This document shows positions 1 to 38,869 of a DNA stretch of 38,869 nt, piece by piece (the stretch's first letter is position 1; the number at the start of each line of letters is the position of its first letter). The DNA is from a virus, in the IMG/VR virus record IMGVR_UViG_3300025889_000321, positions 1 to 38,869 of that record; one strand, written 5' to 3'. The notes under the pieces are model-generated. The model ran no database searches. It saw only the letters and a list, made by a program, of their open reading frames with translations, and was not told the origin of the DNA. A program made the translations under genes and the position numbers.

Positions 1-193
1 AATCATAATTAGAAGTAGTATCAGGTGTGCCACTTGTGGTAAATCTAATATTATAGTTACAAACATCTACACTTGATGTTGAATTATTTACTGCCACCAT
101 ATAAACATCATCACTATCTATGCCTGTAAGGGTTACACTTGGTGTTGCTACTGTAACTGTTGCAGTATTTACTTGAATTAATTGTCCTGCCAT
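1..193 (-). CDS. Distal tail/fibre-type protein, partial (3' end cut by window edge)
   Basis: Only the first 64 codons are in the window; the frame runs off at base 1. The translation starts MAGQLIQVNTATVTV and contains 'VTLTGIDS' and 'TSGTPDTTSNYD', which align with the start of the 171-residue protein at 33885-34400. The two are therefore paralogs at the same place in two similar tail cassettes. The start ATG shares one base with the stop of the upstream gene (TAATG), indicating coupled translation. The function is unknown; a particle or fibre role is inferred from position and from the beta-rich, Ser/Thr/Asn-rich composition. Confidence 0.75.
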   Translation of the reverse strand, partial: MAGQLIQVNTATVTVATPSVTLTGIDSDDVYMVAVNNSTSSVDVCNYNIRFTTSGTPDTTSNYD

Positions 194-717
194 TAGCTAT
201 CTACTCTCAATCCATAAGTTTTTATTTCCCAATCAGGTGTTCCATTGTTATTAAGCCAAAAATTTAAACCTGTCATACTGTTAGTTGATTTTTCTACACC
301 AATATATTTTCTTGCTCTGTAGTAATTAGCAGAACTAAAATGTTGTGATGATTGCCCAAGCATAAATGTATAACTACTAGATGAAAAAGGATTAAATAAA
401 TACATAACAAAATTACCACCATCATCAGTTTGTAAATCTGCTTGTGTTAGATTAGGAAAATATGATGTATTAGTAAATCTAACTTCATTAAAAGTTGTAT
501 AAGAGTTCATATCTAAACCTGCCCAATCATAAGTAGAAGTAGAAACAACACTACCACTAGCATTTATAAGTCTTGCATTAATGTTGTCATTTTGTGTTCC
601 TTCATCAACTAAAACTGTAAATTTATAAATATCAAAATCTGCTGAAAATATATTTGTTATATTTACTTGTGATGAATTAGTAGCAGAAGTTTCATTAATT
701 AATCTTAGGTTACTCAT
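193..717 (-). CDS. Distal tail/fibre-type protein (paralog of 34400-34921)
   Basis: 174 residues, rich in Asn, Ser, Thr and Tyr, with no signal peptide or membrane segment. It shares 'FSADFDIYKF', a central 'TYDWAGLDMNSYTTFNE' and 'SSSYTF' near residue 115 with the 173-residue protein at 34400-34921 (FSADYDVYQV, YDYATLNMRSYDVFEQ, SSSYTF), so the two are clear paralogs. It overlaps the stop of its upstream neighbour by four bases. I do not recognise a characterised family; location downstream of the minor tail gene suggests a fibre or adhesion-device subunit. Confidence 0.75.
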   Translation of the reverse strand: MSNLRLINETSATNSSQVNITNIFSADFDIYKFTVLVDEGTQNDNINARLINASGSVVSTSTYDWAGLDMNSYTTFNEVRFTNTSYFPNLTQADLQTDDGGNFVMYLFNPFSSSSYTFMLGQSSQHFSSANYYRARKYIGVEKSTNSMTGLNFWLNNNGTPDWEIKTYGLRVDS

Positions 718-1322
718 ATCTGTTTTACTCCATAGAGTTTTACTGTTCCACTATCTAAGGAATATACATCATAAACTCTTATTGCATTTACTGTATTTGC
801 AGTTGGATAGACACCACCACCAAATTGCATAGCAGTATTGTCAGCAATACTTTGAAATGTGTTAAAAGAATATTTTGATGAATTGTTTAAATTATATAAA
901 TATACATAACCACTTGTTTTTACAGTTGAATAGGAATATCCTATTCTAATTCCACTTTCACTTGTACTTCTTAACTCACTAAAAGTACCATTTGCAAAAC
1001 CCTGTTGATAAGCATTTTGATAGCCACTTGATACATAAGAACTTCCACCATCAGTTGAATATCTAATACTAAATAAAGAAACACCTGCAACAGTATGAGA
1101 AAGTCCATCAAAAGTTAAATAATGTACATCATAATTTTCACCTTTTATAGAAGTAAAATCTATATAAGATACACCACTTGAATAAGTTTGTTCCTCAATA
1201 AGTTCTAAACTACCACCAAGTTTTCCTTGTGATTGAAGTTCAGCTACATCAGTAATAGAAAAGACACCACTATTAGATACAGTTTGATTAGGTTGATTTT
1301 GTCCTAGATAACCATAAGGCAT
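714..1322 (-). CDS. Distal tail/fibre-type protein (paralog of 34925-35587)
   Basis: 202 residues. The N-terminal ~35 residues carry a motif, 'NSGVFSITDVAEL', also present in the 220-residue protein at 34925-35587 (NTGIFEVNDVTDL) and the glycine-rich protein at 35973-36965 (NTGVFGVNDVVEL). The body aligns with the 220-residue protein (SYIDFTS / SFIDFTS; STDGGSSYVSSGYQ / SNDGGSSFITSATQ; NNSSKYSF / LDSSKYSF). The shared N-terminus is probably an attachment module and the rest a distal beta domain. Inference: fibre component of the distal tail. Confidence 0.75.
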   Translation of the reverse strand: MPYGYLGQNQPNQTVSNSGVFSITDVAELQSQGKLGGSLELIEEQTYSSGVSYIDFTSIKGENYDVHYLTFDGLSHTVAGVSLFSIRYSTDGGSSYVSSGYQNAYQQGFANGTFSELRSTSESGIRIGYSYSTVKTSGYVYLYNLNNSSKYSFNTFQSIADNTAMQFGGGVYPTANTVNAIRVYDVYSLDSGTVKLYGVKQI

Positions 1323-1332
1323 AATTACTCCT

Positions 1333-1662
1333 TTAGGTTATTTCTAAAATACTTGCAAACGCCTCTAAATCGCCTGACGCATTACCACCAGTCAAATCAA
1401 TTTTATCGCCATTTTCTAAAAATAATTTAGAAGTTCCTGCTAACTCAATTGTGCTATCTGCTGGAACTGAAATTGTGTATGCAATTCTTGCATTACCAGA
1501 AGTTCCGTCAATAACATCAGCAGTAATTGTATCGTCTGTAGCTCCGTCCACATTTGTAATTCTTAAGGTTACAACAATACCTGTTCCACCACTTGAATTG
1601 GTGTATAAGGTTTGTGCAGATGAAGTTACATCTAAGTATGCGTTTTTATATGCTTCAGCCAT
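1333..1662 (-). CDS. Small tail-associated protein (paralog of 36978-37307)
   Basis: 109 residues, beta-rich. It aligns end to end with the equally long protein at 36978-37307: 'ITNVDGATDDTITADVIDG' versus 'ATNVDGAADATVDVEITDG', 'VPADSTIELAGTSKL' versus 'VPADSSLELAGTSKL', and both end in LEIT. This is the clearest pair in the duplicated tail cassette. The ATG is preceded by AAAGGAAAATAA, a reasonable ribosome site. Function unknown; probably a small structural tail or decoration subunit. Confidence 0.8.
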   Translation of the reverse strand: MAEAYKNAYLDVTSSAQTLYTNSSGGTGIVVTLRITNVDGATDDTITADVIDGTSGNARIAYTISVPADSTIELAGTSKLFLENGDKIDLTGGNASGDLEAFASILEIT

Positions 1663-1672
1663 TTATTTTCCT

Positions 1673-2125
1673 TTATCCTAACGCCAATATTAGTCCAACT
1701 GTTGCTCCAGCAGGTGCTAAATTAGCAATATCTTGTGCAGTAGTTTTTTTAATGTTGTTACTATCATCAACATCAGCTACTAAAACCTCGTCGCCACCTG
1801 CAACTGTAGTGCTAGATTGTCCATTTACATCAACATTTAAAGTTACTGCTCCAGAACTTCCACCACCAGACATTCCATTACCTGCATTAACTGCAGTAAT
1901 ATCGCCCTCGCCAATAAAACTGCCCCAAGTAGAGCCGTTGTAATAGGTTAATGTGTCAGTATCTTTTAAAAATGCAAACATGCCTTCTGTAGGCGAAGTT
2001 ACTGCACTATCTCTTGCAGAACTGTCGTCAAATACCATAACAACTTGTTCTTGTATGTAAGTATTAAAATCAGAGGCATTTACTAAATCTCCTGTAGTCC
2101 AAGTCTTAAAACCTGCTCCTGCCAT
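1673..2125 (-). CDS. Tail fibre/hinge-like structural protein
   Basis: 150 residues. 'MFAFLKDTDTLTYYNGSTWGSF' (about 50-70) resembles the short 'yyngs-W' beta segments common in phage fibre stems, followed by a Gly/Ser-rich 'GNGMSGGGSSGAVTLNV' stretch. The last residues 'GLILALG' match 'GLIIALG' at the end of the 172-residue protein at 37530-38048, which holds the same place in the right-hand cassette. A strong AGGAGAATATAA ribosome site precedes the ATG. Probably a fibre stem protein attached below the minor tail protein. Confidence 0.7.
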   Translation of the reverse strand: MAGAGFKTWTTGDLVNASDFNTYIQEQVVMVFDDSSARDSAVTSPTEGMFAFLKDTDTLTYYNGSTWGSFIGEGDITAVNAGNGMSGGGSSGAVTLNVDVNGQSSTTVAGGDEVLVADVDDSNNIKKTTAQDIANLAPAGATVGLILALG

Positions 2126-2135
2126 TTATATTCTC

Positions 2136-3404
2136 CTATTCATATGCAAATCTAGTTCCTATACCTAGTTTAGCTTGTCCAAGTACCCAACCGCTAGAAC
2201 TTGCAGGACTTAATGTTAAGTTCCAGTTCCAAGATTGAGTACTAGCATTAACTGTATGTTGAATACTTTCTATCCATAATTCATCAGTATAGCTAGAAGT
2301 ATCTGGATTAACTATTTTAACAGATATTCTATCTCCAAATTCTAATCCTAATGCTTTTTCCCAAATATTTACATCTTCTCTTGGATTAATTTTTAAACTA
2401 TCTATTCTAACAATAGGTAATGCAGTTTCAGCGATTTTTTGTTCTATTAATGATAAAACATCTAAATCAGAAACATTTATAGTACTTTCAACACTTGCTA
2501 TTGGTCTATATCTTTGCACCGAATTAGCGTCTGATACAAATTGTGTATTACCACCACTTCTAGTCCATTGATAAACATTTCTTACTTCATGAGTATCAAA
2601 CGAAGTTATAACATCTGTATAAGGTAAATTAGTTCCGTCATTAGAAAAAGTAGCTTGAACTGTTGTAGCATTTGTATTAGCCAATCTATAATTTCTATTT
2701 CTAAATACTGCTTTTCCGTCTTTACCAATAAAGAATTGAGCATTTTCTGCTTTTTCGCAATCTCTTATTGCAGTCAATATATCATTATCTGAATTTGTTT
2801 GTGATTGTACTTCATTAGTTCCAATTTGTATATCTCTTAATGAACTTGGAAACTGTAATTGGTCTAATAATCTACTAACTCTAATACTTGATAATTCTTG
2901 TTCATCTTCATAACCTAATACTGTTGATATTCCTATTTCTGAAAATCCACCTCTACCTAATCTCCAACCTGCTGAACTTAAAGTTTGTGAGTTAAATATC
3001 TTAAAGGCATCAACACAATTGAAAACTACTGTGCTATCTGCACCTAACGCAGGATAGCTTACAGGTATCATATCTAAAAAACCATAAAATATTGGATAAG
3101 TAGTTGAATCATATTCAGCAGTTATTTTTATAACTTTATAAGGTTGTATTTTTGTTATAGAATTTCCAGTATCATAATAAGGACTAGAAGTATTATTTGG
3201 ATTAAATCTGTTATCTGCATTAGATAATAAAATACTTGCAGTTCCACCAACAAACTGTCCTAATTCATTCTGCCTACCTCGTTTAGTTGTAAATTGTCTT
3301 ACATAAGCAGATATATCAGTAAATGTAATAGAACTATCAAATGGATTACTATCAAATCCTACTTCAACTGTTATATTTACATTATTATCAAATGCAACTG
3401 ACAT
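2136..3404 (-). CDS. Minor tail protein (distal tail/hub region)
   Basis: 422 residues, encoded directly after the tape measure gene, the usual place for distal tail and baseplate hub proteins of long-tailed phages. The N-terminus 'FTDISAYVRQFTTKRGRQNELGQF' with 'ASILLSNADNRFNPNNTSSPY' is a pattern I know from minor tail proteins of actinophages and marine siphoviruses (a beta-sandwich followed by 'l-N-D-g-rf-p'). The start overlaps the tape measure stop (TAATG), so the two are translationally coupled. The exact hub-versus-Dit assignment cannot be made from sequence alone. Confidence 0.75.
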   Translation of the reverse strand: MSVAFDNNVNITVEVGFDSNPFDSSITFTDISAYVRQFTTKRGRQNELGQFVGGTASILLSNADNRFNPNNTSSPYYDTGNSITKIQPYKVIKITAEYDSTTYPIFYGFLDMIPVSYPALGADSTVVFNCVDAFKIFNSQTLSSAGWRLGRGGFSEIGISTVLGYEDEQELSSIRVSRLLDQLQFPSSLRDIQIGTNEVQSQTNSDNDILTAIRDCEKAENAQFFIGKDGKAVFRNRNYRLANTNATTVQATFSNDGTNLPYTDVITSFDTHEVRNVYQWTRSGGNTQFVSDANSVQRYRPIASVESTINVSDLDVLSLIEQKIAETALPIVRIDSLKINPREDVNIWEKALGLEFGDRISVKIVNPDTSSYTDELWIESIQHTVNASTQSWNWNLTLSPASSSGWVLGQAKLGIGTRFAYE

Positions 3405-5749
3405 TAGAACGCCACATTAATTCCACGCCTTGCTCCCTCTTGTAAGGCTCTTGCTACTGCTTCTTCTATATCTTGAGGAGTTCCTAATAGTGCTTGAGGA
3501 TTTACTGTAATAATATTTGTATTACCATATCTTGCTAAACCGCCTCCAACATCTGTAAAACCACCTTTTGGTACTTCTGCACCACCACTTGCAGGAAACT
3601 TAACTCCTCCTGTCTGAGGGCTTGTAGGAACACTAGGAGTACTTGTAAATGGACTTATTTTTTTACCTGACATATTAAATATAGATTGAAAACTAGCTTT
3701 TAGTTTATCTAAATCTCCACCAACATTAGCAACCATTTGTCTTATGCCTTCTTCTAATGCACCAATTGCCTGAGCGTCAGCGATAGCGTCATCTAATTCT
3801 TTTTTAGCAATAGCCATAGCTAATAAATTTTCAGTTGAATTAGCAGTAGCTTTTGCTAAATCTTCTTGTGCTTGACGATATTCTTCTTGAGCCTTTTTAA
3901 TTTTTTCTTGTTGTTTTTCTAAATCATCTAAAGCTCTTTGATACTCTCTTTGTGCTTGCTCTTCGGCTTGAGTTGCAGAAGTACTATCTTTAATTAATTC
4001 AGTTAATCGTTGTTGAGCAACTTGTAATTCAAGATTTTGTACTTTACTTCTATCTTCTACTTCTAATAATTTTTGTATAGCTTCTTTTTGACGCTCAATA
4101 GCTAATTGTTCTTCAGCAGTAACTTCTTTAGATTTTTCTTTTTCTTTATTTAATTGTTCAAGTGCATAATCTCGTCTAGAAATAATGCCTTTTTCAGCGT
4201 TCATTTCCTTATTAAGATTTTTTAATGCTTTCTTTTCTTCGTTTTCTAAATCAGTAATATTTTCTTTAATCTTGTTCATCTTTTGATAAGCACTATAAAC
4301 TTTATTTAATGCTCCTAAAGACTCTTCTTCTCTAGTTTTAGCTAATTCTTCTTCTGCGTCTATTTCATCTTGAGTAGTATCAACAACTTCCTCTTTACTT
4401 TTTCGTAAATCGGTTAAACCTGCAATATAGCTTTCTACTGCGTCCCTTTCATCGTCATGAGATTTTTCTAAATCTTTAGTAACTTGAACTAATCTTTTTA
4501 CTCTTACAATGCCGTCTGCATATTCACGACTAACTGTTCTTAATTCATAAGAATATTGTTTTATTGGCTCTCTTTCAGCTACTGCTTTCCTATAATCAAT
4601 AATGCTTTGGATTAATCTATCAAACAAACCAACAGTTTGTCTTGCAGTTCCCTCGAAATCTTTTCCTATATCAGTTAATAAAATATTCCATTTATTTGAT
4701 AAAATATCTAATTCGGCTTGTAAAGTATCTAATTGTTTATTTGCAACTTCTTCAGTTGTTCCACCTGCGTCCCTTAGAGCTTCTTCATATTCTCTTATTT
4801 GGTCAGTAGTTCCAGATAAAATCTTAACCGCGTCAGCAACACCTCTATTTAAACCTAATTGGTCTAAAGTACTAGCCTTTAATTCATCAGACATTGGTCC
4901 TAATACTGCGTCTAATTCTTCAATAATATCTGCAACATTTTTCATATTGCCCTCTGCGTCAAACATTTGAAGTCCTAGTTTTGCAAATTCTTCTGAATTC
5001 TTAGCAGTAGCTCTTGGTATATCTCTTAAAACTTGGTTTAACTTATCGCCTGCCTCTGCACCTTTTACACCTCTATCAGCAAAAACTGCTAAAACTGCAA
5101 CACCTTCTTCAATATCTTTATTAACAACTTTTAAGGCTGCACCTGCTTTTGTAGTTAATGCCTCTGAAAATTGTTGAACACTTGCATTTGCTAATGTGTT
5201 AGCTTTTACCAAAACATCTGTAACTCGTGTTAAGTTTTGCATATTTTGTTGAGCGTCTTGAACTGTAAGTCCTAAAGCTGATTGTGCGTCAGTTGCTAAG
5301 TCAGTAGCAGTTGCCATATCAAACATACCTGCTTGTGCAAATTTTGCTACTTGAGGTAGTGCATTAATAGATTGTTCTGCGTCTAAACCTGCTGATGCTA
5401 AGAAGAAAAATGCCTCTGCTGATTGATTAGCTGATATTGTAGTTGTACTTGCTACTTCTTGAGCAGCCCTTACCATAGCCTCTTGTTCTTGAACTGTTGT
5501 GTTCATAATTGCAAGAGATTGTGTCATCTTGCTATCAAATTCAGTAAAGGCTTGGACTGCTTCAGTTACACCTTTTGCTAATGCAATAAAACCTACTGCA
5601 GTAACACCTGCAGTTATTTTTCCTAATTTACCTAAATGCTTACCAGTAGTGCCAGAAGTTGCACCAAGTTTTTTCATTTGTGCAGAGGCTAAATCTGCAC
5701 CTTTTGTAGCAATCCTAATTATTAGGTCTGCACCTGCACCTAAAGCCAT
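3404..5749 (-). CDS. Tail tape measure protein
   Basis: 781 residues, the longest gene in the window. It sets tail length and lies inside the tail tube. The N-terminal 40-330 region ('ITAGVTAVGFIALAKGVTEAVQAFTEFDSKMTQSLAIM', 'QSAEAFFFLASAGLDAEQSINALP') matches the TP901-type tape measure core. Residues about 400-650 are a very long, highly charged coiled coil (many E/K/Q heptads), and the C-terminus is Gly/Pro-rich. It follows the G/T chaperone pair, as in other siphoviruses. AGGAGAAGATAA precedes the ATG. All eleven Asp-Ala pairs are encoded GAC-GC (see findings). Confidence 0.93.
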   Translation of the reverse strand: MALGAGADLIIRIATKGADLASAQMKKLGATSGTTGKHLGKLGKITAGVTAVGFIALAKGVTEAVQAFTEFDSKMTQSLAIMNTTVQEQEAMVRAAQEVASTTTISANQSAEAFFFLASAGLDAEQSINALPQVAKFAQAGMFDMATATDLATDAQSALGLTVQDAQQNMQNLTRVTDVLVKANTLANASVQQFSEALTTKAGAALKVVNKDIEEGVAVLAVFADRGVKGAEAGDKLNQVLRDIPRATAKNSEEFAKLGLQMFDAEGNMKNVADIIEELDAVLGPMSDELKASTLDQLGLNRGVADAVKILSGTTDQIREYEEALRDAGGTTEEVANKQLDTLQAELDILSNKWNILLTDIGKDFEGTARQTVGLFDRLIQSIIDYRKAVAEREPIKQYSYELRTVSREYADGIVRVKRLVQVTKDLEKSHDDERDAVESYIAGLTDLRKSKEEVVDTTQDEIDAEEELAKTREEESLGALNKVYSAYQKMNKIKENITDLENEEKKALKNLNKEMNAEKGIISRRDYALEQLNKEKEKSKEVTAEEQLAIERQKEAIQKLLEVEDRSKVQNLELQVAQQRLTELIKDSTSATQAEEQAQREYQRALDDLEKQQEKIKKAQEEYRQAQEDLAKATANSTENLLAMAIAKKELDDAIADAQAIGALEEGIRQMVANVGGDLDKLKASFQSIFNMSGKKISPFTSTPSVPTSPQTGGVKFPASGGAEVPKGGFTDVGGGLARYGNTNIITVNPQALLGTPQDIEEAVARALQEGARRGINVAF

Positions 5750-5950
5750 TTATCTTCTCCTCTTACTTTCGGCTTGTTGTAAAGCTATTGCTTTATTTTT
5801 CTCTTTTTGCTCCCATAGGTAAAAAGTAGCCCATTGAGTATATTCGTATGAACTCATTGTAGCTTGTAAATTAGCCACAGTCATTCCTAAATCTCTAGCT
5901 AAGCGAAAAGTAAATGCTAATTCAGGATTAGTCTTGAAAGTCCTCGGCAA
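5750..5950 (-). CDS. Tail assembly chaperone, T-type downstream part
   Basis: 66 residues from a TTG; 'NPELAFTFRLARDLGMTVANLQATMSSYEYTQWATFY' is typical of the short T domain of phage tail chaperones. It lies between the G-like gene and the tape measure, overlaps the end of the G-like gene, and is in the +1 (equivalently -2) frame relative to it. No ATG is available at its start. A GAGGAGG lies about 12 bases before the TTG, which is longer than ideal, so production as a frameshifted G-T fusion is a serious alternative. Its stop abuts the tape measure ATG. Confidence 0.75.
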   Translation of the reverse strand: MPRTFKTNPELAFTFRLARDLGMTVANLQATMSSYEYTQWATFYLWEQKEKNKAIALQQAESKRRR

Positions 5951-6269
5951 TTTCTGCCTGAACCTCCTCAGTTGCTCCGTTCATTTCAGATATTTCAATA
6001 AATATTCTATCAATTACTGTTGCGTTCTTTTCATACAGTAATTCAATCATTTCATCATCTAATTGAGGTTCAATTACACTAGCTTTAAGTAATTCTTTTT
6101 GATAATCAAAAGCGTCTTTACTTTCATCACTTGCAATTCGTGCTAACTCTACTTGTACTTTTTTACTAATACCTTTTACTCTGATTTTTGCGTCCCATTC
6201 AGGTATTTCAATTTCCTTTTCTGGAACATCAGCAATAGTATTTAATATTGTTTTATTTAGATAGTCCAT
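5928..6269 (-). CDS. Tail assembly chaperone, G-type
   Basis: 113 residues, acidic and helical, starting MDYLNKTILNTIADVPEKEIEIPEWDAKIRVKGISKKVQVELAR (read as segments). It holds the position of lambda gpG: after the major tail proteins and before T and the tape measure. The N-terminal beta strand 'PEWDAKIRVKGIS' plus helical C-terminus fits chaperones of this class, which coat the tape measure during tail assembly. The last ~22 bases overlap the T-type frame. An AAAGGACGC ribosome site precedes the ATG. Confidence 0.75.
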   Translation of the reverse strand: MDYLNKTILNTIADVPEKEIEIPEWDAKIRVKGISKKVQVELARIASDESKDAFDYQKELLKASVIEPQLDDEMIELLYEKNATVIDRIFIEISEMNGATEEVQAEIAEDFQD

Positions 6270-6292
6270 TATGCGTCCTTTATAAAAGTATC

Positions 6293-6703
6293 TTAGTTAG
6301 TTCCTCGAGTTACTGCACCAGTTACTTGAAGTTCTGCAGTATAAGATACTACATCTGCTACAGGACTATTTTTTGTATATCCAGTACAAATTGCTTCGCC
6401 TGAATATAGAACAGTTCCGCCTGCAGTTCCCTCTGGTGAATACTCAAAAGAAAGTGTTGCACTTTGACCAATAACTGCACCAAAAATTCCATCTACTGTG
6501 CTATCCCATAGACCAGTAACTGAAATAGTTGCGTCTTTCAATCCAACAATATATGTCTTATTTGTTGCACCTAGAACCGAAGTTTCGGCTATATCTGCAG
6601 TTTGTGGAAAGTCCACATTATTAACATAAGAGCTTATATCAGTTAGAGTTCCGCTATCGTTGTCTAACTTAAATACGCTGTCTTTTCCATGTACGAATGC
6701 CAT
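6293..6703 (-). CDS. Major tail protein-like, short paralog
   Basis: 136 residues starting MAFVHGKDSVFKLD, with 'DISSYVNNVDFPQTADIAETSVLGATNKTYIVGLKDATISVTG' (as segments), the tail-tube beta-sandwich pattern. The neighbour at 6721-7437 starts MAFVHGKDTKIYIN and shares 'ADVAETTTFG-T-KTYIGGQKDG', so these are paralogs of one tail-tube family. This copy has only the core domain. One may form the tube and the other a decorated or minor ring; which is the main tube subunit cannot be decided here. Confidence 0.8.
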   Translation of the reverse strand: MAFVHGKDSVFKLDNDSGTLTDISSYVNNVDFPQTADIAETSVLGATNKTYIVGLKDATISVTGLWDSTVDGIFGAVIGQSATLSFEYSPEGTAGGTVLYSGEAICTGYTKNSPVADVVSYTAELQVTGAVTRGTN

Positions 6704-6720
6704 TTCTTTTTATTCTCCTC

Positions 6721-7437
6721 TTAATTAATTCTTCCAAAACCTACAATAGCAGAAAAGCTAGGAGTAGTCCCACTAACAGTAAAAGAAACTTTTAAGTATC
6801 TATTAACTGTTGTACCTTTTGCTACTGATTTATATTCAGAAGTACTTGTTGTTGCTTGTGTAAATGTTACTAAATTTGTATAAGTTATATCATCAGCAGA
6901 ATGTTTTATAACTACATCTAAAGTTGGTGTAGTACCGCTTGCAGAAGTAACTAATAAAAAAGCACCACCACCATTAGTAGTAGAACTTCCATTATCTCTT
7001 GCAGTTCCGTCAGCAGTTGCAGTTATAGTATCATTTTCTAAAATTAAACCATTTAACATACCGCCGTCAGCTTGTATTTCTAATGAAGTAGCTACAACAT
7101 CTCCTACAGGACTTGATACGCCATAATTAGTTATATTTGCATTTGCAAAAAATACTTTATCGGTTGCACTTACTCCACTTGCACCATTAACAAATACAAA
7201 ATCATTTCCGCCTAATAGTGGTTGCAATACTGCGTCTGAAGTAGCGTCAAAAAATCCTGCTAATGAAGATGTTCCGTCTTTTTGTCCGCCTATATAAGTC
7301 TTTGCATCTCCAGTAACACCAAAAGTTGTTGTTTCAGCAACATCTGCAGTCATTGAAGTATCTGCACTATTAAAATATTGAGAATAGTCATTTTGATTAA
7401 TATAAATCTTTGTATCTTTACCATGAACGAAAGCCAT
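6721..7437 (-). CDS. Major tail protein with C-terminal Ig-like extension
   Basis: 238 residues. Residues 1-130 are the tail-tube domain shared with the preceding short paralog (MAFVHGKD, ADVAETTTFG, KTYIGGQKDGTSSLAGFFD). Residues about 140-238 are an additional beta domain ('GAFLLVTSASGTTPTLDVVIKHSADDITYTNLVTF', ending 'FSAIVGFGRIN') of the kind displayed on the outside of phage tails. The ATG overlaps the stop of a tiny 23-codon gene (TAATG). I call this the likely main tube protein because of the added domain, but that is inference. Confidence 0.82.
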   Translation of the reverse strand: MAFVHGKDTKIYINQNDYSQYFNSADTSMTADVAETTTFGVTGDAKTYIGGQKDGTSSLAGFFDATSDAVLQPLLGGNDFVFVNGASGVSATDKVFFANANITNYGVSSPVGDVVATSLEIQADGGMLNGLILENDTITATADGTARDNGSSTTNGGGAFLLVTSASGTTPTLDVVIKHSADDITYTNLVTFTQATTSTSEYKSVAKGTTVNRYLKVSFTVSGTTPSFSAIVGFGRIN

Positions 7438-7508
7438 TATCTACGACCTCCACCTCTACGAGTTGTACTTCTTCTTCTAGTTCCAGAACTACTTCCGTAC
7501 TTTCCCAT
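7437..7508 (-). CDS. Possible 23-residue Arg/Gly-rich peptide
   Basis: The peptide is MGKYGSSSGTRRRSTTRRGG followed by GRR. It would be easy to miss, but it is linked by TAATG overlaps to the gene before it (55-residue ORF) and the gene after it (238-residue tail protein), so a ribosome moving along the mRNA would be expected to translate it. Ten of its 23 residues are basic (nine Arg, one Lys), which suggests nucleic-acid contact or simply a translational relay. No family is recognised. Confidence 0.5.
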   Translation of the reverse strand: MGKYGSSSGTRRRSTTRRGGGRR

Positions 7509-7675
7509 TATTCTTCTTCTTCCTTTATTTGTTTTTTAGCTAATGCAGTTGCTTTCATAATTAAGCCTTGCTCTAATAACCATTTTACACTTTTTTTAGG
7601 TATGTCGTTCACAATACTACCTGCCATATGTGTTTTTCCATTGTATTCTAATTCTTCGTTTAAAATATAATCCAT
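7508..7675 (-). CDS. Small hypothetical protein in tail operon
   Basis: 55 residues: MDYILNEELEYNGKTHMAGS, then IVNDIPKKSVKWLLEQGLIM and KATALAKKQIKEEEE. It has a short beta start and a charged helical end. Its start overlaps the stop of the tail terminator gene and its stop overlaps the next start (both TAATG). The middle ('P-k-s-V-k-W-L-l-eqGli') resembles short head-tail or tail accessory proteins beside the connector genes of marine and actinobacterial phages, but I cannot assign a function. Confidence 0.65.
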   Translation of the reverse strand: MDYILNEELEYNGKTHMAGSIVNDIPKKSVKWLLEQGLIMKATALAKKQIKEEEE

Positions 7676-8082
7676 TATGCAATTACCTCTACGCTAAATT
7701 GTACTCCAATATAGTCTATGTTATTAACATTATACACGCCATAATCAGTTGCGTCAGTAACTCTAACAGATTGAGCCTCACTATTCAAAGTAGTATCGCT
7801 TTCAATTTGAGCTTTTATAGAATTAGCACCAGAACTTTGTAAGTAACTATCTAAACTTTCTTGGCTTAATTGAGCGTCAACTCTTGATATATAAACTAAT
7901 ACCGGAATTGTATAAACATCTGAACCTCTAGCCATTGTTGAATCATATTCAATTCTTTCTACAACACCAACAACTGCAGTAGGAGGTTCTACCATGTCAG
8001 GAACATATTTATAAATATTTAAACCAGTAATAGAAGATAAATTATTTCCTATTTCGTTTCTTATATTTGTTAAACTTGCCAT
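7675..8082 (-). CDS. Tail terminator/tail completion protein
   Basis: 135 residues. 'LTNIRNEIGNNLSSITGLNIYKYVPDMVEPPTAVVG' matches the start of tail terminator proteins of many siphoviruses, especially actinophages (helix, 'i-gl-vy-y-P-----PPaa-v'). Such proteins cap the tail tube and join it to the head. The position between the gp10-like connector and the major tail genes is the standard one. The ATG overlaps the stop of the preceding gene. Confidence 0.75.
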   Translation of the reverse strand: MASLTNIRNEIGNNLSSITGLNIYKYVPDMVEPPTAVVGVVERIEYDSTMARGSDVYTIPVLVYISRVDAQLSQESLDSYLQSSGANSIKAQIESDTTLNSEAQSVRVTDATDYGVYNVNNIDYIGVQFSVEVIA

Positions 8083-8600
8083 TATCTTGCTCTCATTCTA
8101 CCACTTCGCCATAAGACAGTAATTGCTTTTCCTGCCTCACGCAATAAAGCGTTTCTTTGTCTAGTAGTATCTCTAATAGCCATTTTTATAAATGGAATAA
8201 TAGGAGTTCCTTTTTTACCAATAGCTTGTTGTACTACATAAGGATTAATATCGTGCCTTTTAGCCCAACCCTCTAATGCTTTTATTGGTGGATAATGAGG
8301 CTTACTTCTACTAAATGGTGGAGATAATCTATAATTTTTATCTTTAAAGCCATGAACATAAGTACTATGTGGTGCTCGTGAATAAATATCAACGCCATTA
8401 GGTAATCTACCTACATCAGCTAATCTTTTGAAACCTATACCTTTTTTTAAATCTCCTAAATCTTCTGGTGCTAATTGTTTAGCTCTATCTGCAACTAAAG
8501 CACCCGTAAGGTCCATATATCTTCTTAATGGAAAGTAAGTTAAGTTATGCATATCTATTCTTTTTCTTAACTTATTTGCACCAATTACTCTTATTTGCAT
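8082..8600 (-). CDS. HK97 gp10-like neck / tail completion protein
   Basis: 172 residues, basic. 'ALVADRAKQLAPEDLGDLKKGIGFKRLADV' (about 33-62) and 'YVHGFKDKNYRLSPPFSRSKPHYPP' (about 80-105), with the 'IPFIKMAIRDTTRQ' C-terminal helix, are typical of the gp10 family, which forms part of the head-tail joint. It is the first minus-strand gene after the plus-strand insertion at 8845-9219, so it is separated from its partner connector at 9220-9852 by that island. Confidence 0.78.
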   Translation of the reverse strand: MQIRVIGANKLRKRIDMHNLTYFPLRRYMDLTGALVADRAKQLAPEDLGDLKKGIGFKRLADVGRLPNGVDIYSRAPHSTYVHGFKDKNYRLSPPFSRSKPHYPPIKALEGWAKRHDINPYVVQQAIGKKGTPIIPFIKMAIRDTTRQRNALLREAGKAITVLWRSGRMRAR

Positions 8601-8632
8601 TTGTCCTACTTCTTTGAGATAATATGATTTTT

Positions 8633-8660
8633 AGAGTTTTCTTCTAAAAAACTCTTTATT
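8633..8660. terminator. AT-rich hairpin in divergent intergenic region
   Basis: AGAGTTTT and AAAACTCT form an 8-bp stem around a 7-base loop, followed on the plus strand by TTTATTTATG. It lies just upstream of the minus-strand gp10-like gene and ahead of the plus-strand element at 8672. It could be a weak terminator or part of the minus-strand leader. The U-tract is interrupted, so confidence is low. Confidence 0.4.
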
Positions 8661-8671
8661 TATGCTCTAAC

Positions 8672-8715
8672 TACCATGAGATTGCCCTCTCTCGTTAGTA
8701 AAAATCATTCTGGTA
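8672..8715 (+). promoter_or_regulatory. Family B intergenic element, copy 1 (plus orientation)
   Basis: TACCA and TGGTA (8672, 8711) bracket 'GAGATTGCCCTCTCTCGTTAG' (as two halves) and 'TAAAAATCATTCTGG'. It aligns with minus-oriented copies at 16985, 20957 and 23004 (CTCTCGTTAG/GTAG, CATTCTGG, GGTA-TAA). It points toward the plus-strand gene at 8845. The repeated TTCTGGTA(T/C) end resembles an extended -10. Whether it is a promoter, an operator or a folded leader is open. Confidence 0.6.
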
Positions 8716-8782
8716 CTAAGTGTAACACATAGAATTACCATAGATATTGAGTAAATTTTTTAAGATTTTTTTTAAAAAGAAG

Positions 8783-8839
8783 TTGGTTTATCGAGAACAC
8801 AAGCATAATATATAAGTATGTTAGATAATAAAAAAGGAG
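8783..8839 (+). promoter_or_regulatory. Family A promoter and conserved leader, copy 1
   Basis: A -35 TTGGTT (8783-8788), a 17-base spacer containing TATCGAGAACAC, and a -10 TAATAT (8806-8811) are followed by the leader TATGTTAGATAATAA and AAGGAG. The same arrangement occurs at 31202 (plus), and at 20158, 24632 and 27816 (minus). The ATG inside the leader is not the start codon: the same leader upstream of 20123 is out of frame with its gene. Confidence 0.75.
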
Positions 8840-8844
8840 TTAAA

Positions 8845-9219
8845 ATGACATATTATCAAAGAGTAAAAGCATTTAGAGATAACCAACAAGTATTATTAGA
8901 TGATTTCTTAGCAGAAGTTGTTGCTACAGGTATTATTACAAAATCAACTGATAATAATTCTACTAACAGAAATAAAGTTTATTTTCAATTTATTGCTAAT
9001 AAATTTAATAAAAAAACTGTAAATAGTTTCAAAGACCATATTGTTAAATTAGAAGAAAAATTAGCTAAAGCTGATAATGAAATGGAAAAAGATTTATATA
9101 AAGAAATAATTTTAGAAACTAAATACAATGTGCGTTTTTGGAATATTGCAAAACCATTATTTGAAGCTGATAGAAAATTAGAGCAAGTTAAATATTTTGC
9201 AAGTAAAAATAATAGATAA
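8845..9219 (+). CDS. Plus-strand hypothetical protein inserted in the structural operon
   Basis: 124 residues from ATG 8845 (AAGGAG seven bases upstream), starting MTYYQRVKAFRDNQQVLLDD. It is helical, basic and lysine-rich, with an Asn/Ser-rich loop near 32-40 and no membrane segment or cysteine. It has its own family A promoter and lies between two connector genes that are normally adjacent. Its stop is one base from the stop of the converging gene at 9220. I do not recognise it. An early-expressed small regulator or host-takeover protein is a reasonable guess from promoter type and placement. Confidence 0.8.
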   Translation: MTYYQRVKAFRDNQQVLLDDFLAEVVATGIITKSTDNNSTNRNKVYFQFIANKFNKKTVNSFKDHIVKLEEKLAKADNEMEKDLYKEIILETKYNVRFWNIAKPLFEADRKLEQVKYFASKNNR

Positions 9220-9852
9220 TTATAAAACTTGTCCTGTAAGAGATAATCTACGATAACCTTTTAGCATTTCTTTTGCGTCAGGGTCAAACTTATTAAATAG
9301 TTCTACTGTACCTGTACTTTCGTTTCCAAATACATTAAATGGTGTATCTTTTCTTTTCCATATTCTTGTAGCTTGTATTACGCAAGCCTCAACAACTGCG
9401 TCTGGTACTGCAGTCCAGCCCCAAAGTCCTGTTATCTTAATATTTTTATTTATTAATGGCTCAAATCTTTCTGATGAACGAGTTTCCAATATTCTCATTT
9501 CAGTAAAAGGATGATAATTAGTTCCTTTTTCTAGTATTGGATTAAGTGGTCTTAGATAAAAATCTGTATCTAATGTAAGTGTTGTATCATAAGTTCCATC
9601 ATCTGTTGTATCTAGTTCTACTGTTAGCGAAGTAGTAGTACTAAGGTCAGGAATGTCAATGAATACAGTACTAATAGGATTAAAGTATTTAACTGTTGCT
9701 GATTCATCTTGATAAAACCTCCTTTGGCAATATCTATCGATTAATCTAGAACTTGCGTCAATTGCTCTATCAATATTGTCATCTTGAGCAGTTCCAGATA
9801 AACCTAGCCTAGCTTTAAATTCAGTCTTATCTACATACTGCTCGTGAGCCAT
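9220..9852 (-). CDS. Head-tail connector (gp6-like adaptor)
   Basis: 210 residues. 'YVDKTEFKARLGLSGTAQDDNIDRAIDASSRLIDRYCQRRFY' (1-45, as segments) is the signature helical start of phage head-tail adaptors of the gp6/QLRG type, followed by a beta domain ('LTVELDTTDDGTYDTTLTLDTDFYL') and a C-terminal helix bundle ('VPDAVVEACVIQATRIWKR'). These form the ring below the portal. It follows the capsid gene and a small protein, the expected order. Confidence 0.8.
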   Translation of the reverse strand: MAHEQYVDKTEFKARLGLSGTAQDDNIDRAIDASSRLIDRYCQRRFYQDESATVKYFNPISTVFIDIPDLSTTTSLTVELDTTDDGTYDTTLTLDTDFYLRPLNPILEKGTNYHPFTEMRILETRSSERFEPLINKNIKITGLWGWTAVPDAVVEACVIQATRIWKRKDTPFNVFGNESTGTVELFNKFDPDAKEMLKGYRRLSLTGQVL

Positions 9853-9859
9853 TTAAAAC

Positions 9860-10057
9860 CTACTTAGCTTTATTTTCTACTGGTTCTTTAGCTTTTGTTG
9901 ATTTAGTTGGTTTCCATTTTTTAGCTTGTAGGTCAGATATTTCTTTTCCTGCTCTTACAAGTAATTTACCTTTAGCCCAACCTTTTGGCAATCCGCCATT
10001 AACACCTTCAGCGATTTCGCCCTCTTCGTTTTGCCATAAATCTTTTTTAACTATCAT
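9860..10057 (-). CDS. Small head-module protein
   Basis: 65 residues from ATG 10057, chosen because AAAGGAGAAAAA lies directly upstream. An upstream in-frame ATG at 10120 would force translation through a 12-bp hairpin at 10079-10107 and has only a weak ribosome site. Sequence: 'MIVKKDLWQNEEGEIAEG', then 'LPKGWAKGKLLVRAGKEISD' and a lysine-rich tail. The motif 'g-l-a-GkGk-l-a--g-eis--da' is common in small proteins between capsid and connector genes. Possibly a head-tail accessory protein; function unproven. Confidence 0.65.
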   Translation of the reverse strand: MIVKKDLWQNEEGEIAEGVNGGLPKGWAKGKLLVRAGKEISDLQAKKWKPTKSTKAKEPVENKAK

Positions 10058-10078
10058 TTTTTCTCCTTTAGCTTGTCC

Positions 10079-10107
10079 CTCACTCCTCTTTATATAAGAA
10101 GAGTGAG
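10079..10107 (-). promoter_or_regulatory. 12-bp hairpin after the capsid gene
   Basis: CTCACTCCTCTT (10079-10090) pairs with AAGAAGAGTGAG (10096-10107), with one G-U pair on the minus-strand RNA and a five-base loop. No U-tract follows in the minus direction, so it is not a classical terminator. A stem just 3' of the capsid gene could protect that mRNA or attenuate downstream expression; this is inference. Confidence 0.55.
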
Positions 10108-10133
10108 AAACTAAAGCCATAATTACCTTTTAA

Positions 10134-11384
10134 TTAAAAGTTAGTAATTGAACAGAAAGCAGTTGGACGATAGATTGCGAAACCTAATCGTAAGCTAGCT
10201 TTCATCATTACTTTATCTTTTGTAAAGAAATCTGAGTGGCTATCTGACATAGCAACATCAATTCCTTGTCTAGTAATAATATGTGCTGAAACACCACCGC
10301 CGAAGTTTCCGACTAATGCTGTTCCTGCTGAAATTGCAGTTGTTGGTACAACTGGAACTCCCCAAAGACTTGCTTGAGGTGCACCATTGAACATACCTGC
10401 TCCCATAAATAATGGGTTCAAAGCACCAGAAGTTGTAACTGCGTTTACTTCTGTAACAATGTCATACCAATCACTTGGGTGCATTAATATTGCGTCAGGC
10501 TCTACGAAAGCATCTTTTCTGATTTCAGTAATTGCTTGATAAACTTGACCAATTCTCTTCAAATTTCCTGCGAATGCAGAATAATCGAAAGTATTGATAC
10601 CTGATTTGTTTAATACACCTTCAATATTTGGTGCAGAACCGTCACCGTTCAATAATTCAGAATCTAGTCTAAGGTTAAGCATTGTTCTTAATCTTGAGTC
10701 TAGATATCCTTGTACTGCTGTAACATCTGCTAATAATTCTTCTGTAACTGGAATAGAAACACCGAATTTTCTTATTTCTTCAGTTCTTTCAGTCATAGCT
10801 AGAGCTGATTCTCCAAAAGCGCTTGCCTCTGCTACTTCAGCTGCGTTATTTGTGAAAGTTGTTTCTTCCAAATACTTGTATTGATATTGGTCTGTTTGTA
10901 ATACAGAGAACAAATCAATAACACTATTAGGATTTCTTAAAGCAGTAGGAACGATAAGGTCAGAACGTACAACTCGTGGTGGATAGGCAGAGCCCTCATC
11001 AACGAGTGTCTTTGATTCTAAAATTGGGTTCCATTTTACTTCTGAAGTAACATTTTTCATTCCATCATTAATGAAAGATTGAACTGCTTTACTCTCATGA
11101 AATTTTTGTGCAACAGTTTTATTATCTTCTGCTACTTCTTCATGAATAGGTAAAGCTTTTACTTCTTTTCCAGCTTCAACTTCAACCTCAAGTCTTTCAA
11201 CTTGTGATTTATATTCTTGTTGTTCTTTAACTGTTTTTGCTAATGTTTCCATTTCTTCGTTTCTTTGTACCCAAGCTTCTTTTTGCTCGTGTGTCATTTC
11301 TTCGAAGTTATGAGTTTTAGCCTCTGTTAAAGCAGCCTCTCGAAGTTCTTGGAGCCTTTTTTTATTGACTTCTAATTCAGCCAT
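10134..11384 (-). CDS. Major capsid protein, HK97 fold
   Basis: 416 residues. Residues 1-85 form a charged coiled coil ('KRLQELREAALTEAKTHNFEEMTHEQKEAW' in segments), the delta/scaffold domain that the prohead protease removes. The remainder has HK97 features: 'LRNPNSVIDLFSVLQTD', 'EVAEASAFGESALAMTERTEEIRKFGVSIPVTEELLAD' (E-loop and spine region) and 'DAILMHPSDWYDIVTEVN'. It lies just after the protease gene, the standard order. TAGGAGATAAAA precedes the ATG. Confidence 0.93.
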   Translation of the reverse strand: MAELEVNKKRLQELREAALTEAKTHNFEEMTHEQKEAWVQRNEEMETLAKTVKEQQEYKSQVERLEVEVEAGKEVKALPIHEEVAEDNKTVAQKFHESKAVQSFINDGMKNVTSEVKWNPILESKTLVDEGSAYPPRVVRSDLIVPTALRNPNSVIDLFSVLQTDQYQYKYLEETTFTNNAAEVAEASAFGESALAMTERTEEIRKFGVSIPVTEELLADVTAVQGYLDSRLRTMLNLRLDSELLNGDGSAPNIEGVLNKSGINTFDYSAFAGNLKRIGQVYQAITEIRKDAFVEPDAILMHPSDWYDIVTEVNAVTTSGALNPLFMGAGMFNGAPQASLWGVPVVPTTAISAGTALVGNFGGGVSAHIITRQGIDVAMSDSHSDFFTKDKVMMKASLRLGFAIYRPTAFCSITNF

Positions 11385-11393
11385 TTTTATCTC

Positions 11394-12368
11394 CTATATT
11401 TCCGAAGTTTCTGCCAAGATACGCATTGTATCTGCAAAAACCTCATTTGCTTTTACTCTATTGTCCTTAACTTCTTCTGACAAACCTGCGTTCAATAAGT
11501 CATCAATGTCTTGAAAGATTGCGTTCAATTTTTCTTGCAATTCCATTAATGCGTCAGCAGAACTAGGACTTAGTTTTTTGTCTTTCTCTAAGCGTAAGGC
11601 AGTAAGCTCCTTAGCTCTAGTTAATACTGTAAAAACATCATTTAGAGATGTTTCTACTTCTTCAACGAAAGTTTGACCACTTTCATTTGAAACCTCTTTA
11701 CTTTTAGCCATTTCATATTCATTATGTGTAGAACATGGCATATAAATTAAATTTCCGTCTTCATCTTCGTGTGTATGAGTTCCAGAACATTCTAATTCTT
11801 CTGCTCTATCTCTTGCCTCATCTAAAGTAGTAAATTCATCTGTACCTACTTCAGCTTTTAAATCTTTTTCATCAGCTTTTTCTTTAGCTTTTTCTTTATT
11901 TGCTTTAATAGCCATTGTGTAAGTTTCTTGATTAGCACCTACTAATACTGGACTTACTTCCCATACTTTTACATCTTTTAAATATCTTACTTCTTGACTT
12001 TCGCCACTATCTTTTGTAAATGTTCCTACTTCTGAATCTAATACTTCAAAACCAAAAGACCATTGTTGTAAATCTCCCATAGCTTTAACTGTTTCATAAG
12101 CTTCTTTTCCTGCGTCTGTATTCATATTAAATTCGCCTACAAACTTAGCGTTATTATCATCTTGTACGATTTTTCCTTTACCAATTGGCTTAGCCCAATC
12201 ATGAGCCCAAACCATTGTTACGCCTTTTTCTCCATAGCCACTTCTAATTGACTTTGGTACGACTACATCATTATCGCTATCTATTGTATTAAATACGCTA
12301 AAAACTGCTTCAACTTTTCCCTCTACATCGCTTGGGATAATTGACTCAATTGTTTTAAACTCTTTCAT
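11394..12368 (-). CDS. HK97-type prohead protease (S78/U35) with zinc-site-like C-terminus
   Basis: 324 residues. The protease domain occupies about 1-160: His56 in 'TMVWAHDWAKP', Ser104 in 'QQWSFGFEV' and Glu137 in 'VWEVSPVLVGAN' match the His/Ser/Glu pattern of this family. It would trim the capsid delta domain during maturation. Residues 160-324 are an extra acidic region containing Cys194, His198, His200, Cys212 and His215 ('ECSGTHTHEDEDG', 'MPCSTH'), a plausible zinc site, then a helical tail. The 324-residue length exceeds the ~200 usual for the protease alone, so the tail may act as a scaffold. Confidence 0.88.
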   Translation of the reverse strand: MKEFKTIESIIPSDVEGKVEAVFSVFNTIDSDNDVVVPKSIRSGYGEKGVTMVWAHDWAKPIGKGKIVQDDNNAKFVGEFNMNTDAGKEAYETVKAMGDLQQWSFGFEVLDSEVGTFTKDSGESQEVRYLKDVKVWEVSPVLVGANQETYTMAIKANKEKAKEKADEKDLKAEVGTDEFTTLDEARDRAEELECSGTHTHEDEDGNLIYMPCSTHNEYEMAKSKEVSNESGQTFVEEVETSLNDVFTVLTRAKELTALRLEKDKKLSPSSADALMELQEKLNAIFQDIDDLLNAGLSEEVKDNRVKANEVFADTMRILAETSEI

Positions 12369-13705
12369 CTGCGTCTTCTATTCCTTTTTCTATGGTATAT
12401 TGTATCACATCTGCAATTGACAACAAGGTTTGCAGGAGCACCAAAAGAGCTATCGCCAGGATATTTCATCTTGTATCCTCCTACTGTGAACAATTGCTCA
12501 TAATTTACTCTAGCATTATCAACTGCTCTATGTGGGTCTCGAACTAAATTATCTCTACGAGTAATCCATTGTTTTTCTACTGGAACACCACTTCTTTTTA
12601 CTGCTTGTTCTTTTCCAAATTGTGCTAAGACTTGTGCCTCTGTTCTTGCAATAGTATTACTTCTTCCTAATCTTTGTAATCCAAATCTATTGCTTACTTC
12701 AGATTGAACATAATCTGCTAAATCTTGTCCTATTAAACCTAATTCACTTCCTTTATCAAATCCTACTCTTAATGCAACATTTAATCTTTTCTTAGTTGTC
12801 TTAGCTAATTCAGGCATAATTGTATCTAATCTATTAGTAACAAATTCTATTGCCTCTTTATTTCTTGTCATAGGCTCAATAGGAAAAACTGTATTTGAGT
12901 TTCTTAATCTAAAAAATCCACCTGTAATAACTTCCATACGAGGTTTTCTTTGTCTTCCTGCAATAATATCTTCATCTCTATTTTTAATTTGTTCTGGTAA
13001 TAAAGTTTCTATTTGTGCATAAGCAAAGTCAGTCATTAATGATAAATACATTTCATATAAATCTGCTTTCCAATCTGCAGTTATCTTATCAATAATTAAA
13101 CTTGCACCTGCTCCAATACCAATAATTGTTGGTGGATTATTCTTAAAATAAGTATTTATTTCTCTTTCTAAATTTTTAAATAATTGAAAATATTCTAAAG
13201 TTAATTGATAGTCCCATTTAGATAATAAAGCGTCATATTGTTTCCATAAAATAGTTTTAGTTTCTTCACTTTCAAATTCTCCTGCAAATATTTCATCATT
13301 TAAGTCTAAAATTGCATTTCTTCTTTTTATTAACTCTAGAGCAGATGATACTTTTTCATCTCTTGCATTCATTGCCCTTACTAACTTTTGGCTCCAACTT
13401 CTTCCTGCGTTTCCTCCCCATAAAGCCCAAGCTATTCTTCCATTACTTGGATAGCCATCTTCTCCTGGTGACCAACCTTGACCTGCTTTATCACTTTCGT
13501 GTCTTGGAAAATATTTAGCAATATGTCTTACTTTTTCTGCACCTGCAGTTGTATTATTTAAAATATATCTTGCTGAATTCCTACCAACAGAAGTACCACC
13601 TCTGCCATATTCTTTTACCCAATCTAGACCTCTCCTAGCTTCTTCTTTAGCACCTTTAGGAATTGTAAAATCTAAATCGTCGTAAGGTCCTTTAAAATTC
13701 TCCAC
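12365..13705 (-). CDS. MuF-like head morphogenesis protein
   Basis: 446 residues. The C-terminus has the SPP1 gp7/MuF signature: 'DPHRAVDNARVNYEQLF' (about 390-406), 'YPGDSSFGAP' and 'VNCRC' (430-433). The N-terminal ~115 residues form a separate conserved domain ('EEARRGLDWVKEYGRGGTSVG', 'HESDKAGQGWSPGEDGYPSNG', 'IAWALWGGNAGRSW') that I know from MuF or portal proteins of marine and actinobacterial phages. MuF proteins are minor head components associated with the portal. It overlaps the portal gene by 14 bases. Confidence 0.82.
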   Translation of the reverse strand: MENFKGPYDDLDFTIPKGAKEEARRGLDWVKEYGRGGTSVGRNSARYILNNTTAGAEKVRHIAKYFPRHESDKAGQGWSPGEDGYPSNGRIAWALWGGNAGRSWSQKLVRAMNARDEKVSSALELIKRRNAILDLNDEIFAGEFESEETKTILWKQYDALLSKWDYQLTLEYFQLFKNLEREINTYFKNNPPTIIGIGAGASLIIDKITADWKADLYEMYLSLMTDFAYAQIETLLPEQIKNRDEDIIAGRQRKPRMEVITGGFFRLRNSNTVFPIEPMTRNKEAIEFVTNRLDTIMPELAKTTKKRLNVALRVGFDKGSELGLIGQDLADYVQSEVSNRFGLQRLGRSNTIARTEAQVLAQFGKEQAVKRSGVPVEKQWITRRDNLVRDPHRAVDNARVNYEQLFTVGGYKMKYPGDSSFGAPANLVVNCRCDTIYHRKRNRRRR

Positions 13706-15188
13706 TATAAGCGTTCTCTCCGAATCTATGTATTTGTTCTAATCTAGCTTTTGCTAATTCTTCAGTAGGATAACAACCTAGAAGTCTATTTGTATCTTCT
13801 GAATAAACACAATACTCGCCATTTTCTTCTCTAATTACTTTTATTTCTAAATCATTTTCAAAACTAGATAATTCAATAACTTCTTGATTTGGTATTTCTT
13901 GTACTGCAGTAAATGTTCCTAATTCATCTTTTGGAACTGCTACTTTATTATTAGGCATTAAATAAACATCATCATTTTCATCTGTATCTAATCCTATTGC
14001 TCTTCTTGCCTCGCCAATAGTCATTATTCCTGCATTAACACCAACTGCTAATCTTCTATACATATCATCTTCATCTTGCTGTAACGCTCTTACATCTGAA
14101 AAGTCATAATAAGCCTCTTGATATTGTTCTGTATGAAAATCTACATTTAATAATTGATGAGTTAATTCTTGTCCTATCATTCTCCATAATGGTATTAATT
14201 TATTTTCAGTAAAATACTCTCTTAATTGTTTTGCATTAGAATAAGTTGCTCTATCTAATCCTGCACCTAATCCTGCTAATATTGCAGGTACTCCTAATAC
14301 TGCTGATATTCTTTCTTCTGATATATGTCTTAATTTTCCTATATCTAATTCACTTGGACTAAATGACATTTTTTCTACAGACATAGCACCACTAAGTACT
14401 AAAGGCATTCCTTTGTTTTGACCTGCTACTTTTTGTTGATAAGTTTTTACAATTTGTTCAGCTTCTTCACTAGTTGGTCCATATCCGTCCTTTGGACTAA
14501 TAATTACACTTGGAACACCGCTATTAGCTAATAATGCAGTTGCTAATTGACCTGCTGATTCATCGCCATATATTTCTCTTAATACTGACTTTAAAGGACT
14601 AAAACCTCTTTTATGATTAGTTGGGTCTAATCCTAATCGTAAATGTATAATATCTTCTTTCATTATGATTGTTAAGCCGTTCTTTTCAGTTTCATATTCA
14701 TAATGAGTTATCAAATCTTCTTTAGTACCTTTTGGAGTTACTAAGTTAGGCATTAAAGGATAAAGTGCTACTACTTGTCCTGATTCATTCTTTTGTTTTA
14801 ATAAATAGGCATCTCCAAATACATGCATAGCATTTATTATGTATTGTTGTATTACATCTCCTGACATATAAGGATTAGGTCTTTTCATCAATATTTCAAA
14901 TGGATGATTATAAATAACTTCCATTTCATTATCTTGGTTATAAGTTTTAACTAATAAAGAGGCTTCAGAAAATGAAACTCCTAAAGTTTGTAAACATGCA
15001 ACAACTGCTGAATTAGATTGTCCATTACCAATATTATTAACATCAAATTCTCCTGCACGCGTATTAAAGCCCCATATAAAACTGTTTTGTCCGTATATTC
15101 CTACATCATCTCTAAAAAAATTATAATATTTTTCTTCTTGATTATTTCTTCCAAATATTATTTCGCTTAATTTTCTTCTCTCTGCCAT
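13692..15188 (-). CDS. Portal protein, HK97 gp3 family
   Basis: 498 residues. Recognisable segments are 'NSAVVACLQTLGVSFSEASLLV' (about 60-80), 'HPFEILMKRPNPYMSGDVIQQYII', 'EDIIHLRLGLDPTNHKRGFSPLKSVLREI' and 'ISEERISAVLGVPAILAGLGAGLDRATYSNAKQLREYF', all diagnostic of the HK97-type portal. It forms the dodecameric DNA entry ring. TerL is upstream and MuF, protease and capsid downstream, the classical order. The C-terminal ~80 residues are acidic and variable. Ribosome site: AAGGAGTAAAAATGG. Confidence 0.93.
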   Translation of the reverse strand: MAERRKLSEIIFGRNNQEEKYYNFFRDDVGIYGQNSFIWGFNTRAGEFDVNNIGNGQSNSAVVACLQTLGVSFSEASLLVKTYNQDNEMEVIYNHPFEILMKRPNPYMSGDVIQQYIINAMHVFGDAYLLKQKNESGQVVALYPLMPNLVTPKGTKEDLITHYEYETEKNGLTIIMKEDIIHLRLGLDPTNHKRGFSPLKSVLREIYGDESAGQLATALLANSGVPSVIISPKDGYGPTSEEAEQIVKTYQQKVAGQNKGMPLVLSGAMSVEKMSFSPSELDIGKLRHISEERISAVLGVPAILAGLGAGLDRATYSNAKQLREYFTENKLIPLWRMIGQELTHQLLNVDFHTEQYQEAYYDFSDVRALQQDEDDMYRRLAVGVNAGIMTIGEARRAIGLDTDENDDVYLMPNNKVAVPKDELGTFTAVQEIPNQEVIELSSFENDLEIKVIREENGEYCVYSEDTNRLLGCYPTEELAKARLEQIHRFGENAYSGEF

Positions 15189-15199
15189 TTTTACTCCTT

Positions 15200-15253
15200 A
15201 GTGGTTTTGATAGTAAGTGAACGCAACCCTAAGGTCTTACTATCGCCACCACT
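15200..15253 (-). promoter_or_regulatory. Long interrupted hairpin between terL and portal genes
   Basis: GATAGTAAG (15209-15217) pairs with CTTACTATC (15236-15244), and AGTGG (15200-15204) with CCACT (15249-15253) across a 4x4 internal loop. It fills nearly all of the terL-portal gap, ending just before the portal ribosome site. No U-tract follows, so RNA processing, translational control or packaging-related roles are all possible. Confidence 0.5.
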
Positions 15254-15254
15254 A

Positions 15255-16496
15255 CTAATATGCTTTATATCCAGTAGTGCCAATTGTTTCAGTTATTGCA
15301 TAAGCTAATGCGTCCACTTGGTCATCATGCTCTCCAACAGGAAACTGTAACAACTCTCTTTCCAAATCAGAATACCATAAAGCATTACGATTAAAAAACA
15401 CTTGTGCGCTTTCCATTTTAGCACCTAAAGGCAACGCTCTGCTGAATTTATCCTTATCTGGAGTTAATGGCTTAACTGGTAAGCCCTCTCTTTGAGCCAT
15501 TTGTATTAATGCTAGTTGATATCCTGCTTTTTCTATACCTACATATGCAGGTTTAAATTCATTATAGACTTTCCATAATAAAGGTAATATATCAGGTGCT
15601 TCTAATCTTGCTTTTTTAACATCGAGTACCAATAAGTCATTATCTTTTGTTTTACCAACTGTAACAATAGCAGTAAAGTCTGCACTTTCTTTGGTACTTG
15701 TAGCCAAATCCACAGTCGTAATAATTTGAATTTCATCTTTCGCAATTTTTTTCTCATTGATAAGAAAATAATCTCTATTGATTTCATAACCTATCTTATC
15801 ATATTCTTTTTCAGTAATACTTTCATAATAATGAAACCAATCAGGTTTTATTAATCCTTGCCCACTTTCAACAAATTGAGCCTCATATTCTTGGCTAAAT
15901 AAAAAACTTCCTATTTCTTCTTTAGCACTTAGTAACTCTTCTTTTGGTATAAATGGATTAGTATTTGTATGATATTGCCAAAAATTCCAATCTTTATTAG
16001 TTTCTGCTCTTTCTACTAATCTTGAAAACCAGTTAAAGCCTCTTGGTGTTGATATAAATAAAGCATGTCCTTGTTTTTCTGTTAATGTTGGTCTTATTAC
16101 TTCTGCCCATATTTCTTCTTTAATATAAGCGCACTCATCTAAAACTACAAAATCTAAACCTGCACCTCTTAACCTTTGAGGATTATCTCCTGACTTTATT
16201 TGGAGGCTACCTTTAGCAAATGTTATTAATTTTTGAGCCTCAAGTATTTCACAAGGCAAGTCTGCAACTATTTGTCTAAATTCTCTCCAACCCTCCATAG
16301 CCATAGGATAAGTTGGAGCTATCCACCAAACACGACCGCCTTGAAGTGCATATTTAATAGCCATTGCTATTCCAAGTCTTGTTTTGCCCCAACGCCTACC
16401 TGCAACTACAATTTTAAATCTTGTATTATCGTTTAATATCTCCTGCTGTTTTTCATGCAAGTCAGGAAGTTCAATAGTTAATTCTGGTCTGACCAT
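15255..16496 (-). CDS. terL: Terminase large subunit
   Basis: 413 residues. It is the packaging motor: an ATPase plus a nuclease that cuts the concatemer. Walker A is VVAGRRWGKT (30-39); Walker B is VVLDE (117-121), followed by the coupling motif 'LFISTPRG' (147-153). The RNase H-like nuclease has Asp263 in 'TVDLATST', 'ADFTAIVTVG' and the C-terminal 'DDQVDALAYA' (391-400). It overlaps terS by 19 bases. Confidence 0.95.
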   Translation of the reverse strand: MVRPELTIELPDLHEKQQEILNDNTRFKIVVAGRRWGKTRLGIAMAIKYALQGGRVWWIAPTYPMAMEGWREFRQIVADLPCEILEAQKLITFAKGSLQIKSGDNPQRLRGAGLDFVVLDECAYIKEEIWAEVIRPTLTEKQGHALFISTPRGFNWFSRLVERAETNKDWNFWQYHTNTNPFIPKEELLSAKEEIGSFLFSQEYEAQFVESGQGLIKPDWFHYYESITEKEYDKIGYEINRDYFLINEKKIAKDEIQIITTVDLATSTKESADFTAIVTVGKTKDNDLLVLDVKKARLEAPDILPLLWKVYNEFKPAYVGIEKAGYQLALIQMAQREGLPVKPLTPDKDKFSRALPLGAKMESAQVFFNRNALWYSDLERELLQFPVGEHDDQVDALAYAITETIGTTGYKAY

Positions 16497-16888
16497 TTTA
16501 ATTTAATTGTTAATGGTTCGTTTTCTTCTTCTCCTGTAAGCTTTAATCTATCAACTCGTCCAAATTCTTCAGGAAAACGCCTTTCTAAAAACCAAGCGTC
16601 TGCTTGCCATTTGCCCTCAGTACTAGCTTTATCAATTCTGCCTAATCTCCTCATTACATTTTCAGCATTAGCTTTATTTACTTCTTTAACAAATTTAATT
16701 AATAATTCATTTTTTTGAGATTTTCTTTTTGGATTAGCGATTAAATCTTCGCCCTCTTTTCTCCAACGCCTAAATGTTTCATAACTTATACCTAAATGCC
16801 CACAAGTCATTGAATAAGAAAGCCCAAGTTTAATTCTTGTGGAGAATTCTTCTATTAATGTATCAGTTAATTTAGTTGGTCTAGCCAT
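16478..16888 (-). CDS. terS: Terminase small subunit
   Basis: 136 residues. The N-terminal helix-turn-helix 'RIKLGLSYSMTCGHLGISYETFRRWRKEGE' (about 18-47) would bind the packaging site, followed by an oligomerisation helix and a charged tail 'RVDRLKLTGEEENEPLTIKLKWSDQN'. It overlaps terL directly downstream. AGGAGAACGCATT gives a good ribosome site. A family B element lies 100-140 bases upstream, making this the first gene of the late operon. Confidence 0.88.
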   Translation of the reverse strand: MARPTKLTDTLIEEFSTRIKLGLSYSMTCGHLGISYETFRRWRKEGEDLIANPKRKSQKNELLIKFVKEVNKANAENVMRRLGRIDKASTEGKWQADAWFLERRFPEEFGRVDRLKLTGEEENEPLTIKLKWSDQN

Positions 16889-16984
16889 AATGCGTTCTCC
16901 TAAATTGTATCATATTTCTTTTTTTTATACACACAAAACACATTTTACTACATAATCATTGAATTTTCAGTCCTTATAGTTGTT

Positions 16985-17026
16985 CCAGAATGCTTTTTAC
17001 TACCGAGAGAACAAAAGGTCAGGTAT
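16985..17026 (-). promoter_or_regulatory. Family B intergenic element, copy 2, upstream of terS
   Basis: On the minus strand it reads ATACCTGACCTTTTG, TTCTCTCGGTAG, TAAAAAGCATTCTGG, followed by AACAACTATAAGG. The first 24 bases are nearly identical to the copy at 20957-21001. It begins right at the stop of the upstream gene and lies in front of the whole head/tail operon, so a late promoter or operator is the likeliest reading. Confidence 0.65.
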
Positions 17027-17034
17027 GTTTTTCT

Positions 17035-17508
17035 CTATGTTTCGTTGTTCCAAGTTTCTAACAACGCGATTATTACATCTTCTAACTTATCTAGTTCAAT
17101 AATTGCTAAACCATTTGAAGTTCCATCAGGCATAGCTACAAACATAAATGGTCTGCTATCTCCTATTCTTGTATTTGAATCACTTTGTTCTTTTGCTTTT
17201 AAATATTTAGTCCAAATAGTTTGAATTTGTTTTCCTGCTTTAACTTCTACTCTTACTTCGCCTTGCCAACTTTCCTCATTGCCCATTTGTCCTCTAAATT
17301 TTGTATCAGGAATGCGTAGCTTTTTACGAGCTAAATTTTGCTTTCTGCGACCTTTTTGTTTATTTCTAAGTCCTCTTTTTTGATTTTCAGACCAATTATC
17401 TCTTTTTTTAACTGTTTTTTGTCCCATGCCTTGAGTTCCACTCTCGGCTCTTTTTCTAGCTTTAAACTCTGAAAAAGTTTCGTCTTCTCTCCAACCCTCA
17501 ATTGACAT
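17035..17508 (-). CDS. Hypothetical basic protein with nuclease-like 'VEVKAGKQ' segment
   Basis: 157 residues from ATG 17508 (MSIEGWREDETFSEFKARKR); a longer frame would need a TTG deep in the upstream gene. The first 80 residues are very basic ('KKRDNWSENQKRGLRNKQKGRRKQNLARKKL'). The second half 'WQGEVRVEVKAGKQIQTIWTKYLKAKEQSDSN' and 'GDSRPFMFVAMPDGTSNG' recalls a family in actinophages. The E-V-K-x-G-K arrangement looks like part of a PD-(D/E)XK site, so a small nuclease or resolvase beside terminase is possible, but this is only suggestive. Confidence 0.7.
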   Translation of the reverse strand: MSIEGWREDETFSEFKARKRAESGTQGMGQKTVKKRDNWSENQKRGLRNKQKGRRKQNLARKKLRIPDTKFRGQMGNEESWQGEVRVEVKAGKQIQTIWTKYLKAKEQSDSNTRIGDSRPFMFVAMPDGTSNGLAIIELDKLEDVIIALLETWNNET

Positions 17509-17821
17509 AACAATGAACACATTTATCTTGTTGTGCTTCAATTGGCTCAATTATTGTAGAACAATTCTGACAAACTAATAAATCTAAACTTGCTTTTAAT
17601 TTACCAACTTGTGCTATTGCTAAATTACTTTCTTCTTGTAGAGCTTTTGTAAATGGAATAATATCTTCTGCTTTTAATAATATTGGTGCAGGATGAGGTA
17701 AAGCCCAAATATAAATGCTTACTTGTCCGTCATTATATCCTTTGCCTATTGCAATTTCGTTACCAAATACATCTTCAAATATAACTTGGTTATCATCTTC
17801 TTCGTTCCAATGCCCACTCAT
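17498..17821 (-). CDS. Hypothetical protein with C-terminal zinc ribbon
   Basis: 107 residues. The N-terminal half is a beta domain ('DNQVIFEDVFGNEIAIGKGYNDGQVSIYIW'). The C-terminus has two Cys pairs, 'CQNCSTI' and 'CVHCYVN' (about 85-105), a zinc-ribbon layout. It belongs to a tightly overlapping run of small zinc- and HTH-containing genes (17035-18989). No function can be assigned. Confidence 0.7.
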   Translation of the reverse strand: MSGHWNEEDDNQVIFEDVFGNEIAIGKGYNDGQVSIYIWALPHPAPILLKAEDIIPFTKALQEESNLAIAQVGKLKASLDLLVCQNCSTIIEPIEAQQDKCVHCYVN

Positions 17822-18068
17822 AATAATATGCCTTATGTTTTCTTTCTTTCATTGTACACTCTTCTTCAAGACAAGTTAGAGTTTCTATTGGCAGTCCTGT
17901 CTTTCGTGCATTATAAACAACATCTCTTATATTTGTACTATGATATGAGCAAATAAATTTACCGCTAGTTAATTCATTTAATAGTTTAGTTCTACTAATT
18001 GTTGGTATATTATTCTTGCTCTTTTTTTGCTTTTGCTTTTTTGAATTTACCTTTGTTGAGTTTATCAT
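17793..18068 (-). CDS. Small HTH-like protein with Cys/His residues
   Basis: 91 residues from ATG 18068 (MINSTKVNSKKQKQKKSKNN); the exact start is uncertain because all candidate starts lie inside the upstream gene. After a lysine-rich start, 'GKFICSYHSTNIRDVVYNARKTGLPIETLTCLEEEC' resembles the winged-helix fragment 'i-dvv--aR--GlpI-t' seen in small phage regulators, with Cys and His residues that could bind zinc. Probably DNA-binding; the partner is unknown. Confidence 0.6.
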   Translation of the reverse strand: MINSTKVNSKKQKQKKSKNNIPTISRTKLLNELTSGKFICSYHSTNIRDVVYNARKTGLPIETLTCLEEECTMKERKHKAYYYEWALERRR

Positions 18069-18513
18069 GTAAAACCATTTCTCCTGTTGCGTCATAATAT
18101 TGTGATAGAAATCTTGCTAATTGATATTCGCTTTTAAATCTCATAAAGCCTTGCCAATTATCTTTTAGTTCTTTGCTCTTTAAATTTCTAAAAACAATTC
18201 TATGCTCATCTGTTACTTCTTTATCCATACAACATTGACAAAGTCCAAACTCATCTGCCATTGTTCTATCTTTTTTAATTATGTTAAAAAAACATTCCAT
18301 ACAAAGTGCATTATTATTATTTAAACAAAAAATTGACATTTGTATCTCTTGTTCATCAAATATTTGAATATTTTTATTACAAAAATCACATAACCAATCA
18401 ATTGGACTAATTGGAATTGTAGAAGTTTCATTATCTGTAACTATTGAAATATGACTTCCTGTATTAGTTCTATGCTGAATTGGATTTTCATAAATAACAA
18501 ATTGCTCTTTCAT
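18010..18513 (-). CDS. Hypothetical zinc-binding protein
   Basis: 167 residues with several Cys pairs in the middle: 'CDFC' (about 42-45), 'CMEC' (about 72-75) and 'CQCC' (about 94-97), suggesting one or two treble-clef or ribbon sites. The C-terminal half is helical and the last 15 residues are Lys-rich. Start ATG 18513 follows AAAGGAAGAATT. It overlaps both neighbours, so the run is one transcript. Function unknown. Confidence 0.7.
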   Translation of the reverse strand: MKEQFVIYENPIQHRTNTGSHISIVTDNETSTIPISPIDWLCDFCNKNIQIFDEQEIQMSIFCLNNNNALCMECFFNIIKKDRTMADEFGLCQCCMDKEVTDEHRIVFRNLKSKELKDNWQGFMRFKSEYQLARFLSQYYDATGEMVLHDKLNKGKFKKAKAKKEQE

Positions 18514-18989
18514 AATTCTTCCTTTAATTCATTTATAAATTCATCCATATCATCTCTATTAACTAACTTATCGTTCCATTTAACACCGTCAGGCGTTTCA
18601 TTTTTAAATCTTATAACTTCACTATGACTTGAGTTAAAAACTTTACAAATAAAGTTATAATAATTTGAACTTCTTTTTGCTAACTTATATAAACATTCTT
18701 CATTACCAATCCAAAGTGCAACATTCCAAGTTTCATAATTTTTCCAACCATTGTGGTCATTTATTCTATACATAGCAACTCTGCCTGTATGATTATGACT
18801 TGTTTTATCACAAACATCACTTTCAATATTCCAACCTCTTTTTCTCAAATCAGTTATTCTTTGAGAGTAAGTTGGAATAAATTCCTTTTGGAACTCTACT
18901 CCACAAATCCAACCACCATTAACAATTAACTTTGAAAGAACTCTTTCAACTTGTGGTCTTGGTTTTGTATCTAATATTTCTCCACTCAT
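18510..18989 (-). CDS. Winged-helix domain fused to 'YETWNVALW' domain
   Basis: 159 residues. Residues about 12-70 are a winged-helix HTH ('QVERVLSKLIVNGGWICGVEF', 'QRITDLRKRGWNIESD', 'MYRIND'). Residues about 80-159 start with 'NYETWNVALWIGNEECLYKLAKRS', a small domain I know as a stand-alone protein in cyanophages and other marine phages. Here both are in one chain. Function unknown; DNA binding is supported only by the first half. AAAAGGAGATAATA precedes the ATG. Confidence 0.72.
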   Translation of the reverse strand: MSGEILDTKPRPQVERVLSKLIVNGGWICGVEFQKEFIPTYSQRITDLRKRGWNIESDVCDKTSHNHTGRVAMYRINDHNGWKNYETWNVALWIGNEECLYKLAKRSSNYYNFICKVFNSSHSEVIRFKNETPDGVKWNDKLVNRDDMDEFINELKEEL

Positions 18990-19013
18990 TATTATCTCCT
19001 TTTTTCTTTTAGT

Positions 19014-20123
19014 TTAATATCTAGCACTTGCTACTTTCTTAGTTAAATGATTGTTAAATCTTGCAACCATTCTCGTAGTTCCAGTAGCACATTGCTTGAC
19101 ACTTTTAGCACCTTTAAGCATAACTTCATTAGTTACACCACAATCTTTTAGACATTGTTCGGTATGATTAAATATTCCTAACCAATGGACATCTCTTAGT
19201 TTATATTCTTCTATTAATTTAATTTGCATTTCATGTCCTAAAAATCTTCCAACAAGCATTAATAATTGACTTGTGAAATATTCATCGTGGTCGTTATTAC
19301 AACCTGCACCTTGATGAGCAAGTTCGTGCAATAAAGTTAAATCAGTTGCCCACTTTTTCAATATAATTCTTCCGCCCCAAGTGTAATAAGATGAGCCTTC
19401 ATAACTATTAACTAATTCTATATTTATATTTTTATCGAAATATTTCTTATAAAAGAAGTCGCTAAATATTTTAGTCTTAACATTTTTACGAACTATCTTT
19501 TCTAGTTCTTCAGTAGATAGTTTATTTTCGTTCTTAACATTTTTATATGCATATTTATTCTTTAGTAACTTTTCGTTCCAAGTTTCATTATTTTCTAATA
19601 TTGGTTTAGATATTTCTAAATTCAATTCATATGTATTTGCATAATATTGATTACCTGCTTTATCGAAATATCTTCTTCTTCTTGGTGTCATACATCCCAT
19701 GTACATGTGCCACTCATATCCTTGCTCATTAGGATAAAGTTTGGAATATTTTTCTGCTAACTTCCAAAAGGTTTCAAATATTTCTAAGTCCTTTTCAAAT
19801 TTAGGGGCAGGTGGTGGATTTTTATAATCATTAAAATGGTAATCATATTGATTAAATTTATATTCTAATTTTTCATCAATTATATATTCCATTTTAGGAA
19901 AGCCCCAACTATCCCTACTTATTCCGTCACTTGGTTCTATAAACTCCCCATTATCGAAAACTACTTTTTCAATAACTCCATTTGCGCCAATTATAAAAGT
20001 TCTTTTTCTTAAAACTTTTTTCTCAAGATTATTAGAATTAAATTTTCTAACATCAGGCATAATGTCAAAAGTTTTTGGCATAGCCCATTCGGAACGATAA
20101 ACTGCTTTTTTCTGATTTACCAT
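19014..20123 (-). CDS. Zinc metallopeptidase-like protein (TIGR04338-like)
   Basis: 369 residues. HELAH (266-270) in 'LLHELAHQGAG' plus His279 gives a HExxH zinc site, followed by 'SQLLMLVGRFLGHEMQIKLIEEYK'. This matches the pattern of a putative metallohydrolase family (TIGR04338) known mainly from actinobacteria and their phages. The N-terminal ~200 residues are extra compared with that family (~160 residues), contain no recognised domain and are Lys/Tyr/Asn-rich. It has its own family A promoter and a strong AAAAGGAG site. The substrate is unknown. Confidence 0.75.
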   Translation of the reverse strand: MVNQKKAVYRSEWAMPKTFDIMPDVRKFNSNNLEKKVLRKRTFIIGANGVIEKVVFDNGEFIEPSDGISRDSWGFPKMEYIIDEKLEYKFNQYDYHFNDYKNPPPAPKFEKDLEIFETFWKLAEKYSKLYPNEQGYEWHMYMGCMTPRRRRYFDKAGNQYYANTYELNLEISKPILENNETWNEKLLKNKYAYKNVKNENKLSTEELEKIVRKNVKTKIFSDFFYKKYFDKNINIELVNSYEGSSYYTWGGRIILKKWATDLTLLHELAHQGAGCNNDHDEYFTSQLLMLVGRFLGHEMQIKLIEEYKLRDVHWLGIFNHTEQCLKDCGVTNEVMLKGAKSVKQCATGTTRMVARFNNHLTKKVASARY

Positions 20124-20137
20124 ATTAACTCCTTTTT

Positions 20138-20186
20138 ATTATCTAACATATAAGATAATTATATACCTGTTATCGAGATATACCAA
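20138..20186 (-). promoter_or_regulatory. Family A promoter and leader, copy 2, for the metallopeptidase gene
   Basis: On the minus strand: TTGGTA (20181-20186), a 17-base spacer with TATCTCGATAACAGG, TATAAT (20158-20163), then TTATCTTATATGTTAGATAATAA and AAAAGGAG. It is the best match to a sigma70 promoter in the set. The leader's ATG runs out of frame with the gene, showing that the leader is conserved as DNA or RNA, not as peptide. Confidence 0.8.
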
Positions 20187-20188
20187 CT

Positions 20189-20311
20189 TTAAATTTTAAA
20201 AGTTTCTTTTAAATTAAAATTTTTTATTATCCTTTCTCTGATTTTTTCTCTATTAGCTTTCCACCAGTTATGAGTTTTAACTTGTTCTTCTAAATTTTTT
20301 AAATTAGCCAT
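20189..20311 (-). CDS. Small helical hypothetical protein
   Basis: 40 residues: MANLKNLEEQVKTHNWWKAN, then REKIRERIIKNFNLKETFKI. One amphipathic, charged helix with a WW pair. A GGAGG lies 11 bases before the ATG and the ATG falls just past the stop of the 38-residue gene upstream (four-base overlap). Probably real because of this packing; function unknown. Confidence 0.6.
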   Translation of the reverse strand: MANLKNLEEQVKTHNWWKANREKIRERIIKNFNLKETFKI

Positions 20312-20420
20312 ATCTTTTTTTACCTCCATTTGCTACTCTGTCATCAGTTGGTCTTTTCAAACCACGATACATTCCACCTTTTTTAGATTTCATTTTTCTT
20401 CTTTGTGCTCTATTTACCAT
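20304..20420 (-). CDS. Small basic hypothetical protein
   Basis: 38 residues: MVNRAQRRKMKSKKGGMYRG, then LKRPTDDRVANGGKKRYG. Highly basic, consistent with nucleic-acid binding. AAAAGGATATGG provides a ribosome site. It sits between an HTH gene and the 40-residue gene, all closely packed. No family recognised. Confidence 0.6.
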   Translation of the reverse strand: MVNRAQRRKMKSKKGGMYRGLKRPTDDRVANGGKKRYG

Positions 20421-20431
20421 ATCCTTTTCCT

Positions 20432-20854
20432 TTATATATCTATTTTTGAATTACCTCTCTGCAATAATCCTTTATCTTTCATTTCTACAACATCTTTTAT
20501 TTTCATACCATGAATAGTTTTTGGATTAGGATTTCTTTTATCATTTAATCTGCTTTCTAAAGTATGTCTAATTTTTGTTCTTGGTGTTTCTATATTATTT
20601 AATTTTCTTTTAGCCATATCGTTTTTAATTTTTTTTGAAATATCTTCTTTTTTAGTTCTTCTTCTTTTAGCATTTTTAGCTTTTTGTTTAGCCCTAGATT
20701 TATCATTAGTCCAATAAACTACTGTTGCAGATGATATATTATAATTGTCTGCTATTTCTTGAACTGTAAAACCTAATGACCTAAATTCACGCATATCATT
20801 AACATCACTTTGATTTACTTTATATCTATTATCTGTCATATTATCTAACTTCAT
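20432..20854 (-). CDS. HTH DNA-binding protein
   Basis: 140 residues; a second in-frame ATG five codons later (20839, MTDNRYKVN) may be the true start. 'NQSDVNDMREFRSLGFTVQEIADNYNISSATVVYWTN' (about 14-50) is a resolvase/sigma-like helix-turn-helix. The rest is Arg/Lys/Asn-rich and disordered-looking. A family B element lies about 100 bases upstream, and the sequence around the start (GTTAGATAATATG) echoes the family A leader. Likely a phage transcription regulator; a candidate to bind the repeated elements. Confidence 0.75.
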   Translation of the reverse strand: MKLDNMTDNRYKVNQSDVNDMREFRSLGFTVQEIADNYNISSATVVYWTNDKSRAKQKAKNAKRRRTKKEDISKKIKNDMAKRKLNNIETPRTKIRHTLESRLNDKRNPNPKTIHGMKIKDVVEMKDKGLLQRGNSKIDI

Positions 20855-20956
20855 AATTTGGATTATATAATAAAACTATATCTATTCCAGAACACTTTAT
20901 AACTTTGTTCTCAAATCTTAACGCTCTGCAACTAAGTTATATCTCGGCACAGTTAT

Positions 20957-21001
20957 ACCAGAGAGATTTCTCCTAACGAGAGAACAAAAGGTCAGGTATC
21001 T
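20957..21001 (-). promoter_or_regulatory. Family B intergenic element, copy 3, upstream of HTH gene
   Basis: On the minus strand: ATACCTGACCTTTTG, TTCTCTCGTTAGGAG, AAATCTCTCTGGTAT, then AACTGTG. ATACC and GGTAT can pair, enclosing a TTCTC/GAGAA hairpin. TGGTATAAC also reads as an extended -10. It directly follows the ParB-TGT gene. Confidence 0.65.
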
Positions 21002-21026
21002 TTTTTCTCCATAATCATTGAGGTTT

Positions 21027-22202
21027 TTATTCTTCTTCGTCTTTTCCTAAGATTTCATTAACTTTTTGAGCTACATTATTAAGACTTAAAAGTACTGCAA
21101 ATGTCTTATGACTTAGAATTGAGCCTCTAGGAAAGCCAATTTTTTCTAAATCAGTTAATGTTCCGTCTGGTAAAGTAAATTGTCCCCAATCAGAAACTTT
21201 ATTAATGTAATTGTTATCTAAACTAATTACATCATCTCCTAATAGTTCTAAATATTGCAATTGTAGTTTCCAACTACCACCTAATAAATGAACTTTTCTT
21301 CCTTTAAATGCCTCCCAAGGCACTTCTGTTCCACCATAAGAAGTTGGTACTGAAAATCCTAAAACATAATCTTCAGGTATTTTATCAATGCAATTATATT
21401 TTGGAATTATTATCATATTTTCTGTATGAGGTGCAATATCATCTGCAAACTCCATAATTTGTTCAAATGTATAATATTCGCAATCATTTGCTCTACATTG
21501 GTCTGAACTCATAACATCTCTAGTAGTTGCATATTTAGGTTTAAAATGTTTTACTGCAGTTAAATGTTTTTCGTGATTATAGTCTTTCCAATCATTATCA
21601 ATAAATTGTATTTCATGGTGCCATAAAAATCTTTCTGCAACTTCTGGCTTATTTACATATCGAATACTTTCAGTTGAAATTGAGCCACATAACCAACCAA
21701 ATTCTTTTGCAATAAATGAACTTGGGTCTAAAGGTGTATAAGAATAAATTAAATCTATCGGTAAATTTCTAGCTACTCTTTTTCCTTTTGGTTTTTTATT
21801 TATTCCTAAATCTAAAGGCTCTGCAATTTCTTTTAATAATGCGTCTAAATCATCATCATCAAATCCAGTTCCATTCAACCCACTATCTTGTGCAACTTCT
21901 TTTAATAATTCTGCTAAATCATTATCGTTATAACTTGCTAAGTCAGAAATTCTATTATCAGCTAAAACTATTTTTTTAGCAGTTTTATCATCTACATCTA
22001 CATATTCAACATTAACTTCGTCATAACCTAACATCTCCATAGCCATAACTGTATGATTACCTGCTAAAATTTCATTATTATTTTTATTTACTACTACAGA
22101 ACGAAACTGTCCTAGTTCTTTTATGCTATTTGCAATAGCTCCTACATCTCCTTGACGAGCATTTTTAGGATAATATTTTAGTTCACTTATTTTAATTTTC
22201 AT
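21027..22202 (-). CDS. ParB-domain / TGT-like fusion: candidate 7-deazaguanine DNA transglycosylase (DpdA-type)
   Basis: 391 residues. Residues 1-125 are a ParB/Srx-type domain: 'YYPKNARQGDVGAIANSIKELG', the nucleotide-binding box 'EILAGNHTVMAM' (44-54) and 'VLADNRISDLASYNDNDL', the form normally found in front of phage DNA methyltransferases. Residues 150-385 instead resemble a tRNA-guanine transglycosylase-like barrel: 'IQFIDNDWKDYNHEKHLTAVKHFKPKYATTRDVM' (in segments), 'KVHLLGGSWKLQLQYL' (304-318) and 'DDVISLDNNY' (323-332). DpdA enzymes of this superfamily exchange guanine for preQ0-type bases in DNA. A complete preQ1 operon 3 kb away supports that role. Its start overlaps the upstream stop (ATGA). 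Confidence 0.72.
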   Translation of the reverse strand: MKIKISELKYYPKNARQGDVGAIANSIKELGQFRSVVVNKNNNEILAGNHTVMAMEMLGYDEVNVEYVDVDDKTAKKIVLADNRISDLASYNDNDLAELLKEVAQDSGLNGTGFDDDDLDALLKEIAEPLDLGINKKPKGKRVARNLPIDLIYSYTPLDPSSFIAKEFGWLCGSISTESIRYVNKPEVAERFLWHHEIQFIDNDWKDYNHEKHLTAVKHFKPKYATTRDVMSSDQCRANDCEYYTFEQIMEFADDIAPHTENMIIIPKYNCIDKIPEDYVLGFSVPTSYGGTEVPWEAFKGRKVHLLGGSWKLQLQYLELLGDDVISLDNNYINKVSDWGQFTLPDGTLTDLEKIGFPRGSILSHKTFAVLLSLNNVAQKVNEILGKDEEE

Positions 22203-22951
22203 TTTTTACTCTTTTCTATTCTACAATATTGACAAATAAATATCAGCTCTAAATCAATCCAATTATGACCTACTTCATCACAACTTTTTCTCTTTTTTGG
22301 TTGTTTAGCTATTTTACCTAAAATATTACTAAAGTTATTAGCAATACCATTAGGTGTAATATCAATATTTTTCCAATTTGTTTTATACCAAATAGATACT
22401 TTTTTAATTTCTTCAACAGTTGCGTTTATTTCTTTTAATTCTTTTGTAGCTTTTTGAACTCTGCCTAATTCTCCTCTTGTTGCTTTAGTCCAATCTATGC
22501 CACATTGATTACATATTTCTTCAAATATTAAATCTCTTTTTCTTACCTTTGTTATATTGGTTTTTGTTCTATTGGTTATTGTTAGGTCATTATCGAGGAC
22601 AACAGGGGTGTCTTTATCAGTACTACTAGGGGTGTCTTTATCTATGAATACAGGGCTAATTGTTCTTAATGTATATAAATTACTTTGATTAGCTCCATTA
22701 TCTTTTGGTGGTCTATTTTGTACTGAAACTGCTTTAATATCTATTAACTCTTTTAAAACTCTATCAATTGAACTTTTAGAACAATTCATATTTTTTGCTA
22801 ATGTTGCTCTACTTGGAAAGCATTTATTTGTATCTCTATCTGCATACTTCCATAAATTACCATAAAGAACTTTTGCTTTATCTGAAATATTTGATAATAA
22901 AATCCATTCAGGAATAATGATAAATTTATTATCAATATCTAATTTATCCAT
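22199..22951 (-). CDS. Winged-helix replication-type protein with C-terminal zinc ribbon
   Basis: 250 residues from ATG 22951 (TAGGAGTTATAAAA upstream). A longer frame beginning at 23038 would lie inside a conserved intergenic element and is rejected. Residues 15-95 are a winged helix ('SDKAKVLYGNLWKYADRDTNKCFPSRATLAKNMNCSKSSIDRVLKELIDI'), as in phage replisome organisers. The middle (130-215) is helical, and the end has 'CDEVGHNWIDLELIFICQYC', a Cys/His zinc ribbon. Probably an origin-binding or helicase-loading protein, judging by the neighbouring recombinase; not proven. Confidence 0.75.
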   Translation of the reverse strand: MDKLDIDNKFIIIPEWILLSNISDKAKVLYGNLWKYADRDTNKCFPSRATLAKNMNCSKSSIDRVLKELIDIKAVSVQNRPPKDNGANQSNLYTLRTISPVFIDKDTPSSTDKDTPVVLDNDLTITNRTKTNITKVRKRDLIFEEICNQCGIDWTKATRGELGRVQKATKELKEINATVEEIKKVSIWYKTNWKNIDITPNGIANNFSNILGKIAKQPKKRKSCDEVGHNWIDLELIFICQYCRIEKSKK

Positions 22952-23003
22952 TTTTATAACTCCTATATCGTCAATAATTACAAGCTTTTCAGTCTTAACA
23001 CTT

Positions 23004-23048
23004 ATACCAGAGAAATATCTCCTCTTGTCTGAGGGCAACCTCAGGTAT
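23004..23048 (-). promoter_or_regulatory. Family B intergenic element, copy 4, upstream of replication-type gene
   Basis: On the minus strand: ATACC, the hairpin TGAGG-TTGC-CCTCA, GACAAG, AGGAGATATTTCTCT, GGTATAAGTGT. ATACC and GGTAT enclose the hairpin and a second GAGA/TCTC stem. The inner sequence differs from copies 2 and 3 but the pairing is kept, and GGTATAAGTGTTAAGAC matches copy 1 (GGTACTAAGTGTAACAC). A terminator lies immediately upstream, so this element starts a transcript. Confidence 0.65.
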
Positions 23049-23067
23049 GTTTTTTCACTAAATAAAT

Positions 23068-23104
23068 AAAAATGGGCTAAAACCTAAGTCCTAGCCCATT
23101 TTTT
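23068..23104. terminator. Bidirectional rho-independent terminator
   Basis: AAAAATGGGCTA (23068-23079) pairs with TAGCCCATTTTT (23092-23103) across a 12-base loop, with T-tracts on both strands. On the minus strand it ends the transcript carrying the Rad52-like gene and separates it from the replication-type gene that starts with its own element. Confidence 0.85.
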
Positions 23105-23128
23105 AGTACGATACAGGGATTATATGTA

Positions 23129-23599
23129 CTATTCTTCTTCAGTGTCTGAACTTACTTGTTCATCTGATTTTAATATATCGTGTAAGATAAAATCTTCGTT
23201 TGCATACAAATGTAATGCAACTCCTAATTTCATACAAACTCTTTTAAAGCCGTCTGCTTCAGCTACTTTTAATCTTTCTGCGTCTGAATTCCAATTAAAT
23301 GGATGTTCGCAAACTCCAGTACTTTCTTTTGTAACTTTTACTCCATTTATTTCAACTGTAAGCCTATAAGTGCAACCAACTAATACTTGTTTAGTTTCTT
23401 GCGTTTTAGGATTAGTTAAAGTTTCTTTCAAATGATAAGGAATGCTTTCATCAAAGTTACCAAATAATGCAATCATTTTTTGCCTTACCATAGAGTGTTC
23501 TACATAATTACCATATTTGCCTTTTGGTGGAGATTTAACTGCACCTTTGCCAAAAGGTTTTGATAATTCTGCATATATTGCTCTTGTTTCTTTATCCAT
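23129..23599 (-). CDS. Rad52-like single-strand annealing protein
   Basis: 156 residues. The core 'YVEHSMVRQKMIALFG' (about 32-47), 'VGCTYRLTVEINGVKVTKESTGVCEH' and 'DAERLKVAEADGFKRVCMKLGVALHLY' (about 108-134) match the Rad52/Sak-type fold of phage annealing proteins, in particular the last helix 'A-a-a-aFKRv---lGl-l-LY'. The C-terminus is acidic (EEE). It would anneal ssDNA in phage replication and recombination. It overlaps the upstream HTH gene by eight bases and is followed by a terminator. Confidence 0.75.
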   Translation of the reverse strand: MDKETRAIYAELSKPFGKGAVKSPPKGKYGNYVEHSMVRQKMIALFGNFDESIPYHLKETLTNPKTQETKQVLVGCTYRLTVEINGVKVTKESTGVCEHPFNWNSDAERLKVAEADGFKRVCMKLGVALHLYANEDFILHDILKSDEQVSSDTEEE

Positions 23600-23783
23600 T
23601 TTTATTACCTTTCATACTTACTACATCACTTGCTATCCATAAAGGACTTTTACCAACTAAGGTAAAAGGTTTAGGTAGCTTGTTATTATATTTCCACATC
23701 CAAACTGTATTTATTTGGACTTGATAATAATCTGCAATTTCTTTTACAGACCAATAAATGCTCCAAAAGTCTTTTTCTGTCAT
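23592..23783 (-). CDS. Excisionase/MerR-like small HTH protein
   Basis: 63 residues: 'IYWSVKEIADYYQVQINTVWMWKYNNKLPKPFTLVGKSPLWIASDV' (in segments) is a compact winged-HTH of the excisionase/AlpA type (helix 'vkEiAdyyqV-i-TVw-Wk' followed by a wing with 'p-Wi-sDv'). With no integrase in the window, a transcriptional role is more likely than excision. AAAGGACTAATT precedes the ATG. Confidence 0.75.
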   Translation of the reverse strand: MTEKDFWSIYWSVKEIADYYQVQINTVWMWKYNNKLPKPFTLVGKSPLWIASDVVSMKGNKNG

Positions 23784-23785
23784 AA

Positions 23786-23977
23786 TTAGTCCTTTATTTC
23801 TAGTTCTTTAATTTTAGCCATAGAATTTTTATAATTTAAGTCAGCTATATGATATTTCATATCTTGTTTTGCCTGCCTAATTATTATTTCATTTAGTCTT
23901 AGCAATTGTAAATTATTAAGGAAAAGTACAATTAATATACCTCCTAATAATAAAGTGCTAATATCTACTCCGAACAT
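23786..23977 (-). CDS. Small membrane protein with coiled-coil tail
   Basis: 63 residues. Residues 8-24 ('TLLLGGILIVLFLNNLQLL') are one membrane helix; residues 30-63 are a charged amphipathic helix. AGGAGGATAAT gives a strong ribosome site. It sits in a run of very small genes. Function unknown. Confidence 0.7.
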   Translation of the reverse strand: MFGVDISTLLLGGILIVLFLNNLQLLRLNEIIIRQAKQDMKYHIADLNYKNSMAKIKELEIKD

Positions 23978-23978
23978 A

Positions 23979-24182
23979 TTATCCTCCTACTTTTCTTTTA
24001 CTTACATATTTCATAAAGTTACAGCCGTCAAAAGTTGCTCTGCCCCATGCAGTACTTTCTGCATATTGAAAGCCTTTATCAGTTACTATATCGGTATAAA
24101 ATAAATCTCCTACTTTTTCTGCTTTTTGGTAATAAAAAATATATCTCCAAGTGTGTTTAGTTTTTACAATTTTTGGGTACAT
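23979..24182 (-). CDS. Hypothetical protein
   Basis: 67 residues from ATG 24182 (MYPKIVKTKHTWRYIFYYQK), preferred to an upstream TTG inside the previous gene; GGAAG lies seven bases upstream. The composition is aromatic and basic, with a probable small beta fold ('WRYIFYYQKAEKVGDLFYTDIVTDKGFQYAESTAWG' in segments). No family recognised. Confidence 0.65.
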   Translation of the reverse strand: MYPKIVKTKHTWRYIFYYQKAEKVGDLFYTDIVTDKGFQYAESTAWGRATFDGCNFMKYVSKRKVGG

Positions 24183-24184
24183 AA

Positions 24185-24346
24185 TTACTTCCAAACTATT
24201 GGAACATCTTTTTGATATTCTTCAGTCCATAATTCTATTTCAGTTTTCTTTTCTTTATAAAATATTTCAAAAATAGCTAATGGTAAAAGAATTAATGATA
24301 TTAGAAACATAATATTTAAAAACCAATATAAAAATTCTATATTCAT
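24185..24346 (-). CDS. Small membrane protein
   Basis: 53 residues: MNIEFLYWFLNIMFLISLIL, then LPLAIFEIFYKEKKTEIELW and TEEYQKDVPIVWK. Residues 5-28 are one long hydrophobic helix followed by a charged tail. Its ATG overlaps the stop of the 85-residue gene (TAATG) and its stop is three bases from the next start. Function unknown. Confidence 0.65.
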   Translation of the reverse strand: MNIEFLYWFLNIMFLISLILLPLAIFEIFYKEKKTEIELWTEEYQKDVPIVWK

Positions 24347-24603
24347 TATTTATTACCTCTAACTCTCTTAATTGCTTTTGCATTATGATTAAGTCCAATA
24401 TTTGCATTATCTCCAATTTCAGTTAAATTAATATAACTTGTAATAATTGGATTAGTTAATTGAATAACTCTATCTGAACTAACAACATGAGTAAGTTGAA
24501 TACTTTTACTACCTACACAGTCATCAATATCTAAATCATAACCAACATATTCTTTGCCAAATATTAGGTTATCATTTTCTTCTATTGCCTTATATATTTT
24601 CAT
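24346..24603 (-). CDS. Hypothetical protein with own family A promoter
   Basis: 85 residues: starts MKIYKAIEENDNLIFGKEYV and ends in a basic 'NAKAIKRVRGNK'. A small beta-rich fold is likely. It is the first gene of the run 24603 to 23129 and has a family A promoter 30-60 bases upstream, plus GGAGATAT at the ribosome site. Function unknown. Confidence 0.7.
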   Translation of the reverse strand: MKIYKAIEENDNLIFGKEYVGYDLDIDDCVGSKSIQLTHVVSSDRVIQLTNPIITSYINLTEIGDNANIGLNHNAKAIKRVRGNK

Positions 24604-24611
24604 ATATCTCC

Positions 24612-24660
24612 TTATTATCTAATATAAGATAATTATATAACCATTTTAGAATATAACAAA
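24612..24660 (-). promoter_or_regulatory. Family A promoter and leader, copy 3
   Basis: On the minus strand: TTGTTA (24654-24659), a 16-base spacer, TATAAT (24632-24637), then TATCTTATATTAGATAATAAGGAG. The 24 bases from TATAATTATCTTATA onward are almost identical to the copy at 20138-20186. The leader here lacks the ATG present in other copies. Confidence 0.78.
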
Positions 24661-24670
24661 CTACTATTTT

Positions 24671-24711
24671 AAAAAAAATAAAGCCCATAATTATTACTAA
24701 TTACAGGCTCT
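24671..24711 (-). terminator. Terminator of the que operon
   Basis: On the minus strand AGCCTGTAATT (24699-24709) pairs with AATTATGGGCT (24682-24692), 11 bp with two G-U pairs, followed by TTATTTTTTTT. It lies 130 bases after folE. The 130 bases between folE and the hairpin contain no convincing gene. Confidence 0.8.
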
Positions 24712-24837
24712 ATTTAGTCCATGAAAGAAAACGAATAAATAATTTACTCAGAACAACAACCACATTGTCTTAAATATGTAAAGCATTCCTTTCTTTTATT
24801 ATTGTTTAACTAATTATATATTAATAAGAAGATAAAT

Positions 24838-25377
24838 TTATTTAACTAATGATAAAAATTCGTTTCTAGTTTCGCTTTCTTCTCTAAATACTCCACGCAT
24901 AACTGAAGTAATCATTTGTCCGTCAGTCTTAATTCCTCTTGCAACCATACATAGATGGGTTCCTATTCCATAAACTGCTACATCATATGTATTTACTAAA
25001 TCTCTAACTTCATTTGCAATATCAGAAACTAGTTTTTCTTGTAGTTGTAATTTATGTGCGTGTTTATGTGCTATTCTAGCAAATTTAGATAATCCTAAAA
25101 CTTTATCTCTAGTTATATAACCAATTGCTATTTCTGAACTAAACGGCATTAAATGATGTTCACATAAAGACCAAACTTTTATTCCTTTAACTATAACCAT
25201 TTGGTCTGCTTTTACTGCTTCAAAAGTTGTTCCAATTTTTCCTGCGTCATAATCTATAAACTCTTTCCAAAACTTTGCAACTCTTTTTGGTGTTTCTAAT
25301 AATCCATCTCTATTTGGGTCTTCTCCAATTTCAATTAATAATTCTTTTATTAATTTTTCTATTTTTTCTTGTTGCAT
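24838..25377 (-). CDS. folE: GTP cyclohydrolase I
   Basis: 179 residues. It opens GTP to dihydroneopterin triphosphate, the first step of both folate and 7-deazaguanine synthesis. Zinc ligands and active-site motifs are present: Cys72 and His75 in 'WSLCEHHLMPF', 'GLSKFARI' (96-102) and Cys143 in 'GTHLCMVARG'. It is shorter than most bacterial enzymes (about 190-220) because the N-terminal extension is missing. It is last in the que operon, its ATG overlapping the queE stop, so here it feeds base modification. Confidence 0.95.
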   Translation of the reverse strand: MQQEKIEKLIKELLIEIGEDPNRDGLLETPKRVAKFWKEFIDYDAGKIGTTFEAVKADQMVIVKGIKVWSLCEHHLMPFSSEIAIGYITRDKVLGLSKFARIAHKHAHKLQLQEKLVSDIANEVRDLVNTYDVAVYGIGTHLCMVARGIKTDGQMITSVMRGVFREESETRNEFLSLVK

Positions 25378-26111
25378 TATTTACCTCTTTCATCTGACCA
25401 TAACAAGACATGCAATCTTGGAGATAAGTTATATCCTCTTTTTAGTATTTCATCTGATAGTTGCACCATATTTATAAAATGGTATTTATTATTTTTGCCT
25501 TCAGGCATTATATAAACATTTTTTAAATCGTTTTCTTTTACTATTTCATCTACTTCAAATAAGTCATCTATTTCTTGTACTACAAATTTAAAAGCATAGT
25601 TTTGCGAATATTGCATATATTGTTCTAATACTTTTGGTTTAATAGTTTTTTCTTTTGGCATACCTGCATTTGATAATTTAGGACTAATATTAAAGTAATC
25701 TATAACATCAAAAAACTCATCATTTTTAGCTAATATTGTTCCATTTGTTTCAATTTCAATAACAAATCCTTTTTGTCTTAGATTTTTCATTACATGAAAT
25801 AATTTACTTTGTTGGCTCATTGGTTCGCCACCAGTAAAAACAATATGACTTCCAAAAGGTAAATTAAGGCTCATTATTTGTCCTACTACTTGCTCAACTG
25901 TAAAGCCAATAGTTTCTTTTTTAGGGTCATACTTAACTCCATTTTTACCTTTCCAGTCCCAAGTGTATGGAGTATCGCACCAATCACAAGTTAAATTGCA
26001 ACCACTAACACGAATAAATGCACTAATCTTTCCAATAGTTTGCCCCTCGCCTTGAAATGTAGGTCCAAAAATTTCATTTATTCTAATTAAAGGTAAAGTT
26101 TTAGTATTCAT
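25377..26111 (-). CDS. queE: 7-carboxy-7-deazaguanine synthase
   Basis: 244 residues from ATG 26111 inside the end of queD; an upstream in-frame start adds four residues. It is a radical SAM enzyme converting carboxytetrahydropterin to 7-carboxy-7-deazaguanine. Its cluster cysteines are Cys38, Cys42 and Cys45 (CX3CX2C in 'GCNLTCDWCDT'), and SAM-binding 'FTGGEPMSQ' lies at 92-100. 'FGPTFQGEGQTIG' (15-27) is the typical start. It overlaps both queD and folE. Confidence 0.95.
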   Translation of the reverse strand: MNTKTLPLIRINEIFGPTFQGEGQTIGKISAFIRVSGCNLTCDWCDTPYTWDWKGKNGVKYDPKKETIGFTVEQVVGQIMSLNLPFGSHIVFTGGEPMSQQSKLFHVMKNLRQKGFVIEIETNGTILAKNDEFFDVIDYFNISPKLSNAGMPKEKTIKPKVLEQYMQYSQNYAFKFVVQEIDDLFEVDEIVKENDLKNVYIMPEGKNNKYHFINMVQLSDEILKRGYNLSPRLHVLLWSDERGK

Positions 26112-26478
26112 AATAACTTGCAATAGTTTTATCAGTTTCTTTTACACTTACTTTATTTAAAATATCTTTTTCTCCATATATTTCAATAAACATTGCTTCA
26201 AATTCTTTATAAAAATGTTTAGCCATTTTTTCAGCAGTAGGATTAAAGTTTAAAACATCGTTTAAATGCCTATGGTCTAATTTATTATCTATATATTCTT
26301 TAATAAAATTTAATTCTCCATAGTCAATTATGAAACCAACTTCATCTAATCTCATAGATATTAACTCAACAATTACTACATAATTATGTCCATGCAACCT
26401 AGCACATTGGTGTTCTTTTGGTAAATTAAGTAATTGATGACTTGCAGAAAAAGTAAATTCTTTAGCTATTGAGTACAT
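26101..26478 (-). CDS. queD: 6-carboxytetrahydropterin synthase
   Basis: 125 residues. Zinc ligands are His14 ('FSASHQL') and His29/His31; catalytic Cys25 lies in the CX3HGH motif 'CARLHGH', which marks the QueD (CPH4) subgroup. 'DHRHLND' (69-75) and 'NPTAEKMAK' (79-87) complete the active site. It converts dihydroneopterin triphosphate to carboxytetrahydropterin. An 88-base gap containing a family B element separates it from queC. Confidence 0.93.
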   Translation of the reverse strand: MYSIAKEFTFSASHQLLNLPKEHQCARLHGHNYVVIVELISMRLDEVGFIIDYGELNFIKEYIDNKLDHRHLNDVLNFNPTAEKMAKHFYKEFEAMFIEIYGEKDILNKVSVKETDKTIASYYEY

Positions 26479-26502
26479 TTCTTACAACCTTTCAATGTTT
26501 AT

Positions 26503-26552
26503 GGTCAAAAAAGACCTGTGAGCTTTTGTTCTCTCGGTAGGAAAAAGCATTC
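26503..26552 (+). promoter_or_regulatory. Family B intergenic element, copy 5, between queC and queD (reverse to the genes)
   Basis: The plus strand reads GACCTGTGAGCTTTTG, TTCTCTCGGTAGG, AAAAAGCATTC, matching copy 2 (ACCTGACCTTTTGTTCTCTCGGTAG, AAAAAGCATTC) but oriented against the que operon. A GGTC/GACC hairpin over an A/T6 loop abuts it (26503-26516). Possible roles are an operator, attenuation between queC and queD, or an antisense start. Confidence 0.55.
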
Positions 26553-26566
26553 ATTGGGTAGTAGCC

Positions 26567-27349
26567 CTACTTATTCTCTTGAAATTCTTGTTGTAATTTA
26601 AGAGCGTTTTCTAAGACTTCGTCCCAACCTCCTACATACTCAACTGGGTCTTGTGTTCCTAATTGCCAAAAAGCTAATATTCGTTCAACATCAGAGCCAG
26701 TTTTTCCACTAGCTCTTCCTTTTTCATCAGGTGCATAACTTGTATTAGTATTTTTTAGAACTGTATTAAAGTCTAAATTTAACTTAACGCAGTTTGCGTC
26801 AGTATCTTGCAATATAGTAAATTTATCTCCATTTAAGTAAGGAAGTTTTAAACTTACTAAATCACTATCCCAATTGCCTACTTTAAAAGCATTCATTGCC
26901 TCTACATAAAATTCAGGTCTGCAATCAGGATAAATTGCGTGGTCGCCACTATGAACTCCAAGTCCAATATCTACTTGGCAATTTTCTTTTGTTGCTATTG
27001 ATAATGCATAACCTGCAATCATAGAAAAGAAAATCATATTTCTATTTGGAACTACTGTAAGTTTCATATTTTCTTGCTCATAAAAGCCCTCTGGCACATC
27101 AGTATCGCTACTAACTAATGCAGAGTTATATAAATTACCTATTTGAGATACATCTAATACTGTATGTTCTACTTCATAGCCATTTTCTTTTAAATAAGCT
27201 AAATTATCAGATAATCTTTCTAATTCAAGTTTATGTTTTTGTCCATAATCAAAACTTAATGCAGAAACTTTATAATCATTTGCTAAAAAATTAATTAAAA
27301 GTCCTGTACTATCCATGCCTCCACTAAGGCTTAATACTGCTCTTTTCAT
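26567..27349 (-). CDS. queC: QueC-type preQ0 synthase lacking the zinc cysteines
   Basis: 260 residues. It should convert 7-carboxy-7-deazaguanine to preQ0 with ATP and ammonia. The PP-loop 'SLSGGMDST' (7-15), 'SFDYGQKH' (32-39) and 'VPNRNMIFFSMIAGYA' (100-115) are intact. The C-terminal zinc site, normally S-C-Y then C-G-x-C-x-x-C, reads T-S-Y (203-205) and S-G-K-T-G-S-D (214-220): all four Cys are replaced by Ser204, Ser214, Thr217 and Asp220, with spacing kept. The gene order fixes its identity; whether product or stability differs is unknown. The start overlaps the queF stop. Confidence 0.88.
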   Translation of the reverse strand: MKRAVLSLSGGMDSTGLLINFLANDYKVSALSFDYGQKHKLELERLSDNLAYLKENGYEVEHTVLDVSQIGNLYNSALVSSDTDVPEGFYEQENMKLTVVPNRNMIFFSMIAGYALSIATKENCQVDIGLGVHSGDHAIYPDCRPEFYVEAMNAFKVGNWDSDLVSLKLPYLNGDKFTILQDTDANCVKLNLDFNTVLKNTNTSYAPDEKGRASGKTGSDVERILAFWQLGTQDPVEYVGGWDEVLENALKLQQEFQENK

Positions 27350-27744
27350 TATTTCTCCAAATATCCTACTGAAGTAGTTTCAATTCCACCTCTTTTAGAT
27401 TGTTTATTAGTTACTTTTATCCATTTAGGCTCTAAAGTATCAAATAATTTTTGTGCAATATCACTTGCTAATGCCTCGCAAAAATGTCCTACTTCTCTAA
27501 ATGTCCATAAATATAGCTTTAATGATTTACTTTCAATACATAATTCATCAGGCTGATATTCAATAGTTAATTCTCCAAAGTCAGGTTGTCCTGTCATTGG
27601 ACATAAACTTGTCAATTCATCAGTCCAAAATTTTACTGTTTGAGTATTTTTTGGTGCAGGAAAAGTTTCAAGTTGGTCTAATGGATTTCTTGTCTTTTTT
27701 CCTAATATAGTTAGGTCTTTAGTATATTCTGGCTCATGTGCCAT
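27349..27744 (-). CDS. queF: NADPH-dependent preQ0 reductase
   Basis: 131 residues, the short (unimodular) form. It reduces the nitrile of preQ0 to the aminomethyl group of preQ1. Nucleophile Cys48 and Asp55 lie in 'SLCPMTGQPDF', and the QueF motif 'ESKSLKLYL' (71-79) that binds NADPH is intact, so this is a reductase and not the QueF-like amidinotransferase. 'HFCE' (87-90) keeps the substrate Glu. It is first in the operon, with AGGAGGACAAA at the start and a family A promoter about 70 bases upstream. Confidence 0.93.
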   Translation of the reverse strand: MAHEPEYTKDLTILGKKTRNPLDQLETFPAPKNTQTVKFWTDELTSLCPMTGQPDFGELTIEYQPDELCIESKSLKLYLWTFREVGHFCEALASDIAQKLFDTLEPKWIKVTNKQSKRGGIETTSVGYLEK

Positions 27745-27815
27745 TTTGTCCTCCTAGTTTTGTTTAAGGTTTTCTAGTACTTGAGATAAGGTTAGCAGGT
27801 ATAAAAAATTTGTCT

Positions 27816-27843
27816 ATTATATAATCTGTTCTCGCTATAACAA
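27816..27843 (-). promoter_or_regulatory. Family A promoter, copy 4, for the que operon
   Basis: On the minus strand: TTGTTA (27838-27843), a 16-base spacer with TAGCGAGAACAG, TATAAT (27816-27821). TTTTAGTTGTTAT just upstream matches the copy at 31202 exactly for 13 bases. The downstream leader differs (no GTTAGATAATAA). ATTATATAAT is palindromic and might also serve the opposite strand. Confidence 0.72.
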
Positions 27844-28755
27844 CTAAAATAAAAAAAACTTAGAACAAAAAGTAGAAAAAGTATAATATAGGTTTATTAT
27901 ATTTTTTATAAGGTTATGGTTAGCCTTAAAAAATAGCAACCGAGTAGAGCGAGAGCTAACCCAAGTAAAATTGGTAGGTAAGAAATTAGAAATTCAACCT
28001 TGATGAAGACTTAAACAGAGAGCTTTTGTGAGCATAAACTAGTACCTGAAAATGAAACTTGGGGAGGTAATTAGCCCACTTGTTAAGAAGTAAAGCAAGA
28101 AGTAAGAAGTAAGGTAGGCGTATTGACTACAGGATTGAGAATTTCCATTAAAAAATAATTTAAAGTAGGATTGGTATAAACTTAACTAGCCAAAAATCTA
28201 GAGTATGCTCTCACAAAAGCTCTTTGTAACTGAGTTCTTATGGATATGAGTAGTTGTTTGGCAAGTAGTTCAGGAATGTACCTGCCTTTAGTTGAAATAC
28301 TTTAGGGCTACGCTATAAAGCATATATTGATTCGAAGCAATATGAACTACTTAAAACTTATAAACCATTTAGTAACCAATCCTGAAATACGGCATGTCGA
28401 AAAATGTTAGATAAGTAATTTAAGTAAGCAAACAGATACGCTCATATCCGTAAGGACTTAGTTAATTTGAGAGATTAAAGATATAGGTTGTGAAGGTAAC
28501 TTCTCATTTGGGAAGCTTCATCTCAGGTGGTCGTAGCGTAATGCACGAGCCATATACTGAAAGGTATATAAGCCTGAAGGAATAACTTGCAGTACAATAT
28601 CCTTTTAGGTTAGTTGTGGAGTGTGGTGGGTTGTTAATTTAATCAAAGTGGTTTTGACAAATTACTTTGAACTTTAACTGTAAGCAAGATTGTCATTATT
28701 TAGCCTGTATCTTTAATCTCTTAATTTAGATTTATAACTCCCAATAGGGTAGAAT

Positions 28756-28793
28756 AGATGATATATTCACTGATAACTCCGTGATTATTATCT
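28756..28793 (+). repeat. Hairpin holding an antisense copy of the family A leader
   Basis: AGATGATA pairs with TATTATCT and TCAC with GTGA, forming the last hairpin before the terminator. Read on the minus strand, 28785-28799 is TATGTTAGATAATAA followed by TCACGGAGTTA, matching the leader at 8817 (TATGTTAGATAATAA, then AAAAGGAGTTA). No -10/-35 of family A lies next to it. Confidence 0.55.
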
Positions 28794-28801
28794 AACATAC
28801 G

Positions 28802-28847
28802 AGAAGACTTTAAGGACTGGCAACAGTCTTTAAGGTCTTCTTTTTTT
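28802..28847 (+). terminator. Strong rho-independent terminator of the noncoding RNA
   Basis: GAAGACTTTAAGGACTG (28803-28819) pairs over all 17 bases with 28824-28840 (two G-U pairs), closed by a GCAA tetraloop and followed by seven T (28841-28847). There is no A-tract on the other side, so it works only rightward, showing that the gene-free region is transcribed from the plus strand. Confidence 0.93.
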
Positions 28848-29337
28848 ACATTGGTGTAGGTTTTACAATATATCTTTCTTGAGTTTTAGGTAATGGTGCT
28901 AATTTTTTAGTGATTATATTCCAATAAGTAAAAGGTAAGCCAGTTTTTGATATTCCATGCCACCTGTAGCCTAATTTTTCATAAAATTTAATACTTGGTT
29001 TATTTGCAAAAAACCTTAATAACATTACATAATTTTCTTTCATATCTTCTTCTAACATTTTCATCATTTCTGCACCAATATTTTTACCTCTATATTGTTC
29101 TAATACGAAAAAATGTCTTAAAGTACAATGTCTTGGTTCTCTTTTTGTATAAGAAATAAACATAAAACCTTTATCTTCTAAGCTAAAAACTTTAGAACTT
29201 TCTTTATCCCATTGTTTTTCAACTCGCCAATCATACAAAGCATTTTTTAAATGACTTTTAGAACTTAAACTACCACCTTTTGTATGTTCTATTTCTTTTA
29301 ATAATTTTTCCATTTCTTTTTCAGTTTTTATTATCAT
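28846..29337 (-). CDS. GNAT-family N-acetyltransferase
   Basis: 163 residues from ATG 29337 (MIIKTEKEMEKLLKE); a start at 29382 would overlap the lysozyme-like gene by 62 bases. 'LRHFFVLEQYRGKNIGAEMMKMLEEDM' is motif A with the acetyl-CoA loop (Q-YRGKNIG), and 'LLRFFANKPSIKFYEKLGYRWHG' is motif B ('A-kpsi-FYeklGyr'). The substrate is unknown. Its stop nearly touches the ncRNA terminator from the opposite strand. Phage GNATs may modify host proteins, or bases as Mom does; nothing here decides. Confidence 0.78.
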   Translation of the reverse strand: MIIKTEKEMEKLLKEIEHTKGGSLSSKSHLKNALYDWRVEKQWDKESSKVFSLEDKGFMFISYTKREPRHCTLRHFFVLEQYRGKNIGAEMMKMLEEDMKENYVMLLRFFANKPSIKFYEKLGYRWHGISKTGLPFTYWNIITKKLAPLPKTQERYIVKPTPM

Positions 29338-29737
29338 AGTCCCAACACTTTCTACTTGCGTTCCAATGGTGTAAGCCGTCATTAATCATTAACCATTTAG
29401 CTACTTTTGTAGCTACTATTTTATTAAATGGAGTAGTTGTTATTTTTAATTTAGGTTTTAACCAAGCCCAAGTTTTATCATTAAATTGAAATAATCCTCT
29501 ATCAGTTGTACCATTTTTATTGTAATTTATAGCGTTTTCTCTGCCAGAACTTTCACAATAAATAATTAGTAAAGGTATTAAAGCTTTATCTAAACCAAAT
29601 TCATCAACTATTAATTCAATATGTTCTTCTACTGCACTAACTTTATATTGTATTTCTCTGCATTCAATATATTCATTTAAAGTATCAGGAGTTAAAAAAG
29701 GGTAAGGTATAGCACAAGCGATTATTAACTCTAACAT
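29321..29737 (-). CDS. Lytic transglycosylase/lysozyme-like endolysin
   Basis: 138 residues. The N-terminus 'MLELIIACAIPYPFL' is hydrophobic, like a short signal or anchor. The catalytic Glu62 lies in 'IIYCESSGRENAINYNKNG', and 'TTDRGLFQFNDKTWAWL' (77-93) is the following SLT motif (G-fQ---tW). It would cleave peptidoglycan. Close to the phosphoesterase and holin genes. Confidence 0.75.
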   Translation of the reverse strand: MLELIIACAIPYPFLTPDTLNEYIECREIQYKVSAVEEHIELIVDEFGLDKALIPLLIIYCESSGRENAINYNKNGTTDRGLFQFNDKTWAWLKPKLKITTTPFNKIVATKVAKWLMINDGLHHWNASRKCWDYDNKN

Positions 29738-29749
29738 TTTTGTATTTTT

Positions 29750-29887
29750 TTAGCTTTTTGTAAGTTGCTCAATTAAATGTACGCCTTTTCTCATAGGCTC
29801 CATTGTAATATCTTCTCCACTTTTAAAAATAAATTGAGGAGTATCTCCTGTATATTCAATTGCGTGCAACTTTTTTAATTCTGCCAT
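29750..29887 (-). CDS. Small hypothetical protein
   Basis: 45 residues: MAELKKLHAIEYTGDTPQFI, then FKSGEDITMEPMRKGVHLIE and QLTKS. A small beta-rich fold ('IEYTGDTPQFIFKSGEDITM') of the kind found in many short phage proteins. It lies in the gap between the phosphoesterase and endolysin genes. No recognised family; a clear ribosome site is lacking. Confidence 0.5.
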   Translation of the reverse strand: MAELKKLHAIEYTGDTPQFIFKSGEDITMEPMRKGVHLIEQLTKS

Positions 29888-29918
29888 ACATATAAGTATA
29901 GTATATTTTTAGCTATAT

Positions 29919-31097
29919 TTACAATAATTCTAAATTTGCCCAACCTTTTTCATTTATTGTAAATGTTAATACTGCAGGGTGGCTCCATAGTCCTGTTCGT
30001 TGTGTAAAGTCAATACTCTTATCTAAACTAGGTGCTTGAAACCAAGCTCTATCGCCTTGATATTTAGCTCTAAAGTGATGATAATGTCCTGTTACTAATA
30101 TTTCTGCTTGTCCGCTAGGTAAAAAGCCATACATTTGTCCTTTCCACCAATTTTCTATCTTTATTTCTGGATTAGAGCCACTATTACCTGTCATATGTCC
30201 ATGAGTCCAAGCACAAGTTTTACCTTTAACTTCTAATACTTGATGAAAATTATCTGGTACTTCTACTCTTACCTTTTTATATCGTTCTTTATTTGCATTC
30301 ATTATTTCTTCACATATTTGAAAATGCATAATATCAGAATTATCTAATCTATTTGTAAATACATTACCTTTAGAACTTCTTGTCATTTCGCCGTGATTTC
30401 CTGGAATTCCTGCTAAAACTAATTTATCTGCATGAGGTAAAAATGTATCAACTGTTTTCATAATCATACTTCTTGCTAGTGCGTATTGTTCAATTAGGGA
30501 TAAAGAAACATTATGAGGTTGGCTATCAAAGAAAGCAGTAGTGCAATTTTCAGTTAAATCGCCTAAACCGACCATATAAATTTCATCTATTTGAACTCCT
30601 ACTTTTCTTAAATCTTTTATTCTATTTACTGCGTCTTGTAAGGCAATATCGTATCTATTTATAGTATTTTCTACTCCAAAATCTTTTTTTCCTAATTGCC
30701 AATCAGCCATAAAGAACATAAAAGCAGTATCTCCACCTAAAGTTTTTTGTTTTAATGGTGTTTTTTTAGATATATGTTTAATTAATTCTTTTGTATATTT
30801 ATCTCTTTTAGGATTTTTTCTTTGAACTATGCCTTTAAAAGCATAAAAAGTTTCAACAGTTCCACCTTTTAATTGAGCGTTCCAACTACTAGCTCTAACT
30901 GTTCCTATTATTTCATATTCTTTAGGGTCAAAGCCCCAATTTAATAATATTTCATCATATTTATTTCTAAAATTAGGGTCAGTTCCAACATGAGTTATTT
31001 CTCCAAGACCAGTTTCATCATTAAGTTCTAAGCCTGGTTGCCAACCTTTTTTATAAAAGTTATTGCCCCATTCTTTAGGTGTGTTCTTATTCGCCAC
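29919..31097 (-). CDS. Metallophosphoesterase / SbcD-like exonuclease
   Basis: 392 residues. Calcineurin-like motifs occur in order: 'FMADWQLGK' (129-137, DxQ in place of DxH), 'GLGDLTEN' (178-184), 'GIPGNHGE' (230-237), 'THGHMTG' (298-304) and 'GHYHH' (337-341). The long N-terminal part (1-120) is extra. Related proteins are common in actinophages, where a DNA-processing role is assumed. It starts at GTG 31097 with no ribosome site; TAATAT ends six bases before the GTG, so the message may be leaderless. Confidence 0.82.
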   Translation of the reverse strand: MANKNTPKEWGNNFYKKGWQPGLELNDETGLGEITHVGTDPNFRNKYDEILLNWGFDPKEYEIIGTVRASSWNAQLKGGTVETFYAFKGIVQRKNPKRDKYTKELIKHISKKTPLKQKTLGGDTAFMFFMADWQLGKKDFGVENTINRYDIALQDAVNRIKDLRKVGVQIDEIYMVGLGDLTENCTTAFFDSQPHNVSLSLIEQYALARSMIMKTVDTFLPHADKLVLAGIPGNHGEMTRSSKGNVFTNRLDNSDIMHFQICEEIMNANKERYKKVRVEVPDNFHQVLEVKGKTCAWTHGHMTGNSGSNPEIKIENWWKGQMYGFLPSGQAEILVTGHYHHFRAKYQGDRAWFQAPSLDKSIDFTQRTGLWSHPAVLTFTINEKGWANLELL

Positions 31098-31119
31098 AGT
31101 AAAATATTAGTAGAAAATA

Positions 31120-31151
31120 CGAATTTTTTTGGTATTTTTAAAAAAAATTCG
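31120..31151. repeat. AT-rich inverted repeat in divergent promoter region
   Basis: CGAATTTTTTT (31120-31130) and AAAAAAATTCG (31141-31151) are perfect inverted repeats around a ten-base loop, between the divergent genes at 31097 and 31261. It could be an operator or a weak bidirectional terminator. Confidence 0.55.
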
Positions 31152-31201
31152 AGAGAAGTAAGTATCGCGGTAGTTATTTTTTTATAAAATACTTGTTTTA
31201 G

Positions 31202-31256
31202 TTGTTATCTCTAGCCAAGAAGCATAATATATAGGTATGTTAGATAATAAGGAGAA
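31202..31256 (+). promoter_or_regulatory. Family A promoter and leader, copy 5
   Basis: TTGTTA (31202-31207), a 17-base spacer with TCTCTAGCCAAGAAGCA, TAATAT (31225-31230), then GGTATGTTAGATAATAAGGAG. AGCATAATATATA, GTATGTTAGATAATAA and GGAG are shared with the copy at 8783. It drives the 98-residue plus-strand gene. Confidence 0.8.
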
Positions 31257-31260
31257 CAAA

Positions 31261-31557
31261 GTGAAACAAGAAAAAAACCTAAAAAAAGTTAAAGTTGTAA
31301 AGCATTGGGAGAATAGCGAAAAGCACTATGAAGATTGTGGTCAAGTAAACATTGACTTTTATGGTCCATGTAATTGCAGAAAAAGAGCTAACGAATTTTC
31401 AGGTTGGAAAATTTCTGACTTAAGCTACTGCTATAACGAAGCAACTGCAGAACTCAATGATAAAAGATTAATGACAATGACTAGAAAAGACGGTTGGACA
31501 CAATACCATTGTAACGAAGGTTGTGCAGAGAGCTATAAAAATCCTTGGAAAGGATAA
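31261..31557 (+). CDS. Cys/His/Trp-rich plus-strand hypothetical protein
   Basis: 98 residues from GTG 31261, chosen because AAGGAG precedes it and the ATG at 31237 lies in the conserved leader. A lysine-rich start is followed by 'DFYGPCNCRKRANEF', 'YCYNEATAEL' and 'YHCNEGCAESYKNP': six cysteines and several histidines that could hold one or two zinc ions. It is monocistronic, with a family A promoter and a strong terminator, like an early phage gene. Function unknown. Confidence 0.78.
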   Translation: MKQEKNLKKVKVVKHWENSEKHYEDCGQVNIDFYGPCNCRKRANEFSGWKISDLSYCYNEATAELNDKRLMTMTRKDGWTQYHCNEGCAESYKNPWKG

Positions 31558-31564
31558 AAAGAGA

Positions 31565-31586
31565 GGGGCGAAAGCCCCTTTTTTTT
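31565..31586 (+). terminator. Rho-independent terminator
   Basis: GGGGC-GAAA-GCCCC followed by eight T, ending the 98-residue plus-strand gene eight bases after its stop. Its GC-rich stem stands out in this AT-rich genome. Confidence 0.93.
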
Positions 31587-31606
31587 ACATTAAAATTGTT
31601 ATTAAA

Positions 31607-31960
31607 TTAACCAAATATACCAATAAATGTTCTATCTGCAAGTTCTGAAGAATTAGTCCTAACTCTTAAATATCCGTCAGATAAAAAATCAAAATCATTC
31701 AAAAAAACTAAACCATCAGCAGTATGTTGTATGTCTTGAGTTATTCCTGTAATATTTGTAAAGTTATACCAAAATGAATTGTCAATACTGAACTGTAATT
31801 GAAACTTATTACTTGTTAAAACACTAGGCATAATTAAAGCTCTTAATTTACTACCTTGCATATCAAAGCTATTACTATTTTGGTCGTCTGTTGCAATTGT
31901 AATTGTCATATTCTCTGTATAGTTTTTAAGCCGACTATATGGCTCTGTTGGTTGTACCAT
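31607..31960 (-). CDS. Hypothetical structural-type protein
   Basis: 117 residues, beta-rich: 'MTITIATDDQNSNSFDMQGSKLRALIMP', 'KFQLQFSIDNSFWYNFTNITG', 'GYLRVRTNS'. The layout (strands rich in aromatic and polar residues, 'f-d-G-----Rvr') recalls a tail or decoration beta-sandwich. It lies at the end of the lysis/tail operon. Function unknown. Ribosome site AAAGGATAATAAAA. Confidence 0.65.
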   Translation of the reverse strand: MVQPTEPYSRLKNYTENMTITIATDDQNSNSFDMQGSKLRALIMPSVLTSNKFQLQFSIDNSFWYNFTNITGITQDIQHTADGLVFLNDFDFLSDGYLRVRTNSSELADRTFIGIFG

Positions 31961-31988
31961 TTTTATTATCCTTTATTTTTATATTATT

Positions 31989-32174
31989 TTACATTAAAAC
32001 ATTGACCAAAGTCGCAATAGAAATTCCTGCAATTATCCAACCATAGATTTCAGCTCTTGTTGGTCTTGTATTTATATCTTTTTGTAATTCATCTAATTTG
32101 TTAAAAATCTTTTCTATATCTAGCATAATTCTTTCTGTCATTTCCTTTTGTGTATATCCGTTATTTTCACTCAT
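31989..32174 (-). CDS. XhlA/holin-accessory-like membrane protein
   Basis: 61 residues from ATG 32174 (MSENNGYTQKEMTERIMLDI). A charged coiled coil ('KIFNKLDELQKDINTRPTRAEI') is followed by one C-terminal membrane helix ('YGWIIAGISIATLVNVLM'). This is the layout of XhlA-type proteins that sit beside holins. The ATG overlaps the end of the upstream 29-codon ORF by eight bases (ATGAGTGA). Confidence 0.62.
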   Translation of the reverse strand: MSENNGYTQKEMTERIMLDIEKIFNKLDELQKDINTRPTRAEIYGWIIAGISIATLVNVLM

Positions 32175-32256
32175 TATTTTCACAATTTTCACTACCATGT
32201 TCACAATTACAAATTTGAACAAATGAACCGTCAGGATTTTTAGTTACTAAACACAT
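32167..32256 (-). CDS. Tiny Cys-rich peptide in the lysis cluster
   Basis: 29 residues: MCLVTKNPDGSFVQICNCEH then GSENCENNE. Four cysteines. Its ATG overlaps the preceding stop (TAATG) and its end overlaps the next start, so it is translationally linked on both sides. Function unknown. Confidence 0.45.
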   Translation of the reverse strand: MCLVTKNPDGSFVQICNCEHGSENCENNE

Positions 32257-32402
32257 TATGGTAAATCATCCTCTTGAATAGGCGTAATCCAATCCCATTC
32301 TTTATCCCAATCTTTTTGAATAGATGAACTTGTTATTCTTTTAATAAAATTACTAATTTCTTTTAAAAAAAATCCTAGTAAAAATCCAATTATATAATCC
32401 AT
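32256..32402 (-). CDS. Small membrane protein of the lysis cluster
   Basis: 48 residues: MDYIIGFLLGFFLKEISNFI, then KRITSSSIQKDWDKEWDWIT and PIQEDDLP. One N-terminal membrane helix and an acidic, Trp-rich tail. It lies between two other single-helix proteins, so a role in lysis (holin partner or spanin-like) is plausible but unproven. Confidence 0.6.
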   Translation of the reverse strand: MDYIIGFLLGFFLKEISNFIKRITSSSIQKDWDKEWDWITPIQEDDLP

Positions 32403-32404
32403 AT

Positions 32405-32599
32405 TTAACCACTTATTTTAAATAATAACTCACTAAATAAACTTTCTTGCATATCTAAATCTTTTTCTAATATGCGTAGTTGCGTCATCATTGAACTATG
32501 AGCTATTTGCAATTCCTCTATTGTATTAAATAACCAACCAATAACGCCTATTAAAGCAGTTATTAATATTGGCATAAGCATTTTAAAATCTATTTTCAT
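32405..32599 (-). CDS. Small membrane protein with coiled coil (holin-associated)
   Basis: 64 residues. Residues 8-25 ('LMPILITALIGVIGWLFN') form one membrane helix, then a coiled coil 'TIEELQIAHSSMMTQLRILEKDLDM'. The arrangement resembles lysis accessory proteins. The start overlaps the holin stop (ATGA). Confidence 0.65.
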   Translation of the reverse strand: MKIDFKMLMPILITALIGVIGWLFNTIEELQIAHSSMMTQLRILEKDLDMQESLFSELLFKISG

Positions 32600-32817
32600 G
32601 AATTATCAAAAGTTTGTTTTGGCTTATATTGTTCTAATGCATGTTGTATTACTGTAATAAAACTAGATAAAAAAGCTACGCCTAACAATTGAACCATATC
32701 TGCGTCTATAATTCCTGAACTATTTGCTAAATATAATGATATTGCAGATTGTAGTCCTGTTCTAAAAGCTTTTGAAAACATAAATTTCCAATATGCTTTC
32801 CAATTACTTTTTTTCAT
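32596..32817 (-). CDS. Holin, r1t-like
   Basis: 73 residues. 'FMFSKAFRTGLQSAISLYLA' followed by 'GIIDADMVQLLGVAFLSSFITVIQHALEQ' matches the r1t-type holin family: an N-terminal 'F-kaf-k---era--t' helix, a short 'gllD-d-----l--a' loop and a second membrane helix. It would form the lesion that releases or activates endolysin. The start follows the stop of a 40-codon gene directly (TAAATG). Confidence 0.78.
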   Translation of the reverse strand: MKKSNWKAYWKFMFSKAFRTGLQSAISLYLANSSGIIDADMVQLLGVAFLSSFITVIQHALEQYKPKQTFDNS

Positions 32818-32940
32818 TTATTCCTCCTCAGGTTTAAATATTTGTGTCTGCTTTTTATTATACAAAGGACATTTTTTGTTCGCACATAATAGATAGCCAT
32901 TTTTAATAATATATTTAATTTTGCATTTATGACAGAGCAT
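32818..32940 (-). CDS. Small zinc-ribbon-like protein
   Basis: 40 residues: MLCHKCKIKYIIKNGYLLCA then NKKCPLYNKKQTQIFKPEEE. CHKC and CANKKC form a four-cysteine knuckle likely to bind zinc. It sits between the DUF5675 gene and the holin, with an AGGAG near its start. Function unknown. Confidence 0.6.
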   Translation of the reverse strand: MLCHKCKIKYIIKNGYLLCANKKCPLYNKKQTQIFKPEEE

Positions 32941-32950
32941 TAAAACTCCT

Positions 32951-33550
32951 TTAGATTATATTTTTGCCTTTAACTAAAGCTAATAAAATGCCTAATTGTC
33001 CTGATATATGAGATAATTTTTCATCTTGATTATCAATTAATTTTTGCATTTCTGAAATATTTATAACATGGTCTTTTGCTTTATTATCTGGTCCTAAATT
33101 GATTTTAGATATATTAATAGTTACCTTACTACCTTGTAATAAAACTGCTGATACTTTTCTATACATTTGTTCATATGCTTTTCTAGATTTACCTACCATG
33201 CCGTCTTTACTTAAATCTAAATCTTGTTGTGTATTTCCAACTAATATACAACCTGAAGTATGTTCATCTGTATTACCAGAGTGTATTAATATATATTCAA
33301 ATTCAGGTACATCTTGTAGCCATAACATACCATAATGAGCATTTTTATATCTTTCAGAATATCTTTGATGAAAACCACCTACTTTTCTAAATTTAATTTC
33401 ATAAGAGCCCTCTGGAATGCAAGTTTCATGCATAACTTTAACTGCTTGGTATTGGTCTTCTAATGTATAACACTCAAATTTTCCGTCAATAAATAACAAG
33501 CCATTTGTTGCGTCATTGCCAAATTGTGTCCTAATAAGGTCTATTTGCAT
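32951..33550 (-). CDS. DUF5675-type putative cell-wall enzyme
   Basis: 199 residues. The segments 'CYTLEDQY', 'CIPEGSYEIKFR', 'MLWLQDVPEFEYILIHSGNTDEHTSGCILVG' (about 72-102) match the DUF5675 family, with the conserved I-H-x-G-N and S/T-x-G-C of a cysteine-dependent, L,D-transpeptidase-like fold. It occurs in phage lysis regions, so a role on peptidoglycan is inferred. The C-terminus ends in a weakly hydrophobic helix. Start shares bases with the upstream stop (TAATG). Confidence 0.75.
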   Translation of the reverse strand: MQIDLIRTQFGNDATNGLLFIDGKFECYTLEDQYQAVKVMHETCIPEGSYEIKFRKVGGFHQRYSERYKNAHYGMLWLQDVPEFEYILIHSGNTDEHTSGCILVGNTQQDLDLSKDGMVGKSRKAYEQMYRKVSAVLLQGSKVTINISKINLGPDNKAKDHVINISEMQKLIDNQDEKLSHISGQLGILLALVKGKNII

Positions 33551-33852
33551 TATTCAGGTTTTGGATTATCAGCTTTAACTTGTGCTATGTGGTCTGCCCA
33601 AGTGGTTGTTCCATTAACAGAATCCCAATATTGCATATCAAGTTGGTCTGCTATTGAACCATAAGCCTCTTGCCTAGCTTGAATATAACCAAACTGTTGG
33701 TCGTTCCACATAGAATTAGCTTTATCAATAATTGCTTGGTCATAATCAGCTTGTGAAAATTCCAATCTCTCATTATTAACTTGCTTGTACATTGGTTTAG
33801 CGTCCTCAACTTCTTGAGTTGCTATAACTGTTAGTTCTTCTAATGTTGCCAT
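33550..33852 (-). CDS. Tail-fibre-assembly-like small protein
   Basis: 100 residues, acidic and helical: 'ATQEVEDAKPMYKQVNNERLEFSQADYDQAIIDKANSMWNDQQFG' (in segments). The 'E-t-eDyd-ai' pattern and position after fibre genes resemble small fibre-associated proteins of marine phages. It is the last gene of the right-hand tail cassette before lysis genes. Function tentative. AGGAGAGATATGG gives the ribosome site. Confidence 0.6.
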   Translation of the reverse strand: MATLEELTVIATQEVEDAKPMYKQVNNERLEFSQADYDQAIIDKANSMWNDQQFGYIQARQEAYGSIADQLDMQYWDSVNGTTTWADHIAQVKADNPKPE

Positions 33853-33884
33853 ATCTCTCCTATCTTACTATATATTTCTTATAC

Positions 33885-34400
33885 TTACTTCTTTAAACCA
33901 TATAATGTGAAAGTTCCTTCAGTTATATTTCCACTAGAATAAAATAAATGTACTCCATCTGTGGCTTGTGCAACTGTCAAAACTTCTCCACCCTGCCTAC
34001 CCTGTAATGCAGGTGAGTGTTCTAAAAAACTTGTTTCAGTTGTGATAAATGAGTATTCACTAGCATTGTTAAAATTAAATAAATAGTGAACTCCATTGAA
34101 TTGTTCCCCTGTTCCTGTTCCTGTATTTCCAATATTAAACTGATTTAAGTTTGTATAAGAACTATTATTAAAAGTTGTATTTGCCCTCAATACTTTTCCT
34201 GCACCATCATAATTTGCAGATGTATCAGGTGTTCCTGAAACTGTTAATCTTATTCTTAAACCTACTGCATCTGTATCAGCAACAACATTATTATATTTCA
34301 ACATATACACATCATAAGTGCTATCAATACCTGTTAAAGTAACACTTGCTACTGCTGATGTAACTATTTCTTCATCTATTTTTATTAAGCTACCTGCCAT
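33885..34400 (-). CDS. Distal tail/fibre-type protein (full-length paralog of 1-193)
   Basis: 171 residues, starting MAGSLIKIDEEIVTSAVASV with 'VTLTGIDSTYDVYML' and 'SGTPDTSANYDG', matching the truncated gene at the left window edge. The C-terminal half has 'GVHYLFNFNNASEYSFITTETS' and ends 'GTFTLYGLKK', the closing strand also found in its neighbours (VKVYGVK, LSLYGIAES). These four fibre-type proteins therefore share one C-terminal fold. Start overlaps the upstream stop. Confidence 0.75.
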   Translation of the reverse strand: MAGSLIKIDEEIVTSAVASVTLTGIDSTYDVYMLKYNNVVADTDAVGLRIRLTVSGTPDTSANYDGAGKVLRANTTFNNSSYTNLNQFNIGNTGTGTGEQFNGVHYLFNFNNASEYSFITTETSFLEHSPALQGRQGGEVLTVAQATDGVHLFYSSGNITEGTFTLYGLKK

Positions 34401-34921
34401 TATTTAACTCCATATACTTTAACTGTTAAATCAAAACTGTCAGCACTAGCAAAAAAATGAATACCTGTTATTTGTTCTGCTGATTTATGAACTCCAATGC
34501 TTTTATAACCAAGTAATCTATTAGATGTTCCTGTTCCTGCTGATATCCAATTTGCAAAAGTATAGCTTGAACTGTCATTAGGATTATAAATATTCATACT
34601 TAATCCACCTTCTGTATCTGCTGCTTCATATCTAATTGTGTATAAAAAATCAGTAGCATTTGTAGCTCTAAATTGTTCAAATACATCATAACTTCTCATA
34701 TTGAGAGTTGCATAATCATATTCAGTTGCAGATATAACACTACCTACATTATCAATAAATCTAGTTTGCACCACTCTACCACCACTTGCTTGAAGTCCAT
34801 TTAACTTTGAAATTAATACTTGATACACATCATAATCAGCACTAAAACAATCTGTTACTGATAAAGAAGTAACAGAAGTTCCTGTAGCAGATTTTATAAA
34901 TTCTAAATTACCTACTGGCAT
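34400..34921 (-). CDS. Distal tail/fibre-type protein (paralog of 193-717)
   Basis: 173 residues. It aligns with the 174-residue protein near the left edge ('CFSADYDVYQVLIS', 'EYDYATLNMRSYDVFEQFRATN', 'DSSSYTF', 'GYKSIGVHKSAEQITGIHFF'). Beta-rich, no signal peptide. It has the same neighbours in the same order as its paralog, evidence for duplication of a block and not of single genes. Confidence 0.75.
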   Translation of the reverse strand: MPVGNLEFIKSATGTSVTSLSVTDCFSADYDVYQVLISKLNGLQASGGRVVQTRFIDNVGSVISATEYDYATLNMRSYDVFEQFRATNATDFLYTIRYEAADTEGGLSMNIYNPNDSSSYTFANWISAGTGTSNRLLGYKSIGVHKSAEQITGIHFFASADSFDLTVKVYGVK

Positions 34922-34924
34922 AAT

Positions 34925-35587
34925 CTAACTTTCTGCAATTCCATATAGAGATAGTGTTCCTGAAAATGTACCAGTAGAACTATTTAAAAATCTTATAGCA
35001 TTATGAGTTTCAGCAGTTGGCAATGTACCACTACCAAACATTGCTGAATATGTTGATGATGATTGTTCTAAACCTGTGCTATGTGAAGTGCAGAAACTAT
35101 ATTTGCTACTGTCTAAAAGATTATAACAATACAAATAAAAGTTACCATTATCAGCAGTAGTACCATAACCACCTGAATTATCAGTTAGGTAATGTCCAAA
35201 AAATGTATCTGTTGTACTTCTAGTATCCCCAAAACTACCAGTTGTTAACATTCTCATTCCTGCTCTTTCTTGAGTTGCACTTGTTATAAAACTAGAGCCA
35301 CCATCATTTGATAATCTTGCTCTAAAAAATTGATTATTAGCAGACATATTAATATCATTTCCTGTTATAAAATGAACATTGTAACTTCCTAAAGAAGTAA
35401 AATCTATAAAACTATCTGCACTTGCAGTTTTAGTTTCAATTAATTCTAATTTACCAAAATCTCCTGACCATTGTTTTGCTGCTAATAAATCAGTTACATC
35501 ATTAACTTCAAAGATACCTGTATTAGAACCTCTAGCTTGTGTAGGACTTGAAGGTACATATCCATATTCGTTTGATTTATCTACCAT
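34925..35587 (-). CDS. Distal tail/fibre-type protein (paralog of 714-1322)
   Basis: 220 residues. The N-terminal module 'YGYVPSSPTQARGSNTGIFEVNDVTDL' is shared with 714-1322 and 35973-36965. The body contains 'SFIDFTSLGSYNVHFITG', 'LSNDGGSSFITSATQERAG' and 'LYCYNLLDSSKYSFCTSHS' and ends 'LSLYGIAES'. Predicted fibre or adhesin subunit; receptor unknown. Confidence 0.75.
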   Translation of the reverse strand: MVDKSNEYGYVPSSPTQARGSNTGIFEVNDVTDLLAAKQWSGDFGKLELIETKTASADSFIDFTSLGSYNVHFITGNDINMSANNQFFRARLSNDGGSSFITSATQERAGMRMLTTGSFGDTRSTTDTFFGHYLTDNSGGYGTTADNGNFYLYCYNLLDSSKYSFCTSHSTGLEQSSSTYSAMFGSGTLPTAETHNAIRFLNSSTGTFSGTLSLYGIAES

Positions 35588-35590
35588 AAT

Positions 35591-35968
35591 CTATTCTACC
35601 AAATCCCAACTTGTTGTTTCTTCGTTCCATTGATAAAAATTACCATCATCAGGATATTCAACTGGTGCTTCCCATACCCAATTACTATTTAATGTCCAAC
35701 TAGGATAAGGTTGAGGTGGATAAAATACATCATTTTCTGTGTCATAAATATAACCTATACCTGCGTAGTTACCTCTAAAAGGAGTTCCATCTAATAAATG
35801 CGTATTTGCAATTGTATTATAAGAAGTTCTTTTACAAGTAACTCCATGAAAATTTCCATACCATTCTTCCCAATCTACAATAACTCCATCTCTTTTTTCA
35901 TCTTCGTTTTTTCCAACAATGACTTGGGTTACTATATTGTTTTCATCTAAAAATGCGTAATGTGCCAT
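35591..35968 (-). CDS. Marine-phage 'FLDENNIVTQVIV' tail-associated protein
   Basis: 125 residues. 'YAFLDENNIVTQVIVGKNEDE' (4-24), 'CKRTSYNTIANTHLLDGTPFRGNYAGIGYIYDTENDVFYPPQPYPSW' (in segments, about 45-92) and 'WEAPVEYPDDGNFYQWNEETTSW' belong to a family very common next to fibre genes in cyanophages and pelagiphages. Its role is not established; it is usually annotated as structural. This is one of the better indicators of a marine origin. Confidence 0.78.
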   Translation of the reverse strand: MAHYAFLDENNIVTQVIVGKNEDEKRDGVIVDWEEWYGNFHGVTCKRTSYNTIANTHLLDGTPFRGNYAGIGYIYDTENDVFYPPQPYPSWTLNSNWVWEAPVEYPDDGNFYQWNEETTSWDLVE

Positions 35969-35972
35969 ATTA

Positions 35973-36965
35973 TTATCCTAGTGTAACTGTATCTGAACCT
36001 GCTGTAAATGTAACAACTGTATCTCCACCATCTGTAGTTGTAGTTGATGTTAAACTTCCACCAATAGTTATTGAAGTACTACCTGGATATCTTAGTATTA
36101 CTACACCTGAACCACCATTACCACCTGAAGGATTGACACCACCATCAGATTGAGAGCCTCCACCACCACCTCCACCAGTGTTTGCTGTTCCCGAAAAACC
36201 ATTTTTTCCTTGTGATGCATTTGAAGTATTTCCATTTCCTCCACCACCATTTCCAAGTCCATAATTACCACGACCTCCGGCACCTCCACCGCCTCCTCTT
36301 TCTACTGAAGAACCAGTTATTGAAGAAGATAATCCATCTCCACCATTAAAACCTGTGCTTGTGACATCAGCCACTGGTGTTTGTCCATCTGTTGAAGTTG
36401 AAGCGTTGCCATAAGCACCACCTCCACCACCACCTGCAGATGGGTTAGTGTTACCATAACCTTTAGCACCACTACCACCTTGATTTGCTGTTCCTGCACC
36501 ACCATTGTTTTTAGTACCATACTGTTCACTACCACCGCCACCTGAACCTCCTGAACCACCGGTAGCACCTGAACCTGCACCTTTACCTCCACCAATAGAA
36601 GTTATAGTACTAAAAATACTATCATTTCCTGCTGAAGCACCATTGTTAACTGAACCTGAACCTCCTGCACCTACAGTTACTGTAAAACTAGTACCTGGTA
36701 AAATTTCTAATGGTGTTTCTGTTGAACTTTGGTTTCCTGAAGTTTCAGAAGCATAAGAGTTACGATAGCCACCGCCACCGCCTCCACCACCTGAGTTTCC
36801 ACCTGCACCGCCACCACCTGCTACTACTAAATAAGAAACATTAATAGCTTGTAATTTATATTTACCTTTACCTAGTAATTCAACTACATCATTAACACCA
36901 AATACGCCAGTATTGGCAGAACTAGATTGTGTAGGTTTAGCACCTGTGAAACCATATTTAGCCAT
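35973..36965 (-). CDS. Glycine-rich tail fibre/adhesin-like protein
   Basis: 330 residues, over a third glycine. Residues 1-40 are the shared N-terminal module (NTGVFGVNDVVELL). 'SYLVVAGGGGAGG' (about 43-55), repeated GGSGG/GGGGG runs and 'GVVILRYPG' near 290 are typical of glycine-rich adhesin domains in marine phages (polyglycine-II-like). Runs of GGN codons give a locally GC-rich, repetitive tract at 36100-36800 that creates several spurious long frames on both strands. Likely receptor-binding tip; inference. Confidence 0.8.
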   Translation of the reverse strand: MAKYGFTGAKPTQSSSANTGVFGVNDVVELLGKGKYKLQAINVSYLVVAGGGGAGGNSGGGGGGGGYRNSYASETSGNQSSTETPLEILPGTSFTVTVGAGGSGSVNNGASAGNDSIFSTITSIGGGKGAGSGATGGSGGSGGGGSEQYGTKNNGGAGTANQGGSGAKGYGNTNPSAGGGGGGAYGNASTSTDGQTPVADVTSTGFNGGDGLSSSITGSSVERGGGGGAGGRGNYGLGNGGGGNGNTSNASQGKNGFSGTANTGGGGGGGSQSDGGVNPSGGNGGSGVVILRYPGSTSITIGGSLTSTTTTDGGDTVVTFTAGSDTVTLG

Positions 36966-36977
36966 AGGTACCCCTTA

Positions 36978-37307
36978 TTATGTAATCTCTAAGTAAGAAA
37001 CGAAAAACTCTATATCTCCAGTAGCTGATGCTAACCCTTGTAACTTATCGCCAGTTTGTAAAACTAACTTAGATGTACCTGCTAACTCTAAAGAGCTATC
37101 TGCAGGAACTGTCATTGTATAAGCAACATAAGCATTTTTACTAGCACCATCTGTAATCTCAACATCTACTGTTGCATCTGCTGCACCATCAACATTGGTG
37201 GCACGACAAGATATAACAATTACTTGTGTATCTGCTGCTACTGTTGGGATTAAGTCAGACATTGTAAGACCTGCGTCTACTGTTACTGATTTAAATGTTT
37301 CTGCCAT
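36978..37307 (-). CDS. Small tail-associated protein (paralog of 1333-1662)
   Basis: 109 residues, the same length as its paralog, with 'ATNVDGAADATVDVEITDGAS', 'VPADSSLELAGTSKLVLQTGDKL' and the same 'YLEIT' end. Beta-rich. Unlike the tape measure gene, Asp-Ala pairs here are encoded both GAT-GC and GAC-GC. Function unknown; structural role inferred. Confidence 0.8.
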   Translation of the reverse strand: MAETFKSVTVDAGLTMSDLIPTVAADTQVIVISCRATNVDGAADATVDVEITDGASKNAYVAYTMTVPADSSLELAGTSKLVLQTGDKLQGLASATGDIEFFVSYLEIT

Positions 37308-37329
37308 TTTATCTTATCTCCATATATTT

Positions 37330-37527
37330 TTATATGCTTCCCATTACTATAGCACGAGCTTGCGTACTTGTCGTGTTAGTAACAGAAAGTGCTTCCATTA
37401 TTTCCCTAAATGCTAGTGATATTGCACCAGTATCAGGTAATAAATCTATATCTTCATCTAATGGTAAATTACCAATAGTGTCTATTCCTAGACTTCCACC
37501 TTCTTTGAGCATTAATAACATACCCAT
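37330..37527 (-). CDS. Small tail-cassette protein
   Basis: 65 residues: 'MLLMLKEGGSLGIDTIGNLPLDEDIDLLPDTGAISLAFREIMEAL' (in segments), then 'SVTNTTSTQARAIVMGSI'. Acidic first half, a helix 'LAFREIMEAL', no recognised domain. It has no counterpart in the left cassette. Start preceded by AGGATAATT. Confidence 0.65.
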   Translation of the reverse strand: MGMLLMLKEGGSLGIDTIGNLPLDEDIDLLPDTGAISLAFREIMEALSVTNTTSTQARAIVMGSI

Positions 37528-37529
37528 AA

Positions 37530-38048
37530 TTATCCTAACGCTATGATAAGACCAATACTAGCTTTAGTATCTACATAGGCTTTGACACTTTCTGATGAAG
37601 GTACTGTAGTTGCACTAGCTGTTGCAAAAGTATCATCATCTAATACTGCAGTACCACTAACACCTGTATTTAGTACTGGGCTTGTTAATGTTTTATTTGT
37701 TAAAGTTAAAGTTCCTGATGTAAGTTGGTCATGTAAATCTTCAAACATTTCTCCCACAACTGCCATACGAACTGTTGTTCCATCAGCGTGTGATATATCA
37801 GGAGAATGTCTACCTTCTACATCTCTAGTTACAGTTGACATTGTTACACCTGAAGATGCAGTAACTAATATTACTTCTTTATTTGTTGCACTATCAGGGT
37901 CTATAACTAAATAAAAAGGTGCGGATATTTCTGAAGTTCCATCCGATGTAGGGGCTATAGATAATGTAATAGAAGTATCAGATGCACCAACATTACCATC
38001 TAATGTAGTTTCAAAAAAGTTACTGTAATTAATTTGTTGAGCTACCAT
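37530..38048 (-). CDS. Tail fibre/hinge-like structural protein (positional counterpart of 1673-2125)
   Basis: 172 residues. 'FETTLDGNVGASDTSITLS' and 'SATNKEVILVTASSGVTMSTVTRDVEGRHSPDISHADGTTVRMAVVGEMFEDLHDQL' (in segments) match a widespread phage hinge/fibre-stem domain ('---i-vT----g---tvtRG-eGt----H--Gt-V'). It is followed by 'LTLTNKTLTSPVLNTG', a fibre repeat, and the 'GLIIALG' end shared with 1673-2125. Probably attaches fibres to the tail. Confidence 0.78.
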   Translation of the reverse strand: MVAQQINYSNFFETTLDGNVGASDTSITLSIAPTSDGTSEISAPFYLVIDPDSATNKEVILVTASSGVTMSTVTRDVEGRHSPDISHADGTTVRMAVVGEMFEDLHDQLTSGTLTLTNKTLTSPVLNTGVSGTAVLDDDTFATASATTVPSSESVKAYVDTKASIGLIIALG

Positions 38049-38083
38049 TTATCTCCTTGTTTAAACAATGATACCATAATATT

Positions 38084-38869
38084 TTAACCACCAAATCTCA
38101 TTCTACCTAATGTTTCCAAACCAAGTGTATACAAACTTGATACAGGTTGAACTACTGGTTGTCTTGTACCTCTCACTGTTATTATTGCATAGTGGGTTAC
38201 AGAACCTCTTTCAGCATTAACTTGTACTGGGTAACTTATTCTTTCCACAACACCTCTAATAACCTCATTAGGGTCATAGAGTTCTAATGTTACAGCATCT
38301 CCTTCTAATTTTCTTAACTCACTGTATAAAGTATCACCTAAATTTTTAACTTTAATAGGTTTTCTTCCTGGTCTTTCTACTCTATCAGATATATTTATAG
38401 GTACTTGTGCTACTACCAATTCAGGTCTAGCTAATGCACGAAACTGTAGTGATTTAACAAATGGTGTATTAACACCATCTGATGAATTTAAAATTAATTT
38501 ACCAATAATATATCTTGATACAGGTGATATCTGTATTTCTGTATCTCCTGTGCCTGTAGTTTGTTTTAAAGCTAATTGGTAATTAGCACTATCAGGATTA
38601 TCTAAATCTTCAAAGTTATTTGAAAATCTAAGTTCTACATTTGTGTTAGCAGACAATTCCTTAGTAGATATTTCTGCACCAACAAATTGTTTACTCTCTG
38701 CAGTAAAAAAATCTGCAGCAGATGTAATAAGATATCCAGTTGTTTCATAAGTAGATGTTTCTTTATACACATCAGAACTTGCTACAGATATAATAAACTT
38801 TCCATTACCTTGGGTAATACCTTTTACTAAACCATTACCACTTGTTTGTAAATCTCTAGCAAATCCTGC
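38084..38869 (-). CDS. Minor tail/baseplate-type protein, partial (5' end cut by window edge)
   Basis: The frame is open to the last base of the window: 33 codons upstream of the GTG at 38770 ('AGFARDLQTSGNGLVKGITQ') read on without a stop, so the GTG is not the true start. 261 residues are visible. 'NVELRFSNNFEDLDNPDSANYQLALKQ', 'RYIIGKLILNSS' and 'GDAVTLELYDPNEVIRGVVERISYPVQVNAERGSVTHYAIITVRGTR' (in segments) look like a beta-rich distal tail protein. It stands where the minor tail protein stands in the left cassette. Function tentative. Confidence 0.7.
   Translation of the reverse strand, partial: AGFARDLQTSGNGLVKGITQGNGKFIISVASSDVYKETSTYETTGYLITSAADFFTAESKQFVGAEISTKELSANTNVELRFSNNFEDLDNPDSANYQLALKQTTGTGDTEIQISPVSRYIIGKLILNSSDGVNTPFVKSLQFRALARPELVVAQVPINISDRVERPGRKPIKVKNLGDTLYSELRKLEGDAVTLELYDPNEVIRGVVERISYPVQVNAERGSVTHYAIITVRGTRQPVVQPVSSLYTLGLETLGRMRFGG

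Follow-up and report, generated by a model that had tools for sequence, protein, structure and literature searches.

A Candidate New Class of Large Phage Noncoding RNAs With Exchangeable Domain Arms

Introduction

What is encoded by the 1.1 kb of phage DNA that lies between queF (27349–27744, - strand) and a GNAT gene (28846–29382, - strand) and contains no recognizable gene? The window, i.e., the whole stretch of DNA analyzed here, is an IMG/VR virus record of 38.9 kb (38,869 nt) with a GC content of 31.5% and siphophage-type genes for tape measure, major head protein, portal, and terminase. The first-pass annotation of this record proposed that the interval encodes a giant structured noncoding RNA, either a divergent member of GOLLD or ROOL or a new class. 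Few large, ornate RNAs are known from bacteria and phages, and most of these lack an established function. The overall reading reached here, to which we assign a probability of roughly 0.6, is that the locus belongs to a so far undescribed class of large noncoding RNAs in phages, which act as an arm-swapping structural scaffold; there are no expression data, and function is inferred.

Setting, Extent, and Strand of the RNA Gene

As first claimed, the interval is gene-free: between positions 27745 and 28845, no ORF of at least 60 amino acids is present on either strand, and the longest consists of 31 codons. The + strand folds with an energy of -277 kcal/mol, compared with -208 ± 8 kcal/mol for dinucleotide shuffles (z -8.5; -7.9 in a repeat), and the RNAs of five relatives give z values of -4.7 to -11. 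With a fold z of about -8, covariation (see section Sealed Domains and the 5′ Pseudoknot), and no long ORF, the existence of a giant structured noncoding RNA in this phage is supported.

The start of the RNA is placed near 27907 because of the TATTAT -10-like hexamer upstream of it, and its end is defined by the terminator (Table 1). The promoter-like site scored 9/12 in a scan in which about five such sites are expected by chance; a TATTRT -10 was read by eye at the equivalent upstream place in the L019/L021 group of relatives and in L030. The rightward terminator is present, but its stem, previously described as perfect, contains two G-U pairs and is hence not perfectly Watson–Crick. In both the window and L030, in which the copy is likewise near queF, the RNA stands alone and is oriented against the neighboring genes.

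In the closing-helix alignments, the non-Watson–Crick cells read on the + strand comprise 82 G-U pairs and only 4 A-C mismatches, which indicates that the + strand is the functional RNA. Folding of the + strand also exceeds that of its complement beyond the effect of composition in 6 of 6 tested sequences (z -1.0 to -3.3). Because base composition by itself accounts for at least half of the raw difference in energy in this control, the G-U count is the stronger evidence for the strand. We regard it as nearly certain that positions 27907–28842 specify a structured + strand RNA belonging to a family. In the window, this RNA is a stand-alone noncoding RNA gene, still without expression data.

Table 1. 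Positions of the RNA gene and its parts in the window.
Feature	Positions	Strand	Details
Promoter-like site	27873–27900	+	TAGAAA, 16 nt, TATTAT; -10 at 27895–27900
Whole RNA gene	27907–28842	+	About 936 nt; start inferred, end = terminator
5′-terminal H-type pseudoknot	27910–27941	+	Stems a and b, A-rich loop 3
5′ linker domain	27942–28014	+	GCGAGAGC GNRA-capped hairpin; window/L044-type allele of the 5′ domain
Domain B	28015–28227	+	26-bp closing helix CAGAGAGCTTTTGTGAG.../...CTCACAAAAGCTCTTTG
Domain E	28229–28462	+	23-bp closing helix ACTGAGTTCTTATGGATATGAGT/GCTCATATCCGTAAGGACTTAGT; inner helix GTTTG/CAAAC
Domain E arm 1	28262–28320	+	Allele a3; 100% identical to L021, 98.3% to L040
Domain E core hairpin	28324–28343	+	ATATTG-AUUCGAAG-CAATAT; palindromic loop UUCGAA at 28331–28336, kissing-loop candidate
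Domain E arm 2	28349–28425	+	Allele b1; 98.7% identical to L037
Domain F	28463–28728	+	27-bp closing helix TTGAGAGATTAAAGATATAGG/CCTGTATCTTTAATCTCTTAA
3′ tail	28729–28800	+	Conserved in L006, although L006 lacks the remaining RNA
Rightward intrinsic terminator and T-run	28801–28847	+	Stem 28801–28842, then T7; conserved in L006

Sealed Domains and the 5′ Pseudoknot

The window RNA has the features that define the class: a 5′ H-type pseudoknot followed by sealed domains (from the series A, B, C/D, E, F) with covarying closing helices. The domains are sealed by helices of 20–30 bp and are spaced 0–4 nt apart. The three nested long-range helices recognized at the outset are real, and are slightly longer than had been stated (Table 1). 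In the alignments of relatives, 94.9% of cells are paired in the closing helix of domain B (4 pairs changed on both sides), 99.6% in the closing, inner, and core helices of domain E (5 pairs), and 97.6% in the closing helix of domain F (6 pairs). For each of these domains, the covariation score exceeds those of all 500 of 500 shuffles and of every slid control, and the covariation check that the first-pass annotation had suggested is thereby passed for the closing helices of all three. The closing-helix alignments were extracted by hand and the pseudoknot columns were assigned by hand, so the counts lean toward structure, a bias that the slid and shuffled controls offset only in part.

The pairing of AAGTAGTTC (28263) with GAACTACTT (28344) that had been proposed as a pseudoknot finds no support: its 5′ partner is confined to the swappable arm type a3, whereas GAACTACTT persists in most of the relatives that have other arms. 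A different, conserved pseudoknot at the 5′ end had been overlooked. In the window, its stem a (AAGGTT/AGCCTT) pairs 27910–27915 with 27922–27927, and its stem b (GGTT/AACC) pairs 27918–27921 with 27938–27941. The corresponding stems are AGAGATT/AGTCTCT with GAGTC/GACTC in L019, L028, L032, and variants (the L019/L021/L028/L032 group), GAGATT/AGTCTC with CAGTT/AACTG in L044, and GGTT/AGCC with GAGTT/AACTC in L030. All four versions share one geometry: loop 1 measures 1–2 nt, loop 2 is absent, and the A-rich loop 3 measures 8–11 nt. Stem a was not recognized by eye in L035, L037, L039, or L024. In the region of the 5′ domain, the window and L044 are 72% identical over 185 nt.

A separate observation concerns L030, in which oriented positions 2507–2515 (TATAGGTTA, at the RNA 5′ end) and 4019–4027 (TAACCTATA, just before the terminator) show perfect 9-bp complementarity. 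As this pairing would compete with pseudoknot stem a, a switch or a 5′–3′ closure is possible.

Relatives and Accessory Status

Relatives of the window RNA, with lengths of roughly 0.7–1.6 kb, are carried by about 22 further IMG/VR phage contigs, which were found by exact-pattern scans with closing-helix stretches and the 5′ motif. Some are near-duplicates (L037/L041/L042 and L046/L047) or two parts of one contig (L024/L045). The complete window RNA recurs with 100% identity in contig 3300034375_006747 (L003/L005/L020). In most relatives, the RNA shares the coding strand and immediately follows a gene for an Mre11-like exonuclease; small ORFs lie downstream of it, with a replication initiation gene about 1.5 kb further on. 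BLAST searches of annotated phage and plasmid collections gave chance matches only, and no host could be assigned; the cultured-phage relatives of the terminase and exonuclease, at 25–31% identity, are too distant to name one. Exact-pattern matches in genome contigs (L048, L049) and L043 were rejected as chance, their surroundings being unrelated to the RNA. L029 was also rejected, its only match being a G-run motif within long overlapping ORFs.

In L006, QueF is 98% identical to that of the window and both flanks match at about 86–93%, and the RNA is absent. Judged from this sequence comparison alone, the RNA appears to be accessory rather than essential. L006 retains the 3′ tail and the terminator; around 3718–3985, a perfect TATAAATCTC/GAGATTTATA hairpin occupies the place of the RNA, and the tail keeps a TATAAT-like hexamer. 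Since tail, hexamer, and terminator are all kept, the 3′ tail may represent a separate small RNA. Elsewhere in the window, a 27-bp piece of the 3′ tail (28774–28800) has a second copy, 89% identical, at 8816–8842; this copy is on the opposite strand and immediately precedes the ORF at 8848.

Shuffling of Domains and Arms

Each RNA of the family consists of two to five sealed domains in a fixed order, and the composition varies between contigs. The window, L019, L021, L025, and L039 have B-E-F; the other compositions are A-B-C-E-F (L026), B-C-E-F-F2 (L022), E-F (L028), B-E-E-F (L031), B-(B/E hybrid)-E-F (L037), B-E-E-E-F (L040), A-D-E-F (L032), and B-D-F-F (L046). Domains have therefore been duplicated, hybridized, or lost across relatives. 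In the hybrid of L037, the outer portion of the B helix is joined to the inner portion of the E helix, and because this junction was made on both strands, pairing is preserved. In L030, a 22-bp helix (oriented 2780–3124) encloses an ORF of 88 amino acids with its own ribosome binding site, for which searches of Pfam and PHROG gave no match.

Within domain E, the same variation extends to single arms. Ten types of arm 1 and 11 types of arm 2 occur in 20 combinations among 29 copies; median identity is 96% within a type, and identity between types is near zero (local match). Sub-hairpins such as CTCTTTAGTAGGATTCGAGGAAGATGT are found in arm 1 of one phage and in arm 2 of others, with the stem of the relocated hairpin re-paired (CCTG/CAGG versus CCCA/TGGG). 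Arms are 89–100% identical between phages whose exonuclease proteins are 37–40% identical and whose neighboring genes are only 37–44% identical. The window exonuclease, for example, is 37–39% identical to those of L021 and L037 despite their near-identical arms, and translated matches in the terminase region of the window and related contigs are at about 53–60%. Similarly, one arm 2 is common to L026 and L028 (89%) and another to L032 and L038 (94%), with exonucleases that are 37–39% identical.

A conserved scaffold of about 30 nt flanks each arm, and these flanks suffice as shared sequence for recombination. A weak Rad52-type match in the window (23129–23599; E 0.004, below the cut-off) would fit with recombination and proves nothing. 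Mis-joins of metagenome reads at the conserved scaffold could in principle create some of the arm combinations, which is a real caveat. Several combinations (a2-b1, a1-b1, a3-b2, a4-b4) recur in different contigs, hybrids keep their structure, and the window RNA is 100% identical in a second contig, all of which speaks against mis-assembly as the main cause. Shuffling of arms and domains between phages is very probable. This combinatorial exchange is the most unusual property of the RNA and is invisible from a single sequence.

Outside the RNA, positions 31606–31964 of the window are 96.7% identical at the DNA level to 5688–6046 of L021, whereas the other genes of the two are far more diverged; on these alignments, the match would represent another recent exchange.

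Comparison With Known RNA Families

Rfam 15 gave no match at gathering thresholds for the window or for 25 loci. Permissive E-values yielded only chance-level hits, among which GOLLD, ROOL, OLE, HEARO, and group I/II introns, the models proposed for this comparison in the first-pass annotation, were absent altogether. RAGATH-7 reached 21.8 bits in L032 only (gathering threshold 111.8) and was rejected; it is absent from the other domain-E copies, including that of L044, which has the same arm. No tRNA genes were detected in the window or in 24 loci.

GOLLD resembles the window RNA in being phage-encoded, in exceeding 800 nt in many members, and in combining conserved and variable parts (PMC12286853). 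In some members, the linker carries tRNA cargo, and 14 copies form a cage joined by kissing loops (PMC12286853). Unlike the window RNA, which has no covariance-model match and no tRNAs nearby, GOLLD is often near tRNAs or contains them, and it is the window family that has discrete arm alleles shuffled combinatorially and a variable number of domains. ROOL is likewise ornate and linked to phages or prophages, and forms an RNA-only octameric cage with kissing loops (PMC12286853), but it adopts a single fixed fold in which one linker varies, whereas the window family is a chain of exchangeable sealed domains. OLE, another large ornate bacterial RNA, is found chiefly in Bacillota and functions together with proteins of the host (PMC12054373, PMC9723947); its dimer involves a palindromic kissing loop, L9.3, in which an internal tetranucleotide switches between palindromes (PMC12286853). 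The OLE covariance model does not match the window RNA. HEARO and group I/II introns are also large structured RNAs of mobile DNA that sometimes enclose ORFs. In contrast, the window RNA is intergenic, with a promoter-like site and a terminator, and matches none of their models. No ORF for a nuclease or reverse transcriptase is associated with it, the flanking genes of the window being those for QueF and GNAT and the inner ORF of L030 being unmatched.

Because Rfam gives no match at gathering thresholds or at permissive E-values, a new class, one of the two options first offered, is favored over a divergent GOLLD or ROOL, and likewise over OLE or HEARO. No RNA with such an architecture was found described in the open-access literature searched (most subscription journals were outside the search).

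A Palindromic Loop in Domain E

In domain E, the 8-nt loop of the core hairpin consists, in 25 of 25 copies, of either UUCGAA or UUAUAA flanked by a single base at either end, and no intermediate was seen. Among the 24 predicted hairpin loops of the window RNA, it alone holds a 6-nt palindrome. The switch between the two loop forms does not reflect an intrachain pair, because the self-complementary dinucleotides sit at adjacent positions. In a cryo-EM study of GOLLD and OLE, such a loop signature was taken as support for symmetric intermolecular kissing loops (PMC12286853). Self-assembly of the window RNA into an oligomer through this loop may be possible, although we incline slightly against it: it would rest on one loop with few independent changes, and it is a lead only.

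A Model for the RNA and Its Alternatives

In the preferred reading, a + strand transcript would consist of the 5′ pseudoknot and then a string of self-contained sealed domains, an organization established computationally. Homologous recombination between co-infecting phages would swap, duplicate, or remove arms and domains while leaving the fold intact, because each domain or arm folds alone and is flanked by conserved scaffold; the products are present in the contigs, and the route is inferred. A pool of discrete arm alleles in many combinations would be the product of this exchange. By inference, the RNA would serve as a structural scaffold, copies of which may pair via the palindromic loop of domain E and assemble into an oligomer inside the infected cell, and the variable surface contacting host or competitor factors would be provided by the exchangeable arms. 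That the arms are variable recognition modules is a tentative inference with more doubt than support, and the alleles could instead be functionally equivalent stuffing on the scaffold. The fullest version, a self-assembling phage RNA whose arms form a population-level library of interchangeable specificity modules, occasionally with a protein gene inside an arm, is unlikely as it stands. Cassette-shuffled protein antigens or tail fibers are analogous; in this phage RNA, it is RNA domains that are exchanged.

The alternative that survives best, improbable as we judge it, is counter-defense, in which the arms would imitate or sequester defense factors of the host that bind or sense RNA, and alleles would persist because hosts vary. 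The shuffling of discrete, conserved alleles among distant phages resembles balancing or frequency-dependent selection, an accessory gene (absent in L006) suits such a role, and no conserved protein partner adjoins the RNA; however, no arm resembles a known RNA, and the long conserved scaffold and the pseudoknot exceed what a decoy needs.

Control of downstream gene expression by a cis-acting leader would suit the L019/L021 group, in which the RNA is followed, after about 60 nt, by a small ORF that is encoded on the same strand and has a good ribosome binding site. This possibility is slight, as the window RNA has its own terminator, is followed by no same-strand ORF, and points against its neighbors, the downstream ORFs vary between members, and a promoter-like TTGCAT...TATAA was noted by eye between RNA and ORF in homologs.

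An element acting as DNA (a recombination hotspot, cruciform, or replication origin) has very little in its favor: the arms do recombine, and in relatives the site lies between the genes for exonuclease and replication initiation, but pairs drift via G-U on one strand only, the + strand outfolds its complement by more than composition explains in each of the six sequences tested, and a promoter-like site and a terminator frame the window unit. A divergent GOLLD or ROOL, which would also be phage-borne, about 0.7–1.6 kb, ornate, accessory, and suspected of loop-mediated assembly, can be virtually set aside, because Rfam models do not detect it at any threshold, no tRNAs lie nearby, and a string of domains is unlike the fixed folds of those RNAs (PMC12286853). 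A self-splicing or selfish RNA of the group I/II intron or HEARO type, suggested by the ORF within a sealed domain of L030, as in introns, and by the empty site of L006, hardly merits retention, given that there is no intron or HEARO match, the site lies between genes rather than within one, and the L030 ORF matches no family and is absent from other inspected members.

The arm-swapping scaffold would enlarge the set of large phage RNAs by an unlisted class, of which public contigs hold about 22 further relatives. Swapping of arm alleles between distant phages is a property that we found in no RNA described in the open-access literature searched, and would mean that a noncoding RNA evolves by domain shuffling, as proteins do. 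Nature has already supplied the experiments in the form of chimeras, in that the arm combinations could separate scaffold from specificity parts, and the palindromic loop offers an easy way to ask whether phages in general rely on cage-like RNA assembly.

Other Features of the Window

The queF gene that borders the RNA is part of an operon (24838–27744, - strand) for FolE, a QueE-like radical SAM protein, a QueD-like protein, QueC, and QueF. These make up a preQ0/preQ1 pathway, which probably serves to modify the phage DNA with 7-deazaguanine. Positions 21027–22202 encode a ParB-like/DUF6610 protein. On the other side of the RNA, the GNAT ORF and a transglycosylase-like ORF (29321–29737) overlap by 62 bases (29321–29382) on the same strand.
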